From an uncultured Chlorobiaceae bacterium (GTDB lineage Bacteria; Bacteroidota; Chlorobiia; Chlorobiales; Chlorobiaceae): a stretch of 34,624 nucleotides of DNA. Position 1 is the first letter of the stretch; each line of letters begins with the position of its first letter. Shown in pieces: positions 1-34,624 of the stretch. The stretch is from assembly GCA_903915955.1 (NCBI GenBank), contig CAIWUU010000062.1:1-34624 (forward strand). Reading direction: 5' to 3'. The position numbers and the translations under genes are program-made. The notes beneath the pieces are model-generated. The model searched no databases. It worked only from the letters and a program-made list of their open reading frames with translations, and was not told the DNA's origin.

Positions 1-52
1 CTGCCGCCCAGTAGGCGCTTGCGGTTGATTCGTCCCGAATGGTTTTTCCCAT
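1..52 (-). CDS. possible start of a further minus-strand gene (partial)
   Basis: An ATG at 52 opens a reading frame that runs leftward off the window (begins MGKTIRDESTASAYWAA). It lies 19 bases after the nagZ stop codon, so it could be the next gene of that transcript. Only 17 codons are visible and there is no clear Shine-Dalgarno sequence, so a chance frame cannot be excluded. No function can be given. Confidence 0.3.
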   Translation of the reverse strand, partial: MGKTIRDESTASAYWAA

Positions 53-71
53 GATGATAATGCTATGATGT

Positions 72-1796
72 TCAGCGGGAGTGCCCCTGCAGCGACACTG
101 GCAGAACTCCCCGTGGTTTCAGTGCTCCCCGCAACACCTCGACCGCCAACTCCTCACAATCTTCAGTGGGGGAGTAGGTGCAGAGGTAGCTGCTTATTTC
201 AGGAAAATAGTTGATGATATACGGAGTACCAAGCGACAGGAGTATCAGCGGGCTCTCTTTCGGTACAATCCCGACGAGAGAGTGAATGAACTGCTGCTGT
301 TGGGCGGAAAGTTTCAGGGCACCGGAGCTGCTCAGTGACTGGCTGTAGGAGGTGACGATCACCGCTTTTGCCGTTTTCGCCAGTTCGGTGGCATTCGCAT
401 AAGTAAGCGAATCGGTGCCGGGGTTGATTCTGATATGGTTGACCGTATAAAACTTGTCGAGCTGCCGGATATACTTCTTGCCGGTCTCATTGTTTATTCT
501 GTCCTGCACGATAATATTCACCATCCCCTCGGTTGGTTTGAGAGGCAGGAGGTGGTTGGTGTCGCTCACCAGCGTGATGGCGCGTGAAGCAACTCTTCTT
601 GCAAGATGCTGATGGGTGGGTGGGCTCACCTCTCTCTTGACCTGCTTCAGATTGGCCGGTTTCCGCTTCTCCATCTCCAGCCATGTTTTGGCCTGAAGGA
701 TTCTGCGCACGGAGTTGTCAATCTGCTCCATCGCAATCTCCCCCTTTTCAACCGACTTGACCACAGCGCTGTGGGTCAGCTCAGGATCGGGAGAGAAGAG
801 CAGCAGATCATTGCCCGCCTGCACCGCCTTGACCGAGATCTCGGCAACGTTCTGGCCGTTGTAGAGCGCCTTCATGTTGAGGGCATCGGTAATAATCAAC
901 CCCTGAAAACACAGCTCTTTGCGGAGCAGATCGGTCACAATGAGCTTGGAAAGGGAGGCTGGCTCCATGCTGCCGGTCAGTTTCGGAACGGCGAGGTGAC
1001 CCACCATGACGCTGATGACCCCCCGTTCAATGGCCGCCCTGAAGGGTTGCAGCTCATAGGCATCAAGCTGCTTTCGGTCCGCCTGAAGCACCGGCAGTAA
1101 AAAATGGCTGTCCACCGAAACATCACCATGGCCGGGGAAATGCTTCGCCGTTGCGATGATACCGTTCGACTGGAGCCCCTTGATGATGGCGTTCGACATG
1201 GCGATGGTCTGCGGCACGCTGTCGCCGAATGAGCGGGTGTTGATGATGGGGTTGAGCGGATTGATGTTCAAGTCAACCGTCGGGGCATAGTTTTGCTGCA
1301 TCCCGATCATGGTTGCCTCTTCGGCAATGGCCACCGCCATCTCTTCGGCAAGCTCCGGATCCTGCGTGGCCGCTACCGCCATATTCGGCGGAAACTCCGT
1401 TGCTCCGCTGAGGCGCATGGCCACCCCCCGCTCCATATCCGAGCTTATCAGCAGAGGATGGGGCGCAATCGACTGAAAATGGTTGATGTACGTAGCTGCG
1501 GTGAGCGCATCGCCCTTGAGCAGCATGATGCCTCCAACCTTGCCTTCATGCACCAGTCGGCTCAGGAGATGGTACTCCTTGTGCTGCTGGTGGATAGTGT
1601 GAGGCTCAATTTGTGCGATCAGCATCTGCCCCACCTTTTCCGGCAGGCTCATCCCCTGCAGTTGCTCTTCAATGCTCGAATCCTTGCGGCTGAAGATCTG
1701 CTGGGCACACCACCTCTCTGTGCCAGGCTTTGCATGAGCCAATACGGGCAGAGAGAGCAGGAGAATGAGCAGCAGTCGGGCTCTTCCCCGCATCAT
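72..1796 (-). CDS. nagZ: exported glycoside hydrolase family 3, beta-N-acetylhexosaminidase (NagZ-like)
   Basis: A GH3 enzyme of the NagZ group, which removes GlcNAc from muropeptides during peptidoglycan recycling. The 574-residue protein starts with a basic, Leu-rich signal peptide ending near LAHA (residue 22), so it should act outside the cytoplasm, unlike the short cytosolic NagZ of enterobacteria. The family motif KHFPGHGD is at about residues 218-225, followed by the DSH catalytic loop (229-231); the likely nucleophile is Asp304 in ITDALNM. The extra ~200 C-terminal residues form the second GH3-type domain. The start codon ATGATG overlaps the stop of a 52-codon gcvPB relic (ATGA overlap), so translation is probably coupled to it. 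The ancestral neighbour was intact gcvPB, now 3 kb away. A broader beta-glucosidase-like activity remains possible. Confidence 0.9.
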
Positions 1797-2117
1797 GAAC
1801 AGCAGATGTTGAGCTGCCTTGAGGCAGGAGCCTTGCGCAGAGACGTTGCGGGAAGGATGCTCTCAAGAGGGAGTTCCGGGGTATCGTTTCCGGGGAGGCA
1901 GTATCTCTTGCCACCCTCGCGCGAACGATCAAAAATATGTTTTTCTCTCATGACCTTTGGTGCGAATCTCTTTACATTATTGCTTACAAACTCTTTAAAT
2001 CACTCTTTTCTTGACAGGAACTTTACAGATGTTTCAATAATCCCGTTATTGATCTCTCTTTATATCTCAGTGAAGTATAGAAAGTCAAGATAAAGAAAGT
2101 ATAATATTCTGAAAGGC
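1716..2117. repeat. left copy of duplicated nagZ/gcvPB boundary block
   Basis: Bases 1716-1825 align without net gaps to 4880-4989 (nagZ 5' end plus gcvPB 3' end, roughly 75% identical by eye). Bases 1827-2117 align to 6281-6570 (gcvPB 5' end plus its upstream region). The two parts are contiguous here but 1.3 kb apart in the right copy, because the body of gcvPB is deleted at about 1826. 1952-2117 is non-coding and includes a conserved plus-strand TTGACA (2011-2016). Confidence 0.9.
1793..1951 (-). pseudogene. in-frame internally deleted relic of gcvPB
   Basis: This 52-codon frame joins the first ~42 residues of a second GcvPB copy (starting [15 protein letters not shown], compare [15 protein letters not shown] at 6405) directly to the last ten residues of GcvPB ([10 protein letters not shown]), then stops. 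About 1.29 kb of the middle is missing, and the deletion kept the reading frame. Roughly 31 of the first 42 residues match the intact gene, with several unlikely changes (Leu to His, Leu to Arg), as expected for relaxed selection. It has no PLP site and cannot be a decarboxylase subunit. Its stop overlaps the nagZ start by four bases, the same junction that gcvPB and the nagZ relic show at 4957-4960. It may survive only as a translated leader for nagZ. Confidence 0.85.
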
Positions 2118-2324
2118 TGCATAAAGGAAGAAATCCAAAAAGCTGAGGTTGATGCGTGGGGTGGGAAAATCGGAGCAGGTGAGTACCCTCGCGGATGGCG
2201 AAGCCCCCTGCGATGTCTGCGTGTGCATAAAATCGCTCGAACAGCAGCCCGTCGGCAGGTACCCCGACCTCAACGACCACCCTTTGATGCTGTAAGAACA
2301 ACGTAACGTGATGGAGAACAACCA
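2118..2324. other. unassigned GC-richer segment between the repeat block and the DUF262 gene
   Basis: This stretch has no counterpart in the right copy of the duplication. Its middle (about 2150-2290) is clearly richer in G+C than the AT-rich DNA on both sides. A 47-codon plus-strand frame (2152-2295) and a longer minus-strand frame both cross it; neither has a good ribosome binding site and neither product is recognised. It is probably a fragment of an older gene left by rearrangement, but its origin is not visible. Confidence 0.4.
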
Positions 2325-3447
2325 ATGATCGCCAATAATACTGTTTTGGTCAACATGGATATTGCCCCTCTGGATGGGGTTGATGTCAGCAATGAAGAGG
2401 TAGTCATTACCACGCCGTTTGATACCAGCAAAATTCGGGTAGAAACCAAAAATACCCAAATGGATTCCTTGATAAAACGCATCAAGAATAAAGAGATTGA
2501 TCTTGCCCCAGGATTTCAGCGCCGTGCCGGAATATGGAGTGATAAAGCCCAGAGTCTGCTTATTGAGTCGATGTTGATAAAAATCCCTTTACCGGCATTC
2601 TATATGGATGCAACTGATGATGGGTGCTGGTTGATTGTTGATGGATTGCAGCGCTTGACAACTATCCGCAGATTTGTGATTTCTGAAGAGTTGGCGTTAT
2701 GCGGGTTGGAATTTTTAACGGATTATGAAGGGAAAAAGTTTAGCGAATTACCTCGTAGTTTTCAGCGTCGTATTGAATGAGACCGATATTGTTGTGTATC
2801 AGATTCAGCCAGGCACGCCCGATGATGTGAAATTTGATATTTTCAGGCGAATTAATACGGGTGGCGAACCATTGAGCGCCCAGGAGATTCGCCATGCCCT
2901 GAATCAGGGAGATGTTACTCAATGGTTGGAAAGATTGGCAAATTCTGATGCATTTAAGGATGCTACGGAGAGGGGCGTTTCTCCTAAGCGAATGGATGAT
3001 CGAGAATGTGTTTTGCGTTTTTTAGCGTTTAGTCTCTCTCCTCCAACGAGCTACAAGGAAAATAATTTTGACCTGTTTCTTAATAGTGCGATGCAGAGAG
3101 CGAACAAGCTTGATTCAAAAGTGTTGCAGGAGTATGAGAATCTTTTTTATAAAGCAATGAACACTGCTCAACAGATATTTTGTGGCGATGCCTTTCGTAA
3201 GCGATATAATGAAATGGACTCACGTTATCCAATCAACAAGGCGCTTTTTGAAGCATGGTCGGTAGCTCTTGGTAAACTTGATGCCAATGAATACTCCTCG
3301 CTTATAAGGGATAGGGCGGTTGTCAAAACAAAATTTTTATCGCTTATGAATGATGACAAAGAGTTTGAAGCGGCAATTTCTCAAGGGACTGGTTCGGTCA
3401 AACGGGTTCGTTACCGTTTTGCTCAAATTGAGAACATTATAAAATGA
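2325..3447 (+). pseudogene. DUF262 (GmrS/ParB-nuclease-like) protein, frameshifted
   Basis: The two frames 2325-2780 and the continuation to 3447 encode one DUF262 protein of about 373 residues if one base is dropped near 2777 (the A/T/G around the TGA after RRIE); the product then reads through RRIEETDIVVYQIQPG. The N-terminal half has the family core PGFQRRAGIW and a DGLQRLTTI variant of the DGQQRL motif; the second half has FRRINTGGEPLSAQEIRHA. DUF262 proteins have a ParB/Srx-like nucleotidase/nuclease fold and occur in GmrSD-type anti-phage enzymes, but no GmrD (HNH DUF1524) domain follows here. The 167 bp to the next gene hold only a 35-codon frame of no recognised kind. The shift could be real decay, a phase-variable site (no long homopolymer is present, so unlikely) or a sequencing error. 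Confidence 0.8.
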
Positions 3448-3614
3448 GATTGGTGCCCCTGCACTATCTTGAAGTCAAGATTGCGTCCGTACCCTGGTTT
3501 CCTGTCATTAATGGTGGGCGCATTAATGACTATCATTTGAGGTTGGGATAAAAAAACAGGCACGGAAGAACAGATGCGACCGATAGAATATAATGCGTAT
3601 ATCTGAAGTAACCT

Positions 3615-4856
3615 ATGCTGAAAGCTGAATTATTTGAAGTTGTCGCCAATGGTGAGAACTCCGGTGTGGAATTTAAACGGGATGATATCCGGCCTGAGCA
3701 ACTGGCAAAAGAGATTGTTGCTTTTGCGAATCTTCAGGGTGGCAGGATTTTCCTTGGCGTTGAGGATAATGGAGAGTTTACCGGGCTTCAGCGTGCCAAT
3801 GCGCAGGAGTGGGTGCTTAATGCGTTCAGGGACAAGGTTCACCCTCAAATCATTCCATACTATGAAGAGATAAAGCTTGAAAAGGGGTTCCGAATCGGGG
3901 TGATAACAATTGTTGCCGGAATATCAAAACCCTATGTGATGCGCCACAATAACCGCGAAGAGGTCTATATCCGAATGGGCGACCGCTCTGAACTTGCGTC
4001 ACGGGAACAGCAACTGCGCCTGTTTGAAAGCGGCGGGCTGCTTCATGTTGAGGTGCTGCCGGTTGCGGGAACCTCATTATCCACGCTTGACAAAAGCAGG
4101 CTCTCTTATTATCTGCAAGATATTATCAAGGATCCTGAGATACCACAAACCGATGACGAATGGATAGAACGCCTGCTTGGTCTTGGGTTGATGGCTGATG
4201 ATGGTATGGGAAACAGGGTCTGCTCAATAGCAGGATTACTCTGCTTTGGCATAAAGCCCCGCCGTTTTCTCCCTCAGGCAGGATTGCGGGTTATGGCTTT
4301 TCAGGGGAGTGATAAAGAGTATCAGGCGCTGCTTGATGTGGCGCTTGATGCCCCGTTGGTCGGCCGATGGCAACGCTCTCCATCAGGGCACAAGGAGTTG
4401 ATTGATGAGGGTTTGATTGAAAAGTTTTCTTCTCAGATAGAGCCTTTTATCACTCAGGAGGCAGCCGTGATTGATAAAAATATGCGGCGGGAAAAAAGCT
4501 GGTATTATCCATGGGAAGCCATCCGCGAAACCGTCATCAATGCTCTGGCTCACCGAGACTGGACAAGGTCGGTCGATATTGAGGTGACAAATTACTCTGA
4601 TCGGCTTGAAGTTATCAGCCCGGGGAAACTTCAGAATTCGATGACAGTCAGCAAAATGGTTGCCGGACAACGTTCACCCCGAAATACCCTGATCATGGAA
4701 ATTCTGCGTGACTATGGGTATGTCGATGCGAGAGGTATGGGAGTGCGAACCAAGGTTATTCCTCTCATGCGGAACATCAATCAGGCAGAACCGGTATTTG
4801 AGGCAACTGAGGATTATCTGAAAACGATATTGTACCGGAAGAGAGCAGGCAGGTAG
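3615..4856 (+). CDS. AlbA_2 (Schlafen-like) domain / GHKL ATPase-fold protein
   Basis: A 413-residue protein of the family often annotated as RecG-like or putative transcriptional regulator. Residues ~8-125 are the AlbA_2/Schlafen-type nucleic-acid domain, seen in GVEFKRDD and in IVAFANLQGGRIFLGVEDN. The C-terminal third has the HATPase_c_4 pattern: ETVINALAHRDW, then DRLEVISPGKL, then DYGYVDARGMGVR. The family is frequent in defence islands and next to restriction systems, yet its biochemical role is generally unproven. It lies 167 bp after the DUF262 gene on the same strand and could form a unit with it. The first 72 bases are repeated at 6699-6770, so this gene was part of the local duplication. 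There is no convincing Shine-Dalgarno sequence; the start was chosen from the AlbA_2 N-terminus. Confidence 0.85.
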   Translation: MLKAELFEVVANGENSGVEFKRDDIRPEQLAKEIVAFANLQGGRIFLGVEDNGEFTGLQRANAQEWVLNAFRDKVHPQIIPYYEEIKLEKGFRIGVITIVAGISKPYVMRHNNREEVYIRMGDRSELASREQQLRLFESGGLLHVEVLPVAGTSLSTLDKSRLSYYLQDIIKDPEIPQTDDEWIERLLGLGLMADDGMGNRVCSIAGLLCFGIKPRRFLPQAGLRVMAFQGSDKEYQALLDVALDAPLVGRWQRSPSGHKELIDEGLIEKFSSQIEPFITQEAAVIDKNMRREKSWYYPWEAIRETVINALAHRDWTRSVDIEVTNYSDRLEVISPGKLQNSMTVSKMVAGQRSPRNTLIMEILRDYGYVDARGMGVRTKVIPLMRNINQAEPVFEATEDYLKTILYRKRAGR

Positions 4857-4879
4857 TTGCTATAGAGTGAATAAGTCTG

Positions 4880-4960
4880 CTCTGTGCCCGGCTTTGCATG
4901 CGCCAAACCGGGCAGAGAGATCAGGAGGAAAAAGAGTCAGAGGAACCACTGCCCCATCAT
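4880..4960 (-). pseudogene. nagZ 5' relic (signal-peptide region only)
   Basis: Starting at an ATGATG that overlaps the gcvPB stop, the frame breaks at a TGA after seven codons. Beyond it the same frame reads [19 protein letters not shown], which matches the nagZ signal peptide and first mature residues ([17 protein letters not shown]). Similarity ends near 4880. This is the abandoned first 27 or so codons of a second nagZ copy, and shows that gcvPB was once directly followed by nagZ. Confidence 0.85.
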
Positions 4961-4989
4961 GAGCAGCAGATGTTGAGCTGCCTTGAGGC
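4880..4989. repeat. right copy, nagZ-start/gcvPB-end part of duplicated block
   Basis: 110 bp aligning base for base to 1716-1825. Identity is nearly complete over the last 25 bases and over the signal-peptide cleavage region, and poor in a ~25 bp middle stretch. Confidence 0.85.
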
Positions 4990-6405
4990 CATAGCTTCAT
5001 CGAGTCGTTTGACCGGCGTTGTTACCGGAGCCGCCAGCACAACCTCCGGCGTTGTTTCAGCCTCTCGGGCAATGCTGAGCAGCGCTTCGGCGAACAGATC
5101 AAGCGTCTCCTTTGACTCGGTCTCGGTCGGCTCAATCATCAGCGCCTCACTGACAATAAGCGGGAAGTAGATGGTCGGGGCATGAAAGCCGTAGTCGAGC
5201 AGCCGTTTTGCAATATCAAGCGTTCTGACACCATAAGCTTTTTTCTGCCGGTCTCCCGAAAGGCAGAACTCGTGCATCACCGGCTTCGGATAGGGGAGGT
5301 CGTAGCTTTCGAGCAGCAGGCTGAGCAGGTAGTTGGCGTTGATGATGGCGTTTTCCGAGACCCGGCGCAGGCCGTCGGGGCCGAGCATCCGGATGTAGGT
5401 GTAGGCCCTCACCAGCACGGCAAAGTTGCCATAGAAGTTCATCATCCGGCCGATGCTCTCCGGGCGATCGTAGGAGAGTTTGTAGGTTGTTCCCTCTTTC
5501 ACAATAATCGGAACCGGCAGATAGGGCACCAGCTTTTCGCTGATGCCGACCGGGCCGCTCCCTGGGCCGCCGCCGCCGTGAGGCGCTGAAAAAGTTTTGT
5601 GGAGGTTGTAGTGCATTACATCAAAGCCCATGTCGCCGGGGCGGGTGATGCCGAGGAGGGCGTTCATGTTGGCCCCGTCCATGTAGAGCAGGCTGCCGTT
5701 GTCGTGCACCATTTTGGCCATCTGCTGAATATCCTTTTCAAAGAGGCCGATGGTATTGGGGTTGGTCAGCATCAGCGCGGCCACATCGCTATCGAGTTTT
5801 TGGCGAAGATCCTCCAGATCGGTGCGTCCGTCGGCATTGCCCTTGACGGAGATAATCTCATAGCCCGCCAGTGCGGCGGAGGCGGGGTTGGTGCCGTGCG
5901 CCGAGTCAACCACAAGCAGCTTGTGCCGTTTTGCTCCTCCCTGTGCCTCGTGATATTTCTTGATCAGCAGAATGCCGGTCAGCTCTCCATGGGCGCCTGC
6001 TGCCGGTTGCAGCGTGACGGCAGCCATGCCAGCAATTTCGCGAAGCATCTCCGCCAGTTCATACATGAGCTGCAACGCTCCCTGTGTGGTTTCCGCAGGC
6101 TGTAGCGGGTGAAGGGCACTGAATCCCGGCAGATCGCTGGTGTAGTCGTTGATTTTGGGATTGTACTTCATGGTACAGCTTCCCAACGGATACATATTCT
6201 TGTCAACGTGGTGGTTCAGGTTCGAGAGCCGTACAAAGTGGCGCACCACCTCGCTCTCCGGCACCTCCGGCAGATCGGCTGGAGCCTTGCGCAGAAACGT
6301 TGAGGGGATGATACTCTCAAGAGGCAGTTCAGGACAATCGTTTTTAGAGAGGCTGTATCCCTTGCGTCCCTCGCGGGAAAGATCAAAAATAAGTTTTTCT
6401 CTCAT
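4957..6405 (-). CDS. gcvPB: glycine dehydrogenase (decarboxylating) subunit 2, P-protein beta half
   Basis: The PLP-bearing half of the two-subunit P-protein of the glycine cleavage system, which decarboxylates glycine and passes the aminomethyl group to lipoylated H-protein. The 482-residue protein has the family signatures [15 protein letters not shown] (about 70-84), [19 protein letters not shown] and the PLP lysine Lys270 in [17 protein letters not shown] chose ATG 6405 because family members begin MREKLIF; an in-frame TTG at 6444 would add 13 residues and is not conserved in the duplicated copy. The partner gcvPA and the H- and T-protein genes are not in this window. Its 3' end overlaps a dead nagZ start, and its 5' half is duplicated at 1827-1951. 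Confidence 0.95.
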
Positions 6406-6570
6406 GACCTTTGGTGGAAATCTCGTTATATTGTTATTTATCAACTCTTTAATTCAGTCTTTTCTTGACAGGAACGTTATGGATGTTTCAATAATCCCGT
6501 TTTTGATCTCTCTTTAAATCTCAGGTAAACATAGAAAGTTAAGATAAGAAAGTATAATATTCTGAAGGTT
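6281..6570. repeat. right copy, gcvPB-start and upstream part of duplicated block
   Basis: About 290 bp aligning to 1827-2117: the first ~42 codons of gcvPB and ~165 bp upstream. The non-coding part is as well conserved as the coding part, so it may hold shared control sites. From 6571 to 6698 the sequence is AT-rich non-coding DNA with no recognisable gene; only the last ~25 bases faintly resemble the DNA before the AlbA_2 gene at 3590-3614. Confidence 0.85.
6465..6494 (+). promoter_or_regulatory. possible plus-strand promoter, conserved in both repeat copies
   Basis: TTGACA at 6465-6470 and CAATAA at 6489-6494, spacing 18. The left copy has the same pair at 2011-2016 and 2035-2040 with the same spacing. 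It points toward the accessory genes on the plus strand (ATPase/HNH here, DUF262/AlbA_2 at the left copy). The -10 box is a weak match, so this is tentative. Confidence 0.35.
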
Positions 6571-6698
6571 GAATATTTTTCTTTCTAAAAGGGTACATAC
6601 CTGGGGGACAACATTACTTATTGATTGATTTCTCTCCTGAAGATGGGGTACAGCACACAATCAACAATGGAAAACAACGTATCGATTTTAGGTGACTT

Positions 6699-6860
6699 AT
6701 GCTGAAAGCTGAATTATTCGAAATTGTCGCGAATGGTGAGAATTCCGGGGTGGAATTTAAACGGGATGATCTTATACCGGAAGAGGAAAAATGGGTGATT
6801 GAACTCTTCTTGAGAAAGCATAAAGCGCCAAAGATAACGATGGAGAAAACCCATGCTTAA
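6699..6860 (+). pseudogene. chimeric 53-codon frame: AlbA_2 gene 5' fragment fused to unknown tail
   Basis: The first 24 codons (MLKAELFEIVANGENSG then VEFKRDD) match the start of the AlbA_2 gene at 3615 almost residue for residue (one difference). From codon 25 the match ends and an unrelated tail follows (LIPEEEKWVIELFLRKHK and on to a TAA at 6858). The tail is not recognised. The stop overlaps the start of the ATPase gene at 6853, so the chimera could act as a translated leader for it. It is either a leftover of a truncated second AlbA_2 copy or a small retained protein. Confidence 0.7.
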
Positions 6861-8133
6861 GCATCTGAAATTTCATAACGTCGGGCCATCTCCAGCCATG
6901 GAGCTGGAATTCGGTAAACGGCTGAACCTGCTCACCGGTGATAATGGCTTGGGCAAGAGTTTTTTGCTTGATATTGCCTGGTGGTCGCTCACTCGTAAAT
7001 GGCCTGCAGAGATAAATCCAAAGCTGACTGCCGGAAAAAAAGCGTTGCCTGCAACTGACGGTGATGCGAAGATTAGTTTCTCTTTTTCCAGTAAGAGTAA
7101 GGAAGAGAGCTACGACAGTACTTATCTGCGCAAGGAGCAGGCCTGGACTGGACTGGCTGGGCGTCCGGCCAATCCGGGCCTGGTTCTCTATGCCATGTCG
7201 GACGGCAGCTTTGCGTTGTGGGATCCGCACCGCAATTATTGGCGTACTCAGGATGGGCTTGATGTTCAGGATCGAACGCCAGCTTATGTGTTCAGTCCGG
7301 CAGAGGTTTGGGACGGCCTGCCCGGCAAGGATAATACCTGGCTGTGTAATGGGTTGGTTCGCGACTGGGCGGGCTGGCAGAAAGAAAAAGGAGCGTCGTT
7401 AAAACATCTGAAAGAGGTACTGAAAGTGCTGTCGCCTTCAAGCAAGGAGAGTCTTGAACCTGGTGATTTAACAAGAATCAGCCTTGATGACGTGCGTGAC
7501 ATGCCCACCATCCGGATGCCGTACCAGCAGGATGTTGCTGTTGTGCATGCATCTTCCGGTATGCGTCGTATTATGGCGCTGGCCTATTTTCTGGTGTGGA
7601 CGTGGGAAGAGCACAAACAGGCGGCAAAACAACTTGGTGAACCCGCTACTACACAGATTACGTTTCTCATTGATGAAATTGAATCCCATCTGCATCCCGG
7701 CTGGCAACGCAGCATTGTGCCTGCATTGCTTTCTGTCATGGAAAAACTGACCAAAAATGCGGAGGTGCAGTTGATTACGGCAACTCACTCACCCCTGATT
7801 ATGGCTTCAGTTGAACCGCTTTTCGATTCTGAGCAGGATGCCTGGTTCGATCTTGATTTTGAACGAAAAAAAGTGGTGCTGCGCCGTCGTGGCTTTGAAA
7901 AACATGGAGATGCTGCGTCGTGGCTTGTCAGCGAGGCGTTCGATTTAAAAAGCAGTCGATCATTGGAGTACGAACGGTTGATTGAGGATGCTGCAGAGCT
8001 TTTGGAGAGACCTCAGACAAGCCGTGCGCAGATCGAAAAAATGCATAAGAAACTCATTGATGCTTTGGGGCCAAAAGACGAATTTTTATTTCGCTGGCGC
8101 TCTATCTGTGATAAGAAGAGGAGAGCTGAATGA
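6853..8133 (+). CDS. AAA/SMC-type ATPase, PtuA-like defence component
   Basis: A 426-residue ABC/SMC-related ATPase of the AAA_21 (OLD/PtuA-like) group. It starts LKFHNVGP...LNLLTGDNGLGKS, with Walker A at residues 29-36; an ABC-signature-like SSGMRRIMALA near 235; Walker B ITFLIDEIESHLHPGWQ with Asp274-Glu275; and an H-loop ATHSPL near 309. No TOPRIM domain is apparent, which argues against an OLD nuclease. The gene overlaps the following HNH gene by four bases (ATGA), the arrangement seen in Septu and in Septu-like retron effector pairs, where the ATPase senses or controls and the HNH protein cuts nucleic acid. No reverse transcriptase is present. Codon and base use is more AT-rich than in the adjoining fab operon, in line with transfer. 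Confidence 0.85.
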   Translation: MLKHLKFHNVGPSPAMELEFGKRLNLLTGDNGLGKSFLLDIAWWSLTRKWPAEINPKLTAGKKALPATDGDAKISFSFSSKSKEESYDSTYLRKEQAWTGLAGRPANPGLVLYAMSDGSFALWDPHRNYWRTQDGLDVQDRTPAYVFSPAEVWDGLPGKDNTWLCNGLVRDWAGWQKEKGASLKHLKEVLKVLSPSSKESLEPGDLTRISLDDVRDMPTIRMPYQQDVAVVHASSGMRRIMALAYFLVWTWEEHKQAAKQLGEPATTQITFLIDEIESHLHPGWQRSIVPALLSVMEKLTKNAEVQLITATHSPLIMASVEPLFDSEQDAWFDLDFERKKVVLRRRGFEKHGDAASWLVSEAFDLKSSRSLEYERLIEDAAELLERPQTSRAQIEKMHKKLIDALGPKDEFLFRWRSICDKKRRAE

Positions 8134-8729
8134 TTCCAGTTACACTTCAAGCTGAGCCCGCAGATTTTGATATTGAGGTTCGCCAAAAGGGTCTTGTCTG
8201 GCTTGCAGCGGAGGGCATTTCTTCTCATGCAGTACTTTCAAAATCCGTAAAGCTTCCAAATTATTGGAGCCACTCCAACAAGCAGCTCTGGGACGCTTAT
8301 TCTGGAGTTTGTGCATATCTGGCGATCTTCTTTGAATGGGGTACCGGAGCGTCATCTACGGATCATTTCGTTGCCAAGTCAAGATATCCTGAGGATGCGT
8401 ATGAATGGAGTAATTATCGCTTATCCTGCCTTGGAGCTAACCGAAACAAGAACAAGTTTGATGATGTACTCGATCCGATGGGATTACCACCAAATACGTT
8501 CGTGATCAACTTCGCTTCCGGCAAGATATATCCAAACCCATCTCTAACAGCAACGCTGAAATCGGCAGCTCACAAAACGATTCGTCGCCTCAAACTTGAC
8601 AGCCCGGAAAATAATTCGATGCGGGCTCGACATTTCAGTGACTATATCAATGGTGATGTTTCGCTAAACCATCTCTCTCGTTATTCACCATTTGTTCATG
8701 CGGAGATTCTTCGTCAAGGGCTGTTATGA
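8130..8729 (+). CDS. HNH-fold nuclease partner, PtuB-like
   Basis: A 199-residue protein whose centre fits the HNH pattern of PtuB-type proteins: Cys61, then D78-H79-F80-x-x-K-S, then EWSNYRLSCLGANRNK, with Asn95, Cys100 and Asn104/Asn106. The first half of the zinc-binding pair is incomplete (CAY lacks the usual second Cys), so metal binding may differ or the domain may be divergent. The start codon overlaps the ATPase stop, giving tight translational coupling. By analogy with Septu this would be the nuclease effector; the function here is inferred from fold and context only. Its 3' end faces rnc with 33 bp between; a short CCTG-TTTTT-CAGG hairpin at 8743-8755 is the only structure there. 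Confidence 0.7.
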   Translation: MIPVTLQAEPADFDIEVRQKGLVWLAAEGISSHAVLSKSVKLPNYWSHSNKQLWDAYSGVCAYLAIFFEWGTGASSTDHFVAKSRYPEDAYEWSNYRLSCLGANRNKNKFDDVLDPMGLPPNTFVINFASGKIYPNPSLTATLKSAAHKTIRRLKLDSPENNSMRARHFSDYINGDVSLNHLSRYSPFVHAEILRQGLL

Positions 8730-8762
8730 ACATAGTGCAACCTGTTTTTCAGGCAGAGTGTA

Positions 8763-9587
8763 TCAGTTTTCAGCTCCACTTTTTTCTTCAATCTTCTCCA
8801 TAGCCTCTTTAGCGGCAAGCTGCTCTGCATCTTTTTTGCGTCGCGCAGTTCCTGTCCCAATGATCTGTTCACTGCAGCTTACCGTAACCGTAAAGGTTTT
8901 TGCATGTTCTGCCCCGGCTTCGGCAAGAACAGTATAGAGGGGTGGCGGCAGATGGTGTGACTGGGTGTACTCGATAAGGCGGCTTTTGTAGTTGTGCTCA
9001 GCGGCAACGATGGAGTTGAAATTGACATGTTCAATGATGTGGCGGATAACAAAATCATAAGCCTTCTGCAGCCCCTTGTCGAGATAAATGGCGCCAATAA
9101 GCGACTCGAAAGCATCAGCAAGGGCTGATTCGCTACCCCTGATGTTCTGGTGATCAGGCGATTCACCAAGGATGATGTGATTGCCAAGTGCAAGAGTGCG
9201 GGCAAATCCGGCAAGAGAGCGGCTGTTGACAATTTTTGCACGAGTACTCGAAAGCTCACCCTCTGCGCTCGCAGGAAAATTTCTGAAGAGATAGTCGGAG
9301 ATCAGGAGACCAAGCACCGAGTCGCCAAGAAACTCAAGACGCTGGTTTGACTCTAAAGATTCTTGTGTGAGAGGGTTATGAACAAAAGAGCGGTGAGTCA
9401 ACGCTGTCTGGTAGAGCAGCATATTGTTGCCAGCTTCCCCAAGAAGATTGGTTACATACTCAACAGTTTCGGCAGAAAGGTTACAACTGGTATCGCAACT
9501 ACCAGCAGCCCTCTCAGAACTTCCTCCAAAACTCCTGGAGCTCCCAAAAGCCACCAGCTTTTGCCATAACTGATCCAACGCTGGCAA
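8763..9587 (-). CDS. rnc: ribonuclease III
   Basis: Double-strand-specific endoribonuclease that processes rRNA precursors and structured mRNAs. The 274-residue protein has a ~35-residue Ser/Gly-rich N-terminal extension, the RNase III signature QRLEFLGDSVLGLLISDYLF and a second acidic helix (ALADAFESLIGAIYLDKG). The C-terminal dsRNA-binding domain begins at NYKSRLIEYTQ and ends with RRKKDAEQLAAKEAMEKI. It lies 9 bp after fabF as the last gene of the lipid operon, the usual place in many bacteria. Confidence 0.97.
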   Translation of the reverse strand: MPALDQLWQKLVAFGSSRSFGGSSERAAGSCDTSCNLSAETVEYVTNLLGEAGNNMLLYQTALTHRSFVHNPLTQESLESNQRLEFLGDSVLGLLISDYLFRNFPASAEGELSSTRAKIVNSRSLAGFARTLALGNHIILGESPDHQNIRGSESALADAFESLIGAIYLDKGLQKAYDFVIRHIIEHVNFNSIVAAEHNYKSRLIEYTQSHHLPPPLYTVLAEAGAEHAKTFTVTVSCSEQIIGTGTARRKKDAEQLAAKEAMEKIEEKSGAEN

Positions 9588-9596
9588 TCTTGCTCC

Positions 9597-10850
9597 TCAG
9601 AGCGAAGAGCCGTTCCTGAAAATGATAGAGCCGTTATGTCCTCCAAACCCGAAGCCATTGTTGAGCGCATACTCTATGGTCCGTTTTTTCGGAAAGTTCG
9701 GGGTTACATCCAGGTCAACCATCGGGTCAAGATTGTCGAGGTTGATCGTTGGCGGAACGGTCTGGTGCTGCAGGGCAAGAAGACAGGCAATTGATTCAAC
9801 AACTCCGGCGGCGCCCAAAAGGTGCCCTGTCATTGACTTGGTTGCGCTGATACTGAGTTTGTAGGCATGCTCGCCAAAAAGCGTTTTGATGGCAGCAACT
9901 TCGGCAAGGTCACCCAGTGGTGTCGACGTGCCGTGGGTATTGATGTAGTCGATCTGTTCGGGCACAATACCAGCCATTGTTATGGCAGTTCTCATGGCAT
10001 TTACTGCGCCGAGTCCTTCAGGGTGTGGAGCTGTCAGGTGATAGGCATCGGCGGTTGCGCCAACTCCAACAATTTCACCGTAAATTTTTGCTCCGCGAGC
10101 CTTTGCCGACTCAAGCGATTCAAGAATCAGCGATCCCCCACCTTCGCCCATCACAAAGCCGTCACGATCGCGGTCGTAAGGGCGTGATGCCTGCTGTGGC
10201 CGGTCGTTTGCCGTAGAGAGCGCTCTGGCTGAGTTAAAGCCACCAACACTCATCTGGGTTATTGGCGCCTCTGAACCGCCGCATACCATATAATCAGCCA
10301 TACCTGCCTGAATCAGCAAGTAGGCATCCATAATGGCATGAAGTGATGTTGCGCACGCGGACGAGGTTGCATAGTTTGGCCCCATGAGCCCATGCCGGAT
10401 AGAGATCTGTCCGGCAGCAATGTCGGGAATGAGCATGGGAATAAAGAAGGGGCTGATACGTCTCGGCCCTTTTTCCAGGAAGGTCTTGAACTGCTGCTCG
10501 TAGGTGGTCATCCCTCCAATACCCGAACCATGCACCACACCGATTCTCAGCGGGTCAATCTCTTTGAGGTCAAGCCCTGAATCCTGCAGCGCCTGACCTG
10601 CGGCGATAACAGCATACTGACAATAGGGGTCCATCCGGTCGGCAGATTTTCTGTCGATATGGTCTGCCGCCAAAAATCCTTTCAGCTCGCAGGCAAAGGT
10701 TGTGGCAAAATCAGTGGTATCGAAATAGGTGATTGGCGCCGCACCGCTCTTTCCATGAAAGAGGGAGTCCCAGAACTCCTCTTTGGAAAGACCTACAGGA
10801 GTTAAAACTCCTATTCCGGTAATAACAATTCTTTTGCGATCCTGAGCCAT
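9597..10850 (-). CDS. fabF: 3-oxoacyl-ACP synthase II
   Basis: Chain-elongating condensing enzyme (KAS II) that joins malonyl-ACP to acyl-ACP. The 417-residue thiolase-fold protein has the nucleophile Cys in SSACATS and the two catalytic histidines in [11 protein letters not shown] and in [10 protein letters not shown], with the conserved Lys in [12 protein letters not shown]. It follows acpP by 51 bp and precedes rnc by 9 bp. A single ATG start fits the family N-terminus ([16 protein letters not shown]). Confidence 0.97.
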
Positions 10851-10901
10851 AGCTTCTGATTTAACTTTATTGCCGTTTGCCTGCTTTGCGATAATCCAAA
10901 G

Positions 10902-11141
10902 TTACTTCTTGCCCACGATGTAATCGATAGCCTGCTGTACAGTGCCAATTTTCTCTGCATCTTCATCAGGAATCTGTACGCCGAACTCGTTTTCGAGCTC
11001 CATGATCAGCTCAACGGTATCGAGCGAATCTGCACCGAGATCATCAGAAAATTTTGATTCCATCTTGATCTGATCTTTGTTGACGCCCATCTTGCTGACG
11101 ATAATATCGTACACTTTATCTTTGATTTCTGCCTGAGTCAT
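10902..11141 (-). CDS. acpP: acyl carrier protein
   Basis: Acidic 79-residue carrier for growing acyl chains. The 4'-phosphopantetheine attachment site is Ser39 in the [10 protein letters not shown] motif. The ~88 bp upstream gap after fabG is the largest in the operon; a separate promoter for this abundant protein is plausible but no clear boxes were found. Confidence 0.98.
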
Positions 11142-11229
11142 TGTGTTGTTCTCCAGATTAAGAGTTGGTTGTTAGAATGAAAATTTTAAAAAAGTCTGCC
11201 AATATACAAAGAAAATAACCTTACCCAAA

Positions 11230-11967
11230 TCACATAACCATACCGCCATTAACGCTGATGACCTGGCCGGTTATATACGAAGATTGGTCGCAGGCAAGAA
11301 ATGCTACGGCATTGGCTACATCTTCCGGAGTACCGAAGCTGGCCAGCGGGATCGCTTCGAGCATTTTCTGACGAACGTCAGCGGAGAGTGCGTCGGTCAT
11401 TTTCGATGAGATAAATCCGGGAGCAACGGCGTTTGCCCTGATGTTTCGGGATGCAAGCTCCTTTGCGACGGATTTCGTGAAGGCAATGACGCCCCCTTTT
11501 GATGCAGCATAGTTGGCCTGGCCGGCATTGCCCATAAGTCCGACGACTGAAGCAATGTTGATGATTGATCCTGAGCGCTGCTTCATCATGATGCGGCTGA
11601 CCGCCTTGGTGCAGGCAAAAGTACCTTTCAGGTTGACGGTAAGCACCGCATCCCAATCCTCTTCGCTCATTCGCATCAGCAGACCATCTTTGGTAATACC
11701 AGCATTGTTGACGAGAATATCAATTCTTCCGGTCTCGGCAGCAATGTCATTAAAAGCGTTCTGTACGGCTGTCGCGTTGGTGACATCGAGCTCAAAACAG
11801 TAAGCCTTTCTTCCAAGTTTTTTTACCCCTTCGGCACTCTCCGTCAGCCATTCAGCCTTGATGTCACACAGCACAATATCGGCGCCTCTGGCTGCCAGGT
11901 TATACGCAATAGCCTGCCCGATTCCTCTGGCTGATCCTGTGACAACAGCGATTTTTCCTTCAAACAT
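11230..11967 (-). CDS. fabG: 3-oxoacyl-ACP reductase
   Basis: NADPH-dependent short-chain dehydrogenase that reduces 3-oxoacyl-ACP, the first reduction of each elongation round. The 245-residue protein shows the TGSARGIG nucleotide-binding loop, [10 protein letters not shown], the active-site Ser in NIASVVG and the YAASKGG Tyr-Lys pair, and ends [10 protein letters not shown] as in true FabG. It lies 23 bp after fabD. Confidence 0.96.
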
Positions 11968-11990
11968 AGTTTTCAGTCAGTTGATATTAT

Positions 11991-12902
11991 TTATGAAACC
12001 AGAGGCTGAATATCTGCGGCGGTATCAACCCCACGGATAGCCACACTTTTGTCAATTCGTTTGATCAGACCCTGCAACACTTTCTGCGGGCCAACTTCAA
12101 TAAACTCCCTTACTACGCCCAGCACCATTGCCTCTATTGATTGTGACCACAGAACAGAGCTTGTCAGTTGCAGAATCAGATTCTGGCGGATCTCTGTCGC
12201 ACCAGTTACAGGACGGGCTACAGCATTCATGCAGACCGGAATCGCGGCACTCTTTATCTCCATAAGGTCAAGCGCTGCGGCAAGCTCCTTTTCGGCAGGC
12301 TTCATGAGAGGGGAGTGAAATGCTCCCGAAACCACCAGCTCTTTTGCCATACGAGCCCCTTTGGAGGGAGCAAGCGCCACCGCTTTTTTAACTGCAGCAA
12401 TATCACCGGAGAGAACAATCTGTCCGGGCGAGTTGAAATTGGCTGCCTGAACAATACCCTCTGTACTGGCCTCTTCAAGGAGTTCAGCGAGCGCGCTGTC
12501 GGGCATGCCGATAATGGCGGCCATGGTACCGGGGTTTTGCTGCCCTGCATTCTGCATCAGCTCACCGCGCTTTGCTACAATGCGCACGGCATCATCAAAG
12601 CTTATGGCTCCGGCAAAGCAGAGAGCGGTATACTCACCGAGGCTGTGGCCTGCGGTCATGGTGACATCGTTGCCCCCGAGCAGTGTGGCAACCACAATGC
12701 TGTGCAGAAAGATCGCCGGTTGGGTATACTGTGTCTGACGAAGCTCCTCCTCGCTGCCCGAAAACATGATATCGGTTATTGAGTAGCCGAGCAGCTCATT
12801 CGCCCTCTCCATCATAACGCGGGCGGCAGGGAAATTGTCGAAAATATCGCGTCCCATACCGCAGTACTGGGAACCCTGTCCCGGAAAAACAAAAGCTTTC
12901 AT
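11991..12902 (-). CDS. fabD: malonyl-CoA:ACP transacylase
   Basis: Transfers malonyl groups from CoA to ACP. The 303-residue protein has the oxyanion loop PGQGSQ near the N-terminus, the nucleophile Ser in [10 protein letters not shown] and the catalytic His in SGAFHSPLM. It starts 7 bp after the fabH stop, so the two are probably translated together. Confidence 0.97.
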
Positions 12903-12909
12903 GACCTCC

Positions 12910-13899
12910 TTATTGCCATTTTATATAGATACCGCCCCATGTATAACCAGCACCAAAACTGACCAGCACCAGATTTGAACCCGTGTGCAGTTTTTGCTCC
13001 TCATCAAGTTCAGCCAGGCAGATTGGAATGGTTCCAGCCGTTGTGTTGCCGTAACGGGCGACGTTTGAAACAACTTTACCTGCATTAATACCCATTCGTT
13101 CCCCGGTGGCATCTATAATTCGCTGATTGGCCTGATGAGGAACAAGGTAGTCAACATCGTCACCCGTGAGGTTGTTGCGACTCATGATTTCAGTGGCCAC
13201 ATCAGCCATGGAGGTGACTGCAGCCTTGAAAACCTGCCGGCCATCCTGGCGGATAGAGTGCATTTTCTGGTCGATGGTTTCGTGTGTTGCCGGATGCAGA
13301 CTTCCCCCACCACTCATCAGAAGACGATCCTTGCCATTTGTGCCATCAGAGTAGAGGCGCACATCAAGAATTCCATAGCCCTCCTCTTTTGCAGGCTCAA
13401 CAATGACACCGCCAGCGCCATCTCCAAAAAGAATAGCCGTAGAGCGATCGGTATAGTCAATGACGGACGACATCTTGTCGGCGCCAATGACCATCACCTT
13501 TTTGTGAGCCCCGCTTTCGATAAGTCGGGCAGCAATGTTCAGTGCGTAAAGAAATCCGGAGCATGCCGCATTGACATCAAATGCCCAGGCGTTGGTGGCA
13601 CCAATAATACTTTGTGCAATACATGCCGTTGAGGGGAAGAGCATGTCCGGTGTCATGGTAGCCACAATAATCACCTCTATCTCATCAGCCCCGATCTCTC
13701 TTTTTTCAAGAAGCTGCCGGGCAACCTCCCCGCACATGTACGATGTTGCTTTTGTCGGATCCTTGAGTATTCTTCGTTCACTGATACCGGTCCTCGAACG
13801 AATCCATTCGTCGTTGGTCTCAAGCATGAGTTCAAGCTCATGATTGGTCAGAATATCGGGAGGTAAGTAGTTTGCCGTGGCCGTGATTGCAGCTTTCAT
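12910..13899 (-). CDS. fabH: 3-oxoacyl-ACP synthase III
   Basis: Initiates fatty acid synthesis by condensing an acyl-CoA primer with malonyl-ACP. The 329-residue protein carries the catalytic Cys in [11 protein letters not shown], His in VPHQANQRI and Asn in [10 protein letters not shown], the full FabH triad. The gene order plsX-fabH-fabD-fabG is the standard one. Confidence 0.97.
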
Positions 13900-13917
13900 G
13901 CGTTGTATGCAGTTTTT

Positions 13918-14943
13918 CTATTGTTCAGAAAGAACTTCCGCGATATGCTCATTGACTCTTTTTTCGATCATGTGTTCAGCCATAAAGATCATGTTCTTTA
14001 TCCCTCTTGAGGAGGAGCGCCCGTGGCCGACAATGGAGATACCGTCAACCCCGAGAAAGGGGACACCACCAAATTTCTCTACATCAAAAGGTTCAAACAT
14101 TCCCCTGAACATACCGGTTGTCAAAGCCGCAATATCCTGGCTGAACTGCCCGGAGATAACAAGTTTTTCAAGTGATTGCCTGAACAACGTGCCAAGAAAT
14201 TCAGGAATACTCTCACCGAACTTCAGGATGGTGTTGCCCACAAGACCATCGCAGACGACGATGGTGGCCTTGCCTTTCAGGATATCATGCCCCTCGATGT
14301 TGCCCATAAAGCTTATTTTCCCCTGGCTGTCAGCCTCTTTCAGCAGTCGGTATGCCTGCTTGAGAAGCTCCGGCCCCTTGCCCTCCTCTTCACCGATATT
14401 GAGCAGGCCAACAAGCGGTTTTTCAATTCCAGCACCATAACGCTGATAGATGGTCAGCATTTCAGCAAACTGCACAAGGTTTTCAGGTTTGCAGTCTACA
14501 TTGGCGCCCACATCGACAATATTGGTCAACCCCTCCCCCAAGCGCGGAAAATAGGCGTAAATAGTCGGGCGAAGCACTCCGGGAAGCCTGCCAAGCACAA
14601 AGAGCGAGGCAGCCATCTGCGCACCGGTATTGCCCGCGCTGACAAACGCATCCGCCTTTTTGGCCTTGCAGAGCTGCAACCCCTGGACGAGTGACGAATT
14701 CTGCTTTGTCTTTACAGCGGTGGCGGGAATATCCTCCATGGTCACCACCTCCGGCGCATGCAGAAACGTCAGATTAAGCGCACTGAGGTCATAACCGGCA
14801 AGCAGCGGCTCTACGTTTTCCGACTGCCCTATAAGGATAATTGCAAACCTGTTACTGCTCTCCTGCAGGGCCTGAACAGTTCCCTCTATCACACAGGCGG
14901 GCGCATGGTCTCCGCCCATGGCGTCAACGACAATGGTCAACAT
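13918..14943 (-). CDS. plsX: phosphate acyltransferase
   Basis: Makes acyl-phosphate from acyl-ACP, the donor for PlsY in phosphatidic acid synthesis. The 341-residue protein begins [12 protein letters not shown], the PlsX hallmark, and contains [32 protein letters not shown] and the C-terminal [13 protein letters not shown]. It lies between rpmF and fabH with short gaps. Confidence 0.97.
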
Positions 14944-14969
14944 GATGGGGTGCCTTGTTAGTTAGTTAA

Positions 14970-15161
14970 TCAGCTCTTTGCCATTTTATTGACCACACAT
15001 CTGCCACGGTAATGTCCACAATGGCGGCATGCGCGATGCGGAAGGGTTGGCTCACCACAGTTCGGGCAATTGACCGTCATTGCCGGTTTTGTGCGGGCAT
15101 TAAACTGGGCTCGTCTCTTATCCCGTCGGGATTTCGACATTTTGGCTTTAGGATTGGCCAT
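14970..15161 (-). CDS. rpmF: 50S ribosomal protein L32
   Basis: Small basic 63-residue ribosomal protein. It starts [19 protein letters not shown] and has a zinc ribbon of two Cys pairs ([18 protein letters not shown]). The fully Cys-bearing form suggests zinc dependence. It lies between yceD and plsX in the conserved order. Confidence 0.98.
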
Positions 15162-15184
15162 GGTACGACTCTCTCTTTATTAAA

Positions 15185-15724
15185 TCAGTTAACAATATTT
15201 TTTTTCAGTTTTTCAAGCGACTCCCGCCATGCGCTTCTCTCTTCAGACCCAGGCTCCACAGCATCCACTGTACGTTCACCGCCGTCATAGAGCCTGCACT
15301 CCGTATTCCCTTCACAGGTGACCTTTACCGGTATGGACAAGATCAGCGCGTCGCAAACATCGTCAGTAATATCAATATATTCAGCACTCTTTGCTATCTG
15401 ACGGTGCTCATCAATCCAGTCCTCCTCTCTCTCAAGCGTTGTACCGAATGTATAAAAAAGATCAAGCGAACCATCAAGAATCCGTGACACCGGTTCGAGA
15501 CATCTGTCGCAGGTAAAATCAGCCTCAGCCGATGTCGTGATGGTGACCGATATCTCCTCATCACTTTTCCGGGCCACCACATGAACTCTTACCTCACCGG
15601 CAAGACCGGCTTCAGTAAACTGCCGGCCCTCAAAATCACCTGCTTTGCAGGTAAAATCAAGCTCGTTAACTCCCTCCACAAGCGCACTTGTGCGGATCTC
15701 TACCAGCGGTTTCTCTTTATGCAT
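15185..15724 (-). CDS. DUF177/YceD family protein
   Basis: A 179-residue member of the family (YceD/DUF177) found directly before rpmF in most bacteria; family members have been linked to 23S rRNA accumulation. The core DFTCDRCLEPV is present and there is a second Cys pair (VTCEGNTECRL). It is the first gene of the lipid operon, so the operon promoter should be in 15725-15830, in a strongly AT-rich stretch shared divergently with tRNA-Asn. A 14-bp perfect palindrome (AAAAACCGGTTTTT, 15817-15830) lies there. Confidence 0.9.
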   Translation of the reverse strand: MHKEKPLVEIRTSALVEGVNELDFTCKAGDFEGRQFTEAGLAGEVRVHVVARKSDEEISVTITTSAEADFTCDRCLEPVSRILDGSLDLFYTFGTTLEREEDWIDEHRQIAKSAEYIDITDDVCDALILSIPVKVTCEGNTECRLYDGGERTVDAVEPGSEERSAWRESLEKLKKNIVN

Positions 15725-15833
15725 AGAACCATCTTTTCAATAAAAGAGAATCAATGTACAAAAATTATTACGGAAAATGAAAGTTGTCAACTCTTCAACG
15801 AACAGCAAAAGGGATAAAAAACCGGTTTTTCAT

Positions 15834-15862
15834 TTTTGAATTTTAAAAAACAGGTGTATATT
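15834..15862 (+). promoter_or_regulatory. probable promoter of tRNA-Asn
   Basis: TTTTGA at 15834-15839 and TATATT at 15857-15862 with 17 bp between, ending 13 bp before the mature tRNA. Overlapping TTGAAT (15836-15841) would give a 15 bp spacer. The leuA leader 45 bp after the tRNA lacks clear boxes of its own, so this promoter may also feed leuA. Confidence 0.5.
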
Positions 15863-15875
15863 AGCCGACGCAGAT

Positions 15876-15947
15876 TCCGTGGTAGCTCAATGGTAGAGCA
15901 TGCGACTGTTAATCGCAGGGTTGCAGGTTCGAGTCCTGCCCGCGGAG
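15876..15947 (+). tRNA. tRNA-Asn (anticodon GTT)
   Basis: A complete 72-nt cloverleaf. The acceptor TCCGTGG pairs with CCGCGGA with one G-T pair; D stem GCTC/GAGC; anticodon stem TGCGA/TCGCA with loop CTGTTAA, anticodon GTT; T stem GCAGG/CCTGC with loop TTCGAGT. The discriminator base is G, and CCA is not encoded. It lies on the plus strand just before the leuA leader. Confidence 0.95.
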
Positions 15948-15992
15948 CAAAAAAGAGGAGAGATTACCTTCATCTTTTGATTATTTGGGATC

Positions 15993-16079
15993 ATGCGTAC
16001 AACGAACAGAGACAACCTTCTGCTTACCCCTGGCCTGAAGCTATCGGGCTTTGGTACTTCTGGGGGAGCTGCTTTTTAG
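15993..16079 (+). CDS. leucine-rich leader peptide of leuA (putative)
   Basis: A 28-codon frame with five Leu codons; three are consecutive (CTT CTG CTT, 16017-16025) and two more are within the next six codons. It ends with TAG at 16077. Leu is far above chance for so short a frame, and the position before leuA fits a leucine-sensing leader. The ribosome binding site is weak (GGGA two bases before ATG), which is the main doubt. The stalling site covers the first strand of the RNA switch described for 16022-16143. Confidence 0.6.
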   Translation: MRTTNRDNLLLTPGLKLSGFGTSGGAAF

Positions 16080-16143
16080 TTCGTTTTCACCGTCAGAGAG
16101 AACATTGTTTAAAGCCACCACTCCCCCCAGGATTGGTGGCTTT
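16022..16143 (+). promoter_or_regulatory. candidate leucine transcription attenuator of leuA
   Basis: Three competing pairings are visible. Strand 1 (16022-16030, GCTTACCCC) pairs with strand 2 (16062-16069, GGGGGAGC) with one bulge. Strand 2, extended to 16060-16075 (CTGGGGGAG then GCTTT), can instead pair with strand 3 (16111-16130, AAAGC then CTCCCCCCAG). Strand 3 (16111-16120) also forms the terminator with strand 4 (16134-16143). A ribosome stalled on the Leu codons would cover strand 1, free strand 2 to take strand 3, and prevent the terminator. This is the layout of classical amino-acid attenuators. Confidence 0.65.
16111..16143 (+). terminator. attenuator terminator hairpin before leuA
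   Basis: A perfect 10-bp stem AAAGCCACCA/TGGTGGCTTT with a 13-nt loop, followed by a moderately T-rich tail (GTTCATTT). It ends 39 bp before the leuA start. Confidence 0.65.
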
Positions 16144-16182
16144 GTTCATTTAACAGGATAAAAGAGCAAAAGGAGTAATGTT

Positions 16183-17859
16183 ATGATGAATTATAAAAAG
16201 TATGCGCCATATCCCCAGGTTGCCATCTCTGACAGGAGCTGGCCCGACAAAAGCATTACCAAAGCTCCGATATGGAGCAGCGTTGATCTGCGTGATGGCA
16301 ACCAGGCGCTTCCCGTACCAATGAGCGTCGACGAGAAAGTTGCCATGTTCCAGCTTCTTGTCTCGATTGGCTTCAAAGAGATAGAGGTTGGCTTTCCCTC
16401 AGCATCTGCAACGGAGTATGCCTTTGCCCGGCGTCTGATTGAGAGCAATCTCATTCCTGACGACGTCACCATCCAGGTGTTGACGCAGGCACGGGAACAC
16501 TTGATTCGCAAAACCTTTGATGCGGTCAAAGGGGCGAAACATGCCATTATTCACCTCTACAACTCAACATCGACCCTGCAGCGTGATGTGGTTTTCCGCA
16601 AAAACAGGGAGGAGATCAAGGCCATTGCCATCGAGGGGACAGAGCTTGTTCGTCGTCTCAAGGAAGAGTCAGGCAATACCGGCATCCGTTTTGAATACAG
16701 TCCTGAAAGCTTTACCGGCACCGAGCTCGACTATGCGCTTGATGTCTGTCATGCGGTTATGGATAGCTGGGGCGCATCGGTAGACAATAAAATTATCCTC
16801 AATCTGCCCTCAACGGTTGAGATGTCGCAACCCAATATTTATGCTGACCGGATTGAGTGGTTTTGCCGCAACATCAAGGCGAGGGATGCTGTGCTGATCA
16901 GTGTTCATGCCCATAACGACCGTGGCACGGCCGTGGCAACCGCTGAACTGGCCCTGCTGGCTGGTGCCGATCGCGTCGAGGGTGCACTCTTTGGCAATGG
17001 TGAGCGATGCGGCAACATGGATATTGTCACCATGGCGCTCAACCTCTTCACACAGGGCGTAGATCCTGAACTCGATTTTTCTGATCTGCCCCGCATCCGC
17101 GAAGTTTACCGGCGCTGCACCCGTATGGATATTCATCCCCGTCACCCCTACTCGGGAGAGCTGGTCTATACCGCTTTTTCCGGTTCGCATCAGGATGCCA
17201 TCAGTAAAGGGATGAAAGCGCAACCCACTTCACCCGGTGGTTTGTGGGCGGTACCCTATCTTCCCATTGATCCACAGGATGTTGGCTGCAACTATGAAGC
17301 CATTGTGCGTATCAACAGCCAGTCAGGCAAGGGGGGGGTCGCTTATGTGCTTGAGAAAGATTACGGTATCCAGATTCCGAAGTGGATGCAGCCCGATTTT
17401 GCTGAAGCAGTGCAAGGCGTAGCCGACACGACCGGCAATGAACTTGCACCAGATCAGATTTATGAGCTCTTCCATACTGAATATGTAAAGCTCATGGAGC
17501 CCTTTGCCATCAAAAAGTGCAAGATCAAATGGGACGACAGAGATCTTGAGCGAAATGACGAAGAGGCAACCGCAATCAGTTGTCTTGTACAGTCGAAGGA
17601 GAGAGAGCTCAGCTTTGAGGCGCAGGGCAACGGCCCGCTTGATGCCTTTGTCAAAGGATTTAGTAAAGAGAGCGGGCTCGATTTCACGATTGACGAATTC
17701 AGCGAGCATGCTATCGGCCGGAGCGCCAAAGCGCTGGCCGCAGCTTACATCAAGATCAGTTGCGCCGACGGGCGCATCTCTTTCGGCGCTGGTATCGACT
17801 CCAATATCAGCCTTGCATCAATCAAGGCAACGGTGAGCGCCCTGAACAGGCTTCAGTAA
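16183..17859 (+). CDS. leuA: 2-isopropylmalate synthase (type 2, long form)
   Basis: First committed step of leucine synthesis: condenses acetyl-CoA with 2-oxoisovalerate. The 558-residue protein has the metal-binding motif VDLRDGNQAL near the N-terminus, the HAHNDRG metal/catalytic motif, GNGERCGN, and a C-terminal LeuA dimer/regulatory domain (from about residue 440) that in this family confers leucine feedback inhibition. A good Shine-Dalgarno AAGGAG lies 8 bp before ATGATG. No other leu/ilv genes are adjacent. A leader peptide and hairpins upstream suggest attenuation. It ends 19 bp before the convergent small gene at 17879. Confidence 0.95.
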   Translation: MMNYKKYAPYPQVAISDRSWPDKSITKAPIWSSVDLRDGNQALPVPMSVDEKVAMFQLLVSIGFKEIEVGFPSASATEYAFARRLIESNLIPDDVTIQVLTQAREHLIRKTFDAVKGAKHAIIHLYNSTSTLQRDVVFRKNREEIKAIAIEGTELVRRLKEESGNTGIRFEYSPESFTGTELDYALDVCHAVMDSWGASVDNKIILNLPSTVEMSQPNIYADRIEWFCRNIKARDAVLISVHAHNDRGTAVATAELALLAGADRVEGALFGNGERCGNMDIVTMALNLFTQGVDPELDFSDLPRIREVYRRCTRMDIHPRHPYSGELVYTAFSGSHQDAISKGMKAQPTSPGGLWAVPYLPIDPQDVGCNYEAIVRINSQSGKGGVAYVLEKDYGIQIPKWMQPDFAEAVQGVADTTGNELAPDQIYELFHTEYVKLMEPFAIKKCKIKWDDRDLERNDEEATAISCLVQSKERELSFEAQGNGPLDAFVKGFSKESGLDFTIDEFSEHAIGRSAKALAAAYIKISCADGRISFGAGIDSNISLASIKATVSALNRLQ

Positions 17860-17878
17860 AGGGTTTCGTGGCAGAGCG

Positions 17879-18049
17879 TCAGGCCGTTGCCTGGCGCTTC
17901 TCCTGCAGTATCAGGAAAATCGAAAAAGCTACTCCCGGCAGCCATCCAAAAAGGGTAAGAAGCCCGCTCAGCATAATGGTGCCAGCCTCCTTGTTTGTTA
18001 CGGCGGCGGGGGGAAGAATAAATGCCAGAATCCATCTGCGAATATCCAT
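17879..18049 (-). CDS. Pmp3/YqaE (UPF0057) family small membrane protein
   Basis: A 56-residue protein with two membrane segments. It begins MDIRRWILAFILPPAAV and continues with MLSGLLTLFGWLPGVAFSIF, matching the ILPP...LLTLxGxxPGxxxA pattern of Pmp3/YqaE proteins, which affect membrane potential and stress tolerance in other organisms. A GGAG lies 6 bp before the ATG (GGAGATAGCAATG), which supports the start. The usual second-helix entry (VGxxxxFWLN) is replaced by TNKEAGTIMLSG, so it is a divergent member. It is convergent with leuA. Confidence 0.8.
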   Translation of the reverse strand: MDIRRWILAFILPPAAVTNKEAGTIMLSGLLTLFGWLPGVAFSIFLILQEKRQATA

Positions 18050-18377
18050 TGCTATCTCCGATTTTTATGGTGATTTTATGGTGAAACAATGAAGAATTTA
18101 GTATTAAACCCAAAATAAGCAATGCAAAAACTCTTTTCAGAACCATTCCTGAAAAATGCCCCTTGCAATGCCACTTCAGTGTCTCCTTTGCCGGGAAAAA
18201 GAGAGGAGCTTTTTCCTGGCTCTTTCGAGAGAGAGATCAGCAGAAGCCTGAATAATTATACAGGCTCTTTTCCACACAATTGCTTGCATTGTAATTCTAA
18301 AATTGTAAATTGGCTTCCCTTCAGAAATAATCCTGAGTAAAAGTACTCTTGATTTGTTGAACATAAATTGAAATAAC
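18050..18377. other. 328-bp gap with several hairpins, no convincing gene
   Basis: An AT-rich stretch. It holds an 11-bp hairpin at 18191-18219 (CCGGGAAAAAG/CTTTTTCCTGG, one G-T pair, 7-nt loop), a CTCT-TTCG-AGAG tetraloop hairpin next to it, and the terminator-like hairpin at 18245. The promoter of the Pmp3-like gene must lie at its left end. A small non-coding RNA is possible but no promoter for one was found. Confidence 0.4.
18245..18272 (+). terminator. possible rho-independent terminator
   Basis: Stem AGCCTG/CAGGCT (18245-18250 with 18261-18266), a 10-nt AT loop, then CTTTTCC. The stem is short. No protein gene ends directly before it, so it would serve an unseen small RNA or be fortuitous. 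Confidence 0.4.
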
Positions 18378-18746
18378 TTGCTTAAGAAAGTTCATCCCGA
18401 CACGGTTTTGGATGATGTAGAGGTTATTGACGAGCCGAATTTCAATAACTACAATACCTCTCCTGACCCGCCCAGTCCCTATGCTGACCTTGAAAAAAAG
18501 TATCGCAAAAACCGCTTTAACAAAAGCAAACCAAAAAGTACTTCCAGCTATTTCAGCGTAAGTGGCGGGGGAGCTCATCCTCTCTCCAAAAGTACTGATG
18601 GAAACAAACCGCAGAAGAGGAGGCCCAAGAAAAAAGGTTGCTTCAAGGCAGCCCGCCCACTTTCCGGCAAACCAAACCCAAACCCAAACCCAAACCAAAC
18701 CCCAAATCCCAAACCGCAGCCGAAGCCGAAGCAATCCGGCGAATGA
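18378..18746 (+). CDS. Pro/Asn/Lys-rich hypothetical protein
   Basis: A 122-residue frame starting at TTG (18378). It has an acidic start (DTVLDDVEVIDEPNF), a basic middle (KKYRKNRFNKSKPK, then KRRPKKKG) and a low-complexity end of Asn-Pro then Lys-Pro repeats before SGE. No signal peptide, membrane segment or known domain is visible, and there is no clear ribosome binding site. The tail is encoded by a short tandem repeat and so may vary in length between strains. It could be a DNA- or RNA-binding small protein judged by charge alone; a non-coding stretch is the alternative. The opposite strand is also open over much of this length, but that product looks random. Confidence 0.4.
   Translation: MLKKVHPDTVLDDVEVIDEPNFNNYNTSPDPPSPYADLEKKYRKNRFNKSKPKSTSSYFSVSGGGAHPLSKSTDGNKPQKRRPKKKGCFKAARPLSGKPNPNPNPNQTPNPKPQPKPKQSGE
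18671..18715 (+). repeat. CAAACC-type hexanucleotide tandem repeat
   Basis: About seven imperfect copies of a 6-mer (AAACCC/CAAACC) inside the hypothetical gene, encoding the Asn-Pro run. The reading frame is kept because the unit is 6 bp. Confidence 0.75.
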
Positions 18747-18871
18747 GAGAGAGGCTTTTGAGGCTCAAACAGGCCCCACCATAGCTCTGTTGCTTCTCCT
18801 CATCGACAGGAACAGCCCGGCAGTGGCCACAAGTTGGTGGTGCAGGGGCTCATAACACTTTGGTGTGACAA

Positions 18872-19744
18872 ATGGTTTTTGAAATACAGGCCCATCGGGG
18901 AGCAAGAGCATTTTTCCCTGAAAACAGCGTGCCGGCATGCTGCCATGCAGCCACTCTTGGCGTGAGGGTGGTTGAGCTCGATCTTCTGGTGTCAAAAGAT
19001 CATGAGATAGTTGTCTCTCACGACCCCTGGCTTTCAGCTCCGCTCTGCTCCGATCCGCAAGGAGAGCCATTGAGTCTGGAAGATCGATGGCGCTACATCA
19101 TCTACGAGATGTCCTATACCGATATTGCAACCTTTGATTGCGGTCGGCTCCACCCCTCTTTTCCGCAACAAGCCCGGATTATCGCCGCCAAACCCCTTCT
19201 CTCCACGGTTTTCAGAGAGGTTGACGCCTTTATGGCTTCTGCCGGGATGAGCGGCACTATGCTCTATAATCTTGAGATAAAGTCATGGCCCGACAAAGAT
19301 GGTCAGTTTCATCCTCCCCCGGCCCACTATGCAGAATTGGTTGTTCACCTTGTCGAAGAGGCAGGCCTCTCCTCCCGCGTCAGGATACAGTCATTCGATG
19401 AGAGGGTGGTGCGCGAGGCATGGAAGCTCAATCCAGAGCTTTGCTACGGCCTGCTGATTGATCATCTCAACAACGATGCCGGATCTCTCGATCGATTGCT
19501 GACGACACCTGGTTTTTTGCCAGCTTATCTCAATCCACACCACTCTCTTGTTGACCGTGAACTGACCGTTTTTCTGCATGAACGAGGTATCAGGATGATC
19601 CCCTGGACGGTGAATACTCCAGAAGAGATGCTTGCCATGCAACAGATTGGCGCGGACGGGATTATTACCGATTATCCAGAACTCGCCATTGCTCTCTTCA
19701 GCGGAAAGGCTCCACTTTTTTCAGGAGAGCCAGCAGGGCGTTGA
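18872..19744 (+). CDS. glycerophosphodiester phosphodiesterase
   Basis: Hydrolyses glycerophosphodiesters to glycerol-3-phosphate and an alcohol. The 290-residue protein has the complete GDPD active-site set: His8-Arg9 in AHRGARAFFPENS, Glu35 and Asp37 in VELDLLV, His50 in SHDPWL, plus LEIKSWP, and IIPWTV-type (RMIPWTVN) and GADGIITDYPE motifs at the end. No signal peptide is seen, so it is probably cytoplasmic. Its 3' end overlaps the 3' end of the convergent batD-like gene by 47 bp. Confidence 0.93.
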   Translation: MVFEIQAHRGARAFFPENSVPACCHAATLGVRVVELDLLVSKDHEIVVSHDPWLSAPLCSDPQGEPLSLEDRWRYIIYEMSYTDIATFDCGRLHPSFPQQARIIAAKPLLSTVFREVDAFMASAGMSGTMLYNLEIKSWPDKDGQFHPPPAHYAELVVHLVEEAGLSSRVRIQSFDERVVREAWKLNPELCYGLLIDHLNNDAGSLDRLLTTPGFLPAYLNPHHSLVDRELTVFLHERGIRMIPWTVNTPEEMLAMQQIGADGIITDYPELAIALFSGKAPLFSGEPAGR

Positions 19745-21008
19745 CCTTTGCGACAACCGATTCAGGGATCTGCATCTCCCTGTTCACTGAAGGGGTGTAG
19801 AGTATTTTGTCGAGAGAGTCAAGCACAGCAGAGAGTTCCAATCGGTTCTCCATGGAGACATTGAGCCTCAGCAATGCACCCTCCAGCTCTCTCCGTGTCA
19901 TTGCTCCAGGGTTGCTCATTCCGGCTGCCTCAAGCAGGGTGAAAAGCTGTTGCTTCATCTCTCCAGCCGAAACCCTCTGTTCAGGTTGCCCTTCTGGAGC
20001 TGCCCTCCCGGCGCTTCGCTGCACTTTTCTCCTCTTCATCACAACTGCGGCGACCGTGAGCAAGAGCACGATGACGATGATGGCAGCGGTGACCGGAGCG
20101 GAAAGATTGTCCCACAGTGTTCCCGCCGCCGGAAGTTCAGCCTCATCTGCCACTCCTCCCTGGAGAGGCGCATCAACAGTGATGGTAAGAGGGTTTGAGA
20201 AAAGAGTGCTGAACGTTCTCGTTTCTGGATTGAAAACCGCAGTGCGCAGAGCGGGGATATGAAAAGTCCCCTTTGATTGAGGCCATGCGGTAACGGTTGA
20301 GGTCACGGCATCCAAAGAGCTGCTCCGCTCGGGCGGATTATGGAGAAAGCTTTCCGGAAGAGTGAGCCCGGGCAGTTGCAGAGTGTGCAGACTGCCTTTT
20401 CCTCTCATTGTCAATTGCAGCGATAGCGGCTCGCCGATTCTAATGTTTTGATGGTCGCTCAAGAGGTCGAGCGAAAAGCTGCCTATACCGCCCGAGAAGC
20501 TTTCAGGTATGGGTTCCGGAAGGGCGAGTACGGAGAGAGTGATAGAGGGCGCGGTGATGTGCAGAGGGGTTTCAGGAAGCTCTTTGAGGGCAGGGCCAAT
20601 CCGCTGTTGCGGCAGCATGCACTGCATTCTGTATCCTGCGATGGTGAAGGCGCCACTCTGGAGAGGCACCACCCTGAACTGCTTGACCACCGCGCTCCTG
20701 AACAACTCCCCGCCAACTCTTTTCGGTATACTTTTTATAAAGCGCTCAGGATAGCTCTCTTTAGCCCACAGTCCCGTAAACGACGGGTTGGTTTCGTTCA
20801 ATATTTTTGGCGCAACATCCCTGAAACAGAGAGTGTAGGTGAGCACTATCTCCTGGCCAACAAAAGGATGGATGTTGCTTGCTGATGAGGTGATGAAGAG
20901 GCTGTTTCCCTGCTTTTCCGAAGCATCGGTCACTGCGGGCGAGCAGCAGGCTGCAAGCAGAAGCAGGATGAAAGCAAAATATCGGGAAGGGGCAAAGCTT
21001 GTTATCAT
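19698..21008 (-). CDS. BatD-like protein (oxygen tolerance family)
   Basis: A 436-residue membrane protein. It has a signal peptide (FAFILLLLAACCSPA, Cys-containing, so possibly lipid-modified), Ig-like beta domains typical of BatD (VGQEIVLTYTL, then RIGEPLSLQLTMRGKG, then TLPESF), one transmembrane segment near residues 307-325 (VTAAIIVIVLLLTVAAVVM), and a cytoplasmic helical tail. BatD proteins work with MoxR and vWA BatA/B proteins in stress or aerotolerance complexes. The ATG at 21008, 5 bp after the proC stop, was chosen over an earlier frame start inside proC. Its partners lie elsewhere (TPR gene at 24383; moxR cluster at 29079). Confidence 0.8.
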   Translation of the reverse strand: MITSFAPSRYFAFILLLLAACCSPAVTDASEKQGNSLFITSSASNIHPFVGQEIVLTYTLCFRDVAPKILNETNPSFTGLWAKESYPERFIKSIPKRVGGELFRSAVVKQFRVVPLQSGAFTIAGYRMQCMLPQQRIGPALKELPETPLHITAPSITLSVLALPEPIPESFSGGIGSFSLDLLSDHQNIRIGEPLSLQLTMRGKGSLHTLQLPGLTLPESFLHNPPERSSSLDAVTSTVTAWPQSKGTFHIPALRTAVFNPETRTFSTLFSNPLTITVDAPLQGGVADEAELPAAGTLWDNLSAPVTAAIIVIVLLLTVAAVVMKRRKVQRSAGRAAPEGQPEQRVSAGEMKQQLFTLLEAAGMSNPGAMTRRELEGALLRLNVSMENRLELSAVLDSLDKILYTPSVNREMQIPESVVAKVNALLALLKKVEPFR

Positions 21009-21013
21009 AGGGT

Positions 21014-21814
21014 TTATTTCATAAGTTCCCTGGATCGGGCAGCGGCGGCGGCCACCGTCTCCACAAGAATCTGACGCACACACTTGTCATCCATCACCTT
21101 CAGTCCCGCCTCGGTTGTTCCACCAGGCGTGGTGACATCACCTATGAGCTCAGCAGGATGTTTTTTGCCCGTAAGCACCATTTTCGCGGCGCCGAGCATG
21201 GTTTGTGCGGCGAGAAGCAACGCCTCGTCGTACGAAAGGCCGCACACTTTGCCACCTTCGGAAAGGGCGTCAAGCATATAAAACATGTAGGCAGGTCCAC
21301 TGCCCGACAGGGCGGTTGCGGCATCCATCTGCGATTCATCCAGAATTGCCACACGACCAATCGAACGGAAGAGGTCGCAGGCAAGGGCGACATCCTTGTC
21401 TGAAGCCATCTTTCCCCGTGCCAGAGCGGTCATCCCTTCACCGACAAACGCTGGAGTATTGGGCATGACTCTGATGACTCTCAAGGTTTCAATGGCGTTG
21501 TTTCTGATAAACTCCGAAGAGATACCCGCAGCAACGCTGATCAGCAGATGCTCTTCGGTGAGGAGCGGCTTCAGTTCAGCGAGCACCTCCGCAATCTGGT
21601 ATGGTTTGACGGCAAGGATAATCACCTCCGCCTGTTGTGCAATCCCGGCAATTGAGCCCGCAGGCTGAAGAGGGTAGTCGGCTGAAAGAGAGTCCAGTGT
21701 GGCTTTATCCCGGTCAAAGCCAAAAATAAGAGTATTCTCCCTGTTGCAAAGACCGGCAATAAGAGCGCGGGCAATTCTTCCTGTTCCGATAAAGCCAAGA
21801 TGGAGGGGGTTCAT
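21014..21814 (-). CDS. proC: pyrroline-5-carboxylate reductase
   Basis: Last step of proline synthesis. The 266-residue protein has the Rossmann start LGFIGTGRIARALI, the VKP loop (ILAVKPYQ), VMPNTPA, LSGSGPAYMF and the C-terminal signature VTTPGGTTEAGL. It is co-oriented with the batD-like gene 5 bp downstream. Full family length. Confidence 0.96.
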   Translation of the reverse strand: MNPLHLGFIGTGRIARALIAGLCNRENTLIFGFDRDKATLDSLSADYPLQPAGSIAGIAQQAEVIILAVKPYQIAEVLAELKPLLTEEHLLISVAAGISSEFIRNNAIETLRVIRVMPNTPAFVGEGMTALARGKMASDKDVALACDLFRSIGRVAILDESQMDAATALSGSGPAYMFYMLDALSEGGKVCGLSYDEALLLAAQTMLGAAKMVLTGKKHPAELIGDVTTPGGTTEAGLKVMDDKCVRQILVETVAAAAARSRELMK

Positions 21815-21865
21815 GGTATATAACGAGTTTTTGGATGTGCATCAATCGGAGAGTCGGCGGGAAAG

Positions 21866-21896
21866 GTAAACGGCGGGAGAAAAGCCCGCCGTTTAC
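21866..21896. terminator. strong hairpin between cytochrome c-555 and proC
   Basis: A perfect 12-bp stem GTAAACGGCGGG/CCCGCCGTTTAC with a 7-nt loop, 14 bp after the cytochrome stop. Neither side has a long T run, so it may act as a terminator with a helper or protect the mRNA 3' end. Confidence 0.65.
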
Positions 21897-21910
21897 ACAA
21901 AGAAGATTAT

Positions 21911-22246
21911 TTACTTACTCTGCTTGACCATGTAAGCCACGGCATTACCTACCTCAGCCTCGGTGAGAGTAGCTTTTCCGCCCTTGGGTGGCATCACGCC
22001 TGCAGCGCCCTTGAATCCTTTGACTGCATTGTCAACAAGTACCGTCATACCCTTGTCAATACGGGGTTTCCATCCGGCCTTGTCACCTAATTTGGTTGCA
22101 CCCATGATGCCGACTTTGTGGCATACGGCACAAGTGGTTTCATAAACGGCCTGACCCTTCGCTTCATCGTATGCCGCTTTGGCTTCGGTAGAACCAACGG
22201 ATACAATAAAAAGTGCACAAAATGCTGCTGAAAGAAAACGGGACAT
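21911..22246 (-). CDS. cytochrome c-555 (periplasmic monohaem, class I)
   Basis: A soluble electron carrier to the green sulfur photosystem. The 111-residue precursor has a signal peptide ending near TEAKA, followed by mature YDEAKGQAVYETTCAVCH. Haem attaches at CAVCH; the sixth ligand Met is in VMPPKGG. The mature part is about 86 residues, the size of Chlorobium c-555, and ends AVAYMVKQSK as that protein does. ATG 22246 follows an AGGAGA at a good distance. A lipoprotein paralogue lies 175 bp upstream. Confidence 0.92.
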   Translation of the reverse strand: MSRFLSAAFCALFIVSVGSTEAKAAYDEAKGQAVYETTCAVCHKVGIMGATKLGDKAGWKPRIDKGMTVLVDNAVKGFKGAAGVMPPKGGKATLTEAEVGNAVAYMVKQSK

Positions 22247-22371
22247 AGCGGGTTCTCCTGTTTGATTGATTAACTGTAATGGGATAGATTGTAACTGTGC
22301 TTTTGCTAACACAACGTTATTAATACAATTTTAATGAAAGCAATCCAAATATTCGGAAAATTATTTTTCTT

Positions 22372-22396
22372 CGGGAGCCGCAGCGGTCAGCTCCCG
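22372..22396. terminator. hairpin between the two cytochrome genes
   Basis: Stem CGGGAGC/GCTCCCG with an 11-nt loop; flanking T- and A-rich runs can extend the stem. It lies 25 bp after the stop of the lipoprotein cytochrome. It lacks a 3' T run, so terminator function is uncertain. Confidence 0.45.
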
Positions 22397-22421
22397 CAGA
22401 AAGAAAAAGAATACAGTCTGC

Positions 22422-22859
22422 TTATTTCGACTTGTCCGCCATAAATGCGACCGCATTGGTTACCTGTTCGTTCGTCAGGCTTGCGTTGCCGCCTTTTGCC
22501 GGCATCATACCCGCTTTTCCCTGGAAGCCATCGATCGATTTTTTGGTCATCACCTCAAGGCCCTGGGCGATACGTGGCACCCATGCAGCCTTGTCTCCAG
22601 GTTTCGGAGCGCCCATCATGCCAGCCTCGTGACAAGCAGCACAGTTAGCATCATAGGCTGTTTTGCCAGCGGCCAATGCAGGATCAGCCGGAGCCTCCCC
22701 GGTTGCAGGCGCTGCAGTTGGAGCTGTTGTCGCTGCCGGAGCAGCCTCCTTTTTCTCTTCAGGAAACTCGAGCGAGGCCGGTGGTTTCTCAAGGCCGCAT
22801 GCGCCAAGGAATAACAGGCTTGCGGTCATCAAAGGCATAAAAGGCTTCATAGTCATCAT
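22422..22859 (-). CDS. lipoprotein cytochrome c-555 paralogue
   Basis: A c-555-type monohaem domain (CAACHEAGMMGAPKPGDKAAW, shortened here to CAACHEAG; Met ligand in MMPAKGG; end AVAFMADKSK) preceded by a lipobox (LLFLGAC, Cys about residue 20) and a flexible Ala/Pro/Thr linker of ~40 residues. It should therefore be a membrane-tethered carrier. Several starts are possible: ATG 22859 (used here), 22850, or an upstream ATG at 22904; none has a clear ribosome binding site. The pairing with soluble c-555 suggests local duplication followed by anchoring. Confidence 0.88.
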   Translation of the reverse strand: MMTMKPFMPLMTASLLFLGACGLEKPPASLEFPEEKKEAAPAATTAPTAAPATGEAPADPALAAGKTAYDANCAACHEAGMMGAPKPGDKAAWVPRIAQGLEVMTKKSIDGFQGKAGMMPAKGGNASLTNEQVTNAVAFMADKSK

Positions 22860-22948
22860 TGATACAGGTTTAGGTTGTTTGGTCGCGTGTGTTTTCAAAA
22901 ACATGATCGACAGTTTAAAAATTAATCGGCATAGAGCAAAATGGTTTT

Positions 22949-24376
22949 TTATCCACCACTCTTTTCCTGCTGGTGCTGCAAGTCATGACGCGAGAGGCTG
23001 TAGAGATGGGTATAAAAAAGATTGAAGAGCATCACGGCGCTTTTTGCTCTCGGAGCTGACAATCCTCTGACAACAGCATCTTTGACATTGAAGAGCTCTC
23101 TTGTCAGGGCGGAGTAACTTTCAATAAAGGCATCAAGCGGAATATTTTTAGGCGTGTAGAGCATCTCCTGGCCGAAAGAGTATCGGTACGACGTTATATC
23201 AAGAGGGTCAAAGAGCAGTCGCCCCTCCTCTCTCAGCCGCTCAAAAACCTGGGTGCCGGGGGTTGGTCGCAGAATATTGATGCCCGGCACATCAAGCTTT
23301 GTTGCATGCACAAAATCAAGAATAGCCGACGGAGTATCAAGCGTATCACCGTCGAGGCCATAAATAAAGCTTCCATAGAGGCTGATGCCCGCCTCCCTTA
23401 TCGAGGTAATAGCCTTGACCAGCTCCCCGGCCCGGTTCTGGTTTTTTTTATGAGCACTTCTGCTTTTTGCCTCAATACTCTCAATACCCACCAGGAGCGC
23501 CTGACACCCGGAATCAGCAAACGTTTTCAGCAACGCATGCTGCTGGCCGAGGGTAGTGGTTGCCTGCCCGAACCAGCGGATGTTCAGTGGAATAAGACGC
23601 TCAAACAGCTCCCTGGCGTAGAGCGGGTCAGCGTTGATCGAGTCATCAACAAAAAAGAATATCCTGCGGTCATGCTGCTGAAACCGCGCAACTTCACTCA
23701 CCACATCATCAATTGCCCTTCTGCGCAAGGCGCGCCCATTGAGGAGGTGCACATTACAGAAGTCACAACTATACTGGCACCCTCTTCCGGTCTGAATCAG
23801 GTTGGTGGTAAAATACCTGCTTTTGATGAGCGCGCTTTTGCTGACAGGGCGTGGCAGGCCAAGATCGGGAAAGCTCTCAGCCTGGTAGTCAGGTTTGATG
23901 GTCTCCGAGGCAAGGTCAGTGAGCAGCTCTTTCCAGAGGTCATCCGCCTCGCCCAGCACAAGAACATCCGCATGAGGGCGGCACGACTCCGGAAAAAGTG
24001 TTACATGGGCACCACCAAGCACAACCGATACACCTCTCGACCGAAGCTGGTCAGCCAGTTCAAAGGCTTTTTTTGCCATACCAGTCTGCACGCTTATACC
24101 CACCAGATCCCATTGCTTGTCAAAAGGGAACTCCTCAAAGCGCATATCACAGATTGACTGCTCAACTCCCGGCACCTCGACCGAGCTGAGAATCATCAGC
24201 GAGAGCGGCGGGATGGCGAACTGGCTCTTTTTAATGATGCTTCTCAGCGACTGGTTACACCAACTGAAAAAAGGGTTCAGCTCTTTTTCGCCATAGAGTG
24301 AGCGTGCGCCATCAACACCACTCTCTGAAGGGAGAAAGACAAGGATGACTTTTTTTGTCCTACGTATTGCAGCCAT
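22949..24376 (-). CDS. B12-binding-domain radical SAM protein
   Basis: A 475-residue protein. The N-terminal cobalamin-binding-like domain includes DLVGISVQTGMAKKA and VVLGGAHVTLFPE, followed by LVLGEADD; the radical SAM cluster motif is Cys200-x3-Cys204-x2-Cys207 (GCQYSCDFC). Such enzymes methylate or rearrange unreactive carbons. In green sulfur bacteria relatives include the bacteriochlorophyll C-8/C-12 methyltransferases, but nothing visible fixes that role here. It starts 6 bp after the TPR gene and so is the last gene of the tsaD-carA chain. Confidence 0.85.
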   Translation of the reverse strand: MAAIRRTKKVILVFLPSESGVDGARSLYGEKELNPFFSWCNQSLRSIIKKSQFAIPPLSLMILSSVEVPGVEQSICDMRFEEFPFDKQWDLVGISVQTGMAKKAFELADQLRSRGVSVVLGGAHVTLFPESCRPHADVLVLGEADDLWKELLTDLASETIKPDYQAESFPDLGLPRPVSKSALIKSRYFTTNLIQTGRGCQYSCDFCNVHLLNGRALRRRAIDDVVSEVARFQQHDRRIFFFVDDSINADPLYARELFERLIPLNIRWFGQATTTLGQQHALLKTFADSGCQALLVGIESIEAKSRSAHKKNQNRAGELVKAITSIREAGISLYGSFIYGLDGDTLDTPSAILDFVHATKLDVPGINILRPTPGTQVFERLREEGRLLFDPLDITSYRYSFGQEMLYTPKNIPLDAFIESYSALTRELFNVKDAVVRGLSAPRAKSAVMLFNLFYTHLYSLSRHDLQHQQEKSGG

Positions 24377-24382
24377 TGCGCT

Positions 24383-25027
24383 TTACCAGTCCTTGCTGTT
24401 TTTGCTGCCTTGTTTCGCAGAAGCCCTTGTTGGGGGTGGCCGCTGCATCAGTGACGACTCATCCTGCTGCGCATTGTCCAGCAGACGATCCGCGACGTTA
24501 TTTTTAACGCTGGAGGCCGGAGGGGGAGAGGACTCCTTTTCCGTTCTCTCAAGTTCACGGAGGTAACGGGCAACAACTTCATAATTAATTTTTGCATCGC
24601 CATCACCAGGCTCGGTTAACAGCACGATTTTGAAACGGTTCAGCGATTGACGAAACAACACGATTTTCTGAGCTTTTGCCTTGTCGCCTATAGCCCTCAT
24701 TGCAAGGGCATTGCCCTCATTGAAGATAGCTCTCTGCCGCATCTCCCTGAAGGTGAGACCAGGTTTAGCACTTTTTGAAAAGAGTGTGGCTGCTTCAGGA
24801 AATTGTCCCTGCATATAGAGAGCACAAGCCAGATTAAAGCTTGCAGTGGCCCTCTCTTTTTCTCTCAGGGGAAGCGTCACAAGCTCCTCAAAAGCAGTTT
24901 GTGCTTCGCGCCAGGCGTGGCGTTCATACAAGGCATAAGCCTTCACCTGCATACGGTACTCCCTGAAGCTCTCCTGCATTGACGTTAACAGCGCAACAGC
25001 AAGCAGGAGAGTGTGCAGAAATATCAT
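24383..25027 (-). CDS. TPR protein, BatC-like
   Basis: A 214-residue protein with a hydrophobic N-terminal signal/anchor (MIFLHTLLLAVALLTSM), tetratricopeptide helices (AYALYERHAWREAQTAFEEL; ATASFNLACALYMQGQFPEA; RAIFNEGNALAMRA; then INYEVVARYLREL) and a Pro/Ser/Gln-rich tail. The asymmetric layout with a final NYE segment resembles BatC/aerotolerance TPR proteins. The start at 25027 gives a proper signal peptide; a GGGAG lies 11 bp upstream. It lies 22 bp after the aminotransferase gene. Confidence 0.65.
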   Translation of the reverse strand: MIFLHTLLLAVALLTSMQESFREYRMQVKAYALYERHAWREAQTAFEELVTLPLREKERATASFNLACALYMQGQFPEAATLFSKSAKPGLTFREMRQRAIFNEGNALAMRAIGDKAKAQKIVLFRQSLNRFKIVLLTEPGDGDAKINYEVVARYLRELERTEKESSPPPASSVKNNVADRLLDNAQQDESSLMQRPPPTRASAKQGSKNSKDW

Positions 25028-25049
25028 GGTGAGAGCACTCCCGAAGGGC

Positions 25050-26189
25050 TCAGTTGCCGAGGAAAGCTTTCTGAACCGCGCTGACGCCCGCGCCAATTTC
25101 AAAGTTGAAATTGATCTCGTGCAGCGCCCGCTCAATGCCGCCAATAACGGTCAGCATATCAAGCTCATCATAAAAGCCAAGATGCGAGATACGGAAAATT
25201 TTGTCTTTATACTCATCCTGACCCGCCGCAACCGTGATGCCGTTGCTCTGCTTCAGCGCCTTGTTGAATGCAGACCACTTGACCCCTTCAGGAAGCCACA
25301 CCGGAGTCACCGCAAAAGAGGGAGAGTTGCTGAAAAGTTTCATGCCGAGCGCCTGACACCCCTGACGGCAGGCATTCGAGAGGCTCTCATGCCGTTTCCA
25401 GATAGTTTCAATCCCCTCCGCCTTCACCATCTGCAACGCTTCGTCCAGCCCGATCACCAGCGACACGGCCGGTGTAAAGGGAGTATCATCGCCGGCATGC
25501 GCCTTCAGCGCTTTTTTCAGGCTCAGGTAGTAGCTCGGTGTACCGTAGTTTCCCTTGATCACCCCCTGAGCCCGTTCAGAGATGGCGACGAGGGCAAGTC
25601 CCGGAGGCATCATGAGCCCTTTCTGAGAACCGGTGATGCAGATATCAACGCCCCACGCATCAAAGAGGAATTCATGAGCGCCCACGGCAGTAATACCATC
25701 AACAATCACCAGGGCATCTGACTTTTCGCGAATCAGGGCGCTGAGTGTTTTGATATCAGCGGCAGTGCCGGTTGATGTTTCAGAGTGGGTCAGGCAGACA
25801 CCCTTGGCATCCGGATGCTCCTTGAGCAGCTCCGCCAGCCGTTCAGGCTGAATTGCCGTACCCCAGGCAACCGTCTCCTCAACACAGTTTCCCGTGAAGA
25901 GTCGTACCAGTTCACCCCACCGTTCACCAAATTTTCCCGCATTCACGGTAATCACCTTGTCACCCTGCTTGAAGAGGCTTGAAATTGTCGCCTCCATTCC
26001 ACCCGTTCCAGAGCAACTGAGCACAACAACCGGCTGGGTAGTTCTGAAGAGGTATTTGAGATCAGCGTGAACCCTGGTCAAAATCTCCATGAACTCAGGG
26101 TTCCTGTGATGGATAATCGGAGCCGCCATGCGGAGCATGACATTTTCGGGTACCGGGGTTGGCCCGGGAGTGAATAATCTTTTTTTCAT
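25050..26189 (-). CDS. class V aminotransferase (alanine/serine-glyoxylate type)
   Basis: A 379-residue PLP enzyme of the alanine-glyoxylate / serine-pyruvate aminotransferase group. It starts [24 protein letters not shown] is the phosphate-binding region, [12 protein letters not shown] holds the PLP-contacting Asp, and Lys190 in ITGSQKGLM is the Schiff-base lysine. It could transaminate between glycine/glyoxylate and serine, consistent with glycine metabolism elsewhere in the window, but the exact substrate is not decidable. The start overlaps the carA stop by four bases (ATGA). Confidence 0.88.
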
Positions 26190-27310
26190 CTCTTCAGAAA
26201 CGTTGGTTGAGTTAAATCCATAAGCGAGGTGAACTCATCAAAGAGGTAGTGCGAATCATGCGGCCCTGGCGCAGCTTCGGGATGGTACTGCACCGAAAAA
26301 CAGGGGAGTGAGGTATGCTTCACACCTTCAACGGTATTATCATACAGGTTGAGGTGGGTCATTGTCAGCTCATCCGGCAGCGACTCCATTACCACAGAAA
26401 AGCCGTGGTTTTGTGACGTTATCTCTATCTGGCTGGTGGCAAGGTTCTTGACCGGGTGATTACCGCCATGGTGGCCGAACTTCAATTTGAACGTCTCAGC
26501 GCCAAAAGCCAGTGAAAGCAACTGATGGCCGAGGCAGATACCAAAAATCGGCAGAGCCCTTGTGGTGCGGTTATAGTCAACAAGTTTTTTGATGCTCTCA
26601 ATGGCGTAGCCGACAGCCGCAGGGTCCCCCGGTCCATTCGAAAGAAACACCCCGTCCGGGTTGAGCGCAATCACCTCTTCAGCCGTCGTTGCCGCCTTCA
26701 CAACCGTCACCCTGCATCCAGCCTGGTGCAGCATCCGCACAATATTGCTCTTGATACCGAAATCAAAGGCTGCAACATGGTAACGGGCATCCGCCCGCTC
26801 CACCGTATAGTTGCTGCCGGCGGTAACAGTTTTTACCAGGTCGCGCCCCGACATTTCAGGGCTCTGGCGGGCTCTCTCTCCCAAAGCCTCATCGCTCTCG
26901 TCAGTCAGGGAGATAACGCCCCTCATGGCCCCCTTCTCCCTGATTTCGCGCACCAGCCGCCGGGTATCAATACCGGCCAGACCGGTCACGCCATCTCTCT
27001 TGAGGCGAGTATCAAGACTCTCCGATGCCTCAAAGTTACTGTGAATACGCGACACCTCATGAACAATAAAGGCCGAGGCCCATATTTTTTCCGATTCATT
27101 ATCCGCTGGATTGATGCCATAATTTCCAATCAGCGGATAGGTCATCATCACCATCTGCCCCGCATAGGAGGGGTCGGTTAAAATCTCCTGATATCCGGTC
27201 AGTGAAGTATTAAAAACCACCTCACCCGTAGCTTCCCCCCTGTGGCCGAAAGCGGTACCCCGGTAAACAGAGCCATTTTCCAGGACCAGTCTTGCTCGTG
27301 TTAGCTGCAT
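26186..27310 (-). CDS. carA: carbamoyl-phosphate synthase small (glutaminase) subunit
   Basis: Supplies ammonia from glutamine for carbamoyl phosphate, the start of pyrimidine and arginine synthesis. The 374-residue protein has the class I amidotransferase triad: Cys259 in GICLGHQL, His343 and Glu345 in [10 protein letters not shown]. The N-terminal domain shows [13 protein letters not shown]. carB is not in this window. It is tightly linked to yajC (9 bp) and to the aminotransferase (overlap). Confidence 0.97.
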
Positions 27311-27319
27311 TATCTCCTG

Positions 27320-27673
27320 TTACTCTTTGGTCGTGAGTTTATCGCCGGCATCCTGCTTCTCAATATTGGCAATAGCGGTGCGGTCGAACTTGATTTTTGT
27401 GGTTTCGTTTACCTGAACCAGAACAGTTTTTTTCTCCATATCAATGCCCGCAACGGTGCCGTGAGCTCCGCCGATAGTGACAACCTTGTCACCTCTTTTC
27501 AGGCTGTCAAGCACCTTCTCCCGATCCTTCTGCTTTTTCTGCTGCGGGCGGATCATGAAAAAATAAAAGACAACAAAGATAAGGACTAACGGTACAATCT
27601 GAACCAAAGGGTTTGGCGCAACGCCTCCTGCGGGAGGTGAGAAAAGAAACAGCGTAAGAAGAGTAGTATACAT
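27320..27673 (-). CDS. yajC: preprotein translocase accessory protein YajC
   Basis: A 117-residue single-pass inner-membrane protein of the SecDF-YajC complex. The membrane segment (about 24-41) is followed by the hallmark FMIRPQQKKQKDR, then GDKVVTIGGAHGTV. It ends in an acidic/basic tail. SecDF genes are not adjacent. It follows tsaD by 56 bp. Confidence 0.95.
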   Translation of the reverse strand: MYTTLLTLFLFSPPAGGVAPNPLVQIVPLVLIFVVFYFFMIRPQQKKQKDREKVLDSLKRGDKVVTIGGAHGTVAGIDMEKKTVLVQVNETTKIKFDRTAIANIEKQDAGDKLTTKE

Positions 27674-27729
27674 AGTAACGTCAATTTTTTTTATAGTGAG
27701 AGTGAATGTAATCTATTTCTTGCACTATT

Positions 27730-28785
27730 TCAATCACGTCGCCTGGCGGCGGCAGCAAAGCTTGCATAAGGTGCAATATTATAACGGCACTCCGCCTTCA
27801 AGCCGCGAGCAATTTTCAGGTTGGCCAGCGTCGCAATCATGGCCGCGTTGTCTGTTGCATAGAGCATCTTCGGGAGGTAGAGCATCACACCCTCCCGGTC
27901 GCACGCCTCTTGCATGGCTCTCCGCAATGCGCTGTTGGCGCTCACCCCGCCGGAGATGGAGAGAGCCCTGATGCCCCGGCTGCGCGCCACCCCCATGCTC
28001 TTTTCCACCAGCACGCCCACAATGGCCGACTGGATTGAGGCCGCAATATCCGCCTTATGAAGCTCAATAAACTCCGGACTCTCTCTCTGCAGCCAGGTGA
28101 GCACCGAGGTTTTCAGCCCCGAAAAGCTGAAATCAAAATTTCCCTGCCAGCTTTTACTGCTTTGCGACTGCGAGGTAAGGGCCCTGGGAAACTGGTGAAA
28201 CGAAGGGTCGCCCTCTTCCGCCAGCTTGTCAATAACCGGCCCGGCAGGATAGGGAAGGCCAAGCATTTTGCCGGTTTTGTCGAATGCCTCTCCGGCAGCA
28301 TCATCAAGCGTTCGCCCAACCACGCTGTAGGAGAGATCAGGCTCCACCACCGAAAGCAGCGTATGGCCACCCGAGACCGTCAGCGACACAAAGGGGCCTT
28401 CAGGGGCGTGGTGGCCGGCCCCTTCACTGATAAAGGGAGAGAAAATGTGCGCCTCAATATGGTTGACCGGCACAAACGGTACTCCAAGTGCCCAGGCCAG
28501 CCCCTGCGCAAACGAGAGCCCAACCATAACCGCGCCGATCAAACCAGGACCTGCGGTCGCCGCTATGGCATCAAGTTCATTTTTTGTTATATTGGCTTCA
28601 TTTATGGCAGCATCAACAATTGAGACAATCAGCCGTTCATGCTCCCTCGAAGCCAGCTCCGGCACCACACCGCCAAAAGAGGAGTGGCAGAGCTGCGAAC
28701 TGATAACGGTGGAACAGACATTTCCGTTACGAACAATGGCTCCTGATGTTTCGTCACAACTGGTCTCTATGCCCAGAATATTCAT
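27730..28785 (-). CDS. tsaD: tRNA N6-threonylcarbamoyladenosine transferase
   Basis: Catalytic subunit for t6A37 of ANN-decoding tRNAs. The 351-residue protein begins [16 protein letters not shown], with the metal ligands His109 and His113 (NHIEAH), VSGGHTLL, and a C-terminal [14 protein letters not shown] 28785 was chosen over an in-frame ATG 18 bp upstream because the family starts M[10 protein letters not shown]. Only 26 bp separate it from the divergent gene at 28812, so promoters must overlap the coding ends. Confidence 0.96.
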
Positions 28786-28811
28786 GATATAACACTCTTT
28801 CAAAAGATTTT

Positions 28812-29039
28812 ATGGGTAATGATGAAAAGTCTCTTAACAAGAGCAAACCGCGCGTCAAGGTAAGCATTTTTCATCTGCTTTTAGTGCTGATTGGTGCAAA
28901 TCTTCTGATGCTGCTCACCCCGAATTTCGGGATGCTCAACAGTTTTCTTTATATCCCCGATATCTACACCTGGTCGGCGGTGATTCTTGGTGGCGGGTTG
29001 ATGGTTACAGGCTTCAACGGCCTCTACAAAAATCTTTAG
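28812..29039 (+). CDS. small two-helix membrane protein, unknown
   Basis: 75 residues: a basic cytoplasmic start (EKSLNKSKPRVKVS) and two hydrophobic helices (LLLVLIGANLLMLL and WSAVILGGGLMVTGF). No known family recognised. It lies 39 bp before moxR on the same strand, so it may belong to the MoxR unit. The start ATG has no strong ribosome binding site. Confidence 0.7.
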   Translation: MGNDEKSLNKSKPRVKVSIFHLLLVLIGANLLMLLTPNFGMLNSFLYIPDIYTWSAVILGGGLMVTGFNGLYKNL

Positions 29040-29078
29040 CAGAGGGCGCGATCCCTGGAAAAAGAGGAGACAAATCCT

Positions 29079-30077
29079 ATGCAACATGCCGTAGAGCTGG
29101 AGGAGCTGGGCAGCCAGATCATTGAAGCCTCCCGATTTCTTGAACAAGCCGAAGAGCAGCTTGCGCACCGCGTTGTCGGTCAGCTTGAGGTGATCCGGCG
29201 TGTCTTTATCGCCATGCTGGTCAATGGCCATATTCTGCTTGAAGGGGTGCCGGGGCTTGCCAAAACGCTGATTATCAGCACCGTTGCCTCCGTCATGAAC
29301 CTGAAGTTCCAGCGGATACAGTTCACGCCCGACATGCTTCCGGCAGATCTCATCGGCACCATGATCTATAACCCCAAAGAGATGGAGTTCTACCCCCGCA
29401 AAGGGCCGGTCTTTGCCAATGTGATTCTTGCAGATGAAATTAACCGCTCTCCGGCCAAAGTGCAGTCCGCGCTGCTCGAAGCCATGCAGGAGCGGCAGGT
29501 TACCATCGGCAGCCAGACCTTTCCCCTGCAGGAGCCCTTTATGGTGCTCGCCACCCAAAACCCCATTGAGCACGAAGGCACCTACCTCCTCCCCGAAGCC
29601 CAGGTCGATCGCTTTATGATGAAGGTCATTGTCGATTACCCCTCCTACGAGGAGGAGCTTGAAATCATGCTCCGGTCGGCCACCACAGCCAGCAAGCCGC
29701 CCATCACCACCGTTGTTGAGGCTGGCGATATTTTCAGGGCGCGGGCCCTTATCGACCGTATTTATGTCGATCCAAGAGTGCAGCGCTACATTATTGACCT
29801 GGTGGTTGCTACAAGAAATCCGGGGCTCTACGGTATGGCAGAGCTTGCCGCCATGATTGAATACGGCGCCTCGCCGAGAGCCTCAATTTTTCTGCTTCTT
29901 GCAGCCAAAGCACACGCTTTCCTGCAGCATCGACCCTACATCACTCCGGAGGATGTCAAAGCCATCGCCTACGACACGCTCCGTCACCGAATAAGGCCAG
30001 GGTACGAAGCCGAAGCAGACAATCTTAAGTCTGATGACATCATCCGCCAGATTCTTCAGAACGTGCAAGTTCCGTGA
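29079..30077 (+). CDS. MoxR-family AAA+ ATPase
   Basis: 332-residue chaperone-like ATPase that remodels vWA-containing partner complexes. Walker A GVPGLAKT at 56-63, Walker B VILADEINR at 115-123, sensor ATQNPIEHEGTYLLPEAQ, and an arginine-finger region typical of the family. An AGGAG lies 8 bp before the ATG. It is followed 34 bp later by a DUF58 gene, the usual partner. Confidence 0.95.
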   Translation: MQHAVELEELGSQIIEASRFLEQAEEQLAHRVVGQLEVIRRVFIAMLVNGHILLEGVPGLAKTLIISTVASVMNLKFQRIQFTPDMLPADLIGTMIYNPKEMEFYPRKGPVFANVILADEINRSPAKVQSALLEAMQERQVTIGSQTFPLQEPFMVLATQNPIEHEGTYLLPEAQVDRFMMKVIVDYPSYEEELEIMLRSATTASKPPITTVVEAGDIFRARALIDRIYVDPRVQRYIIDLVVATRNPGLYGMAELAAMIEYGASPRASIFLLLAAKAHAFLQHRPYITPEDVKAIAYDTLRHRIRPGYEAEADNLKSDDIIRQILQNVQVP

Positions 30078-30111
30078 TTTTGCCGGCCGATAAAGAGCCT
30101 GGGAGGCTACA

Positions 30112-31002
30112 ATGGAAACCTATGAAGAGCATCTGAAAGAGCTCCAGCAGATAATCCGCCGAGTTGAAATTCGTTCAAAACGGATGGCCAGCGAACTCTT
30201 CAGCGGCGAATATCACTCCTCCTTCAAGGGAAAAGGGATTGAGTTCAGCAACGTCCGCGAATACCAGTACGGCGACGATGTCCGCTCGATCGACTGGAAC
30301 ACCTCCGCCCGCAAGAACGAACTCTACGTCAAGCTCTTTACCGAAGAGCGGGAACGGAGCCTCCTGCTTGTGGTCGATGCATCAGCCTCAATGCTCTTCG
30401 GCAGCCAGAAGCGCAGTAAACGCTCGCTTGCCCTTGAGGTGAGCGCCGTGCTTGCCTCAAGCGCCCTCCAGAATAACGACAAAGTGGGACTTCTCGTCTT
30501 TACCGACAAAGTTGAGCGCTACATCCCCCCCCGCAAAGGGCGCCATCATCTGCTGATTATTCTGGATGAGCTGGTGCGGCTGAAGCCCGAGAGCCGCAAA
30601 ACCGATATCAACGCAGCACTCTCTTTTATCCGCTACTCCCGCAAACGGCAGGAGATCATCTTTCTCATGACCGACCTTGTCGACAGTGAGTATGAAAAAG
30701 GGATGAAGCTGCTCAACAATCGCCACGATTTTATTCTGGTACACATCAGCGACCCGCTCGAAAAAGCGCTCCCTCTCACCGGTCTGCTCGACCTTGAAGA
30801 TCCCGAAACAGGGGCGCGACTCACCGTTGATGCCGCAAGCCGTCGCACCATTGCCCGGTACCGCCAGGAGCAGTTGCGGCAGCACGATGAGCTTCGCCAG
30901 CGGCTTCGGCGCATGAGAATCGACTCCATATTTCTCGATACCGATCGCTCGTTTATTGGTGATCTCAACACCTTTTTCCGCTACCGTGAACGCAAAGTGT
31001 GA
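30112..31002 (+). CDS. DUF58 / vWA-like protein (MoxR partner)
   Basis: 296 residues. The DUF58 hallmark is REYQYGDDVRSIDWNTSARK, followed by a MIDAS-like DASAS (89-93) within LLLVVDASASMLFG, so the fold is of vWA type. Family members act with MoxR ATPases in cell-envelope stress. No membrane segment was seen. Followed closely by a membrane-anchored BatD-like gene. Confidence 0.92.
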   Translation: METYEEHLKELQQIIRRVEIRSKRMASELFSGEYHSSFKGKGIEFSNVREYQYGDDVRSIDWNTSARKNELYVKLFTEERERSLLLVVDASASMLFGSQKRSKRSLALEVSAVLASSALQNNDKVGLLVFTDKVERYIPPRKGRHHLLIILDELVRLKPESRKTDINAALSFIRYSRKRQEIIFLMTDLVDSEYEKGMKLLNNRHDFILVHISDPLEKALPLTGLLDLEDPETGARLTVDAASRRTIARYRQEQLRQHDELRQRLRRMRIDSIFLDTDRSFIGDLNTFFRYRERKV

Positions 31003-31021
31003 ACAGAAGGCGGCGGGGCTC

Positions 31022-31930
31022 ATGGCAACACTGCTCCTGCTGCTCCTCATCTTTCTGCCGCCCTTTGATGCAAAGGGGAGAGTGCAGCCCGTGGTAAGCG
31101 TCACCGTCACTCCCGACACGCTTCTTGTTGGCGACCGCATTCACTGCACCATCACGGTTCAACATGCCGAGGGAGAAGCCGCCACCCTTGAAGGGGTCAA
31201 TGCGGTTGCCATCAAGCCCTTCGAACTGATCAGCAGCAAACGCCACTCATCCGCCGCACCTCCAGGCCAGGCTCAGGATATCTTCGAACTCCAGCTTGCC
31301 CTCTTTGGCGCGGGGAGGCAGCCACTGCCGCCATTTACCGTACTGCTTCGTAACTCCAGCGGAGGGGTGACAAGCAGAGTGAGCTACAAACCATCCTCCT
31401 CAGTCTTTGTTCGCGAACTGACCGATGCCTCCATGCGCGACCTCCGCCCCATCAAACCGCCGCTTACACCCCCGATCCCTTATCTCCTGCTCATGCCGGT
31501 GCTTCTTGGAGCCTTCGGTGTTGGGGGAGTGGTGCTGCTCCTGCTCTTCTTGTTGAAACGAACAGTGCGCAACAGTGCTGAAAAGGTTGACTCCAGCCAG
31601 GTTGCCCAGCGGAAGCTCCGCAAGCTCGGCTCCAGCCTTTCAGCCGGAATGCCCCCGCACGAATGCTACGAAGAGCTGAGCAACATCATGCGCTCCTTTC
31701 TCGAAACCCACTATCGCATCAGCGCCCTTGAAGCGGTGACGCAGGAGATAGAGCGCGACCTTAAAAAGCTCGGTGTTGCAGGCTTCGAAAGTATCATGAA
31801 CCTGCTCAAACAGGCCGACCTTGTCAAATTTGCCGACAGCCGCCCCGATGTTGAAGAGTCGCGCCAGTCGCTCGACAAAGCATCAGAGGTTATCCGCTCA
31901 ACCCGAAAATCCCCTCCACCCGCAGAGTAG
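31022..31930 (+). CDS. membrane protein with BatD-like exterior domain
   Basis: 302 residues: signal peptide (MATLLLLLLIFLPP), a beta-rich periplasmic domain (VSVTVTPDTLLVGDRI), one transmembrane segment (VLLGAFGVGGVVLLLLFLL), and a cytoplasmic helical domain (YEELSNIMRSFLETHYRI). This layout matches the accessory membrane protein commonly encoded between DUF58 and vWA genes in bat operons. ATG 31022 gives a clean signal peptide; an earlier in-frame ATG at 30956 would overlap the DUF58 gene. No vWA gene follows; recQ does. Confidence 0.75.
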   Translation: MATLLLLLLIFLPPFDAKGRVQPVVSVTVTPDTLLVGDRIHCTITVQHAEGEAATLEGVNAVAIKPFELISSKRHSSAAPPGQAQDIFELQLALFGAGRQPLPPFTVLLRNSSGGVTSRVSYKPSSSVFVRELTDASMRDLRPIKPPLTPPIPYLLLMPVLLGAFGVGGVVLLLLFLLKRTVRNSAEKVDSSQVAQRKLRKLGSSLSAGMPPHECYEELSNIMRSFLETHYRISALEAVTQEIERDLKKLGVAGFESIMNLLKQADLVKFADSRPDVEESRQSLDKASEVIRSTRKSPPPAE

Positions 31931-31967
31931 TTATGGGATTCCGGATACTGCTGACTATACTATAACC

Positions 31968-33785
31968 ATGAACACTCCACCCGTGACCGATGCCGCCATA
32001 TTCGATACCCTTCGCAAAGTCTTTGGCTTTCGTGAGTTCCGCCCCAACCAGGAGCGTGTTGTCCGTGCCATTCTCGACAAGAGAGATGTTTTTGCCGTGA
32101 TGCCCACCGGCGGGGGAAAATCACTCTGCTACCAGCTCCCGGCCCTGCTGCTGCCAGGCATCTGCATGGTAATCAGTCCGCTGATTGCCCTGATGAAAGA
32201 CCAGGTGGACGGCGCACGGGCCAACGGCATTCGTGCCGCCTTTCTCAACAGCTCCCAGAGTGGGGAGGAGCGCGACCAGGTGATGCGTGACCTCTATGCA
32301 CATAACCTCGATCTGCTCTACGTCGCCCCCGAACGCTTCACCCTCGACCACTTTCGCCAGACCCTTGCCCGGCTGCCAATCAGCATGGCGGTGATTGATG
32401 AAGCGCATTGCGTCTCCGAATGGGGGCACGACTTTCGCCCCGACTACCTCTCGCTCTCCGCACTGGTCACCATCTTTCCCGATTTGCCGGTTGCTGCCTT
32501 TACTGCAACAGCCACCAACCGGGTGCAGCAGGATATTCTCGACAAACTGGCCCTGCGCACCCCTCTTGTGGTGAGGGCATCATTCGATCGCCCAAACCTC
32601 CTCTACGATGTTCGCTTCAAGGATAGTGTTGAAGCGCAAATTGCCGCACTGGTGAAAAGCAACCCCGGCAAAGCTGGTATTGTTTACCGTACCAGCCGCA
32701 AAAGTGTGAACGACACCGCCGCCATGCTCCGCTCAAAAGGGTTCCGGGCGCTGCCCTACCATGCAGGCCTCAGCGACGCCGATCGCAAAAGCAACCAGGA
32801 GGCCTTTATCCGCGATGAAGTGGACATTATTGTTGCCACCATAGCCTTCGGCATGGGGATTGATAAATCCAACATCCGCTATGTTATTCATGCCGATCTG
32901 CCGAAAAGCATTGAGAACTACTACCAGGAGACCGGCAGGGCGGGTCGCGATGGTGAGCCCGCGCAATGCACCCTGCTCTTTGCCCAGGGCGACATCCCCA
33001 AAGTGCGCTTCTTTATTGATGCCATGCCTGACGACACTGAGCGGGCCAAAGCGCTTGGAGCGCTGGCAAAGGTGGTTGCCTTTGCCGGCAACTCAGTCTG
33101 CCGGCGCCGAACCCTGCTCGACTATTTTGGAGAGAGCTATCCGCACGACAACTGCAACTCCTGCGATATCTGCCTCGGCACCCGCGATCTGGTTGATTGT
33201 ACCCGCGAGGCACAGATGCTGCTCTCAGCCATGGTGCGCACCGAGGAGCGGTTTGGTGCCACACATATTGTCGATATTGTCACCGGCAGCGCCAACAAAA
33301 AGATTCGCGATTTCGGCCATGACCGGCTCAAAACGTACGGCGTCGGCAAAGAGCGCGACAAAAAGTACTGGCGCCAGCTTATTGATGAACTGCTTGCACA
33401 CAAGGTGATTGAAAAATCCGAAGGGCTCTACCCCACGCTTTACCTCCTCCCGAAAGCGCTTCAACTGCTGAAGGGTGAAGAGCGCATTGAGATTGTGCGG
33501 GTGCTGGAAAAGAAAAAAGCAAAAACGGCAGAAGCCAGCTCCGCCGCCTCCGCCAACCCTGAACTTTTCGAGCTGCTCCGAGCGCTTCGCAAGCAGATTG
33601 CCGACGAACAGGGGATTCCTCCCTACATTGTCTTTTCCGACCGTACCCTCAACGATATGGCCTCACTCTCGCCCCGCGATGCCGAGAGCATGCTTGCGGT
33701 CTCCGGTGTCGGGGAGGTAAAGCTCGAACGCTACGGGCGGCAGTTTCTCCGTCTGATTGACCGCTTTTGCAGTGACAAGAGGTGA
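31968..33785 (+). CDS. recQ: ATP-dependent DNA helicase RecQ
   Basis: 3'-5' DNA helicase in recombination and fork repair. The 605-residue protein has motif I TGGGKS (47-52), DEAH (144-147), an RQC zinc site (CRRRTLL...CNSCDIC) and a C-terminal HRDC domain (LRKQIADEQGIPPYIVFSD). ATG 31968 was chosen because the conserved domain begins right after it; an upstream in-frame ATG at 31821 would overlap the preceding gene. It is 37 bp after the preceding gene and on the same strand. Confidence 0.96.
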   Translation: MNTPPVTDAAIFDTLRKVFGFREFRPNQERVVRAILDKRDVFAVMPTGGGKSLCYQLPALLLPGICMVISPLIALMKDQVDGARANGIRAAFLNSSQSGEERDQVMRDLYAHNLDLLYVAPERFTLDHFRQTLARLPISMAVIDEAHCVSEWGHDFRPDYLSLSALVTIFPDLPVAAFTATATNRVQQDILDKLALRTPLVVRASFDRPNLLYDVRFKDSVEAQIAALVKSNPGKAGIVYRTSRKSVNDTAAMLRSKGFRALPYHAGLSDADRKSNQEAFIRDEVDIIVATIAFGMGIDKSNIRYVIHADLPKSIENYYQETGRAGRDGEPAQCTLLFAQGDIPKVRFFIDAMPDDTERAKALGALAKVVAFAGNSVCRRRTLLDYFGESYPHDNCNSCDICLGTRDLVDCTREAQMLLSAMVRTEERFGATHIVDIVTGSANKKIRDFGHDRLKTYGVGKERDKKYWRQLIDELLAHKVIEKSEGLYPTLYLLPKALQLLKGEERIEIVRVLEKKKAKTAEASSAASANPELFELLRALRKQIADEQGIPPYIVFSDRTLNDMASLSPRDAESMLAVSGVGEVKLERYGRQFLRLIDRFCSDKR

Positions 33786-33790
33786 AAAAC

Positions 33791-33814
33791 ATCACTTTTC
33801 TCTGGTAAAGTGAT
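33791..33814 (+). terminator. hairpin after recQ
   Basis: Perfect 8-bp stem ATCACTTT/AAAGTGAT with an 8-nt loop, 6 bp after the recQ stop. AT-rich, no strong T tail; a modest terminator at best. It favours a later start for the next gene. Confidence 0.45.
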
Positions 33815-33884
33815 TGAAATGTTATATTTCCCTCATCAGTTCCAGATGTTGGGTTCGATCCAGCGTAACTTTTTGAATATACCT

Positions 33885-34624
33885 ATGGCTTATTTCAAGA
33901 ACCTCTGTCTTGTCGAGGCTCCGCAGACCATCATCACCCCCTTTCCTCGATTCATCACCGACTGTATCGGTGTCTGTTACCTTGCTGCCGCTGTCGAGCA
34001 TGATGTCGAGAGCCTTGTGATGCCCGATAATTTCTATAACGACGGTATTTTTGAGAGCATGCGGAGGCTCCTCAAAAAAAGGCCGGTCGATCTTGTTGCC
34101 ATCTCCTCAATGACTGGTGCCTTCAAACAGGCCGAACGGCTTGCCCGCATTGCCAAAGAGTCGGGAGCTTTTGTGGTGATGGGTGGTTTTCATCCCACGG
34201 CACTTCCCGAAGAGGTGCTGAAACTCTCCTGCGTTGACGTTGTGGTAATTGGAGAGGGCGAAGAAACTTTCAGGGAGCTGGTGCTTAACGGCCCCTCCCG
34301 TGCGGTAAAGGGTATTGCATACCGGGAGGGTGGCGGTATTGTTACTACCGAGCCGAGGCCGGTTATTGCCAATATTGACTCTATTCGCTTCCCCCTTCGT
34401 TCGCTTCGTCCCGACCGTTATGGCGAAAAAGGGAATGCTTACTCTATTGATACTATCTATACTTCGCGGGGGTGCCCCTGGAGCTGCTCTTTTTGTGCCA
34501 ATGACCAGATGCATAAAGGGTGGAGAGGGCGAAGTGCTGAAAATGTGGTTGAGGAGATTGCGCTTCTGCACGACCCGAAAAATAAAAAACTGATCAAAAT
34601 CTGGGATGCCAACTTTCTCACCAA
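33885..34624 (+). CDS. B12-binding-domain radical SAM protein (partial, 3' end off window)
   Basis: At least 246 residues, still open at the right edge. An N-terminal B12-binding-like domain ([15 protein letters not shown], then [14 protein letters not shown]) is followed by a radical SAM cluster motif CPWSCSFC after TIYTSRG. In-frame ATGs at 33819 and 33846 would extend it; I used 33885 because the domain starts just after it and the recQ hairpin ends at 33814. It is a different subfamily from the gene at 22949. Substrate not decidable. Confidence 0.85.

What the first reader, a model, noticed from the sequence alone, without database searches (positions are those of the whole stretch)
15993..16143. 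Classical-looking leucine attenuator upstream of leuA in a green sulfur bacterium
A 28-codon peptide with five Leu, three of them consecutive, lies on top of strand 1 of a 1:2 / 2:3 / 3:4 RNA switch whose 3:4 form is a perfect 10-bp terminator-like hairpin before leuA. Strand 2:3 pairing uses both the loop and the 5' arm of the terminator (9 + 5 bp). Peptide-coupled leu attenuation is well known in proteobacteria; I do not recall it being described in this phylum.
Basis: partly seen in the sequence, partly recalled or inferred. Interest (0 to 1): 0.66.

Follow-up and report, generated by a model that had tools for sequence, protein, structure and literature searches.

The report
Leucine attenuator before leuA in Chlorobiaceae
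A short leucine-rich coding sequence and an RNA switch in front of the leucine-biosynthesis gene leuA almost certainly let green sulfur bacteria switch this gene on when ribosomes stall for lack of leucine, a classic control device whose presence in this group I could not find described in the papers available to me.

Summary
The leader ORF (15993-16079, MRTTNRDNLLLTPGLKLSGFGTSGGAAF*) and the 10-bp terminator-like hairpin 39 nt before leuA are real. A similar leader precedes leuA in 62 of 64 Chlorobiaceae genomes, plus 10 further loci (72 leaders). Leu makes up 27% of leader codons, against 7% in leuA. The rare Leu codon CTA makes up 16% of leader Leu codons, against 0.5% in coding genes. Terminator 3:4 and antiterminator 2:3 both score better than swapped partners across species. 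Strand 1 is better placed at leader codons 3-5 (AACGAAC), which pair with GTTCGTT at the stop codon (swap test p=0.0002; RNAalifold finds it unaided). In modelled nascent RNA, 2:3 forms with probability 0.92 when a ribosome sits on the Leu codons and 0.34 at the stop (stalled higher in 70 of 72 species). The permissive window ends where the Leu codons end. No experiment was done; no Rfam family matches; the most relevant earlier survey (Lopatovskaya 2010) could not be read. A second, Ile/Val/Leu-rich leader lies before ilvD.

The parts
15876..15948 (+). tRNA-Asn (GTT), directly upstream; probably co-transcribed with the leader in this genome (inference)
   Evidence: ARAGORN; Rfam tRNA 71.5 bits; 44 nt to the leader ATG, no TAnnTT[TG] element in between
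15993..16079 (+). leucine-rich leader ORF, 28 codons, MRTTNRDNLLLTPGLKLSGFGTSGGAAF*, stop TAG
   Evidence: homologs in 62 of 64 Chlorobiaceae genomes and 10 more loci
16001..16007 (+). strand 1 as revised here (AACGAAC, leader codons 3-5), 5' side of helix P1
   Evidence: swap test (all p=0.0002, g1 p=0.0004); RNAalifold; pair counts
16017..16043 (+). control region: Leu codons CTT CTG CTT ... CTG ... CTA
   Evidence: CTA enrichment; ribosome-position scan
16058..16082 (+). strand 2: end of the leader ORF, stop codon and 3 nt beyond; pairs with strand 3 (antiterminator); its GTTC also pairs with strand 1
   Evidence: duplex (-22.4); swap test; pair counts
16079..16085 (+). 3' side of P1 (GTTCGTT), overlapping the end of strand 2
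16100..16132 (+). strand 3: GAAC ... AAAGC ... CTCCCCCCAGGA; overlaps the 5' arm and the loop of the terminator
16111..16143 (+). terminator-like hairpin 3:4 (AAAGCCACCA / TGGTGGCTTT) followed by a weak T tract
16183..17859 (+). leuA, 2-isopropylmalate synthase (558 aa), start 39 nt after the hairpin
   Evidence: NCBIfam PRK03739 / TIGR00970 over cut-off

Best explanation
This is a ribosome-mediated transcription attenuator of leuA. RNA polymerase makes the leader and a ribosome starts the Leu-rich peptide. If charged tRNA-Leu is scarce, the ribosome stalls at the Leu codons (9-17 in most relatives; 9-17 here too). It then covers or blocks strand 1 (codons 3-5, AACGAAC) but leaves strand 2 free, so strand 2 pairs with strand 3 (apical GTTC:GAAC, then the arm and loop of the terminator) and leuA is transcribed. 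If leucine is plentiful, the ribosome runs to the stop codon, which lies inside strand 2, and covers it; hairpin 3:4 then forms and transcription stops before leuA. If no ribosome is present, strand 1 pairs with GTTCGTT at the stop (P1) and disfavours 2:3. Shown by sequence: the leader, its conservation, the Leu and CTA enrichment, helices 3:4, 2:3 and P1. Modelled: the dependence of 2:3 on ribosome position. Inferred: that stalling, termination and the response to leucine occur in cells.
For: Leader in 62 of 64 Chlorobiaceae genomes, once per genome and always before leuA. Leu 26.7% of 1959 leader codons versus 7.3% in leuA. CTA 15.6% of leader Leu codons versus 0.5% of 3119 Leu codons in long ORFs and 0.5% of 665 in window genes. 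Own partners beat swapped partners for 2:3 (p<=0.0015) and 3:4 (p<=0.001) and for P1 (p=0.0002). RNAalifold returns P1 in genus g1 and the antiterminator in g2 unaided and the terminator in all. Where the stop codon has moved upstream of strand 2 (L024, L066, L067, L029, L043, L046, L049) the strand 2 RNA is still kept, so it is constrained as RNA. P(2:3) in nascent RNA: 0.92 stalled, 0.34 at stop, 0.52 without ribosome, higher when stalled than at stop in 70 of 72. P(2:3) >= 0.89 for A-site codons up to 16 in g1, falling to about 0.4 from codon 18-19; Leu codons lie mostly at 9-17. In g2 the matching figures are up to codon 15 and Leu codons mostly at 8-15, with more stray Leu codons later. 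Only 39 nt separate hairpin and leuA, so leuA transcripts must read through it.
Against: No expression data. In full-length RNA at equilibrium the terminator wins even with a stalled ribosome in g1 (P(3:4) 0.97), so the switch must be kinetic. Within the closest group the 2:3 and 3:4 swap tests are not significant (g1 p=0.20 and 0.32), and fully compensatory changes are few; P1 is not significant within g2 (p=0.16). The column-wise covariation score for 2:3 is within its shuffles (96 of 500 reach it). The U-tract is weak in this genome. Some relatives lost the leader but kept the hairpin (L009 and L010 by a shared deletion; L087 separately) and one lost everything (L070), so the regulation is not essential.
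Confidence: 0.88

Rival explanations
1. The hairpin is a plain terminator for the upstream transcript (here tRNA-Asn), and leuA is transcribed from a separate promoter; the Leu-rich ORF is coincidental.
For: tRNA-Asn lies directly upstream in this genome, and two relatives (L009, L010) keep tRNA-Asn plus hairpin without the leader.
Against: Most relatives have no tRNA directly there but keep leader and hairpin; there is little room for a promoter between hairpin and leuA (39 nt); strands 2 and 3 and P1 are kept together; CTA and Leu enrichment.
Confidence: 0.05
2. Ribosome arrest depends on the nascent peptide sequence (as in erm or tna leaders) rather than on charged tRNA-Leu.
For: The N-terminal part (NNLLLTLGLLL) is fairly well kept in amino acids.
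Against: The peptide varies freely outside Leu, and the rare codon CTA is strongly enriched, which points to decoding of Leu codons; the target is leucine synthesis.
Confidence: 0.03
3. Leader translation regulates leuA by another route (translational coupling, an RNA-binding protein, or a pseudoknot as proposed for the actinobacterial LEU element), not by termination.
For: Actinobacterial leuA also has a leucine leader, with a proposed pseudoknot and no terminator (PMC1262725); U-tracts vary.
Against: A hairpin with a T tract is present in all 72 leaders, with 98.2% of its cells paired in the 62 counted, and 2:3 competes directly with it; the leuA Shine-Dalgarno region is not in any conserved helix.
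Confidence: 0.04

Closest known systems
Ribosome-mediated leucine/tryptophan attenuators of Proteobacteria (leuL, trpL; Rfam leader families)
   Same: Short ORF with a run of control codons including the rare Leu codon CUA (the E. coli parallel is from memory), mutually exclusive 2:3 and 3:4 hairpins, ribosome position as the sensor.
   Different: No Rfam leader family matches. Here strand 1 lies upstream of the control codons, and the stop codon lies inside strand 2, so the control codons sit in the loop of P1. From memory, in E. coli trpL strand 1 overlaps the Trp codons.
LEU element of actinobacterial leuA (Seliverstov 2005, PMC1262725)
   Same: Leu-codon run in an ORF upstream of leuA.
   Different: The LEU element has a pseudoknot whose base stem pairs Leu codons with the leuA Shine-Dalgarno box, with classical attenuation judged unlikely; here there is a terminator and a standard antiterminator.
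Leu-rich short ORFs before leuA of alphaproteobacteria found in passing (for example L119, L122, L131)
   Same: Similar leuA type (56-57% identical) and short ORFs ending LLLLSCP/LLLLSSP.
   Different: No obvious sequence similarity in the leader; the structure was not examined, and the covariance model was run only within this phylum.

Membership tests
Ribosome-mediated transcription attenuator (leader-peptide type) | Short ORF with clustered codons of the pathway's amino acid, conserved in relatives | tested here: met
   66 of 72 leaders have a Leu run of 3 or more; Leu 26.7% of codons
Ribosome-mediated transcription attenuator (leader-peptide type) | Intrinsic terminator between leader ORF and first structural gene | tested here: met
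   hairpin 98.2% paired cells; 5 or more T in 8 nt in 69 of 72; weak T tract in this genome. Termination itself not shown
Ribosome-mediated transcription attenuator (leader-peptide type) | Antiterminator that excludes the terminator and is preserved across species | tested here: met
   own versus swapped p<=0.0015 (all) and 0.02 (g2); not significant within g1 (p=0.20)
Ribosome-mediated transcription attenuator (leader-peptide type) | A strand 1 that is masked by a ribosome stalled at the control codons | tested here: met
   P1; masking strand 1 alone raises P(2:3) from 0.52 to 0.78, but masking Leu codons 9-13 alone does the same
Ribosome-mediated transcription attenuator (leader-peptide type) | Expression of the gene rises when the amino acid or its charged tRNA is limiting | not testable with these tools
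   needs cells
Rfam leader families (Leu, Trp, His, Phe and others) | Match at the gathering score | tested here: not met
   best leader match Phe_leader 14.4 bits, cut-off 55
Actinobacterial LEU element | Base stem pairing Leu codons with the leuA Shine-Dalgarno box, pseudoknot, no terminator | tested here: not met
   terminator present; RNAalifold shows no stem with the Leu codons, but the alignment ends before the leuA Shine-Dalgarno box and pseudoknots were not searched; description of the element from PMC1262725

The most novel reading that the evidence does not exclude
Green sulfur bacteria evolved leader-peptide attenuation of branched-chain amino acid synthesis on their own (leuA, and separately ilvD), with a strand layout in which strand 1 lies just upstream of the control codons and the stop codon lies inside strand 2, so that one helix around the whole leader ORF acts as the default-off lock.
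Probability: 0.4. Interest if true: 0.55.

Novelty: new member of a known kind. Interest (0 to 1): 0.42.

Why it matters
Leader-peptide attenuation is documented mainly in Proteobacteria and Actinobacteria, with a bacillar hisS case (PMC2965389). A family-wide case in green sulfur bacteria, with a second leader before ilvD, widens its range and suggests either deep ancestry or repeated origin. It also gives a simple, testable account of how these phototrophs control leucine synthesis, and 72 natural variants, plus natural deletions that keep the terminator, with which to test it.

Tried and rejected
Rfam families: no match. MFE z-score of the single sequence: uninformative. Codon-column shuffles as a coding test within Leu columns: only codons 11 and 16 come out high (33 and 20 of 500 shuffles reach the observed value), weak because the columns are too conserved. 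Other copies of the element in the same genomes: none. trpE and hisG upstream regions of this genome: no leader seen. A plain terminator for tRNA-Asn: rejected because most relatives lack the tRNA directly there. Promoter motif TAnnTT[TG] upstream: 47 of 72 versus 28 expected, suggestive only. Literature searches for earlier reports in Chlorobi: none in the open library; Lopatovskaya 2010 not held.

Full report
WHAT IS THERE. The window belongs to a genome of the family Chlorobiaceae: its closest relatives by leuA are uncultured Chlorobiaceae and Chlorobium. The leader ORF runs from 15993 to 16079 and encodes MRTTNRDNLLLTPGLKLSGFGTSGGAAF*. A hairpin AAAGCCACCA/TGGTGGCTTT lies at 16111-16143, and leuA (2-isopropylmalate synthase) starts at 16183. 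A tRNA-Asn gene ends 44 nt before the leader.

CONSERVATION. A whole-genome search of 296 genomes of the phylum found a close leuA in the genomes of this family, at 74% identity or more over the best stretch. Upstream DNA was taken for 64 of them, and 62 have the leader. Ten further leaders came from named contigs, giving 72. A covariance model of the element finds it once per genome in the family (44 family genomes have exactly one match) and essentially nowhere else in the phylum sample (one weak hit at E=8e-4).

LEADER PEPTIDE. Leu is 26.7% of 1959 leader codons and 7.3% in leuA. Sixty-six of 72 leaders have a run of three or more Leu. CTA is 15.6% of leader Leu codons overall (25.8% in g2, 12.2% in g1) against 0.5% in long ORFs of the same loci and 0.5% in window genes, roughly a thirty-fold enrichment. 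These sequences are related, so the ratio is not a count of independent events.

HELICES. I compared the duplex energy of each species' own strands with strands swapped between species. Terminator 3:4: -13.9 versus -13.4, p<=0.001. Antiterminator 2:3: -17.0 versus -16.1, p<=0.0015. In g1 alone neither is significant; in g2 both are. RNAalifold finds P1 in g1 and the antiterminator in g2 without being told. Examples of paired change: L074 AACGAAT:ATTCGTT; L029 AACACAAA:TTTGTGTT; L034 and L036 CCAGAAG/TTCTG versus CCGGAAG/TTCCG; g2 GTCAAC or GTCAGC:GTTGAC. Swap tests do not correct for relatedness, so the p values are guides.

RNA-LEVEL CONSTRAINT. In seven genomes the stop codon lies before strand 2 (L024, L066, L067, L029, L043, L046, L049), yet the strand 2 sequence is still kept although it is no longer translated.

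MECHANISM MODEL. I folded nascent RNA up to the end of strand 3, with the ribosome-covered bases barred from pairing (15 nt before the P site to 12 nt after the A site, an assumption). P(2:3) averages 0.92 with a ribosome at the first Leu pair, 0.34 at the stop and 0.52 with none; stalled exceeds stop in 70 of 72 species. Moving the ribosome along the ORF, P(2:3) stays at 0.89 or above for A-site codons 2-16 in g1, is 0.72 at codon 17 and about 0.4 from codon 18-19, and Leu codons lie mostly at 9-17. In g2 it stays at 0.88 or above up to codon 15, with Leu codons mostly at 8-15 but some later. Masking strand 1 alone raises P(2:3) from 0.52 to 0.78; masking Leu codons 9-13 alone has the same effect, so the model does not prove that P1 is the only lock. 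In the complete RNA at equilibrium the terminator wins in g1 whatever the ribosome does, so the outcome must be set during transcription.

LOSSES. L009 and L010 share one deletion that removed leader and antiterminator but left tRNA-Asn and the hairpin. L087 (a Chlorobium chlorochromatii MAG) lost the leader separately and also kept the hairpin. L070 has lost everything. The device is therefore dispensable, and the kept hairpin is unexplained.

LITERATURE. No Rfam family matches. The actinobacterial LEU element before leuA differs. Naville and Gautheret 2010 state that, to their knowledge, no leader-peptide systems had been shown outside Proteobacteria and Actinobacteria before their bacillar hisS case. 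I found no report for green sulfur bacteria in the open library. Lopatovskaya 2010, a large survey of attenuators, is not held, so an earlier prediction cannot be excluded.

VERDICT. Observation partly confirmed (leader, 2:3 and 3:4 yes; 1:2 no), interpretation supported, and the element filed as a new family of a known kind.

Noticed in passing
L154:1560-1890 (G000:C56, upstream of ilvD); relatives L163-L191: A second leader of the attenuator kind: conserved ORF rich in Ile/Val/Leu ending for example ...DRIVTPVIIVQTHILVL* (L163), followed by CCCAAGT...GGCTTCGGGAACGGC and a GGG...CCC hairpin with T tract before ilvD. RNAalifold support for its helices is weak. In this genome the ORF would need a TTG or another start.
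   Followed up: partly
L009, L010, L087, L070 upstream of leuA: Natural losses of the leader; in L009/L010 (shared deletion) and in L087 (separate) the terminator-like hairpin is kept in front of leuA, which is unexplained.
   Followed up: partly
window 15876-15992; L003, L009, L010: tRNA-Asn sits directly before the leader or hairpin in four close genomes, in place of the region where relatives have a promoter-like TAnnTTTG element, as if leuA had come under the tRNA promoter.
   Followed up: partly
L117, L119, L122, L124, L131 (alphaproteobacterial leuA loci): Short ORFs ending LLLLSCP, LLLLSSP or GRLLLSCP just upstream of a related leuA; possibly leucine leaders of their own, structure not examined.
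   Followed up: no
alignment A1 columns 111, 179, 199: One position is shared by three strands: strand 3 A or G at column 179 pairs with U or C both in strand 2 (column 111) and in strand 4 (column 199).
   Followed up: no
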